Position numbers and translations under genes: made by a program
Shown here: piece by piece, positions 1-50,369 of the stretch
Layout: the number at the start of each line of letters is the position of its first letter
Position numbering within the stretch: the stretch's first letter is position 1
Origin: Planctomycetota bacterium
Lineage (GTDB): Bacteria; Planctomycetota; Phycisphaerae; Phycisphaerales; SM1A02
Assembly: GCA_003671025.1 (NCBI GenBank)
Contig: QWPW01000025.1
Location: forward strand, 1 to 50,369
Direction: 5' to 3'
DNA length: 50,369 bases
Notes under the pieces: generated by a model
Told to the model about the DNA's origin: nothing
Database searches by the model: none
The model's input: the letters and a program-made list of their open reading frames with translations, nothing else

Positions 1-913
1 GGACGTGCGGCGGAGCAATGGTGACCTCGAGTTTGTCGGCGCCGTTCTCGACCGAGACCTTCGCCTCTTCAGTTCGATTGACTAAGAGTCGCGGCGCCGA
101 GAGCATGGTCGCCTGCTTGCGTTCGACCAGCGCGTTCATCTCGAGTGCATCAGCAAACGCCGTGCGCACAGTCGCCTCATCGGTCGCAGGATCAATCACC
201 ATCACGCGCAACGTCCACAACACAGTTGCAGTGGGTAGCGCTTTCTTCAGTTCCGTCACGGAGTCTTGAATATGTTTGTGGATCGCTGGAGTCGTCGAGA
301 TTTGTGCGACTGTGCCGACCCATTCCAAGCGCCCGATGTCGCCGCCGTTTTCAACCCATGTTTCGGGCTCGATGGTCTCGAGCAGGTAATTCTCGAGGCG
401 CGTCAACTCGTCTGCTGAATCGTCCGCTGGATCATTCATCGCGGGCAATCGCGCAATGATTCCAGTGAAGTCGTATTGCGCCGTTGCCCGCAGCGTGAGC
501 ATTCCGGAGTGGTCAGTGACGACCACGATGCCCGAAGCGACATCGAGTTGATAGAGCTCGTACGCGGGAGAAATCGCACGCAGCACCGCATGCAGTGCCG
601 CGCGCGGAGTCGCGGGTTCGCAGGTGACGCGCAGCCACTCCCATCCACCCGCATCGCCGAGCGCGCGACGATCAATCTCAATGGGAACTTTCGTGGCGCG
701 TCGCAGCTCTTCGACAATTTCCTTTGCGGGGCGATCGACATACGAAGGCACGGTGGCGAACGGTTCATCGAGTCGACGCAAGAGTTTGATGTCCGCTTGC
801 AACGCTGCATCAATCAAGGGCATTGCCGCAGGATCGATCGGCGGGAGCGCGGGTGGCGCGATGATGTTCACCGCAGCGAGTGCAGTGGTCAGTGTCAGCG
901 TCGAAAGCCACAT
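1..913 (-). CDS. Secreted protein, secretin-like N-terminal region (partial, runs off left edge)
   Basis: The minus strand is open from an ATG at 913 to the window edge (304 codons, no stop), preceded by AAGGAT about 7 bases upstream. Residues 1-20 are a hydrophobic export signal (MWLSTLTLTTALAAV). About residues 50-130 (YVDRPAKEIVEELRRAT to VVVTDHSG) have the rhythm of the short STN/secretin N domains, where a small beta-alpha fold precedes a ring-forming region. Near the cut end, MLSAPRLLVN followed by EEAKVSVENG recalls the secretin pattern of a 'SAPRI..L..neeA.i.vG' strand pair. The gene follows a hypothetical gene by about 30 bases and may share its transcript. The assignment to a type II/IV pilus secretin is inference; many planctomycete proteins carry this fold without a full secretin domain. 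The C-terminus lies outside the window. Confidence 0.7.
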   Translation of the reverse strand, partial: MWLSTLTLTTALAAVNIIAPPALPPIDPAAMPLIDAALQADIKLLRRLDEPFATVPSYVDRPAKEIVEELRRATKVPIEIDRRALGDAGGWEWLRVTCEPATPRAALHAVLRAISPAYELYQLDVASGIVVVTDHSGMLTLRATAQYDFTGIIARLPAMNDPADDSADELTRLENYLLETIEPETWVENGGDIGRLEWVGTVAQISTTPAIHKHIQDSVTELKKALPTATVLWTLRVMVIDPATDEATVRTAFADALEMNALVERKQATMLSAPRLLVNRTEEAKVSVENGADKLEVTIAPPHV

Positions 914-943
914 GAAAAATCCTTGTGCCACAAAATGGCTGTT

Positions 944-1705
944 TTACCCGCGGGATTGCAGAGTTTCATGAATCGGCATCACCAAGCACGGAAGCACGCG
1001 TTGCTCGGCGAGGAATTCCGCGTGAGCGACCAGCGATGAAAACTCGCTCTTGAGTTCATCGAGCGAACCGAGCGGTCCAAACTTGCGCACGGTCAAGAAC
1101 ACCGAGATGGGATCGCCGCCACGATCGCCCGCCACGGGTAGGCGCGGTTTGGTGCGCACTTCAAACACCACCTGCATTTGTCCCTCTTCGCCCAACGAAA
1201 GTGCCAGCGATGGTTGCGCATCGATCACCCGTTCGACGCCGCCATCCATCGAGATGCCATCGGCCAATCCCGCCAGGGGCGAGTTCGCGAGCAGGGCATC
1301 AAACACAATTGAATCGTTGTCGTGTTCCGTCTCGAAGTCGAATCCAAACACCACTTCAAGCAGATCGATGTCCAGCGGCGAGATGGAAAGAAAGTACGGC
1401 GCAACTTCCAACAACGCTTGATGAAAGTTGTAGCAATCGGCGAGTGAACTAGGATTCACGTGTCCCGCGCGAATCGATGTTTGCCGCAACGCCACCCATT
1501 GCCACTCGCGTTGCGACGAATCGCTTTCGAGCGCAAGTTCGCCTTCGTAGCGCTGAAACTTGGACAGTCGCGGGAACGCTCTGCGCACGCGATCGAAAAG
1601 ATCGAGCACCGTTTCACGGCGCTCGGGAAGATCGAGCTTAAGCCCGAGTCTCATGTTCACATAGAAGTCGCTGCAAAACGCGGAGAAGACAGACATGGCC
1701 TGCAT
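944..1705 (-). CDS. Conserved-looking hypothetical protein
   Basis: A 253-residue soluble protein that I do not recognise. The frame stays open upstream to a GTG at 1732, but the ATG at 1705 (or 1696, MSVFSAF) is more plausible because the extra residues look non-coding; no Shine-Dalgarno decides it. There is no signal peptide or membrane segment. The composition is acidic and globular, with a basic helix near the start (LPERRETVLDLFDRVRRAFP) and a motif DIDLLEVVFGFDFE in the middle. The strand pattern of the last 90 residues (QPSLALSLGEEGQMQVVFEV) suggests a beta sheet. Members of the sporadic TIGR04255 family have this size and style, but I cannot confirm that. It lies between a HAD phosphatase gene and a secretin-like gene, all read leftward. 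Confidence 0.75.
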   Translation of the reverse strand: MQAMSVFSAFCSDFYVNMRLGLKLDLPERRETVLDLFDRVRRAFPRLSKFQRYEGELALESDSSQREWQWVALRQTSIRAGHVNPSSLADCYNFHQALLEVAPYFLSISPLDIDLLEVVFGFDFETEHDNDSIVFDALLANSPLAGLADGISMDGGVERVIDAQPSLALSLGEEGQMQVVFEVRTKPRLPVAGDRGGDPISVFLTVRKFGPLGSLDELKSEFSSLVAHAEFLAEQRVLPCLVMPIHETLQSRG

Positions 1706-1751
1706 TGTGCCGCAAGCCGCGCGAGGTTGCACGATTCATGTTTGATCGATG

Positions 1752-2489
1752 TCAGAGGTGTCGCGTCTCACCTGCGACGACGACAGTCGACTCGAGCTCC
1801 ACGCCGAGAATCCAACGGAGAAGCACCGTGGTGTCGCTGAGGTCGCTCACGGCGAGATCCGCGCCCGCACTCATCAGTTGTTCAACCGAATACGGCCCAG
1901 TCGCGACGCCGATGGCGCGACAACCATGCGCGGTGGCGCAGTCGATGTCCAGCGGCGTGTCGCCGATGATGGTCACAAATGCGGGATCAAACGCGCGGCC
2001 GTGGTGTGCGTGCGCGCGCTCGATTGCCACCGGCGTGAGATGTCGTCGTGAGGCGCCGTCGCAGCCAAACGCGCCGAAGGGAAAGCGATCACAGTCGAAT
2101 CCTGCCGCGCGCAATTTGATCATCGCGGTCTCTGGGTAGTTTCCCGTGAGCAATCCCGTAGCCACGTCGCGTTGGTGCAGCGCATGGGCTAACTCCGCCG
2201 CGCCACTCATGCGGCGCACCCGTTGTGGCGTGAGCGATCGATCAAGTTCATCGCGATATGTCGCGCGAAACTGCGCATGCGCTTCGTCGTGCGCGGGCAG
2301 GCCGTGCTCGGTCATCATCTTCGCGAAGAGCAACGCATCGAGCGCGCCCGCAATCTCAAGTCCTCCGAAAGAAAAGCCGCGATCGCCATGAAGCGTGGTG
2401 AAGGCGTGCAGCATGGCGGCCACTCCCGCGCCTTCCGAGCGAAGCATCGTGCCATCAATATCAAAGAGAACGAGGTGTCGTGTGGGCAT
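1752..2489 (-). CDS. HAD-superfamily phosphatase (phosphoglycolate phosphatase-like)
   Basis: This 245-residue protein has the full haloacid dehalogenase set. Motif I is DIDGT (nucleophile Asp10, acid/base Asp12), followed by an alpha-helical C1-type cap (about residues 20-90). Motif II is LLTGN (Thr/Ser), motif III is the Lys of MIKLRAAG, and motif IV is IIGDTPLDI, where the acidic pair binds Mg2+. Such enzymes hydrolyse small phosphate esters such as 2-phosphoglycolate or sugar phosphates; the substrate cannot be read from the sequence. The ATG lies about 40 bases after the sucC stop, so the two are probably cotranscribed. Cytoplasmic, with no signal peptide. Confidence 0.9.
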   Translation of the reverse strand: MPTRHLVLFDIDGTMLRSEGAGVAAMLHAFTTLHGDRGFSFGGLEIAGALDALLFAKMMTEHGLPAHDEAHAQFRATYRDELDRSLTPQRVRRMSGAAELAHALHQRDVATGLLTGNYPETAMIKLRAAGFDCDRFPFGAFGCDGASRRHLTPVAIERAHAHHGRAFDPAFVTIIGDTPLDIDCATAHGCRAIGVATGPYSVEQLMSAGADLAVSDLSDTTVLLRWILGVELESTVVVAGETRHL

Positions 2490-2528
2490 GCAATTCTCAC
2501 GCGGCGTTCATGCGTTTTCACCGTGTCA

Positions 2529-3767
2529 TTATCGCGTGGTCACGGCATGTGTCGCGCCGCCCGCATTGACTGCCGCAACTGCCGCGACAATCCGCTTCGC
2601 TGCATCGGTGAGATCTGTCGCGGTTTGCATCGCAGGAATCTCGCGCTGCGCCTCGGCGAGAATTTGCCGCGCCGCAGCGACGTTCGTTCCCTCAAGACGC
2701 ACCACCAATGGAACCTTGAATCCCACGGTCTTCGCGCTCGACACAATCGCACGCGCAATCTTGTCGCACTGCATGATGCCGCCGAAGATGTTGACCAAGA
2801 TTCCTTGCACACTCGGATCGCCGAGGATGATGCGGAACGCTTCGGTCACCGCTTCCTCGCTCGCGCTGCCACCGACATCGAGGAAGTTCGCGGGCTCGCC
2901 GCCATGCAACTTGACGATGTCCATCGTCGACATGGCCAATCCTGCGCCGTTAACCAGGCAACCAATGTTGCCCTCTAGCGCGACATAGGAAAGCCCAAAC
3001 TCGTTGGCGCGAATCTCTGCGGGGTTCTCTTCCGCAGGATCAAACAGAGTGGCAATCTCGGGATGACGAAAGAGTGCGTTGTCATCAAACTGAAACTTGG
3101 CATCAAGTGCGAGCACGCGGCCATCGGGATTTTTCGCGTCAGGCGGCGTGACCACCAGCGGATTGATCTCGACGAGGCTCGCATCTTTTTCACGGAAGAC
3201 TTTGGCGATCTTCATCATGATGTCGACCGCTTGTCCCACTTGTTTGCCCGTGAATCCCAGTTGAAACGCAACTTCTCGCGCCTGAAACGCCTGCAACCCC
3301 AACATCGGATGCGTGGGCACTTTGAGAATCGCCGCCGGATTGTTTTCCGCGACCACTTCAATCTCGACGCCACCCTCGGCACTTGCGATGAGCGTGGAGG
3401 TTCCGCGCGCACGATCGATAGTGATCGCGAGGTAGTACTCCTTCACGATCTGCTCCGCCGCCGCGATGAGCAACTTGCGCACGACGAGTCCTTCCGGCCC
3501 TGACTGGTAGGACACCATCTTGTTCGTGAGCATGAACGTCGCCGCGGATTCGGCATCTTTCAAGTTGGAAACCAACTTGACGAAGCCCGCCTTGCCTCGA
3601 CCTCCCGCATGCACTTGCGCCTTGATGACGACCTCGGCAATGCCCGCGTCAAACAACTTCTTCGCCTGTGCAACAGCCGTCGCAATGTCCTCGGCAACAG
3701 CAAACGCGGGAACGGCGACGCCCGCATCAGCAAGCAACTGACGGGCCTGATACTCGTGGATCTTCAT
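2529..3767 (-). CDS. sucC: Succinyl-CoA ligase (ADP-forming) subunit beta
   Basis: The 412-residue protein starts MKIHEYQARQLLADAGV, the classic SucC N-terminus. The ATP-grasp region includes VIKAQVHAGGRGKAGFVKL (about residues 46-66) and the metal-binding EINPLVV. The C-terminal CoA-ligase half carries the glycine-rich NGAGLAMSTMD, FLDVGGSAS and VNIFGGIMQCD segments and VVRLEGTNV. SucC pairs with SucD to convert succinyl-CoA, ADP and phosphate into succinate, CoA and ATP in the TCA cycle. It is somewhat longer than the roughly 388-residue E. coli protein. SucD, which normally follows directly, is absent: downstream lies a HAD phosphatase and upstream a repeat/transposase island. Confidence 0.97.
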   Translation of the reverse strand: MKIHEYQARQLLADAGVAVPAFAVAEDIATAVAQAKKLFDAGIAEVVIKAQVHAGGRGKAGFVKLVSNLKDAESAATFMLTNKMVSYQSGPEGLVVRKLLIAAAEQIVKEYYLAITIDRARGTSTLIASAEGGVEIEVVAENNPAAILKVPTHPMLGLQAFQAREVAFQLGFTGKQVGQAVDIMMKIAKVFREKDASLVEINPLVVTPPDAKNPDGRVLALDAKFQFDDNALFRHPEIATLFDPAEENPAEIRANEFGLSYVALEGNIGCLVNGAGLAMSTMDIVKLHGGEPANFLDVGGSASEEAVTEAFRIILGDPSVQGILVNIFGGIMQCDKIARAIVSSAKTVGFKVPLVVRLEGTNVAAARQILAEAQREIPAMQTATDLTDAAKRIVAAVAAVNAGGATHAVTTR

Positions 3768-3871
3768 AGGGGCGAGGAGGATATCACGGTCGCTTCAATC
3801 GTTGTGGCAGGTGAGCGCCGACACGAATCGTTCGCGGCGCGCCAATGTCCAAGGGACGAGCGTTGTGGACA

Positions 3872-4029
3872 GCGTCGTGGACAGGCACAAAATTCACGGA
3901 CGAGCGTCGTGAGCGTCGTGGACAGGCACAATTTTCACTGATGAGCATCGAGGACAGGATCATTTTCACTGAGTCGATCGCGGCCAGGCACAAATTCTGC
4001 GCGAGTCGATCGCGGCCAGGCACAAATTC
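3872..4029 (+). repeat. Direct-repeat array, GG(A/C)CAGGCACAAWTTC family (left of transposase)
   Basis: Five units of about 26 bp start at 3872, 3913, 3945, 3971 and 4003. The core is GGACAGGCACAA or GGCCAGGCACAA followed by AWTTC; the unit at 3945 is degenerate (GGACAGGATCATTTTC). The last two units share a 27-bp near-identity starting GAGTCGATCGCGGCC. The array fills most of the 320-bp gap between sucC (divergent) and the transposase start. The same core occurs in opposite orientation beyond the transposase (5491-5624) and again at 50067-50207. Unit spacing is irregular, so this is not a CRISPR. Confidence 0.85.
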
Positions 4030-4088
4030 CGCGCTGCAAAACTGTGGTGAATTTCAGAACCGCTCAAAACCACATGTAACTTCATCAC

Positions 4089-5255
4089 ATGGCACAGCGA
4101 CGATCGCACATCGTGGATGCATTCATCTCAGGCGTGTATCACTGCACTTCGCGTTGCGTGCGCAAGGAGTCGCTTCTCCGCGATCCCCTGCGCCGCGCGT
4201 GGATTATTGCTCGCCTCGAGTTTCTCGCGCACTTCGCCGCGATTGACGTTGTCTCGTTTTGCGCGATGTCGAACCATCTTCACCTCCTGCTCGTCACTCA
4301 TCCCGAACTCGTGGCGACGTGGTCAGACTATGAGGTCGCGCGGCGCAAAGTCATACTCCTTGCATGTCTTCGCATGCATTCGAAGTCATTAGATTGCGAC
4401 GAAGAGACTGCGCTCGAGCGTGAAATTGCCATGATGCTCAGCATCCCCGCGCGCATTCGTGCCGCGCGGCGTGATCTCTCGAGTCTGAGTTTCTTCCACA
4501 AACTTCTCAAGGAACCATGCGCGAAAATGTGGAATCGCGAAGACAACGTCACCGGCCACTTTTGGGAGGGTCGATTCAAGTCTCGCAAGGTTCTCGATTG
4601 GCCTTCACTTGAAAGGGTCGCCGCGTACATCGAACTGAACGAAGTGCACGCCCGCGTTGCGACCTCAATTCCGACGAGCTTGTGGAGCTCTGGGCAACTC
4701 CAATGGGAGCGATTGAGCGATGGGCTGCCGGACGTATGCGCGGACAGCGCGGTGGCGAATGCAAGTGTAGATGCGTCCCAGCGCGTGCTTGAACTTCGGT
4801 GGGAGCCGGTGTTTCCTTGTCAATCCGCGGAGGGCGAAGGATTGGTTGCGCACGCGCGGCCGCCCATGTTTCCCACCGAGTGCGCCAACCGAGCGCCGAG
4901 TTTGCTCCGCCACATTCATCGCGTGGATCAGGCTGGTCGTCGTCGTCGACCAGACAAGGCTGGTTGGATTTCGAAGTCACAGCCCGACGCGGTGAGTGAA
5001 GCGATCGCGCGCGTGCTTCCGAGGCTGTTACGCGGGAGTCGTGCGGTCAAACTTGCTGCGCGATCGATTGCGAGTTGGTGGAGAGAGATGCGTCGGGCAA
5101 TCGATTCGCAACTCGATCCGATCCCGTTTGACCAATGCGCGTTGAGCATGCTGGATGCCGCGCGAGGGAGTTGCTACGGGAGCAAAGAAGCCGTCGCGCG
5201 CGAAGCACTTCGACGCGGGCAACGCCGAATGGTGGCGGTGTGGAGCGGCGTGTAG
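4089..5255 (+). CDS. REP-associated tyrosine (Y1, HUH) transposase, RAYT family
   Basis: A 388-residue protein of the Y1_Tnp/IS200-like superfamily. The N-terminal GVYHCTSRCV matches the conserved 'yHvtsRg' strand. The metal-binding HUH motif is SNHLHLLL (His63, His65), and the catalytic tyrosine is probably Tyr180 in AAYIELNEVHARV, which matches the family's 'rYIelNPvra'. GHFWEGRFKS (about 157-166) is another family hallmark. Members are single-copy, chromosomally domesticated nucleases that cut and rejoin single-stranded REP-like hairpins. The C-terminal extension (190-388) is basic and poorly conserved. No Shine-Dalgarno is evident before the ATG. Repeat arrays lie on both sides in inverted orientation. 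The frame remains open for 56 codons beyond the TAG at 5253-5255. Confidence 0.93.
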   Translation: MAQRRSHIVDAFISGVYHCTSRCVRKESLLRDPLRRAWIIARLEFLAHFAAIDVVSFCAMSNHLHLLLVTHPELVATWSDYEVARRKVILLACLRMHSKSLDCDEETALEREIAMMLSIPARIRAARRDLSSLSFFHKLLKEPCAKMWNREDNVTGHFWEGRFKSRKVLDWPSLERVAAYIELNEVHARVATSIPTSLWSSGQLQWERLSDGLPDVCADSAVANASVDASQRVLELRWEPVFPCQSAEGEGLVAHARPPMFPTECANRAPSLLRHIHRVDQAGRRRRPDKAGWISKSQPDAVSEAIARVLPRLLRGSRAVKLAARSIASWWREMRRAIDSQLDPIPFDQCALSMLDAARGSCYGSKEAVAREALRRGQRRMVAVWSGV

Positions 5256-5327
5256 CAGCGCGGACTGCCTGAAACATCTGAAAACGGTTGGCGACGACGC
5301 GGAGCTTGTGCTCTCGCGTGTTTTCAA

Positions 5328-5501
5328 TTGGTGAGGTGTGGAAAACGGGCGCGTGATGCGGCTCCGATTTGCGTGGATGAGGTGCTAGAAGCGGACCGGT
5401 TTGTCGAAGCACGCTGGTGCGGATGAGTTTTGTGGATGATTCGTGCGCGAATTGCGTAGTCGCGGCGCGTTGGCGGTCGGTTTCGAACAATGTGCCTGGC
5501 C
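5328..5501 (+). repeat. 173-bp dispersed repeat block, copy 1
   Basis: This segment aligns without gaps to the reverse complement of 50197-50369, at about 77% identity by hand count. The identical runs include GATGAGTTTTGTGGATGATT-like sequence and the shared end CAATGTGCCTGGCC. It begins about 70 bp after the transposase stop and runs directly into the GTGCCTGG repeat array. In frame 0 relative to the transposase both copies encode RDAAxxCVDExLEAxRxVE and stop at the same TGA position, with several synonymous differences. It is probably part of the transposase-linked element. Confidence 0.8.
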
Positions 5502-5624
5502 CACGTCCCTCCTACGTGCCTGGCCCAAGTCCCTTCGACCAATGTGCCTGGCCCGAGTCCCGCCCGAGTCCCTTGGCCCGAGTCCCTATGTGCCTGACTC
5601 GAGTCCCTTCGATCAAAGTGCCTG
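5491..5624 (-). repeat. Repeat array, CAGGCACA family in inverted orientation (right of transposase)
   Basis: Five copies of (T)GTGCCTG, four of them followed by GCCC or A/T-CTC, begin at 5491, 5516, 5543, 5589 and 5618. They are separated by variations of CGAGTCCCTT. On the minus strand the core reads GGGCCAGGCACA, which matches the left-hand array at 3872-4029. Together the two arrays bound the transposase as an imperfect inverted repeat. Confidence 0.85.
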
Positions 5625-5692
5625 TCTTAGATCCTGTCAAGCAGCAGACCGTGCCGAGCTTCGCAGCCAATCAAACATGACGCACGATTCGA

Positions 5693-5790
5693 ACTTCGAT
5701 CCCGCAGGGTCGAAGTCCGCAATCCAGCACACGCAACGTGCAACGCTGCGGATGCCTTTCATGCTGCTGCAAGGCGCATGAAAGGCATCC
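5693..5790. repeat. Two consecutive palindromes between repeat array and tRNA
   Basis: Hairpin A: ACTTCGA (5693-5699) pairs with TCGAAGT (5710-5716); an inner CCC/GGG closes a GCA loop with one bulged T. Hairpin B: GGATGCCTTTCATGC (5750-5764) pairs perfectly with 5776-5790, a 15-bp stem with an 11-base loop. Neither is followed by a T-run on either strand, so they do not look like intrinsic terminators. They may be REP-like targets of the neighbouring transposase or RNA structures downstream of the tRNA. Confidence 0.7.
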
Positions 5791-5796
5791 TGTATG

Positions 5797-5840
5797 CAAA
5801 AACCTCGACATGCCCTGCGCAGCAGGGCATGTCGAGGTTC
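5797..5840 (-). terminator. Intrinsic terminator of tRNA-Ser
   Basis: A perfect 18-bp stem AACCTCGACATGCCCTGC (5801-5818) pairs with 5822-5839 around a GCA loop. Read on the minus strand, the stem is followed by a run of five T (5798-5802). It begins about 5 bases after the tRNA 3' end, in the expected place for a terminator of the minus-strand tRNA transcript. Confidence 0.85.
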
Positions 5841-5844
5841 GCAG

Positions 5845-5935
5845 CGGACAGGGAGGGATTCGAACCCTCGGTACAGGGGATTCCCCATACAACGGTTTAG
5901 CAAACCGTCCCCTTCGGCCACTCGGGCACCTGTCC
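5845..5935 (-). tRNA. tRNA-Ser (anticodon GCU)
   Basis: The 91-base minus-strand sequence folds as a class II tRNA. The acceptor stem is GGACAGG/CCTGTCC with discriminator G (5845). The D arm holds GCCCGAGTGGCCGAAGG-type sequence. The anticodon arm ACGGT-TTGCTAA-ACCGT has anticodon GCT, reading serine AGC/AGU codons. There is a long variable arm (GGGGAATCCCC) and a T arm GAGGG-TTCGAAT-CCCTC. CCA is not encoded. The gene is divergent from the dinG-like gene; its promoter must lie in 5936-6083. Confidence 0.98.
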
Positions 5936-6001
5936 TATGGGGGACGGAGACTATACACGACTGCGCGTCTGCTTGGAGTGGTCCATCGATTGGTCGAGTG
6001 C

Positions 6002-6057
6002 ACTTGTGTGCCTGTCCGCGAAGCCGCCAACTTGTGTGCATGTCCGCGAAGCCGCCA
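6002..6057 (+). repeat. 28-bp tandem duplication
   Basis: Two adjacent 28-bp units (6002-6029 and 6030-6057) start ACTTGTGTGC and end GCGAAGCCGCCA; they differ at one base (C6012 versus A6040). The first contains TGTGCCTGTCC, the inverted CAGGCACA core. It lies between the tRNA and the conserved start of the helicase, inside a possible N-terminal extension of that gene. Confidence 0.85.
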
Positions 6058-6083
6058 CATGCAGCCGTTACTCTCTGCGCACC

Positions 6084-8075
6084 TTGTCGCTGTTGCCTGC
6101 TTATTTCTTGGGCCCGGAGAGTCCGCTCGCGCGCCGCGTGGGTGGATTTGAAACACGGCCCGAGCAACTGCGCATGGCCGAGGCTGTCGAAGCGAACCTC
6201 GCCAACAAGGGACGACTCATGGTCGAAGCGGGCACGGGCGTGGGTAAGAGTTTTGCCTATTTGGTCCCTGCAATTCGCCGCATTCTCGAGCGTCGCGAGC
6301 GTGTCGTCGTGTGCACTCACACCATCGCGCTGCAAGAACAGATCTTCGAAAAAGACGTGCCGCTGCTCAAGGCGGTGATACCGGATGAGTTCACCACCGT
6401 GCTGTGCAAAGGTCGCGGCAACTACATGTCGTTGCGTCGTCTGCGCATTGCCAGCGAAAAAAAGTCGCGCATCTGTCACAACGAAGAAGAGCAGCACTCG
6501 CTCGATCTCGTGGAGGACTGGGCTTACAACACCGACGACGGTTCGCTCGCGACATTGCCGCAACTTCCACGGCGCAGCGTGTGGGAGCACGTCGAAAGTG
6601 ATGCAGGCAATTGCATGGGTCGACGCTGTCCCACCTACGACAAATGTTTTTACCAATCAGCGCGGCGGCGCATGGAGAACGCGGATCTTTTGATCTGCAA
6701 TCACGCGCTGTTCTTTAGCGATCTCGCATTGCGCGCGAAGGGCGCGGCGTTCTTGCCTGCGTACGACCACGTGATCTTCGATGAGGCCCATCATCTCGAG
6801 AGCGTCGCCAGCGGCCACTTCGGGATTCGCGTGTCCGAATCGCGCGCCAAACATGTGCTGCGCGCGCTGTACAGCAGCGCGACGGGCAAGGGTTCGCTTG
6901 CGGGCATTGAAGGCGCGGGCCTTCCTGCGGATGAAGTCGACGGCGCAATTCATGCGGTGCTCGATGCGCAATCAGCGTGCGAATCTTTCTTCGATGGCGT
7001 GTGGCGCGTGAGTTCGATCGCGAGCGCTTCGATCAGTAGCAGTGGCCGCGTCTCGGTGCCCGATGCGTTTGTGAATGAACTCTCACCGAAGCTCGGCGAT
7101 CTCGCGACGCGACTCAAACTCTTGCGCGAGCGTGCGGTCGAAGAGTCGTTGCAGTTTGAACTCGCGAGCGCCGCCCAGCGCGTGACTGATCTCGCCGCAG
7201 AACTCGATCTCTTCATCGGGCAAGGTGTGGAAGGCTGCGTGTATTGGGTGGAACGCAACAAGCCGGCATACGGATCGAATCGACCTTCGCTCACACTGTC
7301 CTGCGCGACCGTCGACGTTGGACCTGTGTTGCGCGATCGCCTATTTTCTATGCCTATTTCCATCACAATGACCAGTGCAACACTGGCGACTGCGGGAAAT
7401 GATTTTTCGCATGCGGTGGGCCGACTCGGCTGCGATGGCACGACCACACTCGCGCTGGGAAGTCCCTTTGATTACGCGAGTCAGATGCGCGTGATGGTCG
7501 ACCGCAGCATGCCTTCGCCGGAAGATCCGTCATCACTACGCGAGTTGGTTCCGCGCATATTGGCGCACATTGATGAAACTGGCGGCGGTGCGTTTGTGCT
7601 CTTCACCAGCTTTCGCGCGTTGCGTGAAGTGGCGGAGCGTTGCGCGCCGATTCTTCGCGCGGCGGGTCATCCCGTGTTTATCCACGGCGAAGATGGCGAG
7701 CGCAGTCAACTGCTGCGTCAGTTTCGCGAGAGCGAGCGATCCGTGCTCTTCGGCACCTCGAGTTTTTGGGAAGGCGTCGATGTCCGCGGTCGTGCGCTGC
7801 GCAATGTCATCATCACCAAACTTCCGTTTGACGTGCCCGATCATCCGCTCATTCAAGCGCGTCACGAACGCATCGAAGCCCTCGGTGGCAATGCGTTCCG
7901 CGATGATCAACTTCCGCGCGCGGTGTTGCGCTTCAAGCAGGGCATCGGTCGGCTCATTCGCAGCACCGAAGACTCGGGCCGCATTGTGGTGCTCGATCCT
8001 CGGCTCATCACCAAGAGTTATGGCAAGAAATTCTTGGCAGCACTTCCCAGCGGTGTGGTGCCCGAGTTGGTGTGA
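6084..8075 (+). CDS. dinG: DinG/XPD-family ATP-dependent DNA helicase
   Basis: A superfamily 2 iron-sulfur helicase (663 residues from the TTG at 6084). It unwinds 5'-tailed duplexes, D-loops and R-loops using ATP. Walker A is EAGTGVGKS (about residue 50), motif Ia is CTHTIALQEQ and motif II is FDEAHH. The C-terminal motifs include FTSFRALRE, SSFWEGVDVRG and the QGIGRLIRS motif VI. Three iron-sulfur cysteines are present with C-x4-C-x5-C spacing (codons 6612, 6627, 6645), but the usual first one is serine. The frame stays open to an ATG at 5937; that extension would translate a 28-bp DNA repeat and abut the tRNA, so the start just before LLPAYFLGP, where the family begins, is preferred. There is no clear ribosome site. 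The stop abuts that of the convergent transporter gene. Confidence 0.93.
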   Translation: MSLLPAYFLGPESPLARRVGGFETRPEQLRMAEAVEANLANKGRLMVEAGTGVGKSFAYLVPAIRRILERRERVVVCTHTIALQEQIFEKDVPLLKAVIPDEFTTVLCKGRGNYMSLRRLRIASEKKSRICHNEEEQHSLDLVEDWAYNTDDGSLATLPQLPRRSVWEHVESDAGNCMGRRCPTYDKCFYQSARRRMENADLLICNHALFFSDLALRAKGAAFLPAYDHVIFDEAHHLESVASGHFGIRVSESRAKHVLRALYSSATGKGSLAGIEGAGLPADEVDGAIHAVLDAQSACESFFDGVWRVSSIASASISSSGRVSVPDAFVNELSPKLGDLATRLKLLRERAVEESLQFELASAAQRVTDLAAELDLFIGQGVEGCVYWVERNKPAYGSNRPSLTLSCATVDVGPVLRDRLFSMPISITMTSATLATAGNDFSHAVGRLGCDGTTTLALGSPFDYASQMRVMVDRSMPSPEDPSSLRELVPRILAHIDETGGGAFVLFTSFRALREVAERCAPILRAAGHPVFIHGEDGERSQLLRQFRESERSVLFGTSSFWEGVDVRGRALRNVIITKLPFDVPDHPLIQARHERIEALGGNAFRDDQLPRAVLRFKQGIGRLIRSTEDSGRIVVLDPRLITKSYGKKFLAALPSGVVPELV

Positions 8076-10826
8076 CTACTCCTCGCCGCGCGCTTTCGCA
8101 TGGCGGCGCGCACTCTCGTGCAGCATGAGCGGCAAGACGACACACGCGACAAACATGCAAGTGATGCTGCCCACGGCCATCACTACTCCCAGCGAGCGCA
8201 AGCCGCGATGTTGGGCAAACATCAACGCACCGAAACCAATCGCAGTGGTGAGCGCTGTGAACGCGACCGCGCGAATGGTCGGTCCCATCGCGCGCGGATT
8301 GTCATGCCAACGATGCAGGATGTGAATCGCGCTGTCGATGCCGAGTCCGATCAACATGGGGATCGCAAAGAAGTTCGCGAGGTTGAGCGTTTCGCCTAGA
8401 AAAGGCATGATTCCGATCAACATGCCCACACCAGCGAGCACGGTCGCCGTCGCGAGAAACGTCGCGCCGACGGTGCGGAAGTCAAGCCACGCGATCGCGG
8501 TCACCGCGATGATCGCGAGCAACGACACCAGCACGAATGCGTGGCGCATGTCGCGAATGGATTCGAGTTGCGTCACGGGGACGCCAGTCGCGTTGGGATC
8601 CACGGCGCGCACATCGGCAACAAAGTGCGCGAGTCCACTTTCTTCCCATGCGTCTTGGCGCGGAAAGTATTGGACGAGAAACGTTCCACGCGGCGAGATC
8701 ATGCGCGCGCGCAGTGCGGCAGGAACTGCGTCGGACATCGAACTCTGCGCACCTGCGCGCATATCACGCAGCGCGCTGGCGGCGCGATCCGCACAACTGC
8801 GTATTGCAGATTGAGCAACGAGCGTGCGCTCGCCGCCTTGCGACAACGCCGCGGTGTACGCATCGAGTCGCGCGCTCAACGACTGCAAAGGTGTGATGCC
8901 CTCCTGCGCGCGAGAATCAAGCTTCGCTGCAGCGAGTGTCAAGCGAAGCAAACGCGCCACTGCCTCTTGCGCTCGAACGCATTGTGCGTGGTCGATGATT
9001 GATGGTGTGTCGAGCGGGGGAGTTGCCTGCTCGCCGCGTTCAATCGCTTGCGCAAGTTGTTGTTGCGCAGCCAATCGTTCCGACGAGCTCGGCGCCATCA
9101 CATCGAATATCGAAGACGTGCGCGCGATCGAATCAGGAAACGTCTTCGCACGCGCGACCAACTCGGCGACGCGAGTTTGATCCGCAGCGGCGGAGGCGGC
9201 GAACCACGAAGCGCTCGCGCTGTCCGCAAGAATCCGATGTTCCCACAGCACGCTGCTGAGATTTTCCGCTTGCATGTCGAGCAGATTCGTCGCGATGCGC
9301 AATCCGCGCGGAGCCAGCAGCAGCGCCGCGCCCACGATCGTCAAACTCACCCACAGCAATACCCGCGACGACTTGTCGCGTTCATGCAACGACCATGATG
9401 TCGTCCAATGGCGCGCTGCGGGCGCGTCCATCGCCGCGTCGAGAGTCGCGGCGTTTGGCGCGTCGCACAAGAGTAAGAGCGCGGGCAGCACCGTGACCAT
9501 CGCTAGCGCGCACAAGAGCAAACCAACTCCCGCGATGAGCCCGAGCTCGCGCAAGCCGCCGAAATCGCTGGCTAGCGCGAGAAAAAACACAATCGCGCTC
9601 GAGAGCGCACCAGTCAAGGTGCCCGGCGCGATGGTGCGCAGCGTGTGGCGCACCGCATCCGCGTGCGTATGACTTCGCCGCAATTCGCCGTAGCGGCTGA
9701 TCACATGAACTCCGTAGTCAAGACCCGCGCCGACGAGCACGAGCATGAACACAGTGGAGAGCAATGTGAGATGTCCCACCATCAACGTCGCGGCGCCGTA
9801 GGTCCACGCTGAGGCAATCGCAAACGCGAGCACTGCCAACAGTGGCCGTCGCACGCCGCGAAAGACAACGATGAACAGCATGGTGATGACAATGAGCGAC
9901 GCGATACTCGCGCGCGTCATGTCGGCGGTGGATGTTTCCATCTCATCGGCTTGCAGAACGGGTTTACCAGTGAGCCCGATGTCGACGTTGGGAATCTCGC
10001 GACTCACACGTGCAACTACCGCGCGAATCGGCGCAAGCGCGGCGGCGTAGGGATCGAGTTGCGTGAAATTTTTTGCAGGCAGCGCTTCGACAAACACCAA
10101 TCGTCCGCCAGGCGCGCGCAAGAAAATCGGCGTGCGCACGGCACTCAGCGCGTCGAGTTGAGCATTGTCGCGCGGTGCTTCGTGCGACTCGCTGCGCAAC
10201 GGATCATCAAGTGGCGACGCGAACAGCGTGTCAAGAATCAACACCGCCGCGGCCGCATCGTGTCGTGCTGGAATCGGTTTTGCGAGGAGGTCCAATGCGT
10301 TCGCAAGCGCGCGCGCTGCGTTGGGCTGCGCGAGCGCGCTCACGCCATCACGCGCCTCGACCAATGACGTGAGTGCGTCCATGCGCATCGCCCAGGGCGC
10401 AAGCCGCCATTGCTCGGTGACGGTGATCTGTCCGCTCACCCGTTGAACGGAATTCGACAACACCAACTCATCGAGCCCGCGTTGAATTGCGTCCGCTGCG
10501 CGCTCGGCGTCATTCGCGGCTGATGGCGCATCTGACTTGGGATCAACCGCAATGACCACCGTTTCGAGGTCGCCAAACTCCGCTTGAAACGCGCGATATC
10601 CCTGCATGAAGGGACGGCTTTCCGAAATGAGCGAGTTGGTGTCGCCGTCGATGGCGAGGTGCATGGCGCCGAGCCACGCGCCGAGCAAAGCGAACAGAAC
10701 TCCGACTGCAACGACGGTGCGCGGGCGCGCAGAAATCAGATTGGCGAGGCGCGTGATCCATTGCTCGCGCACACCTGGTGTGAGGGCGGAACCATCAGTG
10801 CTTTGAAGTTTCGATGTTGGCTTCAA
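8076..10826 (-). CDS. MMPL/RND-family exporter (HpnN-like)
   Basis: A 916-residue membrane protein made of two repeats of the RND/MMPL fold. Each half has one leading transmembrane helix, a large periplasmic loop and a five-helix bundle. First half: AVGVLFALLGAWLGAM, GDTNSLIS, then the bundle from IASLIVITMLFIVVF to ALLLLCDAP. Second half: WVSLTIVGAALLLAP, then VSLLAIIAVTAIAWL to CVVLPLMLHE. The sterol-sensing-like segments GAGLDYGVHVI and GLGIDSAIHIL carry the conserved Asp. Such proteins export lipids or hopanoids, or are of unknown substrate. The TTG at 10826 is chosen because GGAG sits 5 bases upstream; the frame is open to 11012 but that part looks non-coding. It is convergent with dinG with no gap. 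Confidence 0.88.
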   Translation of the reverse strand: MKPTSKLQSTDGSALTPGVREQWITRLANLISARPRTVVAVGVLFALLGAWLGAMHLAIDGDTNSLISESRPFMQGYRAFQAEFGDLETVVIAVDPKSDAPSAANDAERAADAIQRGLDELVLSNSVQRVSGQITVTEQWRLAPWAMRMDALTSLVEARDGVSALAQPNAARALANALDLLAKPIPARHDAAAAVLILDTLFASPLDDPLRSESHEAPRDNAQLDALSAVRTPIFLRAPGGRLVFVEALPAKNFTQLDPYAAALAPIRAVVARVSREIPNVDIGLTGKPVLQADEMETSTADMTRASIASLIVITMLFIVVFRGVRRPLLAVLAFAIASAWTYGAATLMVGHLTLLSTVFMLVLVGAGLDYGVHVISRYGELRRSHTHADAVRHTLRTIAPGTLTGALSSAIVFFLALASDFGGLRELGLIAGVGLLLCALAMVTVLPALLLLCDAPNAATLDAAMDAPAARHWTTSWSLHERDKSSRVLLWVSLTIVGAALLLAPRGLRIATNLLDMQAENLSSVLWEHRILADSASASWFAASAAADQTRVAELVARAKTFPDSIARTSSIFDVMAPSSSERLAAQQQLAQAIERGEQATPPLDTPSIIDHAQCVRAQEAVARLLRLTLAAAKLDSRAQEGITPLQSLSARLDAYTAALSQGGERTLVAQSAIRSCADRAASALRDMRAGAQSSMSDAVPAALRARMISPRGTFLVQYFPRQDAWEESGLAHFVADVRAVDPNATGVPVTQLESIRDMRHAFVLVSLLAIIAVTAIAWLDFRTVGATFLATATVLAGVGMLIGIMPFLGETLNLANFFAIPMLIGLGIDSAIHILHRWHDNPRAMGPTIRAVAFTALTTAIGFGALMFAQHRGLRSLGVVMAVGSITCMFVACVVLPLMLHESARRHAKARGEE

Positions 10827-11109
10827 GAAGTCTCCGCGAGTCGTCCAAGGGCACACGCGCCTTCGCGTGCAAGGGCGGCGAGTGTACGGCGAGCCGTGGT
10901 TCGATAAGCGATGCCCACGCTCCGTCCGCGTCGCCGTAATTGGCGACAAATCGCTGAGAGAAGGACGCCCGCCGATCGGACTTGTCCTTGAACAGATCCG
11001 TCGGGCACACACACCAAAGGCAGCAAAGTCTGATGTCGCGACTTGCGTGTGCAGAAAGCCAAGTTAGTCTCTGTGAGACCCAGAAAATTTGATTGGGAGT
11101 TTCTTGAAG

Positions 11110-13134
11110 ATGAAGAATCGAACACGCCGTGCAACTCGCGACATGATGGTGACCGTTCTCGCTGGCGCGAGCTCGCTCTGCGCCCTCCTCGCCGCATCAT
11201 CCGCGTTGGCGCAGCACTCCGTGGCGCGCCAATGGAACGACACGCAACTGGATTCAATCAAGAAGGATCTCGTGCGCCCGCCGGTTCAGGCGCGCAACCT
11301 GTTCCACGCCTCCATCGCGATGTACGACGCATGGGCGGCGTACGACGCGACGGCCAAGGGCTATTTCTTCCACGAGAAACACTCGGTCAAAGACATCGTC
11401 TCGGCGCGCGACGAATCGGTTTCGTATGCCGCGTATCGGTTACTCAAGCATCGATTCGCGCTAAGCCCCAACGTGGTGATCATCAACGGCTACCTCGACG
11501 CACGCATGACCGCGCTCGGATACGCGACGACGGTCACCACCACGCTCGGTGATTCGCCCGCGGCGATTGGTAATCGTGTGGCGGCAACCGTCATCGCGCG
11601 AGGATTACAAGACAATTCTCACGAGTCGATCAACTACGCGTCGTTCCCCGGAACGTACGTCGACGTCAATCCTCCACTGGTGGTTGCGCTGCCGTTCAAC
11701 CCCAACGTCGTCAATCCCAATCGCTATCAACCGCTGGCACTGACCTTCTTTGTCGATCAGGGCGGAAACATCATTCCCGGCGGATATCCCGCGAAAATGG
11801 CGCCGTTTTGGGGAGGCGTCACACCCTTCGCTCTGCAGCCCTCGGACATGGATGTCGCGCGTCCTGGTGTGTATCTCAATCCCGCCGCGCCGCCGTATCT
11901 CAACGGCGTTGGTGATGTGAACTTCCGTTCCGGTCACGAAGATGTCGTGCTCAAGACCAGCATACTTACGCCAGACGATGGCGTAATGATTGACATTTCT
12001 CCTGCGGCGATGGGCAACAGCACACTGGGCACCAACGATGGCACAGGCCGTCCACTCAACCCGGCGACAGGCTTGCCCTATCCACCAAACGTCGTCAAGC
12101 GCGGCGACTGGGCGCGCTGTCTCGCCGAGTTCTGGGCCGATGGACCAAACTCCACCACGCCTCCTGGACATTGGAATGAGCTGGCCGGTCATGTGAGCGA
12201 TCATCCCGCGTTTGTGAATCGCATTGGCGGCGTCGGTCCAATTCTGGGCGACCTCGAGTGGGACATCAAGATGTATGTCATGCTCAACGGTGCGATGCAT
12301 GATGCGGCGATCACCGCCTGGGGCATCAAGGGACACTACGACACGATGCGCCCGATTGGCGCGATTCGTTACCTCGCGCAGAACGGCCAGTGCTCCGACG
12401 CGCAGTTGCCTTCTTACAACGCGAACGGTCTGCACCTGCTGCCGGACGTGGTTGAACTCATCACCGCGGCCACGACTGCAGCGGGACAACGCCACGAAGA
12501 GTTGAGTGGTTACGAGGGACAAATCGCGGTCAAGAGTTGGCCGGGCTCGCCCGCTGTTCCAGCCACCCAGTACTCGGGCGTGCGTTGGATGCTCGCGGGA
12601 AACTGGGTTTCTTATCAGCGCCCATCCTTTGTCACGCCACCGTTTCCGGGATACGTCTCTGGTCACTCGACCTACAGCCGCGCTGCGGCCGAGACACTCA
12701 CGCGACTCACGGGAAGCGCGTTTTTCCCAGGTGGTTCTGGCGAATATGTGTGCACCCAGAATCAGTTTCTCGTGTTTGAAGATGGACCATCGGCGACATT
12801 CACGTTTCAGTGGGCGACGTTTTATGACGCTGCCGACCAGTCGGGACTTTCGCGACTCTTCGGTGGAATCCATCCCGACTTCGATGATTTCGCCGGCCGC
12901 TTGCTCGGTTCACAAGTGGGCGCGAAGGCCGAAGCGGTTGCACTCGACTTGTTCACGCCGATCACCCCATGCGCCGCCGACTACAACGGCGATCGCATCG
13001 TGGATGCCGCGGATATGACGGCATTGCTCAGCGCGTGGGGAACATCCAGCGAAGCGATTGACCTCAACGGCGATGGTTTGATCGATGCCGCGGATATCAC
13101 TGGGTTCCTCAGCAGTTGGGGAGTGTGCCCGTAA
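11110..13134 (+). CDS. Secreted vanadium-dependent haloperoxidase/PAP2-like enzyme with dockerin-like tail
   Basis: A 674-residue protein. An N-terminal Sec signal (about 1-35, ending ASSALAQ) is followed by a helical PAP2-superfamily domain with the vanadate-binding triad. KGHYDTMRPIGAIR (about 405) gives Lys and Arg-Pro, PGYVSGHSTYSRA (about 512) gives Ser-Gly-His, and SRLFGGIHPDFDD (about 581) gives Arg and His. These residues hold vanadate in haloperoxidases or phosphate in acid phosphatases, so the activity is oxidation of halide by H2O2 or phosphate hydrolysis. The last 55 residues are two Ca2+-loop repeats (DYNGDRIVDAADM and DLNGDGLIDAADI), each closing LLSAWG-like, ending WGVCP. The ATG has GGGAG upstream; TTG codons at 11089 and 11104 are alternatives. 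Confidence 0.9.
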   Translation: MKNRTRRATRDMMVTVLAGASSLCALLAASSALAQHSVARQWNDTQLDSIKKDLVRPPVQARNLFHASIAMYDAWAAYDATAKGYFFHEKHSVKDIVSARDESVSYAAYRLLKHRFALSPNVVIINGYLDARMTALGYATTVTTTLGDSPAAIGNRVAATVIARGLQDNSHESINYASFPGTYVDVNPPLVVALPFNPNVVNPNRYQPLALTFFVDQGGNIIPGGYPAKMAPFWGGVTPFALQPSDMDVARPGVYLNPAAPPYLNGVGDVNFRSGHEDVVLKTSILTPDDGVMIDISPAAMGNSTLGTNDGTGRPLNPATGLPYPPNVVKRGDWARCLAEFWADGPNSTTPPGHWNELAGHVSDHPAFVNRIGGVGPILGDLEWDIKMYVMLNGAMHDAAITAWGIKGHYDTMRPIGAIRYLAQNGQCSDAQLPSYNANGLHLLPDVVELITAATTAAGQRHEELSGYEGQIAVKSWPGSPAVPATQYSGVRWMLAGNWVSYQRPSFVTPPFPGYVSGHSTYSRAAAETLTRLTGSAFFPGGSGEYVCTQNQFLVFEDGPSATFTFQWATFYDAADQSGLSRLFGGIHPDFDDFAGRLLGSQVGAKAEAVALDLFTPITPCAADYNGDRIVDAADMTALLSAWGTSSEAIDLNGDGLIDAADITGFLSSWGVCP

Positions 13135-13155
13135 TCGGAATCGGTTGAACGACGC

Positions 13156-14505
13156 TTAGGTGAGCGCAAGTTCGAACACGACACGACCACCGACAACGGT
13201 GTGCGTGGCGCGGCCGCGGACTTTCCAACCATCGAACGGACAGTTGCGACTCTTCGACGCGAAGGTTGCGACGTCAATAGTCCACGCGAGTTTCGGATCA
13301 ATCACGGTGATGTCCGCGACGCCACCTTCGCGCAGTGAGCCGAGCCCGTGCGCGCTGCTCACGTTGCTGGTGGTTCCACAGCACACGTTGATCGCTTCGA
13401 GCGCACACAACGCCGCGGGTGTGCGCGTGAGCAGTTCGATCAAGCGCGGCCACTCGATGACGTCATCATCGATGAGCGCCTTCACGTAGAGCGCCAACGC
13501 GCAGTCGAGTCCAATGATTCCAAACGGCGCACTGGCGAAATCGCGGGCTTTTTCGGCGTCTGTGTGCGGCGCGTGATCAGTGGCGAGTACATCGATGGTG
13601 CCATCCGCGATGGCTCGCTTGAGCTGCGCGATGTCCGACGCCGTGCGCAGCGGGGGATTCATCTTCGCCAGCGTGTTGTATCCCGCGCATGATTCATCAG
13701 TGAGCAACAAGTGATGCGGGCTTACTTCGCCTGACACCGGCAATCCCTCGGCCTGCGCGGCGCGAATGATGTTGGCGCTCTCGCCCGAAGAAAGATGTTG
13801 CGCGTGATAGCGCGCGCGCGGAGTGCGATTGAGTCGCACATCGCGTTCGAGCATGATCTCTTCGGCTTCGCGCGGCCAAGGCAGAAGTCCTAAGCGAGTC
13901 GCCACTGCGCCTTCGTGCATCACGCCGCCTTCGGAGAGCGCCGCGTCTTGGCAATGTTGCATGAACGGTTTGCCCAGCGACGCGCACACTTCGAGCACAC
14001 GACGCATCATCGCGGGATTGGCGATGCCATCGCCGTCATCGGAAAAACCAACCGCGCCCGCGGCTGCCATCGAAGCCATGGGCGCGAGTTGTTCACCCTT
14101 GCGCCCAACGGTTGCGGCGGCAACGACGAAGACGCGCGCGCTGTGCGCTTCTCGCGCGCATTGATCGACCAGTCGCACCGAGGTCGCGGTGTCGATTGTG
14201 GGGTTGGTGTTGGGCATGCAGCAGACGGTGGTGAATCCGCCGGCAACTGCAGACGCGGTGCCCGTTCGAATCGTTTCTTTCGCCTCGCCACCAGGCTCGC
14301 GCAGATGAACGTGCGGATCGATCAATCCAGGTGCGATGATCCGTCCACCACAATCGATTGTTCGCGCGCCCGCGGGCGCATCGAGTGAGCGTCCAAGCGC
14401 AATGCGTGCGACGCGGCCGTTGGCAACGAGAAGATCGCCTTCGGCATCGATGCCTTGTGCCGCATCGATGATGCGCCCTCTGCGCAAGAGAAGGATGTCG
14501 CTCAC
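13156..14505 (-). CDS. pyrC: Dihydroorotase
   Basis: A 449-residue class I (PyrC/AllB-type) amidohydrolase that closes carbamoyl-aspartate to dihydroorotate in pyrimidine synthesis. It shows GRIIAPGLIDPHVHLREPG (metal His pair about residue 60), CCMPNTNPTID, FSDDGD, a His in HCQD, SGEVSPHHLLLTDE and the catalytic ATDHAPHTDAEK. The C-terminal barrel-sealing strand LREGGVADITVIDP is typical. The start codon overlaps the stop of the upstream lipoprotein gene (ATGA at 14502-14505), so translation is probably coupled. It is convergent with the haloperoxidase gene, with only about 20 bases between stops. Confidence 0.96.
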   Translation of the reverse strand: MSDILLLRRGRIIDAAQGIDAEGDLLVANGRVARIALGRSLDAPAGARTIDCGGRIIAPGLIDPHVHLREPGGEAKETIRTGTASAVAGGFTTVCCMPNTNPTIDTATSVRLVDQCAREAHSARVFVVAAATVGRKGEQLAPMASMAAAGAVGFSDDGDGIANPAMMRRVLEVCASLGKPFMQHCQDAALSEGGVMHEGAVATRLGLLPWPREAEEIMLERDVRLNRTPRARYHAQHLSSGESANIIRAAQAEGLPVSGEVSPHHLLLTDESCAGYNTLAKMNPPLRTASDIAQLKRAIADGTIDVLATDHAPHTDAEKARDFASAPFGIIGLDCALALYVKALIDDDVIEWPRLIELLTRTPAALCALEAINVCCGTTSNVSSAHGLGSLREGGVADITVIDPKLAWTIDVATFASKSRNCPFDGWKVRGRATHTVVGGRVVFELALT

Positions 14506-15137
14506 GGTTGCGCGCCTTCAGGTGACGCAGTCGGCGCATCATTCGTGGAAGCACTCGGCATCATGCTGGTGTCAACCGAAGTCGCGTCTTGCTCTGAGGG
14601 AAGTCGCTCGACAACTTTTTCCAATCCTCCCGGGGGCAACATCACTGCGTCGGCGATGAAGATCACACTGGTCTTGGGTGCGACAATCGCGTCGATCTCC
14701 GATTGCGGCGCGCCCGCATCCATCGCGAGATGCTGGAGCAACTCAATCGATTGCTCGCGCGTCACCACATGCCCGATCGCATGCGCGGAGCGTCCCGTGC
14801 AATTGCGCGGGACGAAAAACGCGTGATCCTTGTTCATCACCAGAATCGTTGCGCCAGATTCTCCCTTGAACTCGAGCCAACATCCCATGGTCGCGCACAC
14901 CTTTGACACCGTGCCACTCAGCACGACGATTTGCGTGCCTTCTGCGACCGTCGCGGCGCTTTCCACCGTGACTTCGGGATCAATCCCGCGCACGGTTTCC
15001 GTCATCGTCCCGTAGGTGATCCATCCGCCATTGACGTCGTATTGCGCGCGAGTTGGCGACTGACAACTCGCGAGCAGCAGAGACGCGAGCGTGAGTGCGA
15101 GTGTTGAAACACGAGGATGAGCAAGTCGGTTCAGCAT
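14502..15137 (-). CDS. Lipoprotein with DUF4920-like domain
   Basis: A 211-residue exported lipoprotein: the N-terminus has Arg and a hydrophobic core, and the lipobox LLASC gives lipidated Cys25. The central part (IVVLSGTVSKVCATMGCWLEFKG) has the C-x3-GCW signature of the DUF4920 family, small periplasmic beta-barrel-like proteins of unknown function. The segment DHAFFVPRNCTGR contains another conserved Cys. The C-terminal 45 residues are Ser/Asp-rich and probably disordered. The start at 15137 is chosen because it gives the lipoprotein signal directly; the frame is open to 15260. Its stop overlaps the pyrC start. Why a lipoprotein is coupled to pyrC is unclear. Confidence 0.85.
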   Translation of the reverse strand: MLNRLAHPRVSTLALTLASLLLASCQSPTRAQYDVNGGWITYGTMTETVRGIDPEVTVESAATVAEGTQIVVLSGTVSKVCATMGCWLEFKGESGATILVMNKDHAFFVPRNCTGRSAHAIGHVVTREQSIELLQHLAMDAGAPQSEIDAIVAPKTSVIFIADAVMLPPGGLEKVVERLPSEQDATSVDTSMMPSASTNDAPTASPEGAQP

Positions 15138-15248
15138 GGGTTTAGGATGATAGAGAATCGCAATTGCCTTGTTTGATAGCGATTGGTGGATGCGTGGCAA
15201 CTCCGAGTTGGGAGCTTGAGGAGTTGGCTTGCCCGATGCGCGATGAGC

Positions 15249-15288
15249 AAAAAAGCACAACGCCCAACACAGAGTGATGGGCGTTGTG
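15249..15288 (-). terminator. Intrinsic terminator after Cys-rich lipoprotein gene
   Basis: On the minus strand CACAACGCCC (15279-15288) pairs with 15256-15265, a 10-bp stem with a 13-base loop, followed by GC and TTTTTT (15249-15254). It lies 70 bases beyond the stop of the lipoprotein gene read in the same direction, and upstream of the DUF4920 gene, which therefore probably has its own promoter. Confidence 0.85.
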
Positions 15289-15343
15289 AGATTTGCAGGT
15301 TGACTTCTGCGCGAAACAAACTTCAGTCAAGCGCTTTCAGTCC

Positions 15344-15360
15344 TGATCAAATTTTGATCA
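15344..15360. promoter_or_regulatory. TGATCA doublet, 11-bp spacing
   Basis: Two TGATCA palindromes (15344-15349 and 15355-15360) are spaced 11 bp start to start, joined by AATTT. They overlap the end of the Cys-rich lipoprotein gene. Similar doublets occur at 38273-38298 (10-bp period) and 41686-41703 (11 bp). A one-turn spacing fits a dimeric DNA-binding protein, but this is inference. Confidence 0.35.
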
Positions 15361-15669
15361 ACCGCCGGTGGCTGGGCACTTCGAGGCGCAGGTGCCTTCG
15401 GTCTTGACACCGGTGCACTCGGTCTTCGCCGCGCCGACTGCGCCTGGCGCAGACTTCGCTGCAGCAGAGCAGCAGCCGCTCTTGGTGGTGCCGACTGCGC
15501 CCGGAGCAGCAGCAGCAGGAGCTGCGGTGCAGGTCGAAGCCTTGGTTGAGCAGCACTCAGACTTTGCAGTTCCGACCGAGCCGGGAGCGGAGGTAGCGGT
15601 TGGGGTCGTGCTGCAACCAACGAGGAGGGCAGTGACGGTGAGAGCGGCGAGAGTAGCGATCGTCTTCAT
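15358..15669 (-). CDS. Small Cys-rich lipoprotein with APG-VG-K repeats
   Basis: A 103-residue protein. MKTIATLAALTVTALLVGC is a clear lipoprotein signal (Cys19), and GGAG lies 7 bases before the ATG. The mature part is Ala/Ser/Thr-rich with three imperfect repeats: SAPGSVGTAKSECCST, AAPGAVGTTKSGCCSA and SAPGAVGAAKTECTGV. Besides Cys19 it holds about ten further cysteines, many as CC or C-x3-C. No known domain is recognised. It may bind metal or form disulfides at the envelope. Monocistronic: it has its own Shine-Dalgarno and a terminator at 15249-15288, and diverges from uvrC. Confidence 0.85.
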   Translation of the reverse strand: MKTIATLAALTVTALLVGCSTTPTATSAPGSVGTAKSECCSTKASTCTAAPAAAAPGAVGTTKSGCCSAAAKSAPGAVGAAKTECTGVKTEGTCASKCPATGG

Positions 15670-15909
15670 AGAAATACTCCAGTGTTCAATTAGGTCCGCG
15701 TGCACGGACGACTTTGAGAGATGACCCGCAACACGCGGGAACGAATGACTTGGGTAACCGAATCGTATCGAGCGACACGATCAAGACGATGGGAATCGTC
15801 CAACCGTATGGCTAGACTTGATAGGGAACGAGTGTATCGGGCAACCTTGCCTCTCGTTGCCGAACTTTGCGCAACTCCGTGGTTATCAATGCCTCTCAGG
15901 CGAACACCC

Positions 15910-17508
15910 ATGCAAGGCGACCACGACTCGACTGACTTGCCGCCACCGACGCCGTCGATGATTCCATCGTCGGAGGCTTCAAATTTTCCTGCACCTGCAG
16001 AGAATCATGCAGAAATCCTGCAGGAAACAAGGGTAGAACGACTCTCTCGACTTTCGAAGAAGGCACGCATGTTGCCCGAGGTCGCGGGCGTCTACCTCAT
16101 GAAAGACGCGCAGGGAACAGTCCTCTACGTGGGCAAGGCGAGCGTGTTGCCCAATCGAGTTTCGAGTTACTTCATTCCTTCGGCAGACCTCGGCGCGCGC
16201 AAGCAACCGATGCTCGATGTGGTGATGGACTTCGATTTCATCCCTTGCGAAGGCGAGTGGGAAGCGCTGCTTATGGAAGCGCGATTGGTCAAGGACATCC
16301 ATCCTCCGTTCAACGCGATGTTGATGGACGACAAGACCTTTCCTTATCTCGCAGTGACGTTGCGCGATGATTTTCCCACGGTGGTCATCACGCGTCGTCC
16401 GAGCGAAGAACGCTTTCGCGGCGCGCGCGTGTTCGGTCCATTCGTCGCCAGTGGAAGTTTGCACGAAGCGATGGAGTTGCTGCAACGCGTGTTCAAGTAT
16501 CGAACATGTGAACTCAAGATCATCGATGGCGATCCGAAGAACCGTCGCTTTCGACCGTGCTTACTTGCCGCCATCGATCAATGCACTGCGCCGTGTGCGG
16601 CACGGATTACCAAAGTGCAATACCGAGCGGACATCGATCGCTTCCTGCGCTTTCTCGGATCAAAGCGCAGTGCCATGTTGCGCGAGATGCGTGAAGAGAT
16701 GGCCTCTGCGAGTGCGCGCATGGAGTTTGAAAACGCCGCGGTGCTGCGCGATCAGATCAAGGCGATTGAAAAACTCGATGATCGCGAGAAGCGCGGCGAC
16801 GAAGGCGTATTCGATTGGCAACCAGAAGCGACGGGATTCATTCACGATCCTGAAGCGGGCGCGCGAAGTTTGGCGCGCGTGCTCGGTGCTGATGAGCCGA
16901 TTCGCTGCATGGAAGCCATCGACATCGCCCATCTGCGCGGTGGCGAAACCGTGGCCTCGAAAGTCTGCTTCATCGACGGAAAGCCTTTCAAAGAAGGCTA
17001 TCGCCGCTATCGCATTACCTCGGTGACCAACGATGATTACAACGCGATGCGCGAAGTGGTGAGTCGACGTTACCGCGACGCGGGCGATGGAAACGAACTC
17101 TATCCCGACCTCATTCTCATCGACGGTGGTGCCGGTCAATTACATGCTGCGCTCGAAGCCTTCGCGCAATTGCGCGTGCAACCGCCGCGTGTCATCGCGC
17201 TCGCGAAGAAGGAAGAGTTGATCTACACCACATCGCACGCCGAGCCTGTGCGATTGGGTCGCGAGCATCTGGGATTGAAACTCTGTCAAGCGATTCGCGA
17301 TGAGGCGCATCGCTTCGCGCAGCACTACCACCATCTCTTGCGCGAGAAGAGTTTGTTCGGTGAGACGGCAGCGCAAGGGCGCAAGAAGCGCGTCAAGAAG
17401 AAGGTCGAGCAGCAACAGATCGACAAGACAGCAGATGCCTCAGGGGCGCCTCGAGCCACTGCACCCGAACCAGCAGCGGATGATGCGCCCTCGCAAGGCT
17501 CAGCATGA
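15910..17508 (+). CDS. uvrC: Excinuclease ABC subunit C lacking the C-terminal HhH domain
   Basis: UvrC makes both incisions in nucleotide excision repair. From the ATG at 15910 it has 532 residues: a GIY-YIG nuclease (GVYLMKD, LYVGKAS, about 59-77), a UVR UvrB-binding helix pair (EFENAAVLRDQIKAIEKL, about 270-290), and an RNase H-like endonuclease with its acidic and His residues (Asp of AIDIAHL about 336, Asp of LILIDGGAGQ about 403, His of RDEAHRFAQ about 465). After LLREKSLFGE the usual tandem helix-hairpin-helix DNA-binding domain is missing and is replaced by a basic tail (GRKKRVKKKVEQQQ) and an Ala/Pro-rich end. Starts at 15889, 15808 or 15721 are possible, but their extra residues look non-coding. 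The stop overlaps the next gene by 4 bp. Confidence 0.93.
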   Translation: MQGDHDSTDLPPPTPSMIPSSEASNFPAPAENHAEILQETRVERLSRLSKKARMLPEVAGVYLMKDAQGTVLYVGKASVLPNRVSSYFIPSADLGARKQPMLDVVMDFDFIPCEGEWEALLMEARLVKDIHPPFNAMLMDDKTFPYLAVTLRDDFPTVVITRRPSEERFRGARVFGPFVASGSLHEAMELLQRVFKYRTCELKIIDGDPKNRRFRPCLLAAIDQCTAPCAARITKVQYRADIDRFLRFLGSKRSAMLREMREEMASASARMEFENAAVLRDQIKAIEKLDDREKRGDEGVFDWQPEATGFIHDPEAGARSLARVLGADEPIRCMEAIDIAHLRGGETVASKVCFIDGKPFKEGYRRYRITSVTNDDYNAMREVVSRRYRDAGDGNELYPDLILIDGGAGQLHAALEAFAQLRVQPPRVIALAKKEELIYTTSHAEPVRLGREHLGLKLCQAIRDEAHRFAQHYHHLLREKSLFGETAAQGRKKRVKKKVEQQQIDKTADASGAPRATAPEPAADDAPSQGSA

Positions 17509-17813
17509 GCGCCTCTTCGCACTATCTCGTCGTGCGCGGAGATGACTTGGTGCTGCGCGTGAAGGCCGTGCCCGGCGCCAAGCGTGACGCGATCGCGGGC
17601 GCGCTCGGTGATCGCCTCAAGATCCGCGTCGCGGCGCCGCCGGAAGATGGTCAAGCGAACGCGGCGATTCGCGCGCTCCTAGCGCGCGTTCTCGCCACTG
17701 ATGTCCGCTTCATCGAGCTCGAACACGGAGCTACAAATCCCATCAAAGTGTTCGTCATCCGCAACGCGGCGGCGCGTCACGGGGAAATCGCAGCAGCGCT
17801 CGAGACCAAGTGA
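17505..17813 (+). CDS. DUF167 (YggU-like) protein
   Basis: A 102-residue soluble protein of the YggU/DUF167 family: LRVKAVPGAKRDAI, LKIRVAAPPEDGQANAAIRALLA and the strand-helix IELEHGATNPIKVFVI match the family's core. The fold is a small alpha/beta unit, and the biochemical role is unknown. It begins in the ATGA that ends uvrC, so it is translationally coupled to that repair gene. No signal peptide. Confidence 0.92.
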   Translation: MSASSHYLVVRGDDLVLRVKAVPGAKRDAIAGALGDRLKIRVAAPPEDGQANAAIRALLARVLATDVRFIELEHGATNPIKVFVIRNAAARHGEIAAALETK

Positions 17814-17980
17814 TTGCCCCACGCCGAAGTTCTTTCGCTTCGATCATGCGCGAGGCTCGCTCCACTTGCGTGAGGGCGCGCTCCGTGGTTAGATTCGATT
17901 TTCCGATGGGTGGTGGCTGACTAATGTGGCCAACCCTGCTGAAGTGCTCCCGCCTCCTGCGCCGATATCGCGTCACTCGT

Positions 17981-18469
17981 ATGCGTCACCCTTGCCTCAA
18001 ACTCCTCGCCTTGCTGCTCATCCTGATTCAGGGTGGGCTTTCGATGGCACGGGGTCAAAGTTTTTGCATGCCGATGAGCGATTGCTCGACTCATGAGCAG
18101 GCGCGTGCCGCACCGTGTTCGCATCATCACGAAGCGAGCCACGACGAAGCGAGCCACGACGATGCGTCACGCTGCGCGCATGATGAGCCACCGACGACGG
18201 CGCATGCGCATGGCGTCATTGATCCCGCGCAACACGATCATCCTGAGTGCGCTTGTCATTTGCATGTCACGCTCCCCGATCACGATCAGCGACCCAATGG
18301 CGCATCGAGTCATGTCGCGATCTACGCGGCGTGTTTCATGTCACTCGCTCCCGATTGGGAACTGGCGTCTATGGATGCCGCGTGTGATCGAGCGTCCAAG
18401 CCTGGGCCTACCGAGAGTCCGCCGCGTTTGGAACTGCGCGCGCTCGATGTCATCGTGATGTTGGTGTAA
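17981..18469 (+). CDS. Secreted His/Cys-rich protein, probable metal-binding partner of the efflux operon
   Basis: A 162-residue protein starting MRHPCLKLLALLLILIQGG, an export signal. The frame is open to 17924 but the signal argues for 17981. The mature part is very rich in His with Asp, Glu and Cys: CSHHHEASHDEASHDDASRC, then HAHGVIDPAQHDHPECACHLHVTLPDHDQR. Such clusters bind Zn, Co, Ni or Cu. In other bacteria small His-rich periplasmic proteins such as CzcI sit ahead of CzcCBA and tune or buffer the pump; the position here fits, but sequence homology is not shown. A 215-bp gap separates it from the next gene. Confidence 0.8.
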   Translation: MRHPCLKLLALLLILIQGGLSMARGQSFCMPMSDCSTHEQARAAPCSHHHEASHDEASHDDASRCAHDEPPTTAHAHGVIDPAQHDHPECACHLHVTLPDHDQRPNGASSHVAIYAACFMSLAPDWELASMDAACDRASKPGPTESPPRLELRALDVIVMLV

Positions 18470-18684
18470 TCAGAACACACACCTGCGTGGGACACACAGT
18501 CTCGTGCGGGTGTCCCGTGTTCGCGGATGGACGATTCATTTCGTTCTTGACGCGACGCATGGTTTGCCTCGATTCCACTCGCGTTTGACAACACTCATGA
18601 ATCCTCTGTGCGGCGATGTGCTTGCCTTTCCACGATGGTGGTAACGCACCACTTCTCCCGCGCTCGAGTCTGGAGTACACGTTG

Positions 18685-20121
18685 ATGAAAGCATCATGGT
18701 GTCCCCGCCTACGCGCTCGCGTTGCGCGGGCAATCGTCTTCTCTGGTGCCGCTTTTTGCGCAGTTTCTTGCCAGTCCTATCGCGCGCAACCGCTTGACTT
18801 GGCGGCGCACAACCGCGTGTTTCTCGCGCGCACCGTGGATCCATCTGACCTGAGTCAGTTCGCGCAAACACTTGCGACGGGCGCGCAGGGGGATTCGTTC
18901 TTTGTGGCCGACGATGCGATCTCGGCCTACGAAGCTGAGGCGATCGCGATGGTCTTCAACGCGCAGTTGCGCAGCGCGCGCGCTACAGCAGCGGTCATGC
19001 GCGCGACTTCGGAAAATTCAGGACTCTGGCAAGACCCGAGTGTTGGCGTCGACCTCACTCGTCTGCTCGACGGATCGAACGATGCGTGGGAAGCGTTCGG
19101 CAACATCTCGCTCACGATCCCGCTGTGGGGACGACTCGAGGTCGAGCAGTCGCGTGACGCGCTCGCGTTTGCGGCGCAGATCGCGCGCGTTCACGCAGAT
19201 GAATGGCGAGTGCGCTTTGAACTTCGTCGCGCGTGGAGCGAGTGGGCTGCGTTGGAGTTGGAAGTCGCCATCATGCGCGGCTTCATTGAAAATCTCGAAC
19301 GCATCATGGTGGTGGTTGAGGCGATGGAAACGCGCGGCGAGATGGCGCGTGTGGAAGCGCGACTCTTTCCCATGGAGCGCGCGCTCGCGCGGCAACGCTT
19401 GACGGAGAGCGAAGGCGCGCAGCAACGAGCAAGGCTTGTCATTCACAGTCTGATGGGACTCCCGCCAGAGGCGCAGTTCCGCGCGGCTCCCGGAAGAATC
19501 GATGATTACGCGGCGTTTCTCATGCATTCTGAGTACGCGTTGCGCGACGGCGCAGACCTCGTCAAGTTCCATCCATCGTTGGTAGTCATGGATGCGGACT
19601 ACCTCTTGGCGGAGCGCTCGCTCGAGCTGGAGATTCGCAAGCAGTACCCCGATCTTGTCATCGGACCTGGATTTGGCACTCAGGATGGCCAGCGACAATT
19701 CGTGCTGGGGTTGGGAGTGACGCTGCCGTTCTTGAATGCCAATCGTCAGGCGATCGCAGAGGCGTTTGCCGCGCGTGAACTTGCGCGCATTCGCGCCGAA
19801 GCTGCGTTGGAAACACTTCTCGATCAACTTGCGGTCGCACACTCCGAATTGAGCAGCGCGCGTGCAAGCAGAGCGATCGTCGAATTGGAAGTGATTCCGC
19901 TCGTCGAAGCGCAGGACGCGGACCTTCGTCGCTTGGCGCAACAGGGCGGTGAAGTGGACGCGTTGCTTCTGCTTGGGAGCCTTCAGCGCCAACAAGATGC
20001 GAAGTTGAATCTCATCAACTCCACGCGTTTGGAAGCGTTTGCGTCACTGCACGTTCTCGAAGTCATTGACAGTCCGAGCGTTCCCACGAGCGCAACGATC
20101 CCTCCGGAGATTCAGCCATGA
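18685..20121 (+). CDS. czcC: Outer-membrane efflux duct (TolC/CzcC family) lipoprotein
   Basis: A 478-residue outer-membrane factor. The lipobox CAVSC (Cys29) suggests lipid anchoring, as in other CzcC/CusC proteins. Long heptad-like alpha segments (residues about 80-210 and 260-440) alternate with short beta segments (SVGVDLTRLL, NISLTIPLWGRLEVEQSRDA; LVIGPGFGTQDGQRQFVLGLGVTLPFLNANRQAI), the internally duplicated OEP pattern. The second half carries the NANRQAIAEA signature that precedes the coiled coil. It would form the trimeric exit channel for the pump encoded downstream. Its stop overlaps the adaptor gene start by 4 bp. Start chosen at MKASWC because of the lipoprotein signal. Confidence 0.9.
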   Translation: MKASWCPRLRARVARAIVFSGAAFCAVSCQSYRAQPLDLAAHNRVFLARTVDPSDLSQFAQTLATGAQGDSFFVADDAISAYEAEAIAMVFNAQLRSARATAAVMRATSENSGLWQDPSVGVDLTRLLDGSNDAWEAFGNISLTIPLWGRLEVEQSRDALAFAAQIARVHADEWRVRFELRRAWSEWAALELEVAIMRGFIENLERIMVVVEAMETRGEMARVEARLFPMERALARQRLTESEGAQQRARLVIHSLMGLPPEAQFRAAPGRIDDYAAFLMHSEYALRDGADLVKFHPSLVVMDADYLLAERSLELEIRKQYPDLVIGPGFGTQDGQRQFVLGLGVTLPFLNANRQAIAEAFAARELARIRAEAALETLLDQLAVAHSELSSARASRAIVELEVIPLVEAQDADLRRLAQQGGEVDALLLLGSLQRQQDAKLNLINSTRLEAFASLHVLEVIDSPSVPTSATIPPEIQP

Positions 20122-21557
20122 AGATCGATACTCACGCGCGATGCGCGACCGTGCTCATGCTTGCCGCGCTATTGAACAGCGTCGTTGGATGTGACAAGAA
20201 CGATGCCAGCCCGAGCTCGGAAAGTTCGCGCGCTGCCGAAAACGCCGTTGAAACCGCGGTAACACCGAGTAATCGCGTCGACATTCCAGACGCAGTACGA
20301 CAGAATCTCGGGATCACCTTCGCCAAAGTGATTCCACGCAACGTCGCGCAAACCCTGCGCGTGCCGGGAAACTTTGAGCTCTTGCCCACCGCGCGGCGCG
20401 AGTACCGCACGCCATTTGCGGGACGCGTCGAAATCTTGGTGGAGCAATACGCGTCGATTGCTTCGGGGACTCCGCTCTTTCGCGTGGACTCTTCGGAGTG
20501 GCGCGATCTGGGCGAGCGCATCGCTGCAACACGTGCGCGCGTCGATTCGATGGAACCTTTGCGCAACGCGCATCGAGCGCATGAAGTCAGTCTTGCCGAA
20601 CGAGTTGCATTGTGGCAAGAGCGTCTGCAGCAACTGGCGGAGATTCGCCAAGCGGGCGGTGCCAACGCAACTCAGGTGACCGAGGCACGCTCGACACTCA
20701 ACAGCACGCAAGCGGAACTCGCGGATGTGATGGAACGTGATGCGATGCTTGAAGCCGAGCACCGCGTCGTGGAATCCGAATTGCGTTCACTGCTCGCGCG
20801 CCGCGATGCGTTGATGCGCAGCTCTGGAAACACGACTTCGACTGCGGATTCTGGGGGCGAGCTCCGTACACCAGACGCGACTCAACCCGCGAACAATGAC
20901 GAGTTTTCCGCGGAAAACGCGACGTTTTACCATGTGTGCGCGCGGACGGCCGGAGTCATCGAGTCCATCGCCGTCACCAATGGAACCTTGGTCGAGCCTT
21001 CCGAACTTGTGATCACAGTGGTTGATCCACGCAAGATTCGTTTTCGCGCGCGCGGGTTGCAGTCCGACATCACGCGTCTGACCGACGGTCTGCCTGCGCA
21101 AGTCACCTCGGCGCAAGTCGGCGAAGCGGGACGTGATGAGTCGATGCATGGCGCGCTCATGTTGGGACTCGCAGCCGATCCGCAAGAACGAACCATCGAC
21201 TTGCTCTTGCAACCGACGACGCTGGCTGCGTGGGCGCGTGCTGGTGTTGCGGCCTATCTCGAAGTCACGCTTGCAGGTGGTCAAGAAGAACTCGCGGTTC
21301 CGTTGCAGGCGATCGCGCGTGACGCGGGGACGCCGATTTTGTTTCGACGCGATCCTCAAGATCCGAATCGCGCGATTCGAATGGAAGCAGATCTCGGAGT
21401 CTCCGACGGCCGTTGGGTGGTCATTCGCAGCGGCGTCAAAGAAGGCGACGAAGTGGTGGTCGCGGGCAACTACCAACTCATGCTCGCTACCAGCGGTTCC
21501 GCAGCGAAGGGTGGTCACTTCCATTCTGACGGCACCTTCCACGAAGGGAAGGACTGA
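20118..21557 (+). CDS. czcB: Periplasmic adaptor (membrane-fusion) subunit of heavy-metal RND pump
   Basis: A 479-residue lipoprotein adaptor (SVVGC, Cys25). Order: a beta-barrel/lipoyl half (YRTPFAGRVEILVEQYASI, about 95-120), a long alpha hairpin with Arg/Glu heptads (about 130-240), the second lipoyl half (YHVCARTAGVIESIAVTNGT), a beta-barrel (RFRARGLQSDI) and the membrane-proximal domain (VPLQAIARDAGTPILFRR, VSDGRWVVIRSGVKEGDEVV). The C-terminus ends in a short His/Asp patch (GGHFHSDGTFHEGKD) that could bind metal. It bridges the pump and the outer-membrane duct; the gene overlaps the upstream stop and is 2 bases from the pump gene. Confidence 0.92.
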   Translation: MKIDTHARCATVLMLAALLNSVVGCDKNDASPSSESSRAAENAVETAVTPSNRVDIPDAVRQNLGITFAKVIPRNVAQTLRVPGNFELLPTARREYRTPFAGRVEILVEQYASIASGTPLFRVDSSEWRDLGERIAATRARVDSMEPLRNAHRAHEVSLAERVALWQERLQQLAEIRQAGGANATQVTEARSTLNSTQAELADVMERDAMLEAEHRVVESELRSLLARRDALMRSSGNTTSTADSGGELRTPDATQPANNDEFSAENATFYHVCARTAGVIESIAVTNGTLVEPSELVITVVDPRKIRFRARGLQSDITRLTDGLPAQVTSAQVGEAGRDESMHGALMLGLAADPQERTIDLLLQPTTLAAWARAGVAAYLEVTLAGGQEELAVPLQAIARDAGTPILFRRDPQDPNRAIRMEADLGVSDGRWVVIRSGVKEGDEVVVAGNYQLMLATSGSAAKGGHFHSDGTFHEGKD

Positions 21558-21559
21558 GC

Positions 21560-24500
21560 ATGCTTTCCAAACTCATTGCGTTTTCCCTGCGAAATGCGGC
21601 ATTTGTGGTCATTGCGGCGGGCATGCTCTTGCTTTACGCGGGACTCAAAGTCAAAGAAATCCCCGTCGATGTGTTTCCTGAACTCAACGCGCCCACCGTG
21701 GTGGTGATGACCGAAGCAGGCGGACTTGCGGCCGACGAAGTGGAGAGCAACGTCACGTTTCCCATCGAGACTGCGGTGAACGGTTTGCCGGGCACGCGTC
21801 GCGTGCGTTCGGCGAGCGCGACCAGTCTCTCCATCGTGTGGGTGGAGTTTGATTGGGGCACCGACATCTATCGCGCGCGGCAGTTGGTCTCGGAGCGACT
21901 CGGCGCGGTGCGCGAAACGCTTCCACCCAACGCGCATGCGGAACTCACGCCCGTGACCAGCATCACCGGCGAGATCATGTTGATCGCGCTCTCATCTCCG
22001 GATGGCTCAGTGAGTCCGTTGGAGTTGCGCTCATTCGCCGAGTTTGATTTGCGCAACAAGTTGCTCGCGGTGTCGGGTGTCGCGCAAGTTGTCGCTCTCG
22101 GCGGCGAGTTGCCGCAGTATCAAGTGGATGTCAAGCAAGAATTGCTCGCGCTCTACGGATTGTCGATGCGTGACGTTGTCGATGCTGCGCGCAACGCGCA
22201 CAGCGTTGCCAGCGCGGGATACCTCCCCAACATTTCGCATCAAGAGATTCCCATTCGTCAGATGGCGCGCGTGAGCAGCGTCGACGACATCAAGCAATCG
22301 CTGGTGCGCTTTCATGAAGGCACCGCGGTGACCATCGGCCAAGTGGCCGACGTGCGCCTCGGTGCGGCGCCCATGCGTGGAACTGCTGCAGAAGGCGGGC
22401 TTTCCGCAGTTGTGGTGAGCGTGCAAAAGTCTCCGGGAACCAACACCTTGGCGCTCACCGCGCAGATTGATGGAGTTCTCGATGCGGTGGAACGGTCGAT
22501 GCCGCGCGGAATGGCGCTCAACCGAGAAGCGTTTCGCGCGGAACGATTCATCGAACGCTCGGTGAACAACGTCGTGCGCGTGTTGATCGAGGCGAGCGTC
22601 ATCGTGGCGGTGATCTTGATTCTGTTCTTGCTCAACGCGCGCGCCACGCTGGTGACGCTTGCGGCGTTGCCACTCTCGCTCGCGGTCGCGTTACTCATGC
22701 TGTGGGCGTGGGGGATGTCGATCAACGTGATGACGTTGGGAGGATTGGCGGTGGCGATCGGCGCACTGGTCGATGACGCGATCATCGATGTCGAAAATGT
22801 TTTGCGACGACTGCATCAGAACGCGGCCCTAGCGACTGAAACTCGTCGACCGATTGTCGATGTGATCTTGGACGCGAGCAACGAGATTCGTTCCTCGATC
22901 GTCTTTGCGACGTTGATCATTTGCGTTGTCTTCATCCCGCTGCTCTTCTTGGAAGGACTCGAGGGACGCTTCTTCGCGCCGCTTGGAGTCGCGTACATCG
23001 TGTCGATCTTGGCGTCGCTCGTCGTGGCGCTCACGGTGACGCCCGCGTTGTGCAAGTTGCTCTTTCAAGGACCGTTCTCCAAGTCTGCGCGGGCGGACGT
23101 CGCAATGAGTGCGGATGGTCATGATGGATTCTTGGTTCGCGCGCTGAAGAAGATCTATCTCCCTCTGCTGCAATGGAGTGTGCGCGCACGCGGCGTCGTG
23201 TTGGGAGGGGCCGCGCTGCTTACGGTGTTGTCGTTGTTGCTGCTCGCGACCTTTGGCACCGCGTTCTTACCTGCGTTCAAAGAGGGCACTTTCACGGTGT
23301 TTTTGATGGCTCCGCCGGGAACGTCATTGCCCGAAAGCAATCGACTGGCGCAAGGTGTGGAGCAACAGCTGACACTCATCAAGGGCGTGCACAGCGTCAC
23401 GCGGCGCACCGGTCGCGCCGAGCGCGACGAACATGCGGAGCCGGTGAGTAGTTCCGAGATTGAAGTCTCGGTCGAGGCGAACGCGGATCAAGATCAGGTG
23501 CGTCGCGACATCGACGCGCTCGTCGGAAACATTCCTGGCATCACCACCATGATCGGCCAGCCCATCGAGCATCGTCTCTCGCACATTCTCTCGGGCACGC
23601 CTGCGGCCATTGCCATCGGCGTCTACGGCGATGACTTAGGAACGCTGCGCACGCTCGCGAAAGAGATTGAGACGGAGTTGCGTGCGATCCCGGGCACGCG
23701 CGATGTCGCAGCCAATCGCGAAGTGCTGGTGACTTCGCTTCCGATTCGCTATCGCGCGCAGGATCTTGCCGCCGCCGGACTGTCGCCCGCAGATGCCGCG
23801 GAACAAGTGCAACAAGCGCTCTATGGCGAGAGCGTTGCCGAGATCAATCAAGGCGTGCGTCGTTACGAGATGGTGGTTCGACTCGCAGCGACCGAGCGTG
23901 AACGCGTGGAACAGATCATGGACTTGCAGTTGCTCGGCGAGGGCGGTGCGCGCGTGCGCCTGCGTGATGTCGCGGATATCGAGCCCGAACGCACGAGCAA
24001 TCTCATCACTCGCGAAAGCGCGCAACGCAAAGCAGTGATCTCCACCAACGTTGCCGATGGCTACAACCTCGGTGATCTCGTGGCAGTGGTCCGCGCGCGC
24101 GTAAATCCGATTGTCGAACGCGCGGGATACAGCGTGCATTACGGAGGACAGTTCGAAGCGCAGCAATCAGCGAGCCGCACCATTTCAATCATGGGCGTCG
24201 GCGCCGCAGTGGTGATGTTTCTGATCTTGCAGCTTTCCACGGGACGCGCGCGCACAGCGCTGTTGGTGATGCTCAACCTGCCGCTCGCGCTCATCGGCGG
24301 AATTGCCGCGATTTACCTGTCGGAATCACACTCGCTGCTTGGAAACACTGCGGCGTTGTTCGGTGTGGGCGGCGAGCGCTACATCGCGCCCATTGTTTCC
24401 ATCGCGAGCATGGTGGGGTTTGTGACGCTGTTTGGAATCGCGGTGCGCAACGGATTGCTGCTCGTCAATCACTTCGATCATCTCGAAACGCACGAGAGCA

Positions 24501-24793
24501 AATCACCGGCTGAGGCCGTCATTCAGGGTTCCATGGAGCGCTTGATTCCCATTCTCATGACTGCGCTCACCGCGGCGCTTGGACTCATTCCGTTGGCATT
24601 CGCGAGCGGAAAGCCAGGCAGTGAGCTGCTCGCGCCACTGGCCATCGTGGTGCTGGGCGGATTGCTTTCTTCGACGGTGTTGAATCTCTTTGTCGTTCCC
24701 GCGGGATACGCGTTGGTGTTTGGAATTCGCATTCCTGCGCGCACTGCTCTCGCTCAAATTCCTGCGAATCCACAGTCGGATTCGCACTCGTGA
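21560..24793 (+). CDS. czcA: Heavy-metal efflux RND permease (CzcA/CusA family)
   Basis: A 1077-residue proton-driven pump with 12 transmembrane helices in two halves and two large periplasmic loops. It starts MLSKLIAFSLRNAAFVVIAA and continues with VKEIPVDVFPELNAPTVVVMTEAGG, the hallmark of the heavy-metal branch. The TM4 segment is AIGALVDDAIIDVENVLRRL (about 398-417), which carries the proton-relay Asp pair but not the DFGxxVDGAVxxVEN form of characterised Co/Zn/Cd pumps, so the substrate metal is uncertain. The second half shows GVGGERYIAPIVSIASMVGFVTLFGIA and PIALMTALTAALGLIPLAF-type helices. Immediately after the adaptor gene, followed by a His-rich lipoprotein gene. Confidence 0.95.
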   Translation: MLSKLIAFSLRNAAFVVIAAGMLLLYAGLKVKEIPVDVFPELNAPTVVVMTEAGGLAADEVESNVTFPIETAVNGLPGTRRVRSASATSLSIVWVEFDWGTDIYRARQLVSERLGAVRETLPPNAHAELTPVTSITGEIMLIALSSPDGSVSPLELRSFAEFDLRNKLLAVSGVAQVVALGGELPQYQVDVKQELLALYGLSMRDVVDAARNAHSVASAGYLPNISHQEIPIRQMARVSSVDDIKQSLVRFHEGTAVTIGQVADVRLGAAPMRGTAAEGGLSAVVVSVQKSPGTNTLALTAQIDGVLDAVERSMPRGMALNREAFRAERFIERSVNNVVRVLIEASVIVAVILILFLLNARATLVTLAALPLSLAVALLMLWAWGMSINVMTLGGLAVAIGALVDDAIIDVENVLRRLHQNAALATETRRPIVDVILDASNEIRSSIVFATLIICVVFIPLLFLEGLEGRFFAPLGVAYIVSILASLVVALTVTPALCKLLFQGPFSKSARADVAMSADGHDGFLVRALKKIYLPLLQWSVRARGVVLGGAALLTVLSLLLLATFGTAFLPAFKEGTFTVFLMAPPGTSLPESNRLAQGVEQQLTLIKGVHSVTRRTGRAERDEHAEPVSSSEIEVSVEANADQDQVRRDIDALVGNIPGITTMIGQPIEHRLSHILSGTPAAIAIGVYGDDLGTLRTLAKEIETELRAIPGTRDVAANREVLVTSLPIRYRAQDLAAAGLSPADAAEQVQQALYGESVAEINQGVRRYEMVVRLAATERERVEQIMDLQLLGEGGARVRLRDVADIEPERTSNLITRESAQRKAVISTNVADGYNLGDLVAVVRARVNPIVERAGYSVHYGGQFEAQQSASRTISIMGVGAAVVMFLILQLSTGRARTALLVMLNLPLALIGGIAAIYLSESHSLLGNTAALFGVGGERYIAPIVSIASMVGFVTLFGIAVRNGLLLVNHFDHLETHESKSPAEAVIQGSMERLIPILMTALTAALGLIPLAFASGKPGSELLAPLAIVVLGGLLSSTVLNLFVVPAGYALVFGIRIPARTALAQIPANPQSDSHS

Positions 24794-24833
24794 TCGGTCC
24801 ATTTTTCTCATCTCAAACTCAGGAGTCTCTCGC

Positions 24834-25418
24834 ATGAAACTTTTTCACAACGGCATTTCTCTCTGCGCACTGGTCACGCTCGCGGCAATGAACAGTGCGG
24901 TCTTGACGGGATGCGACGATTCAGGCAGCGGCAAAGCGCCTGCGGCTGCGACGAAGGACGATCACGATCACGATGCTGATCATGCTGATCATGCAGATCA
25001 TGATCACGGCACTGCGGCCAAGGACGATCATTCAGATCATGATCACGGCGCTCCGGCCAAGGATGACCATGCCGATCAGGACGACCATGGCCATGGCGCG
25101 GTGACTGCGCTCGGCGAGACCAGCGCAGGTGGATTCATGGTGAATGCTTCGCTCGATGGCGCTCTCGCCGCGGGCAAAGAAGCCGCGATTGATGTGGCGA
25201 TCTCAAGCGCGACGGCGAAGGCTGCCGCGGTGCGTTTCTGGATCGGCGCGGAAGATGGCAAGGGATCGATGAAGGCCAAGGCGGAGTTGGAGAGCGGGAT
25301 CAACTGGCACACTCACGTCGACGTGCCCAGTCCGCTTGCACCCGACGCCAAACTTTGGGTTGAGATCGAAGCAGAAGGCGGAGCCAAGACTGTGGTGAGT
25401 TTCGCGCTGAAGTCCTGA
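24834..25418 (+). CDS. His/Asp-rich lipoprotein, probable metal-binding accessory of efflux operon
   Basis: A 194-residue lipoprotein (SAVLTGC, Cys27) with AGGAG ahead of the ATG. Residues about 38-90 are a low-complexity run of Asp, His and Ala (DHDHDADHADHADHDHG, DDHSDHDHG, DDHADQDDHGHG), a strong candidate metal sponge. The C-terminal 100 residues form a separate folded domain (VNASLDGALAAGKEAAIDVA, then VRFWIGAEDGKG, INWHTHVDVP, WVEIEAEGGAKTVVSF) that reads like an Ig-like or CopC-style beta sandwich. It lies 40 bases after the pump gene and shares its transcript; a terminator follows 45 bases beyond. Function inferred from composition and position. Confidence 0.85.
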   Translation: MKLFHNGISLCALVTLAAMNSAVLTGCDDSGSGKAPAAATKDDHDHDADHADHADHDHGTAAKDDHSDHDHGAPAKDDHADQDDHGHGAVTALGETSAGGFMVNASLDGALAAGKEAAIDVAISSATAKAAAVRFWIGAEDGKGSMKAKAELESGINWHTHVDVPSPLAPDAKLWVEIEAEGGAKTVVSFALKS

Positions 25419-25463
25419 TCCATCAGCATTTGGGTGGTCATCCCACGGCTGACTGCGGAATAC

Positions 25464-25499
25464 AAAAAAGACGGCGCACCAAGTTTGGTGCGCCGTCTT
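25464..25499 (-). terminator. Strong intrinsic terminator between efflux operon and ftsH
   Basis: A perfect 14-bp stem AAGACGGCGCACCA (25468-25481) pairs with 25486-25499 around AGTT. On the minus strand it runs straight into TTTTTT (25464-25469), as expected for the end of ftsH, whose stop is at 25562. On the plus strand the following GTCTTTGTTG is a weaker U-tract, so it may serve both convergent operons. Confidence 0.9.
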
Positions 25500-25561
25500 G
25501 TCTTTGTTGTCTGTGTTGTCTGTGTCGGCGTGATGCGCCCGTCATACACCGCCTCACACCA

Positions 25562-27616
25562 TCACGCGGGACTTGGCATCACACCACCAAGTCCATCATC
25601 CGATTGTGATGGGCTCGGCGGAGCAACGCGCGGTCGCGAAGCTTCGGCGTTGATCATCATGTCGGCGATGGTGGGACCGGTGCCGCGCGGAAGAGTTTCG
25701 CCGCGCATGAGTCGATCCACTTCATCACGCTGCAGAGTCTCGCGTTGAAGCAGCGCTTCGGCGACGGCGACGATCTTGTCCCAGTTGTTGTCCACCAGCG
25801 TGCGTGTCTCGTCGAACGCTTCATCGCTCAGTCGCCGAATCTCGTCATCGATGACGTGATTAGTTTCGGGCGAGTAGTCCTTCGCGGCGAGCATGCTCTG
25901 CTGCGAGTCTTCGCCGGAGTAGTTCACGAACCCGAGCTTGGGCGACATTCCCCACTCGAGCACCATCATGCGCGCCATGCGTGTGACCATCTTGATGTCC
26001 ATGCTCGCGCCGCTGGTGACATCGCTGGTGCGACGTTCTTCGGCGATGCGTCCGCCACAGAGAACGCGCATGGTTGCTTCGCAGAACTTGCGTCCGTAGC
26101 CCAATCGATCCTTCTCGGGAAGACTGAAGGTGACGCCGAGCGCGTTGCCGCGCGGAATGATGGTGACCTTGTGCAACGGATCTGCGTGAGGCATCAGCAT
26201 CTGCACGACAGCGTGTCCCGCCTCGTGGTATGCGGTGGCGATCTTCTCTTGCTCATCGATGCGGCGACTCTTGTTCTCACGACCCCAACGCACCTTGTCG
26301 CGCGCTTCTTCGAGATCGCACTGTTCGATGAAGTCCTTGCGCTGCGCTCCGTCCTTGCCTACCGCGAGCGTGGCGATGATGGCCGCTTCGTTGATGAGCG
26401 CGGCAAGATCAGCGCCGGAATACATCGGTGTTCCGCGGGCAATGCGCTCGAGGTCAACATCAGGCCCGAGCTTCACGCGCTTGGCGTGAACCGCAAGAAT
26501 CTGGCGCCGACCAACGATGTCGGGAAGATTGACTGACACCTGACGATCAAAGCGACCAGGTCGCGTCAACGCAGGATCGAGCACATCGGGGCGATTGGTC
26601 GAAGCGATGACAATGACCTGCGCGTTCGCATCGAAGCCATCCATCTCCACGAGAATCGCGTTGAGCGTTTGCTCGCGCTCATCGTGACCGCCCGAGGAAA
26701 ATCCTCCGCCGCGGCGACGACCGACGGCATCGATCTCATCGAGGAAGATGATGCAGGGCGAAGTCTCCTTCGCTTGCTTGAACAAGTCACGCACGCGCGA
26801 AGCACCGACGCCGACAAACATTTCTACGAAGTCGGAACCAGAGATCGAATAGAAGGGCACATCCGCTTCGCCCGCAATTGCCTTTGCCAGAAGCGTTTTT
26901 CCGCATCCCGGAGGACCCGAGAGCAACACGCCGCGCGGAATGCGTCCACCCAGACGCGAGAACTCGCCAGGGGTCTTGAGGAACTGCACGATCTCGTGCA
27001 CTTCATCTTTGGCTTCATCGACGCCCGCAACATCGCCGAAGGTGATCTTGACTTGCTCTTTGGTTTGCAGGCGATGACGACTCTTGCCAAAGCTGCCCAG
27101 CATTCCACCAGGACCGCCGCCCGCGCCGCGCATCGAGCGCGCGATGAAGATGATCACGCCGATCACCAAGATGTACGGAAGGATGCCGAGGATCACCAAC
27201 GGCCACTGGGAAGTTTCGACAACGGTGAAGGCGATGCCTTGCTTAGTGAGGTCGTCGATGTAATACGACTGCTGGGGCAGGATGTTGGCGAAGACGGTTT
27301 TGTCGGTGATTCCCGCGGTGTTGGGCGTGACCTTGGCGGTGACGCGCGAACTTTCGACGACGACAGAGCTGCGATCAATGCCGCCAGTTGACGCGAGATT
27401 CATGAAGTCTTGCCACGGCATCTCGCGCCCTGCTTTGGGCGAAAAGAAAACCGCCGCGAGCAATGCCATCGCGGCGGCGAACATAATCCACGGCACCACT
27501 TGTCGACCACCGCGCTGCGAAGGCATCGGTGAAGGTCCATCGGGCCCGCCTCGATTGGGCGACTTGTTTGATGGCGGCGTCGAGTTGGGGCCTTGCGGCG
27601 TATTTTGATCGGCCAT
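25562..27616 (-). CDS. ftsH: ATP-dependent zinc metalloprotease FtsH
   Basis: A membrane-bound AAA+ protease that degrades membrane and regulatory proteins. From the ATG at 27616 it has 684 residues: a Pro/Gly-rich cytoplasmic lead, TM1 ([19 protein letters not shown], about 40-58), a periplasmic FtsH_ext domain, and TM2 ([20 protein letters not shown], about 150). The AAA domain has GPPGCGKT (about 232), [12 protein letters not shown] and the second region of homology [20 protein letters not shown]. The zinc site is HEAGH (about 461), with the third ligand Asp in the SGASMDIKM region. The frame is open upstream to ATGs at 27634 and 27739 and a GTG at 27844; the added residues look non-coding. 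No Shine-Dalgarno decides the start. Confidence 0.95.
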
Positions 27617-27785
27617 GAATGCGATGGTGGGCATGCTTTCAGCGCGCGGTTGACGCACCCAAAGCAAAGCACGGCGGAGCAAACGTGAGGCAGCGTGAGG
27701 CATGAGTCGGTCCAGCGATGAGAGCAGTGTGTTCTGCATAGAGCTTCGTATCGTTCGCAGCTGGAGCACGCCCAGCGGTCGCACA

Positions 27786-27821
27786 GTGTCAGGTGTTGTC
27801 AACGTGTCGGGTGTTGTCAAC
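27786..27821 (-). repeat. 18-bp tandem duplication upstream of ftsH
   Basis: On the minus strand GTTGACAACACC(T/C)GACAC occurs twice head to tail (27786-27803 and 27804-27821, one mismatch). Each unit contains TTGACA, a perfect -35 hexamer, but no matching -10 at 16-18 bp is obvious. It lies 165-205 bases upstream of the preferred ftsH start, so it could be an operator pair or a chance duplication. Confidence 0.5.
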
Positions 27822-28035
27822 TCGCGCGGTTCAGTCGCGCGCAAGTTGGAGATCAGATCGTGGCGGAGTCATCGACAAGTTGCTGTCGAAGCCTCAGCAA
27901 GTTCATTTATTTGTAGTTCGTACGCCGCTCCAAGAGGTTCGCGGGGGTGAATGCGATTGTCGTCCTTTGTGCGCAATGCGGCGCGAACGTCGTTCCTCTT
28001 TGCCGCCATTCGAATTCGTTCTCCAGAATTCACAC

Positions 28036-28635
28036 TTACCACTGCGACTGCATCGAAGAAACGAGCTCGCGGGCAAGAAGCTGGACCGCGGCGAATCGCC
28101 CCAATTCGAGCGGTTCACGCGAAGGATAGGAGGGCACGAAGAGCGCGGTGGATTCCACGCCCTCGCGCGCGACAATTGCTTCGCCACTGCGCAGATCGAC
28201 CCATTCGAAATTGACTTTCATCCGCACCATCATTTCGTTGGCCAAGCCGGTGGCGGGGTCTTTGGAAAGTTCGACCATGTCGATCGCGGTGATGGTTCCG
28301 CGCAAGACCGTGTCCGCTGAGGCTTCCGAAGTCACCTTGTACGGGGTCATTTGCTCGACTTCTTTCACCAGTGCGTCCGCGAGATCGAATTCGAACGAAC
28401 GCATGTAACTCTGGTTGCGAAAGATAGGCAGCGCGACGGTGCGGAACTTCTTGGGATAGGGCGACGTTGCGCTGTAGCCTTCGCTTGGCGTTGAGGCGCA
28501 GCCAATCGGAAGCGCGCAGAGAAGCGCAGCAAGCAACGCCGTCGCGGCACGCGCGATGGGCACTCGCGGCGCGTCAAACATTGCTCGCGAAAAAACGCTC
28601 GCATGGTGGTGCTTGGTGCAGCGAGTCGCACTCAT
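28036..28635 (-). CDS. lptE: LptE-like LPS-assembly lipoprotein
   Basis: A 199-residue lipoprotein with lipobox ALPIGC (Cys46 from the ATG at 28635). The mature part YSATSPYPKKFRTVALPIFRNQSYMRSFEFDLADALVKEVE is typical of the planctomycete LptE family, in which the first strand 'ikTVaVpiF.N.t..rg.E..Lt.al..ei' is strongly conserved. The rest (TVLRGTITAIDMVELSKDP, VRMKVNFEWVDLRSGEAIVA) is a beta/alpha sandwich. LptE plugs the LptD barrel and helps insert LPS into the outer membrane. AAGGATGG precedes the ATG, which overlaps the bamD stop (ATGA). ftsH follows on the same strand after roughly 400 bp without a gene. Confidence 0.85.
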   Translation of the reverse strand: MSATRCTKHHHASVFSRAMFDAPRVPIARAATALLAALLCALPIGCASTPSEGYSATSPYPKKFRTVALPIFRNQSYMRSFEFDLADALVKEVEQMTPYKVTSEASADTVLRGTITAIDMVELSKDPATGLANEMMVRMKVNFEWVDLRSGEAIVAREGVESTALFVPSYPSREPLELGRFAAVQLLARELVSSMQSQW

Positions 28636-29798
28636 TGTGCACCATCCTTCACCGGCGTAGTTGGTTCTTTCGGCGCTTCGGGAATGATCTCGGCCGAAGG
28701 CATCGCGTCCCATTCGACGCGCAGTAACTTCTTGCGCAGATCGCGGTAGTCAGGCGCCTCGTCGAGCACGCTCTTAGGAAGTCGCGGCAAGATCGTGGGC
28801 ACGATGCGTAGCGCTTCAAGCGTTGCGATCGAAGTTGGGTGACGCGAAATCAAACGACGAATGAACATCTCTGCGGAGATGGGATCGTTCACCTCGAGAT
28901 ACCAACTCGCGGTGGAGAGAAACTTCGCCGCTTCGGATTCTTCGATGCGCACGATGATGCTCTGTGCGCCCACTTGTTGCGCGAGCCCGGGTTGCAGCGC
29001 TTGCAGCGTGCGCAACTTGGCGCGTGCTTCGAGCAATCCGCTCGCGTCGTACTGTGGACCGCGAAAACCCGCGAGATACGCGTAAATCAAGCGTAATCGC
29101 GCTTTGGAGATGTGCACGCTGCGCGGGTAATTCTCGATGAACAGCGAGTACGCCTCGGAGGCCATCATCATTTCCCGTCGATCAAAGTAGAAGTCGGCGA
29201 GCTCCATTCCCGCACGCTCGGCGAGCTCGCTGCCCGGCAGCCGCTCTTGCACGCGGATGAGAAGTTCTTGCGCGTCTTCACTGGAATCGATGATGCGAAA
29301 CGTGCCCCAAAATCTTTTCTTCAGTCCTTTGGCGTAGAGCGACGCGATGTCAAACTCGCGTTGCAACGCGGGGATGAAGCAGTCGCTGCCCGAGTAGCGT
29401 CGACAGATTTCTTCGTAGTCGAAGAGCGATTCGTATTCATCGCCCGATGCGAGAATCGCATCGCCGCGAATGAGCAGCGCATCAGGGCGAAAGCGTGAGA
29501 GCGGAAAGCGCTCGATGAACGCGTTGGCCAGATTTTTCGCGCGCGAGGTTTCGCCGATCACCAGCGCGCGTCGCGCGGCGAGCAACTGCGCCTCTTCGCT
29601 GCCTGGGTCGACGTCGGCGACTTTCTTCCAACGATCAAGCGTGTCGAGTTGATATCGCTCAGCCTGCGCGTGCGCACTCGACGACGCAAGTCCGCACATC
29701 AATCCGCACATCAACACGAGTGCGCATGGCCCAACACGTGCACGAAACCGCCAAACGAAAAGTGTGCAAGCAGAGAAGGGCGATGTCACTCGGGGCAT
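28632..29798 (-). CDS. bamD: BamD/YfiO-like outer-membrane assembly TPR protein
   Basis: A 388-residue exported protein: signal sequence ending SSSAHAQA (about residue 45), then TPR-type helix pairs with RYSGSDCFIPALQREFDIA and EAYSLFIENYPRSVHISKARLRLIYAY, the BamD/YfiO arrangement. BamD joins BamA in folding and inserting outer-membrane beta barrels. No Cys lies at the predicted cleavage site, so unlike the E. coli protein it may not be lipidated. It is longer than the usual 240-residue BamD because of additional TPRs and a Pro-rich C-terminus. It is the first gene of a minus-strand pair with lptE (4-bp overlap), divergent from the lipid kinase gene. Confidence 0.85.
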   Translation of the reverse strand: MPRVTSPFSACTLFVWRFRARVGPCALVLMCGLMCGLASSSAHAQAERYQLDTLDRWKKVADVDPGSEEAQLLAARRALVIGETSRAKNLANAFIERFPLSRFRPDALLIRGDAILASGDEYESLFDYEEICRRYSGSDCFIPALQREFDIASLYAKGLKKRFWGTFRIIDSSEDAQELLIRVQERLPGSELAERAGMELADFYFDRREMMMASEAYSLFIENYPRSVHISKARLRLIYAYLAGFRGPQYDASGLLEARAKLRTLQALQPGLAQQVGAQSIIVRIEESEAAKFLSTASWYLEVNDPISAEMFIRRLISRHPTSIATLEALRIVPTILPRLPKSVLDEAPDYRDLRKKLLRVEWDAMPSAEIIPEAPKEPTTPVKDGAQ

Positions 29799-29884
29799 GA
29801 GGCCGATAGTACGCTCGATCGGTCGAGGACTTCAAACGGCGAAGCGGTCGATCAGCTGTCCGAGTTGGATCAAAGAGGACTTCG

Positions 29885-30814
29885 ATGACGGTGGCGATTC
29901 TCTTCAACCCCATCTCAGGAGCGGGGCGCGCACAGATCGTCGCGCAGACGATTGCGCACGGGCTGTCGCGCTTGGGGTTCGTGACCACGCTCATGCCCAC
30001 GCAGCGCGGTCCCAGTGCGCAGTGGCTTCGTCCACAACTGATAATGGTGGGAGCGGATGCGATCGACATTCTCATCGTGGTGGGCGGAGATGGCGCGGTG
30101 CGACAGGCCGCATTCGAGGCGGCGCACGCAAAAATTCCACTGTGGCACGCGCCGGGCGGAACCGAAAACCTCTTCGCACAAAGTTTCGGAATGACGTGCG
30201 ATGTTGACGCGATTGCGCACGCGATGCGTGAGCAGCACACCACCACTATCGATCTCGCGAGTGCCAATGACGAGCCGTTTGTGATCATGGCGTCGATCGG
30301 TCTCGATGCCGAAGTCGTGCACCAACTCGCGTCCGCGCGCATGGGCGCGATTTCCCATCTTTCATACGCGCGTCCCATCGTCACGCAACTTTTCGAGTGG
30401 AAACCGAGTTGGCTGGCGTGGACCATCGAAGGCGAACGCGAGGAACTCGGGCGCGGAATGGTGGTCGTTGCCAACATGCCTCGCTACGGCGCGCGGATTG
30501 ATCCCGCACCGGATGCGGTGGCAAACGACGGGGCGCTCGATGCGGTCTTCATTCCCGCCGCAAACGGATGCATGCTCTTGCCGCAACTCGCTCAGATGCG
30601 TTTGGGTTGGCAACGGCACATGAAATCGCTGCGCGTGCGTCGCGGGCGTTCCATCGTGCTCGAGGCGACACCCGGGGCGCGCCTGCAATTGGATGGAGAT
30701 CCCGCGCACACTTCGCCCGCCAACGACTTGCAACGTGAAGTCGTGCTGCGCGTGCTAGAACAACGGTTAATTGTGCTCCATCCACTTCTCGGGCTCAGGC
30801 GGAATCCCGTTTGA
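29885..30814 (+). CDS. Diacylglycerol-kinase-family lipid kinase
   Basis: A 309-residue cytoplasmic enzyme of the DAGK catalytic/YegS family. ILFNPISGAGRA (about 5-16) starts the domain, the nucleotide loop is IVVGGDGAVRQA (about 63-74), and PLWHAPGGTENLFAQSFG (about 86-103) matches the 'lgiiPlGTgNdfAr' segment. The C-terminal beta sandwich includes VVVANMPRYGARIDPAPDA, the second half with DGALDAVFI, and a final LQLDGDP. It phosphorylates diacylglycerol or a related lipid with ATP. The start ATG has GAGGACTTCG upstream. Its promoter probably lies in the 86-bp divergent gap with bamD. Confidence 0.92.
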   Translation: MTVAILFNPISGAGRAQIVAQTIAHGLSRLGFVTTLMPTQRGPSAQWLRPQLIMVGADAIDILIVVGGDGAVRQAAFEAAHAKIPLWHAPGGTENLFAQSFGMTCDVDAIAHAMREQHTTTIDLASANDEPFVIMASIGLDAEVVHQLASARMGAISHLSYARPIVTQLFEWKPSWLAWTIEGEREELGRGMVVVANMPRYGARIDPAPDAVANDGALDAVFIPAANGCMLLPQLAQMRLGWQRHMKSLRVRRGRSIVLEATPGARLQLDGDPAHTSPANDLQREVVLRVLEQRLIVLHPLLGLRRNPV

Positions 30815-30968
30815 AGGCACGGAATTGCTGCGCCTTGGGACACGCGGCTCAAGTTCGACACCTTGGCGACCGATCCGCACAGAGAGTCTTCACAGGGAGT
30901 CTTGATAAGGAGTCGCTGTTCCGTTTCTGGAGCAGTGCACCGCGTACGTTTTTGCGGAGGTCGTTCCC

Positions 30969-31517
30969 ATGGCTGAGAAAAAATCAGACGCCAAACCCGA
31001 TGCCAAAGCTGATGCTGCTCCAGCGCCTAGTGCGGCGAAGGGCGGCATGAAGTTCGCGTTGATCACCGTCGTGCTACTCGCGATCGAGGGCGGCGTCTTG
31101 TACGCAGTCTTCTCGATGGGCGGACCAAAGCACGCGGAGGCAACCGAGCCCGCTGTCGTGGCAAATCCCGAGGACGAAAAACCAGTTGAGCTCATGGTGC
31201 ACGATGGCCGCTTGGTCAATGACCGCACCGGCATCAGCTACCTCTACGAGACAGAAATCTACGTGAAGGTTCGCAAGAAGGATGAAGCGTGGGTCAAGGA
31301 CGAGATTGAGCGCACCAAGAACGAGATTCGCGCGCAAGTCGGCGGTATTTGGCGCACCGCCGAGCCGCATCATTTCCAAGAGCCGCTCTTTGACACGCTC
31401 ACGCGCCGCGTGGAAACCGCGATGCGTGAACGCTTCGATCATCGATCCGTCGATGGCAAGCCGACCGTGGAGAAGTGCGTGCTGGTGGTGGGCACGGGTC
31501 TTCGCGTCAATCGCTGA
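30969..31517 (+). CDS. fliL: FliL-like flagellar basal-body protein
   Basis: A 182-residue single-span protein. After a Lys/Ala-rich cytoplasmic lead (KKSDAKPDAKADAAPAP) there is one membrane helix (MKFALITVVLLAIEGGVLYAVF, about 27-48) and a periplasmic domain with the FliL/SPFH-like pattern: strand YLYETEIYVKVRKKDEAWV, helix KDEIERTKNEIRAQVGG, and PLFDTLTRRVETAMRERFD. FliL surrounds the stator units of the flagellar motor. GGAGG lies 8 bases before the ATG. It is followed by a terminator and a 310-bp gap before fliN, so it is probably not in the main operon. The assignment rests on architecture and position. Confidence 0.78.
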   Translation: MAEKKSDAKPDAKADAAPAPSAAKGGMKFALITVVLLAIEGGVLYAVFSMGGPKHAEATEPAVVANPEDEKPVELMVHDGRLVNDRTGISYLYETEIYVKVRKKDEAWVKDEIERTKNEIRAQVGGIWRTAEPHHFQEPLFDTLTRRVETAMRERFDHRSVDGKPTVEKCVLVVGTGLRVNR

Positions 31518-31600
31518 CGTGCGCTGATCAGGCGTTGATCTCTCACAAGGCAATCAGCGACAGAGAAAACTTCAGCACCAAACATTCCGTGAGAAACTCC

Positions 31601-31636
31601 ACTGCCTTCGACCGCGAGTCGAGGGCAGTTGTTTTT
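31601..31636 (+). terminator. Intrinsic terminator after fliL
   Basis: A 12-bp stem ACTGCCTTCGAC (31601-31612) pairs with GTCGAGGGCAGT (31618-31629), with one G-U pair and a CGCGA loop, followed by TGTTTTT (31630-31636). It separates fliL from fliN. Confidence 0.85.
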
Positions 31637-31827
31637 GGTCTCTGTTTGGGACAAAGATGAAGCGCGCAAGAGTTGCCTGTGAAAGGCAATCGATGCGCCG
31701 ACGATTCTCTGATGGCGCAACCCTTGCGCGGCCGATCATCCCATGTCCTGTGCGCTCGTTGAGTATGGATGCTCGATGCGTGGGACAAGGTCCAGAGGCG
31801 TCAGGCGGAGCCTGAAGAAAGCCGACC

Positions 31828-32187
31828 ATGCCAGACCCGACCACGCCGAGCTCTACGACCACCTCTGCAGCTCATTCCGCTGCGGCGCCTTCACCGATTG
31901 GGCTGCCAGACTTTGGCGGTCCTTCCGGCGCAAGCAGTGTGGCCAGCGCCATTGGATTGCTTTCCGATGTCTCGCTGCAAGTTCGCATTGAACTCGGTCG
32001 CACCAAGATGCTGGTCGAAGACGTGCTCAAACTCAACGCGGACTCGGTGGTGGAACTCGACAAGGCAGCGGGTGACCCCGTCGACATCTACGTCAACGGA
32101 CGACGCATTGCGCGCGGCGAAGTGTTGGTGCTCAACGAAAACTTCTGTGTGCGTGTGAGCGAAATCCTCGAGCCATTCGAGGCCTAG
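31828..32187 (+). CDS. fliN: Flagellar motor switch protein FliN
   Basis: A 119-residue protein: a Ser/Thr/Pro/Ala-rich lead of about 45 residues, then the SpoA domain ([41 protein letters not shown] and following, about 44-115) with the family's [29 protein letters not shown] strand pair. FliN polymerises at the base of the C-ring with FliM and binds the export ATPase regulator. It is the first gene after the terminator and starts the fliNOPQR-flhBA series. No fliM is present in the window. Confidence 0.95.
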
Positions 32188-32283
32188 CGAGATTGCTGGA
32201 GAGAGTTGTGTCAACCGTTGCGCAGTCGTGCATGAGCGGAGCTCGTGCGGCGCAACGGAGAACGCCAGGAAGGCGAACCAGCA

Positions 32284-33003
32284 ATGCGCATGCAAATATC
32301 GAACTTTTTTGTAGCGATGGCGACGACGGTTGCCCTTGCATGCGCGATGGGAATTGCGCGCGACGCGATGGCGAACGATCGACCATTGTTCGCGACGCGC
32401 CAAGCCGCGGCCGATGCGGCACTCGCCGCGAATACCACTGAAAACACAGCCAAAACAAGCGCTTCGAACGATGGCACGCTCGCGCAGGGTGCGAGCAAAA
32501 ATGCCTTCTTCAGCGAGTTGTTGCCGACTGCTGGCGCGCTCGGCGGAACCCTCTTGGCCATCGTGCTGGCGCGCAGCGCCGTGCGTCGTTTCGGCGGACG
32601 GTTGGCGCTGGGCAAGCGTCCTTGCGGCGTCGTGGAAATTCTCGCGCGCTATCCCGTGGCACGTGGGCAGCAAGTCGTGTTGATCAAAGTTGGTCGACGC
32701 GTCATTGTGGCGCACCAAGGGGCGCAGACCATGCAACCGTTGAGCGAGTTCGTCAGCGAAGAAGATGTCGCCGACATCATTGGACGCTGCGAAGCGGGCG
32801 CGCGCGGTACGCGGGAGTTTTCCTTCGATTCGATCTTGCGCCAGTCGGGCAAGAATTTCGATTCAGCGTTTGAGACGCAAGACTCATCGCGCGCAACGAA
32901 AGCTGCTCGCATCGATCCACGCGACGCAATGCCCGCACTCATGCGCGGCGCCGAAATCGAAACTGTCGATCTCACGCGCACGCGTCGCGGAGGCGCACGA
33001 TGA
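32284..33003 (+). CDS. fliO: Flagellar biosynthesis protein FliO
   Basis: A 239-residue protein with an N-terminal signal-like helix (FFVAMATTVALACAMGIA), a Thr/Asn/Ala linker, and the membrane helix LLPTAGALGGTLLAIVLARSAVRRF (about 78-102). The FliO domain follows: GVVEILARYPVARGQQVVLIKVGRRVIVAHQG (about 116-147). FliO helps assemble the FliP-FliR export gate. The C-terminal 80 residues are polar and variable. AGGAAGG lies 11 bases before the ATG at 32284 (32290 also possible). The stop overlaps the fliP start by 4 bp. Confidence 0.87.
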   Translation: MRMQISNFFVAMATTVALACAMGIARDAMANDRPLFATRQAAADAALAANTTENTAKTSASNDGTLAQGASKNAFFSELLPTAGALGGTLLAIVLARSAVRRFGGRLALGKRPCGVVEILARYPVARGQQVVLIKVGRRVIVAHQGAQTMQPLSEFVSEEDVADIIGRCEAGARGTREFSFDSILRQSGKNFDSAFETQDSSRATKAARIDPRDAMPALMRGAEIETVDLTRTRRGGAR

Positions 33004-33773
33004 TCGCGTTGCTCGCACAAGCAGCGCCTGCGCTGGACAGCATCAATCCCATCGGAGTGCTCGAAGACGCTGCGAAAAACGTTCCCGGCTTCGAGGGCGG
33101 CTTGAGTTCCGCGCTCAACATCGTGTTGTTGATGACCGTGCTCACGGTGGCGCCGAGCATCCTCATCCTGTGCACCTGTTTCACGCGCATGGTGGTGGTG
33201 CTTGGACTCCTGCGCCAAGCGCTGGGAACGCAAACGCTTCCGCCTTCGCAAGTGATCGTGGGACTTTCGGTGCTGCTCACCGCTGTCGCGATGGGCGGCA
33301 CATTCACGCGCATGTGGGACGAAGGAATCGGGCCTTATGCGCGCGGCGAACAGAAAGACCAGATGGCTGCGTGGGACGGCGCCAAGAAACCGCTGCGCGA
33401 ATTCATGATCGCGCAGATCGAAGCGACGGGCAATGTTCCCACGGTGATGATGATGCTTGAGCATCGCGGCATTGATGTCAGCGAGCCAGAGAACCTCACG
33501 TGGGAGCGCGATGTTGATCTGCTCACGCTGGTGCCGAGCTTTGTGATTAGTGAGCTTAAGACCGCGTTTCTCATTGGTTTTCGCATCTATCTGCCCTTCC
33601 TCGTCATCGACATGGTGGTGTCGAGCGTGCTGGTTTCGATGGGCATGATGATGTTGCCACCAGTGTTGGTTTCGCTGCCCTTCAAGTTGTTGCTCTTCGT
33701 TCTTGTCGACGGCTGGTCGCTCGTCGTCGGCGCATTGTTGACAGGCGTGATGACGCCGATTGGTGGTGGCTAG
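33000..33773 (+). CDS. fliP: Flagellar export-gate protein FliP
   Basis: A 257-residue membrane protein matching FliP throughout: signal-like start, IVLLMTVLTVAPSILILCTCFTRMVVVLGLLRQALGTQTLPPSQVIVGL (about 41-90, helices 1-2), the periplasmic loop REFMIAQIEATG, and the C-terminal helices VPSFVISELKTAFLIGFRIYLPFLVIDMVVSSVLVSMGM and SLPFKLLLFVLVDGWSLVV. Five FliP subunits form the core of the type III secretion channel. It is coupled to fliO and fliQ by overlapping stop/start codons. Confidence 0.98.
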   Translation: MIALLAQAAPALDSINPIGVLEDAAKNVPGFEGGLSSALNIVLLMTVLTVAPSILILCTCFTRMVVVLGLLRQALGTQTLPPSQVIVGLSVLLTAVAMGGTFTRMWDEGIGPYARGEQKDQMAAWDGAKKPLREFMIAQIEATGNVPTVMMMLEHRGIDVSEPENLTWERDVDLLTLVPSFVISELKTAFLIGFRIYLPFLVIDMVVSSVLVSMGMMMLPPVLVSLPFKLLLFVLVDGWSLVVGALLTGVMTPIGGG

Positions 33774-34039
33774 TGGATCTCGAAGCACTCGATGTCGTTC
33801 GCGAATCGTTCTTGATGATGTTGATGATCGCCGCACCGATCTTGATCGTTGGCCTGGTGGTGGGCTTGGTGGTCAGCGTCCTCCAAGCGGTCACGCAGAT
33901 TCAAGAGCAGACGCTGGTGTTCGTTCCCAAGATCTTGGCCATGGTCGCGATCACAGTCGCACTCTTCTCGTGGATCACCGTGAAAATGATGGAGTTCTCT
34001 GCGGAGCTCTTCAGTTGGTCGCCTGTCTCAGGTTCGTGA
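33773..34039 (+). CDS. fliQ: Flagellar export-gate protein FliQ
   Basis: An 88-residue protein with two membrane helices (FLMMLMIAAPILIVGLVVGLVVSVLQAVTQIQEQTL and FVPKILAMVAITVALFSWITVKMM), the standard FliQ layout with QAVTQIQEQTL between them. It starts with GTG at 33773, whose G is the last base of the fliP stop TAG (TAGTG). Four copies join the FliP5-FliR1 gate. Confidence 0.97.
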   Translation: MDLEALDVVRESFLMMLMIAAPILIVGLVVGLVVSVLQAVTQIQEQTLVFVPKILAMVAITVALFSWITVKMMEFSAELFSWSPVSGS

Positions 34040-34088
34040 TTCGTTCCTGCGAGTACGCGTTCACACTTCACTTCCAACCACACTCATC

Positions 34089-34889
34089 ATGAACGCCATC
34101 GAAACACTCACCCAACATCTCGTGCCTGCCACGCTGGTGGTGGCGCGCGTGTCAGGGTTAGCGATTCATGGTCCGGTGCTCTCTTCGCCGGCGATTCCCA
34201 TGCGCATCAAAGCGCTCTTGGTCGCGGCGCTTGGTCTGGCGATCTATCCCTCAGTCGCAGCAGGCGCGACGTTGCCCAGCGAAATTTCGCTCACCACGGC
34301 ACTGCCTTTGATCGCGCTTGAGTTGGGCATCGGCGCGTTCATCGGCTTCATGGCATCGATGCCGTTGCTCGCCGCACAGTTTGGTGGCCTCTCCATGGGA
34401 CAGCAGATTGGCCTTGGTTTTGCACGTTTTTACAACCCGACCATCGGTGAAGAATCGGATGCGATGGAGCAGGTGTTCTACTTTCTCGCACTCGCGACCT
34501 TCCTCTCACTGGGAGGACTCGAGTCGATGGTGTCGTGCATCGTCTCGAGTTTCGACAGTTTGCCCGCGGGTGCTGTGCCCGCGATGTTGATCGGTGAACA
34601 CGAGTCATCGCCTTTGGCGATTGTGACCGGCGCGATCACCGCAGCGTTTGAGATGGGACTGCGCGTCGCGGCGCCGCTACTGGCGATTGTGTGCCTCGAG
34701 ACCGTAGTCATGGGCTACCTCTCCAAGAGTGTGCCGCAACTCAACATCATGTCGGTTGGATTTCCCCTGCGCATTGTCGCCGGACTTTGCGTGATCTTGG
34801 CTTCGCTCGCAGCGATTGACGAGGTCATGGTCGATGGAACTTCAGGTGCCATCGAAGCACTTCTGATTTCGACAGGAGCGCCACTGTGA
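34089..34889 (+). CDS. fliR: Flagellar export-gate protein FliR
   Basis: A 266-residue protein with about six membrane helices: VARVSGLAIHGPVLSSPAIPMRIKALLVAALGLAIYP (about 14-50), LIALELGIGAFIGFMASMPLLAAQFGG, and PLLAIVCLETVVMGYLSKSVPQLNIMSVGFPLRI (FliR hallmark PQLN...G.P..i). One FliR closes the export gate next to FlhB. The gene is about 50 bases after fliQ and before flhB. Confidence 0.97.
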   Translation: MNAIETLTQHLVPATLVVARVSGLAIHGPVLSSPAIPMRIKALLVAALGLAIYPSVAAGATLPSEISLTTALPLIALELGIGAFIGFMASMPLLAAQFGGLSMGQQIGLGFARFYNPTIGEESDAMEQVFYFLALATFLSLGGLESMVSCIVSSFDSLPAGAVPAMLIGEHESSPLAIVTGAITAAFEMGLRVAAPLLAIVCLETVVMGYLSKSVPQLNIMSVGFPLRIVAGLCVILASLAAIDEVMVDGTSGAIEALLISTGAPL

Positions 34890-34946
34890 TGCGCATACAA
34901 GCTGAGTTTCGCAGCGCACCGCGTCATCCTTCAATGAGGAGGAGCG

Positions 34947-36029
34947 ATGTCTGACGACCTCGGCGAACGCACGGAAGACGCGACGCCCAAGCGTCGCCGC
35001 GAAGCACGCGAAGAAGGAAACATCGCGCGCTCGACGGACGCCGCTGGCGCGATGCTCTTGCTCGGCAGCGTGTTGGTGCTTGCTTCGTGCATTCATCCGT
35101 TCCTATCAAGCCTCGCCGCGATGTTGGAGAACTCGCTCAACGGTGATCAGCTTGCCAGTGGAATTCGTCCCGATGAAGTGGCTGAGATCGTGTTGCCGAC
35201 TGTGCTCCAAGGAGTCAATGCCGCGACCCCGATTGTGTTAGGTGCGACGGCGGTGGCCATCTTGGCGCAACTGTTGCAGGTGGGATTTTTGGTGTCGGGC
35301 AAGGCGCTCGAACCGAAGTTCTCGCGGCTCAATCCCATGCAAGGCCTCGGACGCATTTTCGGCATGCAAGGCGTGATCAAGACCGCCATGGATGTGTTGA
35401 AAGTGATTCTGGTGGTGTGGATCGCGTGGTCGCTGGGAACTGGGATTTTGCCGCAAATCGCAGCGCTTCCCGAGCTTGGGGTACTGCGTGGATTCGAAGA
35501 AATCGGATCGATGGGAATGAACTTAGCCATCCAAGTAGGCGCCGCGTTGTTGGCGCTGGGCGTCGCCGATTACGCAGTGCAGTGGTTCAAACACGAGCGC
35601 GACATGCGCATGACCAAGCAGCAAGTCAAAGAAGAATTCAAAGAGTCCGACGGCGATCCTCAAGTGAAGAAGCGACGCATGCAAATCGCGCGGCAGATCG
35701 CCATGCAACGTCTGCACACCGCGGTTCCCAAGGCCGATGTCATCGTGACCAACCCCGAGCACATTTCGGTGGCGATTCAGTACGACCCCGAATCGATGGC
35801 CGCGCCGCGCATCGTCGCGATGGGCGCCGATCACATCGCCATGCGCATTCGTCAAATCGCCACTCGCAGCGGCATTCCCATCGTCGAGCGCAAGCCGCTC
35901 GCGCGCGCGCTCTTCGCCAACGCCAAGGTGGGACAAGAGATTCCAGCGGATCACTACAAGGCCGTCGCAGAAATCTTGGCGTACGTCTATCGCCTCAAGG
36001 GAAAGACCATGCCGGTGGCGGCAGCGTGA
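34947..36029 (+). CDS. flhB: Flagellar export switch protein FlhB with NPEH cleavage site
   Basis: A 360-residue protein, GAGGAG directly before the ATG. The N-terminus DDLGERTEDATPKRRREAREEGNIARSTD is diagnostic; four membrane helices follow. The cytoplasmic helix EFKESDGDPQVKKRRMQIARQIAM leads to the autocleavage site, here Asn269-Pro270-Glu271-His272 (VIVTNPEHISVAIQY) instead of the usual NPTH. Cleavage between Asn and Pro switches export from rod/hook to filament substrates. The rest (GIPIVERKPLARALF, IPADHYKAVAEILAYVY) is normal. Cotranscribed with fliR and flhA. Confidence 0.97.
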   Translation: MSDDLGERTEDATPKRRREAREEGNIARSTDAAGAMLLLGSVLVLASCIHPFLSSLAAMLENSLNGDQLASGIRPDEVAEIVLPTVLQGVNAATPIVLGATAVAILAQLLQVGFLVSGKALEPKFSRLNPMQGLGRIFGMQGVIKTAMDVLKVILVVWIAWSLGTGILPQIAALPELGVLRGFEEIGSMGMNLAIQVGAALLALGVADYAVQWFKHERDMRMTKQQVKEEFKESDGDPQVKKRRMQIARQIAMQRLHTAVPKADVIVTNPEHISVAIQYDPESMAAPRIVAMGADHIAMRIRQIATRSGIPIVERKPLARALFANAKVGQEIPADHYKAVAEILAYVYRLKGKTMPVAAA

Positions 36030-36087
36030 GTGCGCGTGAAGTAAAGCGAAGTCTCGTCTCTGTGCAACATGAACTCTGAATCTTCTT

Positions 36088-38250
36088 ATGCGTGATTCTG
36101 CACCTCCCTCTGACGGCGTTCCCGCGATCTTCCATACGGTCGCGAAGTACAGCCATCTCATTGTTCCGGTGTCGTTCTTAGGATTGGTGGGCGTGCTGGT
36201 GGTGCCGCTGCCCGCAGCGATTCTTGACCTCCTCATCTGTTTCAATATCGCCATCGCGGCCATCGTGTTGATGACCACCATCTACATGCGGAAACCGCTT
36301 GATTTCAGCGTGTTTCCCGCGTTGTTGTTGGGAACGACACTGTTGCGTTTGGTGCTCAACGTCGCGACGACGCGATTGATTCTCTCCATCGACTCGAAGG
36401 ATCCCGAGACCGCGTCCGCCGCAGCGGGGCATGTCATTCAAGCGTTCGCGCAATTTGTCGCGGGCTCCAACGCCGTGGTGGGCGTGATCATCTTCATCAT
36501 TCTGGTGGTGGTGCAATTCATCGTGATCACCAAGGGTGCCACGCGCATGAGTGAAGTTGCCGCGCGCTTCACACTCGACGCGATGCCCGGCAAACAGATG
36601 GCCATCGATGCAGACCTCTCCGCAGGAACGATCGACGAGAAGGAAGCGCGCGCACGACGCGATGAAGTTTCGCGCGAAGCGGATTTCTACGGCGCGATGG
36701 ACGGTGCTTCCAAGTTTGTGCGCGGCGATGCCATTGCCGGCATCCTCATCACGGTGATCAACATCGTCGGCGGATTCGCCATCGCCAAGTTTCAATTGGG
36801 CTGGGACGCGACGGATGCGATGAAGACATTCATGCTGCTCGCTATCGGCGACGGTTTGGTGTCGCAGCTTCCTGCGTTCTTGGTGGCGATCGCTTCTGGT
36901 TTGATCGTGGCTCGAGCGGGCGGCGGCAAGACCATCGGTGAAGAGATTCCGCATCAGTTGGCCAGTCAACCGATCGCGCTCTATCTCATCGGTGGGTTTC
37001 TGATTTTGCTTTCATTTACGCCATTGCCGACGATTCCGCTGATGACGGCGGGTCTCGCGCTGGGTGGATTGGCCTACGCGATGCAGTGGCAGAAGCAGAA
37101 GAAGAGCGCGTTCGCTGAATCCGCCGCGCGCCATGAAGCTTCGCGCAAACCTGTCGAAGCACCCAAGGTGGAAGAGTTGCTCGCGGTGGACACGCTCGAA
37201 CTTGAAGTGGGCTACGCAGTGGTGGGCTTGGTCGATGCGGCGCGTGGCGGAGATTTGCTGGACCGCATCGCAGGGATTCGCCGGCACCTCGCCTCGGAGT
37301 TGGGCTTAGTGATGCCTTCGGTGCGCATTCGCGACAACATGCAGTTGGACCCCAACGAGTATCGCGTGAAGATTCGCGGCGCGGTTGTTGCGGCAGGCAT
37401 GATCTATCCCGAGTTGATGATGGCGATGGACTCGGGACTTGCGCATGGCACGCTCGATGGCATCGCCACCAAGGAGCCCGCGTTTGGTCTCGAAGCGATT
37501 TGGATTGATCGCACACTGCGCGAAAAGGCAGAGAGCGGCAACTGGACCGTGGTCGATGCCACCAGCGTGTTGGCCACCCATCTCTCTGAGATCGTGCGCA
37601 TGCATGCGGATGAACTGCTCACCCGCGAAGAGGTGAGCAACCTCATCGTGCAACTCAAATCGAAGACTCCGAAGTTGGTCGAGGATCTCATCCCATCCAT
37701 CGTAAAACCAAGCGATTTGCAGAAGATTCTGCAAGCGTTGCTGCGCGAGCGGGTGTCGATTCGCGATCTCGAAACCATCATCGAAACGTTGGCCGAATGG
37801 ATTCCGCACACCAAGGATCACGATGTGTTGGTCGAGTATGTGCGCAACGGTTTACGTCGCAGCATCTGCGCGCAGTTCTGCGAAATCGACGAGCGCGGTC
37901 GTTCGCGTCTGCGCTGCGTGACCATGGATCCATCGCTCGAAGACACCATCTCGGGTTACATCGATCGCAATCCATCAGGCACGACTTTCACCATTCCGCC
38001 GCAGTTGGCCAATCGCATCGCGCGCAGCGTCGCCGAGTCGGCCAAGCCTCTCGCTGAAGCGGGTCGACGCATCGTGGTGCTCGCGTCGCCTTCGGTGCGC
38101 GCGCAAGTGCGGCAGTTGCTCGAGCCTCATATTGCGGATGTCGCGGTCCTCGGGTACAACGAAGTGGTTCGCGGAACCGATGTGGAAAGCGTCGGGCTGG
38201 TTCAAGTTCAAATCGTGGCGCCGTCTTCGCGGACGGTGAGCGCGGCGTGA
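36088..38250 (+). CDS. flhA: Flagellar biosynthesis protein FlhA
   Basis: A 720-residue protein of the FHIPEP family. Eight membrane helices (about 20-330) include the signature RKPLDFSVFPALLLGTTLLRLVLNVATTRLIL, and the FHIPEP loop GATRMSEVAARFTLDAMPGKQMAIDADL-type region with DEKEARARRDEVSREADFYGAMDGASKFVRGDA. The cytoplasmic domain contains LELEVGYAVVGLVD, LGLVMPSVRIRDNMQL, and the chaperone-docking region up to VLASPSVRAQVRQLLEPH. It forms the nonameric docking ring of the export apparatus. It is followed by a 417-bp gap with TGATCA repeats. Confidence 0.98.
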   Translation: MRDSAPPSDGVPAIFHTVAKYSHLIVPVSFLGLVGVLVVPLPAAILDLLICFNIAIAAIVLMTTIYMRKPLDFSVFPALLLGTTLLRLVLNVATTRLILSIDSKDPETASAAAGHVIQAFAQFVAGSNAVVGVIIFIILVVVQFIVITKGATRMSEVAARFTLDAMPGKQMAIDADLSAGTIDEKEARARRDEVSREADFYGAMDGASKFVRGDAIAGILITVINIVGGFAIAKFQLGWDATDAMKTFMLLAIGDGLVSQLPAFLVAIASGLIVARAGGGKTIGEEIPHQLASQPIALYLIGGFLILLSFTPLPTIPLMTAGLALGGLAYAMQWQKQKKSAFAESAARHEASRKPVEAPKVEELLAVDTLELEVGYAVVGLVDAARGGDLLDRIAGIRRHLASELGLVMPSVRIRDNMQLDPNEYRVKIRGAVVAAGMIYPELMMAMDSGLAHGTLDGIATKEPAFGLEAIWIDRTLREKAESGNWTVVDATSVLATHLSEIVRMHADELLTREEVSNLIVQLKSKTPKLVEDLIPSIVKPSDLQKILQALLRERVSIRDLETIIETLAEWIPHTKDHDVLVEYVRNGLRRSICAQFCEIDERGRSRLRCVTMDPSLEDTISGYIDRNPSGTTFTIPPQLANRIARSVAESAKPLAEAGRRIVVLASPSVRAQVRQLLEPHIADVAVLGYNEVVRGTDVESVGLVQVQIVAPSSRTVSAA

Positions 38251-38667
38251 GCTCAGTCCGATGGTGCATGCGTGATCAAGCGTGATCAAGCGTGATCAAG
38301 CATGTCACGCAAGGATGAAATGAGTTGCGGTCGCGAAGCATTGTGAGGAGACGTATTGAGGCCGCTCGAATCGTGATCGAATCATGATCGAATCGCGCGA
38401 ACTCGGTGCGTAAGCAGAATGCGTTTGTTGCCTGAGTGGTGTGTTGCGCTGATCAGTTCGAGCGATCGATTGGTCACACGCGGCATACCACGCGCACCAA
38501 AAGTGCTTGAATCCGCGTGAATATGCGCGAATTCAAATCAGGTCTCGAAGCACGAGCGTGGCAGGATGCCGACGACTCGCTTCGTACGAAACAACGCAGC
38601 GCGCGTGCAGCAGCGAACTTCGCTTGCGCACACCCGAAGGAGATGCAGAGTGCCAGGAAGGCCCCGC
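38251..38667. repeat. Intergenic region between flhA and flhF with GATC repeats
   Basis: No gene is visible. GCGTGATCAA occurs three times in tandem (38270-38299, 10-bp period; TGATCA at 38273, 38283, 38293), with a degenerate fourth. Further on, AATCGTGATCG and AATCATGATCG form an 11-bp tandem (38369-38390), and one more TGATCA lies at 38450. The periodic palindromes could be binding sites for a regulator of flhF-flhG. No convincing promoter elements were found. Confidence 0.6.
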
Positions 38668-40617
38668 ATGAAGCTCAAGACCTATCAAGCATGGACCATG
38701 GCGGAAGCGCTGGCCTTCGTGAAGAAGGACCTCGGCGCCGATGCGGTCATCTTGCATACACGCACGTTTGATCGCGGTGGATTCTTCGGATTCGGTCGCA
38801 AGGCGGTGGTGGAAATCACAGCCGCGCGTGCGGCGGACATGCCTGCGGTTGCGCCGACTCCTGCGCGCGTCGGTGCGAGCCGCGAGTCGAACCGAGAGGC
38901 GAGTAGGGCGGCAGTCATCCAATCGCGCGTGACGAGCAATGCGCATGCAAGGGTTGCGTCAACGGCAGTTGCCTTCGACTCGTCGCCGCGCCCGACGGCG
39001 GTGGCTTCCACTGACCGCGTGCAATTCTCAGCGGCAGCACGCGCGTACGGCAACGGCGTGGGAAACACGACGACGGCTTCAGTAGTCGCGTCGAAGGCCG
39101 ATGACGGAAAGTGGCCGATGCCTCCGTTCAAAGCTGCGCGCGAGAGCACTGCGGCGGCAACTCCGGTGAACGGATCGATCGTTACTGGAAACGGCTGGGC
39201 CATCGACACCAATCTAGACATGGAAGCGGAGCGCGAAAAAACCCGCCGTCTCGCGCAGGCGATGTCGATTCAGTTGGAGCGTCAGGCGAAGGTGCTCGCG
39301 GCAACGGCGGCAAATGAAGCGGCAACCGCGCAGGCGCGCGCGATCGCGACACCACATCAAACACCGGCAACGAGTGGGCCTGCGCAGCGATACGTGCTCA
39401 TGCCCGAAGCGACGCGCGCAAACGGCGGTGGAGTGCAGCGCATGACTGCGGCCATCGTGCAAGAGATTGCGCCTGTCGCAAACGTTCCGCTCGCAGCAGT
39501 CGCCTCTGACAATTCACTCAAGAGCATTGCTCAGCCTCTCGCACAGGTTGTTGTGGTCGCGGCGCCCGATGCGGTGTCGCCCAATGCTGTTTCGAGCGCG
39601 AGTTCGACGCTATCCGCTGCGACACGCACGTTGAGCACGGCGAAACCATCGAGTGATCGATCGTCGTCAAACATTGCCTCGGAGCTCGACGGCATCGCCG
39701 CGTTCGTCGGTCGCGTGCTTGATCGCGATTCAACGCGCGATCGAGTTGTCACGCACTCAAGCGAGATCACGCCGCTCACCCGTGCCTCGCGAACACCGCG
39801 CGGCGAGTCACTCGAAAACGCTTACGCGCGCCTCATCGAACAAGAAGTCGGCGCTGCACTCGCTGAGCGCATCATGCATGATGTCGAGAGCGAGTTCATC
39901 GCGTTGCGCGACGCGGGAAGTTCGCCAACAGCTCATGAAGTGCGCGAAGCAGTCGAGCGACGGATCGCGGCGTTGCTTCCTGATGATGAACTCGATGCCT
40001 TTGCGGTAGCGCCGGGCCGTCACGGCGCGCGACGGATCGCGTTCGTTGGTCCAACCGGCGTAGGCAAGACCACCACGCTGGCCAAAGTCGCGGCGCAACT
40101 CAGACTCAAGCGAGGCTTGCGCGTGGGCATCGTTGCGGCGGACACCTATCGCATCGCTGCCGTCGATCAACTGCGCACCTATGCGGAAATCCTGGGAATT
40201 CCCATGGAAATCGCCACTGCGCCTTGCGACGCCGCGCGCGCCTGCGAGCGTCTTGGTGACGTCGATGTCATCTTGATCGATACCGCAGGACGCAGCCAGA
40301 ACGATCGCATGAAACTCTCGGAGCTGCGCGCGTTTTTGCTCGCGGCCGCTCCCGATGAAACCCATCTCGTGCTCTCCGCCACGGCGAGTGCGCGAGCGTT
40401 GGCCAAGGAAGCAGAAGCGTTTGGCGCGCTCGGCATCGACCGAATCGCGTTGACAAAATTGGATGAGGCCGCGTCGTTTGGAACGCTCATCGAACTCGCT
40501 AGTCGACTGGGAAAGCGCGTGAGCTTTCTCACTCATGGACAAGAAGTGCCTGATCACATCGAACTCGCGCGTGGCCGTCGTCTGGCTGCGCTCGTGATGG
40601 GAAGCGAAGTGCGTTGA
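38668..40617 (+). CDS. flhF: Flagellar SRP-like GTPase FlhF
   Basis: A 649-residue protein. The start MKLKTYQAWTMAEALAFVKKDLGADAVILHTRTF is the FlhF B-domain, with AGGAAGG ahead of the ATG. A very long Ala/Thr/Ser/Val-rich linker (about 60-370) follows, then the N domain and the G domain: FVGPTGVGKTTTLAKVA (G1, about 457-475), AADTYRIAAVDQLRTYAE (G2-G3-like), IDTAGRSQND and LTKLDEAASFGTLI. FlhF is an SRP-type GTPase that recruits the flagellar basal body to its site, and FlhG regulates it. The family norm is 380-480 residues, the excess being the linker. The stop overlaps flhG by one base (TGATG). Confidence 0.95.
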   Translation: MKLKTYQAWTMAEALAFVKKDLGADAVILHTRTFDRGGFFGFGRKAVVEITAARAADMPAVAPTPARVGASRESNREASRAAVIQSRVTSNAHARVASTAVAFDSSPRPTAVASTDRVQFSAAARAYGNGVGNTTTASVVASKADDGKWPMPPFKAARESTAAATPVNGSIVTGNGWAIDTNLDMEAEREKTRRLAQAMSIQLERQAKVLAATAANEAATAQARAIATPHQTPATSGPAQRYVLMPEATRANGGGVQRMTAAIVQEIAPVANVPLAAVASDNSLKSIAQPLAQVVVVAAPDAVSPNAVSSASSTLSAATRTLSTAKPSSDRSSSNIASELDGIAAFVGRVLDRDSTRDRVVTHSSEITPLTRASRTPRGESLENAYARLIEQEVGAALAERIMHDVESEFIALRDAGSSPTAHEVREAVERRIAALLPDDELDAFAVAPGRHGARRIAFVGPTGVGKTTTLAKVAAQLRLKRGLRVGIVAADTYRIAAVDQLRTYAEILGIPMEIATAPCDAARACERLGDVDVILIDTAGRSQNDRMKLSELRAFLLAAAPDETHLVLSATASARALAKEAEAFGALGIDRIALTKLDEAASFGTLIELASRLGKRVSFLTHGQEVPDHIELARGRRLAALVMGSEVR

Positions 40618-41609
40618 TGAATGAATCCACAATTACTATCGATCAAGCGGAAAAGTTACGGCGACTGGTTTCACGCGCAACGGCGCAACCGCGTTGCGTT
40701 GACGAGTCCGGCGACATCTTCAATGTTCCGCTCAGCGTCGGCCCATCGATGTCGCAAGAACGCACGCAACCGCGGCGATTAGCGCGCGCAATCGCGATCT
40801 CCAGCGGTAAGGGCGGTGTGGGCAAGACCAATCTCGCGGTCAATCTCGCGGTGAATTTCGCACGGCGCGGATTGCGCACCGTTCTGCTTGACGCAGATCT
40901 TGGCCTTGCCAACGCCGACGTGCTGTGCGGCATCACGCCGCGATCGACGCTCGAAGATGTGGTCACGGGCGAATGCACCCTCGATGAAGTGATGGTGACT
41001 GCGCCAGGCGGATTTCGCTTGCTCCCCGGCGCCTCGGGTGTCTCGCGATTGGCCGACATGGGACAGATTCAGCGACGCAATGTGCTCGAGCAATTGATGC
41101 ACCTCGAGCAATCGGTGGATGTGCTCATCGTCGACACGGGTGCAGGCATCGGCGCCAACTCGATGGCATTCGCTGCAGCGTCGCACTCGATTCTGATTAC
41201 ATGCACGCCCGAGCCAACCGCCATCGCCGACGCATACGGTGCGATCAAGACGCTCTCTGCGCGCGGTTGTCGCGCAGGCATGCAACTGGTGGTGAACATG
41301 GCGCTCAATGACGAAGAGGGCAAGGCAGTGCACGCGCGTGTCGACCGCGTAGCGCGTGCTTTCTTGGGCGTGAAAATCGGCTATGCCGGCGCGATTCCCC
41401 ACGATTCTGCCGTTCCTGCCGCGGTGCGCCGACGCGAACCCGTTTCCATCGGCGCGCCCAATGCGCCAGCGTCGAAAGCGATTCGCCAGTTGGCGTACAC
41501 ACTCTCAGGAGCAGGTTCTGACGCAAGCCCAATGATGGAACTGGCCGATCAACCCGTTCATGCGAAGAGTTTTCTCGCACGGCTCACCAATTTCTTGGTG
41601 ACACGCTGA
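40617..41609 (+). CDS. flhG: Flagellar number regulator FlhG (MinD-type ATPase)
   Basis: A 330-residue ParA/MinD-like ATPase. The N-terminal DQAEKLRRLV is the activating motif by which FlhG stimulates FlhF. The deviant Walker A SGKGGVGKTNLAVNLA is at about residue 63, followed by LLDADLGLANADVLCGI (switch I) and VLIVDTGAGIGANSMAFAAA (Walker B). The C-terminus has a typical membrane-associating amphipathic stretch (ELADQPVHAKSFLARLTNFL). The ATG at 40617 overlaps the flhF TGA; a TTG three bases earlier is less likely. With FlhF it sets flagellar number and placement. Confidence 0.95.
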   Translation: MNESTITIDQAEKLRRLVSRATAQPRCVDESGDIFNVPLSVGPSMSQERTQPRRLARAIAISSGKGGVGKTNLAVNLAVNFARRGLRTVLLDADLGLANADVLCGITPRSTLEDVVTGECTLDEVMVTAPGGFRLLPGASGVSRLADMGQIQRRNVLEQLMHLEQSVDVLIVDTGAGIGANSMAFAAASHSILITCTPEPTAIADAYGAIKTLSARGCRAGMQLVVNMALNDEEGKAVHARVDRVARAFLGVKIGYAGAIPHDSAVPAAVRRREPVSIGAPNAPASKAIRQLAYTLSGAGSDASPMMELADQPVHAKSFLARLTNFLVTR

Positions 41610-41685
41610 TCAAGAGTCGTGCGAAAATTTTGTCTCGTGCGGTGAGTCGTCAATGGGCAAGCGTGCGTCAATCGGCGACAGTTTC

Positions 41686-41703
41686 TTGATCACGACTTGA
41701 TCA
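41686..41703. promoter_or_regulatory. TTGATCA doublet, 11-bp spacing
   Basis: TTGATCA at 41686-41692 and again at 41697-41703, exactly one helical turn apart, about 55-70 bases upstream of a small membrane protein gene. The pattern matches doublets at 15344 and 38273. A dimeric regulator site is possible but unproven. Confidence 0.35.
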
Positions 41704-41757
41704 TCACCTGCTCGCGCACGTTGATCGCGTGACACCGATCACTCACCCTGAACTGAC

Positions 41758-42192
41758 ATGCGTTCTTCCCCGTTACCTTCCTTGAGCTCTTCGCGTCGAC
41801 GCGCGACGCAAGCTGCGCCGCGCATCCCGATGCCGCAAGCCATCGGCGCGTGCGCAGGTTTCGCGGCGTTCAGCGTCTCCATCGTGGTGGGGATTTCCAG
41901 CCAAAACGCAGTGGAAACGGTGCTCAGTCGCGCGTTGTTGGCCATGCTCTTGGCCTTCGTGGGTGGCTTCGCCATCGGACTGGTCTGTGATTGGATCGTG
42001 ACGCAGCAGCTCGAGTTGATTGATTCTGAGAGCGACACTGAAACCGCCGATGGCGCAGAACGCACAGACGATACAGATGGACTTACGGGCGTCGATATTC
42101 TTGATGAAGCTGACCAACGAGTCGCATCGCGTGCCGTTCAATCGGAGAATCGCGAAGCGGTTGGACGCCGTCGAGAAAAGAATTCAGTGTGA
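41758..42192 (+). CDS. Small membrane protein between flhG and fliA
   Basis: A 144-residue protein of unknown family. A basic lead (SRRRATQAAPRIP) is followed by two membrane helices (QAIGACAGFAAFSVSIVVGI and VLSRALLAMLLAFVGGFAIGLVCDWIV, about 27-80). The cytoplasmic tail is very acidic (ELIDSESDTETADGAERTDDTDG), ending in a basic patch. The position in the flagellar cluster, with 148 bp on one side and a 756-bp gap on the other, suggests a role in motor assembly or regulation, but this is inference. No Shine-Dalgarno is obvious; the flanking sequence is intergenic. Confidence 0.75.
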   Translation: MRSSPLPSLSSSRRRATQAAPRIPMPQAIGACAGFAAFSVSIVVGISSQNAVETVLSRALLAMLLAFVGGFAIGLVCDWIVTQQLELIDSESDTETADGAERTDDTDGLTGVDILDEADQRVASRAVQSENREAVGRRREKNSV

Positions 42193-42948
42193 GGCGAAAG
42201 GCACTTGCGCTGTTGGGATTCTCGTTATACTGACTTTGCTTTGATGGACATGGATGTTCACCAAAGCAACGCACGCATCGTTCAGCGCCAATCAAACAGC
42301 CCTCTGGCTGCGCGAAAAGCACTAGAAATGCAGGCGAGTCTGACAAACGCGTTTGCGATCACCCGATCGGAACACGCGCGCGCAGACATGCGCAGACAGA
42401 CATGCGCAGGCAGACGAGCGCACGCTTCGTGTTGCTCGTGGCGAATGGATCTCGCACTCTGTGTGGCGTGTTCCTGAAGTCAGACAAGCGGATGCTTGCC
42501 ACTGACACGCGGATACGCCACAAGTCGAATGCGTTTCGAACTTGTGTGTGAAGTCAGCCTTGATTGGTCTCGGCTGGACTCGCAACGGTTACGAAAACGC
42601 ATTCGAGACCTCCGACGAACGCGCTGGTGAATACCAACGGTTCGAACGAGGCGCGAATCATTCATCACGATTGACAGGGGACATGCGCGCCAGTTTAGGT
42701 ACTGGTTAGCGACCATTTCGCGCGCGGCGTCGTCGCGTTCGAACTGGCTCGAGTGCCGTCTAGAGAACGGCCTTCGAGAAACGTTCTCGTTTCGCGTCCC
42801 GCGCGAATCGAGAAGGGTGAGTGGGTCACATTTCATGAGCGAGAGGCCGGTCTCGATCAACTGCCAAGAAGTTGCCGAACTGAACCGTTTCCCGAGCTCG
42901 TGAGTTTGACTCCAACAACATGGGACGACAGGTCAAGGAGCCGACCGA
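42193..42948 (+). other. 756-bp gap upstream of fliA, no gene recognised
   Basis: No reading frame here has convincing codon use. Visible structure: a possible promoter TTGCGC (42205-42210) and TATACT (42226-42231) with a short 15-bp spacer; a direct repeat AGACATGCGCAG near 42383-42410; and a small hairpin AGAACG/CGTTCT with a 12-base loop near 42764-42787. The region could be a long leader RNA or a decayed gene. Confidence 0.4.
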
Positions 42949-44109
42949 ATGTCCAGGACCGCAAGCGAACACACCACAACCCCGTCGACTACCGTTTCTT
43001 CTGGAACAATCACCAAGCGTGCGCGCGGAGCCGTTAGCCCGCCCACACCTTCAACCATCCCGTCAAGCGCGGATGCCAGCATTTCTGCGGCGACATCTGC
43101 ACTGCGAGCCGCCACCAGTAGACGCAAGGCGAGCTCGGCAGCCACTGCGATTGCCGACAGCGCGCTGAGCACTGCGCTGAGCCAGGCGACCGCGCGCAAG
43201 TCCGGTGCCACGAAAGCAGCGCCGCCGGCACGTGTGAAAAACCCACGCGTCAAAGTCCCCGTGCCACCTCGTGTCGTGAATGCTTCCACTGGAGCTGAAG
43301 CGGCCGCGACTCGTGCGACGAAGGCGCCGCCAAAGCCCGTTCCTCTTTCCAAGCGTCCTATCGAATCGGTGTGGCGCGAGTATCGCGTGACGCCGACGAC
43401 CGAGATTCGCAACTACCTCATCGCACATCATCTCGATCTTGTGTCGTATGCGGCCGAGCGCTTGCACAAGCGGCTTCCCAGCGAAGTCGAACTCAACGAT
43501 CTCAAGAGCGCGGGCGCGTTCGGCTTGATGGATGCGGTGGATTCATTTGATCCCGACCGTGGCGTGAAGTTCGAGACGTATTGCACGCAACGCGTTCGCG
43601 GCGCGATGTTTGATGAGTTGCGTTCGATGGACTGGGTGCCACGTCTCGTGCGAAGCCGCACGGCCAAAGTGGACAAGGTGCGCAAGTCGATTGAAATGGA
43701 GACGGGCAATCGCGCCACTGAGACCGAAGTCGCATCGCGCCTGAATGTCTCCGGCGAAGAATTTGACAAACTTCACAAGGACTCGCGCCCGATCTCGATG
43801 GTGAGCCTGACTCGTAAGTGCTTCGAGACGGATAGCTCGAAGGATGTGCGCGAGATCGACGTCGTCGAGGACTCGCGACAAGAAAACCCTTTGCAGGCCG
43901 TGCAAAAGCAAGATTTGCAGGCATTGATCACCAAAGGACTGTCGCGCGCAGAGCGACTCATCGTGGTGCTCTACTACTACGAAGAAATGACCATGAAGGA
44001 AATCGGCGCTACGCTTGATCTTTCAGAGAGCCGCGTGAGCCAGATGCATTCGTCGATTCTCGCACGCCTCAAGGCACAAATGCAGCATCGCGAAACTGTA
44101 GAAGAGTGA
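42949..44109 (+). CDS. fliA: FliA/WhiG-type RNA polymerase sigma factor with long N-terminal extension
   Basis: A 386-residue group 3 sigma factor. Residues 1 to about 140 are a low-complexity, basic Ala/Ser/Thr/Pro/Lys extension. Region 2 begins at EIRNYLIAHHLDLVSYAAERL, with ELNDLKSAGAFGLMDAVDSFDPDRGVKFETYCTQRVRGAMFDELRSMDWVPRLVRSRTAKV (2.1-2.4 and 3.0), the FliA/WhiG form that reads TAAA-N15-GCCGATAA-type promoters. Region 4 is TKGLSRAERLIVVLYYYEEMTMKEIGATLDLSESRVSQMHSSI. It is likely to control late flagellar genes elsewhere. The ATG at 42949 is the most upstream start; a start just before region 2 would give a normal 240-residue sigma, but the extension reads as coding. Confidence 0.93.
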   Translation: MSRTASEHTTTPSTTVSSGTITKRARGAVSPPTPSTIPSSADASISAATSALRAATSRRKASSAATAIADSALSTALSQATARKSGATKAAPPARVKNPRVKVPVPPRVVNASTGAEAAATRATKAPPKPVPLSKRPIESVWREYRVTPTTEIRNYLIAHHLDLVSYAAERLHKRLPSEVELNDLKSAGAFGLMDAVDSFDPDRGVKFETYCTQRVRGAMFDELRSMDWVPRLVRSRTAKVDKVRKSIEMETGNRATETEVASRLNVSGEEFDKLHKDSRPISMVSLTRKCFETDSSKDVREIDVVEDSRQENPLQAVQKQDLQALITKGLSRAERLIVVLYYYEEMTMKEIGATLDLSESRVSQMHSSILARLKAQMQHRETVEE

Positions 44110-44190
44110 GGCCGCAGAGGCCGCAGCATCCGTATCGCGTGCGGAGTTCGCGCTCACGGAGATCTCGCTTCTCACACACCTGAGTAACAC

Positions 44191-44222
44191 AGCAGCCCCG
44201 AGCGATCGGGGCTGCTTTATTG
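44191..44222 (+). terminator. Intrinsic terminator after fliA
   Basis: An 11-bp perfect stem AGCAGCCCCGA (44191-44201) pairs with 44206-44216 around a GCGA tetraloop, then TTATTG. It lies 80 bases beyond the sigma-factor stop. The T-run is short, and the reverse direction lacks one, so it mainly serves the flagellar cluster. Confidence 0.85.
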
Positions 44223-44255
44223 TCTAGGTTGATCGGTCTGCGCGTCGTGTCTCGC

Positions 44256-45683
44256 TCAACTGCACGGACCCCAGTTTGCAAGCAACGCTGCCAGATCACC
44301 ACCGTCATTGGCGCCGCTGCCGTCGTAGTCGTAACTCGCGCCGCCGACTTCAATCACACCCCACGCACTCAGCAGCAGCGCGAGATCCGAAGCGCCAACC
44401 GTCGCATCTCCATCGAGATCACCCACGCATGCGCAGGGGCGATACGCGGTGAAGTTTGCGCGCAGCTCTTGGATGCTGCGCGCGTTGTCGCGCTCGTCCA
44501 CGAGACCAGTTGCGGTTCCTTGATAGATCGTGGTGGGTGAAGAGAAACGCGGAATGCGCGTACCTGGCGTGTAGGCCATGACGGTTCGATACTGCGAGCC
44601 GTTCGTCCCCGTGAAGCGATGCCCGACCGAGTACGGGAAGTAGCCGCCCGAGGTACATCCGCCACCATCTCCGGGCGCATGACAGCATCCCATGTTGTGC
44701 CCGCATTCATGGGTAAACGTGCGACCAGCAATGCAGCCGAGCGCGACCACGTTGAACGCGTAGCCACTGTTCGATTCACCACCGCCGAGCCACGCGATGC
44801 CGCATGCGCCACCGCCATCGGCGCGAATGAGCGACACTAAATCAGCGCCATACAAATCACGCGCAACCACCGCGCTATCGAGCAGACCGTCGCTGCCATC
44901 GCGCAGCGCGTAGAGATCGCTCGACATGGAGCTGGCCTCAACGTAACCCGTCATGCGTCGCGTGCCCACGAGGCGCATCGTGAGCGTGATGCCCGACGCG
45001 CTGTAGATGGAGTTCGAATCGGCAACCGCAAAGTTGATGCTGTCGAGGATTCCCGTCTCGCTTCCCGCTTGCGCGACGGCGGCGTCGGTGTAGCAAATGA
45101 AGATGTCCACGGTGTTGATCGCGCTGCATGTTCCTGCAACGCCACCTTCGCCAGGGACGAGTGGAACGTCGCGCGGTTTGTTGGATGGTGCCGCAAGCTC
45201 GTCACTCGCGCACATCGAATCGAGTGAAGCGTGTTCGACGCGGTACTGCGAACGACCAGTGCTGCGGCTGGTCAAGGCGATGCGAAGATCGCCGCCACTC
45301 TCGATCGTGCCTACGACGCGTCCGTCACGCAGCAGCAGCGACGCGTGCACGGCTTGCGCTTGCGGATGTTCGAACACGAAGAGCTCGCCCGAGGCGTCAC
45401 ACGCGCGGCGAACGAGTTGCATCGCGGCAAAGCGTGCGCGCGATTTCGCATCAATGTGCGCACCGAGCGCGGCGAACGCTGGTGGAAACGCGTCGCCGAG
45501 TTGGAGCGACGCCAGCGATGCGGGATCGAACGTGCACAGGGATGTGGTCTCGTTCGCGGCAACCGTTGCGACAGCAAGCGGGGCGTCGTTCGCGCGCAAG
45601 GGTTGCACAAGGAGAAGCGCAAGCACTGTTGAAGTAAACATCAATTGCACTATCGCCTGTCGGCGCGCAAACGCCAAGCGCAT
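44256..45683 (-). CDS. Secreted reprolysin-like (M12) zinc metalloprotease with dockerin-like tail
   Basis: A 475-residue exported protein; the signal is MRLAFARRQAIVQLMFTSTV and following (frame open to 45710). A prodomain of about 180 residues ends near PLVPGEGGVAGTC. The catalytic domain then carries the metzincin motif HECGHNMGCCH (about 324) and the Met-turn YRTVMAYTPG. GDGGGCTSGGYFPYSVGHRF lies between them. The C-terminal 55 residues form two Ca2+-binding loops (GDLDGDATVGASDL and YDYDGSGANDGGDL), each followed by LLSAWG/LLANWG, ending GPCS. Probable function is extracellular proteolysis. Its neighbour at 45849 is a paralog with the same architecture plus Cys-rich repeats. Confidence 0.9.
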   Translation of the reverse strand: MRLAFARRQAIVQLMFTSTVLALLLVQPLRANDAPLAVATVAANETTSLCTFDPASLASLQLGDAFPPAFAALGAHIDAKSRARFAAMQLVRRACDASGELFVFEHPQAQAVHASLLLRDGRVVGTIESGGDLRIALTSRSTGRSQYRVEHASLDSMCASDELAAPSNKPRDVPLVPGEGGVAGTCSAINTVDIFICYTDAAVAQAGSETGILDSINFAVADSNSIYSASGITLTMRLVGTRRMTGYVEASSMSSDLYALRDGSDGLLDSAVVARDLYGADLVSLIRADGGGACGIAWLGGGESNSGYAFNVVALGCIAGRTFTHECGHNMGCCHAPGDGGGCTSGGYFPYSVGHRFTGTNGSQYRTVMAYTPGTRIPRFSSPTTIYQGTATGLVDERDNARSIQELRANFTAYRPCACVGDLDGDATVGASDLALLLSAWGVIEVGGASYDYDGSGANDGGDLAALLANWGPCS

Positions 45684-45751
45684 AGTTGTCGCATTGCGCG
45701 TTAGGCACATCGCTCATGACGCATCGCATAAGCGGACGCAATCACGCGCAA

Positions 45752-45791
45752 GCAAAACGCACGCCGCCTCGACAGTGGTCGAGGCGGCGTG
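45752..45791 (-). terminator. Intrinsic terminator after the large metalloprotease gene
   Basis: On the minus strand a 14-bp stem CACGCCGCCTCGAC (45778-45791) pairs with 45760-45773 around a four-base loop, followed by CGTTTTGC (45752-45759). It separates the two protease genes, so each is probably transcribed alone. Confidence 0.8.
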
Positions 45792-45848
45792 AAAGTGATG
45801 AAAATGCGCGTCTTTGCAGTGAAATGGCTTCGCCGCGGTTCGCCGTTC

Positions 45849-48011
45849 TTACGGACAGAAGCCCCACGCGGAGAGAAGAATCGCGAGGTCGGCGGCGTTC
45901 ACGAAACTGTCGCCGTTGAGATCGGCTCCGCTGCCGCCCCAGCCACCCAAGAGAATCGAGAGGTCTGCCGCATTGGTGTTGCCGTCGTTGTTGAAGTCCG
46001 TCGGACATGCGGGGCAGAAGGCGTTCGACTCATTCACGCAAAAGCTGTCCCACTGAGAATTGCAACAGTAGGGATCAATGTCGCACACCTGCGTGCAGCA
46101 CGCCGCGTCGGCGCAATATGGAGTTGGATGCACTTGTAAGCAATTGCCGCTCGAGGGGTTTCCGCAACCGGCGCAGTTTGTAACGGCCGCGCCCGAACAT
46201 GAGAAATCCCACTGGTTGTTGCAGCAGAATGGGTCAGCCGCACAGACGAGATTGCAACAGGCGGCATCCGCGCAGTAGGGAGTGGCGTGAGGTTCGTAGC
46301 ACGACAGCGCATTGGGATTACCGCAGCCCGCACAGTTGGTGATCGCTGCGTTGGAGCAGAACGAATCCCACTCGGTGTTACAACAGAACGGATCGGCAGC
46401 ACACACACTCTCGCAACAGACGGCATTGTCACAGAACGGCGTGTCGTGCACGATGTAGCACGAGCCAGTCTCGGCATCGCCACAGTTGGGACAGAGTGTG
46501 ACGGCTGCGTTAGCGCAGAGGTTGTCCCACTGGTTGTTGCAGCAGAATGGATCGGCAGCACACACCGTTGCACAGCACGATGCGTTGTCGCATGAAGGAT
46601 TGATATGTGTGAAGAAGCATGAACCCGCTGCTAATTCGCCGCAGTTGCTGCACAGTTCGAGAGCCTCACTCACGCACACCGAATCCCATGTGGTCAAGCA
46701 GCAGTAGTTGTCGAAATCGCAGACGGCCGCGCAGCACGCACTATCGTTGCAGCCGGGGGCTGCATGAATGGAGTAACACCCGCCGCCGCTGCCGCAGGAA
46801 CCGATGCCATCTGCAGAGCAGCGGAAGTTGCTAACCGCGAGCGCGGTTTCGTTGATCGTGCGTGCGTTGTCGCGCGTTCCCGCGATGCCAGTCGCGACGC
46901 CGGCCCACGTGGCGATTGGGCTGGAAAAGCGGGGAATACGCGTGCCCGGCGCGTAGGCCATCACCGTTCGATACGCAATTCCGTCGCTGCCAGTGAATCG
47001 ATTACCGAGCGAATACGAGAACACTCCGCCGGTTGTGCATCCACCACCGTCTCCTGGCGCATGACAACAACCCATGTTGTGGCCGAGTTCATGCGTGAAG
47101 CTCAGGTTGGAAAAACAACCGAGAGCACACACACTGAATCCGAGTGCTGATTGCCCGGAACTGTTGCTCGGCAGAATCCACGCGATACCGCAGGCGCCAC
47201 CACCATCGCTCCGCACCATGGCGACGAGGTCGGCGCCCACTGAATCGCGTAACGCATGAACTCCATCGATGATCCCATCGCTCGTGCTGGAGAGTCGATT
47301 GAGATCGACTAGCATGTCGCCGCTCTGTACATAGCCGGTGAGTCGCGACGTCCCTACGAGGCGCACAGAGAGTCCGACCGACGAACTGGTGTAGATCGCA
47401 TTTGAGTCGCCAATGGCCCACGAAATGGAATCAAGAAGACTCGCTTCGCTTCCTGCTTGCCCAACGGCCGCATCGGTGTACACAACGAGCACATCAACCT
47501 TGCTCCCGTTGTCACAGCTGCCAGCAACGCCGCCGTCGAGCGGCTGCGGTTGACCAGGCATGTCGTGACCAGTGGTGCCGCATGGAAGATCGAGCCGCGC
47601 GTCTTCGAGGCTCACGCGTGAGAGTCCAACATCTTCACTGGTGAGCACCGTGCGCATATCGCCGCCCGAGTAGATCACGCCCGTGAGTCGGCCTTCACGC
47701 AGAAAGAGCGAAGCGCGTGCCGAGGGATTGAGGGGATCAGAAAAGCTGTAAAACGCGCCGTTTTCGTGCGCGTTTCGCGAGACCAGCATCATGCCGCGTA
47801 GTGCGCCGTTGGCGCCGAACTTCCCGTCGAGCGCCATCAAGTCGCTGGGGATCATTCCCGACGGATCGATCTCACTAAAGGCGTTGGGATCGAACTGCAC
47901 CGATTCCATCAGCCGAGGCGGCGCGAAGTTTGCCGGTGCGGGTGAGTTTGAAGCTGGCGCGAGCAGGAGGCCTGCTGTCGTCGCCATTGCGAGAAATGCG
48001 AGATCCACCAT
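45849..48011 (-). CDS. Secreted reprolysin-like metalloprotease with five Cys-rich repeats and dockerin-like tail
   Basis: A 720-residue paralog of the 44256 gene. The start MVDLAFLAMATTAGLLLAP is a signal; AAGGGG lies 8 bases ahead of the ATG. The prodomain and catalytic domain match the paralog, with HELGHNMGCCH (about 306) and YRTVMAYAPG. From about 405 to 665 there are five tandem repeats of about 45 residues, each with about 10 cysteines, in the pattern C-x4-H-x2-P-x-C-x4-CC-x3-C-x-x-D-xx-CC-x4-WD-x-x-C-x7-C-x2-C. They resemble small disulfide-knotted modules seen in planctomycete secretomes. The last 55 residues are two Ca2+ loops (DFNNDGNTNAADL, DLNGDSFVNAADL) ending AWGFCP. Confidence 0.9.
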   Translation of the reverse strand: MVDLAFLAMATTAGLLLAPASNSPAPANFAPPRLMESVQFDPNAFSEIDPSGMIPSDLMALDGKFGANGALRGMMLVSRNAHENGAFYSFSDPLNPSARASLFLREGRLTGVIYSGGDMRTVLTSEDVGLSRVSLEDARLDLPCGTTGHDMPGQPQPLDGGVAGSCDNGSKVDVLVVYTDAAVGQAGSEASLLDSISWAIGDSNAIYTSSSVGLSVRLVGTSRLTGYVQSGDMLVDLNRLSSTSDGIIDGVHALRDSVGADLVAMVRSDGGGACGIAWILPSNSSGQSALGFSVCALGCFSNLSFTHELGHNMGCCHAPGDGGGCTTGGVFSYSLGNRFTGSDGIAYRTVMAYAPGTRIPRFSSPIATWAGVATGIAGTRDNARTINETALAVSNFRCSADGIGSCGSGGGCYSIHAAPGCNDSACCAAVCDFDNYCCLTTWDSVCVSEALELCSNCGELAAGSCFFTHINPSCDNASCCATVCAADPFCCNNQWDNLCANAAVTLCPNCGDAETGSCYIVHDTPFCDNAVCCESVCAADPFCCNTEWDSFCSNAAITNCAGCGNPNALSCYEPHATPYCADAACCNLVCAADPFCCNNQWDFSCSGAAVTNCAGCGNPSSGNCLQVHPTPYCADAACCTQVCDIDPYCCNSQWDSFCVNESNAFCPACPTDFNNDGNTNAADLSILLGGWGGSGADLNGDSFVNAADLAILLSAWGFCP

Positions 48012-48295
48012 CGTTCGTACCCCTTAGAAAATTTCGAGGTCGCGCGCGCCATCTTGCACGCTGCACGGTGCAGCGATGCACTCAACTCGGTGAACGACTT
48101 CAAAGTGGCAAAAATATCGGTGAGCGCGCATCGTGTCAACGCGCGATGGCTCATCATTCCAACGCGAATTCCCGCGAATAGGGAAAACACCCTACGAAAT
48201 GTTGATCGGCGGTGGGGCAGCGATTTATCGGCATCGCTTGCGCATCGCGCACTCCATCGTGTGCAAGAACATTTGCGCGCGCGATGCGCGACGGG

Positions 48296-49720
48296 TTACT
48301 GCGCGTCGAGCCGTTCAATCATCACGTTGGTGAACTCGATGGGGCAACCGTGACATTGCAACGCGATCGGTCCGGACTTCGGCACACCGGGCAACGTCGC
48401 GTCAATCAGCACGTGCTTGTCGTTGAGCCACACGTTGAGCACTTCGCCCACCATGCGAATTCGAAATCGATTCCACTGACCAACGGGTGCGTCGGCATGA
48501 ACGCGCGGCGCACATGCGGCGCGCACCGCTGCGGGCATCGACGCATCGGTGCGATAGCCGTAGACCTCGCCCGAACCACAAGGCCATGTCCAAATGTTGA
48601 CTTGGCTCTTCGAGTTGCCGCGTAAGTAAATGCCGCTGTCGCGCTCTTCGACTTCGATGGTCTTGTCGCTGCCATCGGTGTTCTTGACGGTGTTGCCATC
48701 GAGACCGATGAAGGGGCGCGTCATCTTGCCTTGATGTTCGCTGGTCCACTTCCAATCGACTTGCATCTCGAAGTCGCCGTAGCTTTGGTCGGACCAGAGA
48801 TCGTGTCCTTTGCCGTCGAAATGCACGGTGTTCCCGCCCATTGACCAGTGTTCGCCCGCAGGCGTGCTGCCATTTGCGTCACCTTCATGCCAGCCCGCGA
48901 GCGTGAGTCCGTCGAACATCGGTCGCAAGCCTGCGCGCGCGAGGTCGCACGTCATGTCGGCAGTGAGTGCTGGAGTTGCCGACGCGAGCTCGGTCAGCAT
49001 GAGGTTCTTGAACCAGATCTCGGTGCCTTCGCTTTCGAGACAGATGAATCCCTTGCGCGGAGTCGTGTCTTTGCAACCGCTCACTTCGGTGCCGTTGATC
49101 GCAAGCGTGATGACACCGTTGTTGCACGTCACTTTGTAATGGTTCCACTGGCCCGCACCTTTGGTCTTGCGTGCACTGGGGAGACAGCGTTCCCAACCGC
49201 CGGGATGCGCGCGATCAGGAGTCATCTTGCTTCCCCAAATGGAAAAGATGTCGCCTTGCCCCGTGTACATCGTGCGTCCCTTCTCATCGATGTTGTCGGG
49301 CGTGAGCATGATCTGCACTTCGATCGAACGCGAGAAGGGAACGCCGGGCGCGCAGTAGGGATCGCTCCACACGAAGAGTCCCGCGTTGCCGGGTTCGCTG
49401 AGATGTTTCCAGTCGAACTCCAGCACGAAGTTTTCATAGGCGTCTGCGGTGCGCAGGATTCCGGTGGGATTTCCTGAGCAACGAATCACTGGTGCGCCCG
49501 TTTCATCTTTTGACACAGTGAAGGTGCTGGGCGCGGTGTTCACGTTCACCCAACCGCTGAGATCAGTGCCGTTGAACAGCGCACGTGGCGGCGCCGAGTT
49601 CGTCGGAGCAACAGCGACGTGAGCGTCATGCAACGGCGCAGCAATCACCGCGTGCAGCGAAGCCGCGAGCGTGAGTGGGGCGAAAAGAAGAGCGGCAACA
49701 ATCGAGTGTGGGATGCGCAT
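48296..49720 (-). CDS. Secreted protein with two DUF1080 (3-keto-disaccharide hydrolase) domains
   Basis: A 474-residue exported protein (MRIPHSIVAALLFAPLTLAASLHAVIA signal; the GTG at 49723 is an alternative). Domain 1 (about 47-240) has the DUF1080 hallmarks FNGTDLSGW, FVLEFDWKHLSEPGNAGLFVW, and WNHYKVTCNNGVITLAINGTEV; domain 2 (about 260-472) repeats them as FDGLTLAGWHEG, FEMQVDWKW, GIYLRGNSKSQVNIW and WNRFRIRMVGEVLNVWLND. The fold is a concanavalin-like beta sandwich; Bacteroidetes members cleave 3-ketoglycosides. The second domain is better conserved. It is read leftward, with 284 bp of unannotated sequence before the metalloprotease gene. Confidence 0.92.
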   Translation of the reverse strand: MRIPHSIVAALLFAPLTLAASLHAVIAAPLHDAHVAVAPTNSAPPRALFNGTDLSGWVNVNTAPSTFTVSKDETGAPVIRCSGNPTGILRTADAYENFVLEFDWKHLSEPGNAGLFVWSDPYCAPGVPFSRSIEVQIMLTPDNIDEKGRTMYTGQGDIFSIWGSKMTPDRAHPGGWERCLPSARKTKGAGQWNHYKVTCNNGVITLAINGTEVSGCKDTTPRKGFICLESEGTEIWFKNLMLTELASATPALTADMTCDLARAGLRPMFDGLTLAGWHEGDANGSTPAGEHWSMGGNTVHFDGKGHDLWSDQSYGDFEMQVDWKWTSEHQGKMTRPFIGLDGNTVKNTDGSDKTIEVEERDSGIYLRGNSKSQVNIWTWPCGSGEVYGYRTDASMPAAVRAACAPRVHADAPVGQWNRFRIRMVGEVLNVWLNDKHVLIDATLPGVPKSGPIALQCHGCPIEFTNVMIERLDAQ

Positions 49721-49838
49721 CACATCACACTACTCCAAGTCGCGTCATGATTGAGCACAGCTCTGACACTGGTGCGCAAAGGTCTATCGGGCGCGGGCAT
49801 CGTCTCACACGGGGCAGTCACTTAGGATCGTTCGCATA

Positions 49839-50040
49839 TCGAACGAAACTCTCGCCGGATGGCTTGACTTGACCGTGCCTGACGCTTCGCGTGCGCGGAG
49901 CTTTTACGCCCAGGTGCTCGGGGTCTCCCACAGCGCCGTCGCGATGTTTGATGCTCGCGGTGATTACGCCGATTTTTGTTTGCACGTGGGTGATCCCGCG
50001 GTGACTCCGCCGCTGGCAGGAGTTTGTCATGCGCGAAGCC
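49839..50040 (+). pseudogene. VOC/glyoxalase-family gene, truncated by repeat insertion
   Basis: The translation WLDLTVPDASRARSFYAQVLGV, VSHSAVAMFDARGDYADFCL and ending GVCHAR is the first half of a VOC-superfamily protein of the glyoxalase/bleomycin-resistance type. The family normally continues with 'G...LPPQWLIY' and a second beta-alpha-beta repeat. Instead, from about 50041 the sequence turns into short repeats (CCACCAACC, CAGGCACA) that continue to the window edge. The in-frame start is unclear: no ATG is found, and the first TTG is at 49869. The downstream half, if it exists, is beyond the window. I infer disruption by the CAGGCACA element. Confidence 0.7.
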
Positions 50041-50066
50041 ACCACCAACCCAGGACCACCAACCCA

Positions 50067-50207
50067 GGACAGGCACGCACCAACTCGCACCAACTCTGGA
50101 CAGGCACATCATCAACCCGCACCACACCAACCCGCACCCACCAACTCGCACCCACCAACTCCAACTCACAACTCAAGACAGGCACATCAAATTCAGGCCA
50201 GGCACAT
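50067..50207 (+). repeat. Repeat array, CAGGCACA family (third site)
   Basis: Four copies of (G)G(A/C)CAGGCAC start at 50067, 50098, 50176 and 50196. Between them lie ACCAACTCGCACC-type runs. The last copy, GGCCAGGCACATTGATCA, joins the 173-bp block. It has the same core as the arrays flanking the transposase about 45 kb away. Confidence 0.85.
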
Positions 50208-50369
50208 TGATCAAAACCAGCGGACAGCGCCCGCGCCTTAGGCAGTTCGCCCACCAATCATCCACAAAACTCATGTGCATCGGCGTGGTTCGACAATTCG
50301 AACCGCCTCTAAGGCCTCGTCTACGCAAAACGAAGCCGCATCGCGCGCCCAATTCCCACACCTCGCCAA
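50197..50369 (-). repeat. 173-bp dispersed repeat block, copy 2 (reaches window edge)
   Basis: Its reverse complement aligns without gaps to 5328-5501 (about 77% identity by hand). The conserved run ATGAGTTTTGTGGATGATT and the shared end CAATGTGCCTGGCC show common origin. The reading frame RDAASFCVDEALEAVRIVE stops at the same place as in copy 1. By analogy with copy 1, a minus-strand RAYT gene may lie just beyond the right edge. Confidence 0.8.

Follow-up and report, generated by a model that had tools for sequence, protein, structure and literature searches.

TIRtrons are described as RAYT-like genes lying between inverted repeats unrelated to REPs, some of these TIRs sharing the sequence GGGGWSAS, and in their description no obvious correlation was seen between TIR number and the gene (Di Nocera et al. 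2013, PMC3733652). Twenty of 26 TIRYTs are assigned to TnpAY1 subclass 2.1, with the motif YIELNP and no REP (PMC6006769), and section 12 of the same article reports that no REP-like sequences were found for subclasses 2.1 and 2.3. In REPtrons the RAYT (TnpAREP) gene is associated with REPs and BIMEs (PMC2817692, PMC8266576); according to PMC8266576 there is no evidence of tnpAREP mobility. As characterised in these articles, TIRtrons (PMC3733652) and REPtrons are the closest known kind to the locus described here.

The window (the whole stretch of DNA analysed, 50,369 nucleotides) is the entire contig C18 of a 3.25 Mb genome in 68 contigs, and position 50369 is the final base of that contig. 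The reading preferred here, to which a probability of roughly 85% is given, is that a RAYT unit of this planctomycete consists of a Y1 HuH gene bracketed by two arrays of a linear repeat, ATCGNGG[A/C]CAGGCACATTT, that point inward, and that a block at 5328-5501, which recurs at the far end of the window, is its 3' tail. The features concerned are as follows:

3854-4034, + strand: upstream array of GG(A/C)CAGGCACA repeats, with sites at 3879, 3920, 3982 and 4014 (motif search)
4089-5255, + strand: RAYT-type Y1 HuH transposase gene, 388 aa, with NHLH, WE and YIELN motifs and a long C-terminal extension (motifs, Pfam, fold)
5256-5490, + strand: probable noncoding 3' tail of the unit; the block at 5328-5501 comprises the end of this tail and the first of the downstream repeats (comparisons of copies)
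5491-5624, - strand: downstream array, repeat inverted (TGTGCCTG...) (repeat and motif search)
49833-50039, + strand: N-terminal fragment of a VOC-like gene, ending about where the array starts (a relative in genome G010 is longer, with 129 residues between the start of the match and the stop)
50041-50206, + strand: repeat array adjoining the second tail, with CAGGCA at 50070, 50101, 50179 and 50199 (motif search)
50196-50369, - strand: probable second tail copy, cut by the contig end (repeat search, BLAST, 127-nt identity to the start of contig C51 and to the end of contig C98, binned with genome G031)

Comparison with described systems

By anatomy and motifs the units described here fit the TIRtron kind; their protein is longer and reads YIELNE, and the match to GGGGWSAS is inexact. 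As described for TIRtrons (PMC3733652), a RAYT-like gene lies between inverted repeats that have no relation to GTAG REPs, and the repeats also occur elsewhere in the genome, singly or grouped. On the other side, GGGGWSAS, which is shared by some TIRs only, was exact in only 1/89 repeats of the same genome and 5/79 repeats flanking RAYT genes (NNGGWSAS was present in 65/89 of the former), the repeats here form tandem arrays of a linear repeat with a unit-specific suffix, several units are present per genome, and repeat number tracks the gene within the genus, unlike the TIR numbers reported in PMC3733652.

With REPtrons, as described in PMC2817692 and PMC8266576, the locus shares a gene between inverted repeats, the HuH/Y1 fold, repeats that are commoner where the gene is present and repeats that are gene-specific. 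It differs in that the repeats of this genome are non-palindromic and hairpin-free (no hairpin or palindrome was found in 89 units; mean z -0.16, 9% below -2) with a consensus that has no GTAG foot, and in that several units are present per genome, whereas PMC8266576 makes the statement on mobility given above. Classification of the repeat as a REP by its hairpin was rejected, the consensus being linear, with neither a hairpin nor a GT(A/G)G foot. The Y1 HuH fold is also shared with IS200/IS605 elements; here, however, there is no hairpin at the repeats and the copies have diverged.

The RAYT protein

Residues N62, H63, H65, Y180 and N184, among them the HuH motif and the catalytic tyrosine, were invariant in 28/28 aligned proteins. 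The window protein scored 23.8 bits with Pfam Y1_Tnp (cut-off 23) and 31.2 bits with the NCBIfam RAYT model, below its 80-bit cut-off; in a genome search with PF01797 the RAYT genes of contigs C40 and C65 fell below the cut-off and the window gene was absent from the listing. An AlphaFold2 model (mean pLDDT 84.4) had as its nearest fold the E. coli RAYT 4er8 (Foldseek E 1.6e-4; Z 12.8, rmsd 3.1, 157 aligned), followed by the IS608 and ISDra2 transposases, in a comparison covering mainly residues up to 340 of 388. A sequence search of the PDB gave 0 matches.

The NHxH, WE and Y-I-E-L-N motifs, the long C-terminal extension and the lack of a hairpin REP are all features of TnpAY1 subclass 2.1 as set out in PMC6006769; the window protein differs from it in having YIELNE rather than YIELNP, in its length (388 aa against a median of 238) and in that no HTH was found by Pfam at E 5, a search that likewise found no C-terminal domain. 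Y---NE was present in the window protein and its nearest relatives, and Y---NP in 8 of the 9 most distant rows of the 28.

The short repeat

The sequence GGMCAGGCACA was found in 97 copies in the genome, while its reversed control gave 0, and 86 of the 97 sites were grouped in 22 clusters; the consensus given above is that of 89 distinct units from this genome. Within 500 nt of RAYT loci, G(G/T)(A/C)CAGGCA was counted 51 times forward and 5 times reverse upstream, and 2 times forward and 39 times reverse downstream (31 loci of this and related genomes, taken from 35 listed matches; L016 and L005 are one locus and were counted once). The five bases after the core agreed between the two ends of a unit at 2.96/5 compared to 1.55 when shuffled (0/20000; 17/31 loci, kinship ignored), the other 14 loci having been left out for want of sites at one end or at both. 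Suffixes after the shared core GGACAGGCA were, for example, CA, TG, AG and CTCGC, with variants such as GGACACGCA, and where RAYT loci of the family lacked the core, several carried other inverted repeats of like form (e.g. GGACACGCA and GGACACACA). Among 26 further RAYT loci at the level of the phylum, several of them with flanks cut by contig ends, 7 had GGACAGGCA within 600 nt, all inward-facing and 0 at both ends. At locus L045 an inverted repeat could not be clearly made out, and L054 extended past the end of its contig. It is the repeat, not the tail, that carries the real signal.

Many repeat arrays had no RAYT gene inside the stretch taken, and some of them reach contig ends; when 20 further genome stretches around repeat sites were compared with 14 RAYT proteins, a match was found in C65 only. 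The arrays at the starts of C30, C54 and C67 were likewise without a RAYT gene in the stretch taken, and L031 (G000:C59) carried 13 repeat sites at about 33-nt spacing (1247-1684), with no RAYT gene within its 3-kb stretch. Other arrangements were also seen: a pair of inverted repeat sites in L032 (G000:C62, 255-336), separated by about 70 nt and resembling a REPIN built from a linear repeat; palindromes GGACAGGCAAGCC..GGCTTGCCTGTCC, which are fused inverted repeats, around the RAYT gene of L019 (G031:C29); a forward repeat in L023 with a reverse one at a distance of 1.3 kb, where the open frame between them looks like an ordinary secreted protein; and, past the tRNA of the window, two 28-nt tandem copies containing another TGTGCCTGTCC (6002-6057). 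Among the matches listed in a search of literature text for the letters of the repeat motif, none concerned bacterial repeats; in a second such search the two articles containing those letters were mammalian studies.

The repeated block and its extent

An earlier note had described the block as a gapless repeat, about 77% identical, shared with the far end of the window. A repeat search and a direct count bore this out: 5328-5501 and the reverse complement of 50196-50369 (one base more than the 50197 first given) aligned ungapped over 174 nt with 134/174 identities (77%), which is 15 s.d. over the mean of all ungapped reverse-strand placements in the window, the runner-up having 73/174. Both copies do run into CAGGCACA arrays, as claimed. 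The match was also said to run end to end, and it is ungapped throughout; its limits, however, are an edge effect, since it stops neatly at 50369 because contig C18 ends there, and in C40 the homology continues upstream of the block, through the RAYT gene. Elsewhere in the window, 44542-44756 and 46924-47138 form a 215-nt direct repeat, 71% identical, within two neighbouring long reading frames.

The BLASTN check proposed for further copies found them, with an alignment far above chance. The block was found at 4 places in its own genome (the window-end match at E 3.2e-36, 79%), both of the contig-interior ones sitting after a RAYT gene, and, among the candidates scored in 61 genomes, at one place outside it, the end of C98 in G031, which is the contig end shared with C18 and C51 (see below). 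Every copy seen, in the genome itself or among the candidates scored in 60 relatives, lay beside a RAYT gene or at the end of a contig. The suggestion of a dispersed RAYT-linked element was right as to the link and the several places, but an element in its own right found no support, and a solitary dispersed element was rejected on these grounds.

The order of array, gene and tail seen in the window recurs in C40 (protein 82% identical, block 80%), and C65 carries a third unit whose RAYT protein is 66% identical to that of the window. The tail comes after the RAYT gene in C18, C40, C65 and C98, and identity between copies passes from gene into tail without a sharp break, dropping somewhat near the tail end. 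These comparisons argue that the block is very probably the untranslated 3' tail of a RAYT unit and not a separate element.

The second copy at the contig end

When reverse-complemented, the window end has exactly 127 bases in common with the start of C51, and the same 127 bases form the end of C98. The latter contig contains a RAYT gene (69% identical) and is binned with G031, a member of the window's family. Beyond the 127 bases the tails of the C18 end and C51 differ at 4/43 compared positions, after which arrays and flanks differ. An exact 127-nt overlap of three contigs is the pattern that would be expected of a k=127 assembly-graph branch, and such a branch would put C18, C51 and C98 in one assembly. 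Composition placed C98 nearer to the window's genome (0.172) than to G031 (0.189), a margin below that of any of twelve window pieces; as it fits G031 about equally well, composition was dropped as evidence for the origin of C98. This contig (L116) bears a RAYT gene, shares a 127-mer with two contigs of another bin and contains a 352-base N run.

The 127-mer common to three contigs, one of them in another bin, and the N run in C98 would suit an assembly or binning artefact, but as a full account an artefact is scarcely credible and was refuted by the contig-interior copies: both the tail at 5328 and that of C40 are internal to their contigs and are 20% different, and an artefact accounts only for the point at which the second copy stops. 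The tails at the window end and in C51 might instead be solitary ones, of the sort reported for some BIMEs, in which the tail is copied and the gene is not; Nunvar et al. (PMC2817692) describe four cases in which rayt 3' ends plus the following tail lie within BIMEs, and neither the C18 end nor C51 carries a RAYT gene beside its tail. This is nevertheless very unlikely, as the 127-mer in which C18 and C51 both end precisely is also the end of a contig with a RAYT gene, and both contig-interior tails among the 4 places follow a RAYT gene. Very probably the copy at the window end belongs to another RAYT unit as its tail, and the gene of that unit would lie beyond the contig break.

The VOC-like fragment on the other side of this array was 54% identical to its G010 relative over its length, and the second half of the gene was not found in its own genome, where the sole match was the known fragment. 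Among the loci of 14 relatives, only that of G010 had a VOC gene at the neighbouring hydrolase.

Constraint, structure and coding potential of the tail

The earlier note took the divergence of the copies as a sign of an old, maintained element rather than a recent copy, and as a plausible structural part of a dispersed RAYT-linked element. Age is partly supported: diverged copies exist (RAYT proteins 66-82% identical to that of the window), but over 127 nt the copy at the window end has the same sequence as C51 and C98. Maintenance is not established by the comparison of copies. Tail identity was level with or below that of 4-fold sites in 4/6 copy pairs (C18/C40, 0.81 and 0.83 at 4-fold sites; C18/C65, 0.61 and 0.60; C40/C65, 0.66 and 0.67; C65/C98, 0.59 and 0.65) and above it in two, both with C98 (C18/C98, 0.82 and 0.65, Fisher P = 0.0005 from rounded fractions; C40/C98, 0.77 and 0.68). 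Four of the six pairs therefore look neutral, and the two that join C98 to its nearer partners do not; constraint on the C98 tail, or exchange, relative to C18 and C40 is possible. Two units of G031 with proteins 73% identical had tails at 0.45 against 0.60 at 4-fold sites, and tails of this genome and of G031 were 0.40-0.45 identical.

A tail functioning as a structured RNA or DNA element (a regulatory RNA, or a terminal structure for movement), and conserved for that reason, was weighed against these figures. A stretch of 169-312 nt (median 240) separates the RAYT stop codon from the first downstream repeat in all 17 units measured, the three closest tails (C18, C40 and C98) have no indels between them, and the C98 tail is nearer to those of C18 and C40 than 4-fold sites are. 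Folding of the + strand gave mildly negative values on average (z -3.1 to 1.1, mean about -0.9; -1.2 to -1.8 for five tails of this genome), and one hairpin was nearly unchanged at alignment columns 42-64. On the other hand, z was below -2 in just 2/20 tails, Rfam at gathering scores matched only a tRNA in the window, the covariation term of the consensus fold was unfavourable at +1.21 (6 sequences, about 4 independent; weak power), which also counts against a structural part as proposed in the note, and the G031 tails diverge as described. A structured RNA was rejected on Rfam, fold z and covariation, at low power, and such a functional element is considered improbable. A coding tail was also rejected: substitutions showed no reading-frame phase in 6 pairwise tail comparisons, and one antisense frame, open in 4/4 compared tails, was without a coding pattern. 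The stop-to-repeat stretch is thus present in the 17 units measured, but its sequence is not kept.

Distribution of the repeat and of the unit

Across 61 genomes the excess of the repeat over control had a median of 8.8 in the 10 genomes with a RAYT match compared to 0.90 in the 51 without (P = 4e-5, kinship ignored). Within the genus, 6/6 genomes with a RAYT match (E <= 1e-10) had the repeat at least 4.8-fold over control and 9/10 genomes without one had it at most 2-fold over control (kinship ignored in both counts), the exception being G010 (78% complete), with no RAYT match and a 19-fold excess. Outside the genus, the RAYT-bearing genomes G026, G034 and G036 gave values of 0.5 (no excess), 1.7 and 2.5, respectively. 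The repeat is in excess where a RAYT gene is present, with exceptions.

The unit of the window lies in a sucC-tRNA gap of 2.08 kb. The neighbouring helicase gene was found in 13 relatives, 5 of which had sucC together with the tRNA on one stretch; the gap was 77-167 bp and held no unit in 4 of these 5 checkable relatives, and in the fifth it was 1.26 kb, with no CAGGCA or TGCCTG. These gaps are not exact empty sites, because the tRNA is in the opposite orientation in G010 and G003, and neither an exact empty site nor an excised circle was seen among the genomes compared. In L061 (G001:C6) the sucC-tRNA gap has three degenerate repeats (ATCGCGGCCAG followed by A-runs) at the junction of the window's unit. 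The anatomy of the unit, its copies, its matched ends and its absence from the sucC-tRNA gap of checkable relatives are all shown by sequence comparison.

Proposed mechanism and meaning

Most likely, we infer, repeat DNA is cut in single-stranded form by the RAYT protein, which would also copy the repeats and perhaps the whole unit. The transposase would recognise the repeat in single-stranded DNA, its catalytic tyrosine would nick beside the repeat, and repeats, or at times the entire array-gene-tail-array unit, would be copied or moved, with the tail presumably carried along as spacer and transcript end. The case for movement of whole units depends on an assembly branch and on bins, not on sequencing reads. 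A more specific proposal, offered tentatively and on balance doubtful, is that in this planctomycete family a Y1 HuH transposase acts on linear, hairpin-free repeats with a transposase-specific 3' suffix and moves the entire unit and not just the repeats; the near-identical tails of the C18 end and C51 would then mark separate recent insertions of a single unit, in one case within a VOC gene.

The block itself is ordinary and of little importance; the unit that surrounds it exemplifies well a kind that has received little study. Across the units, transposases are naturally paired with matching linear repeats of their own, a series that would allow repeat recognition by hairpin-independent RAYTs to be mapped directly, and the linear repeats suggest what to seek in subclasses 2.1 and 2.3, for which the cited section of PMC6006769 records no REP-like sequences.
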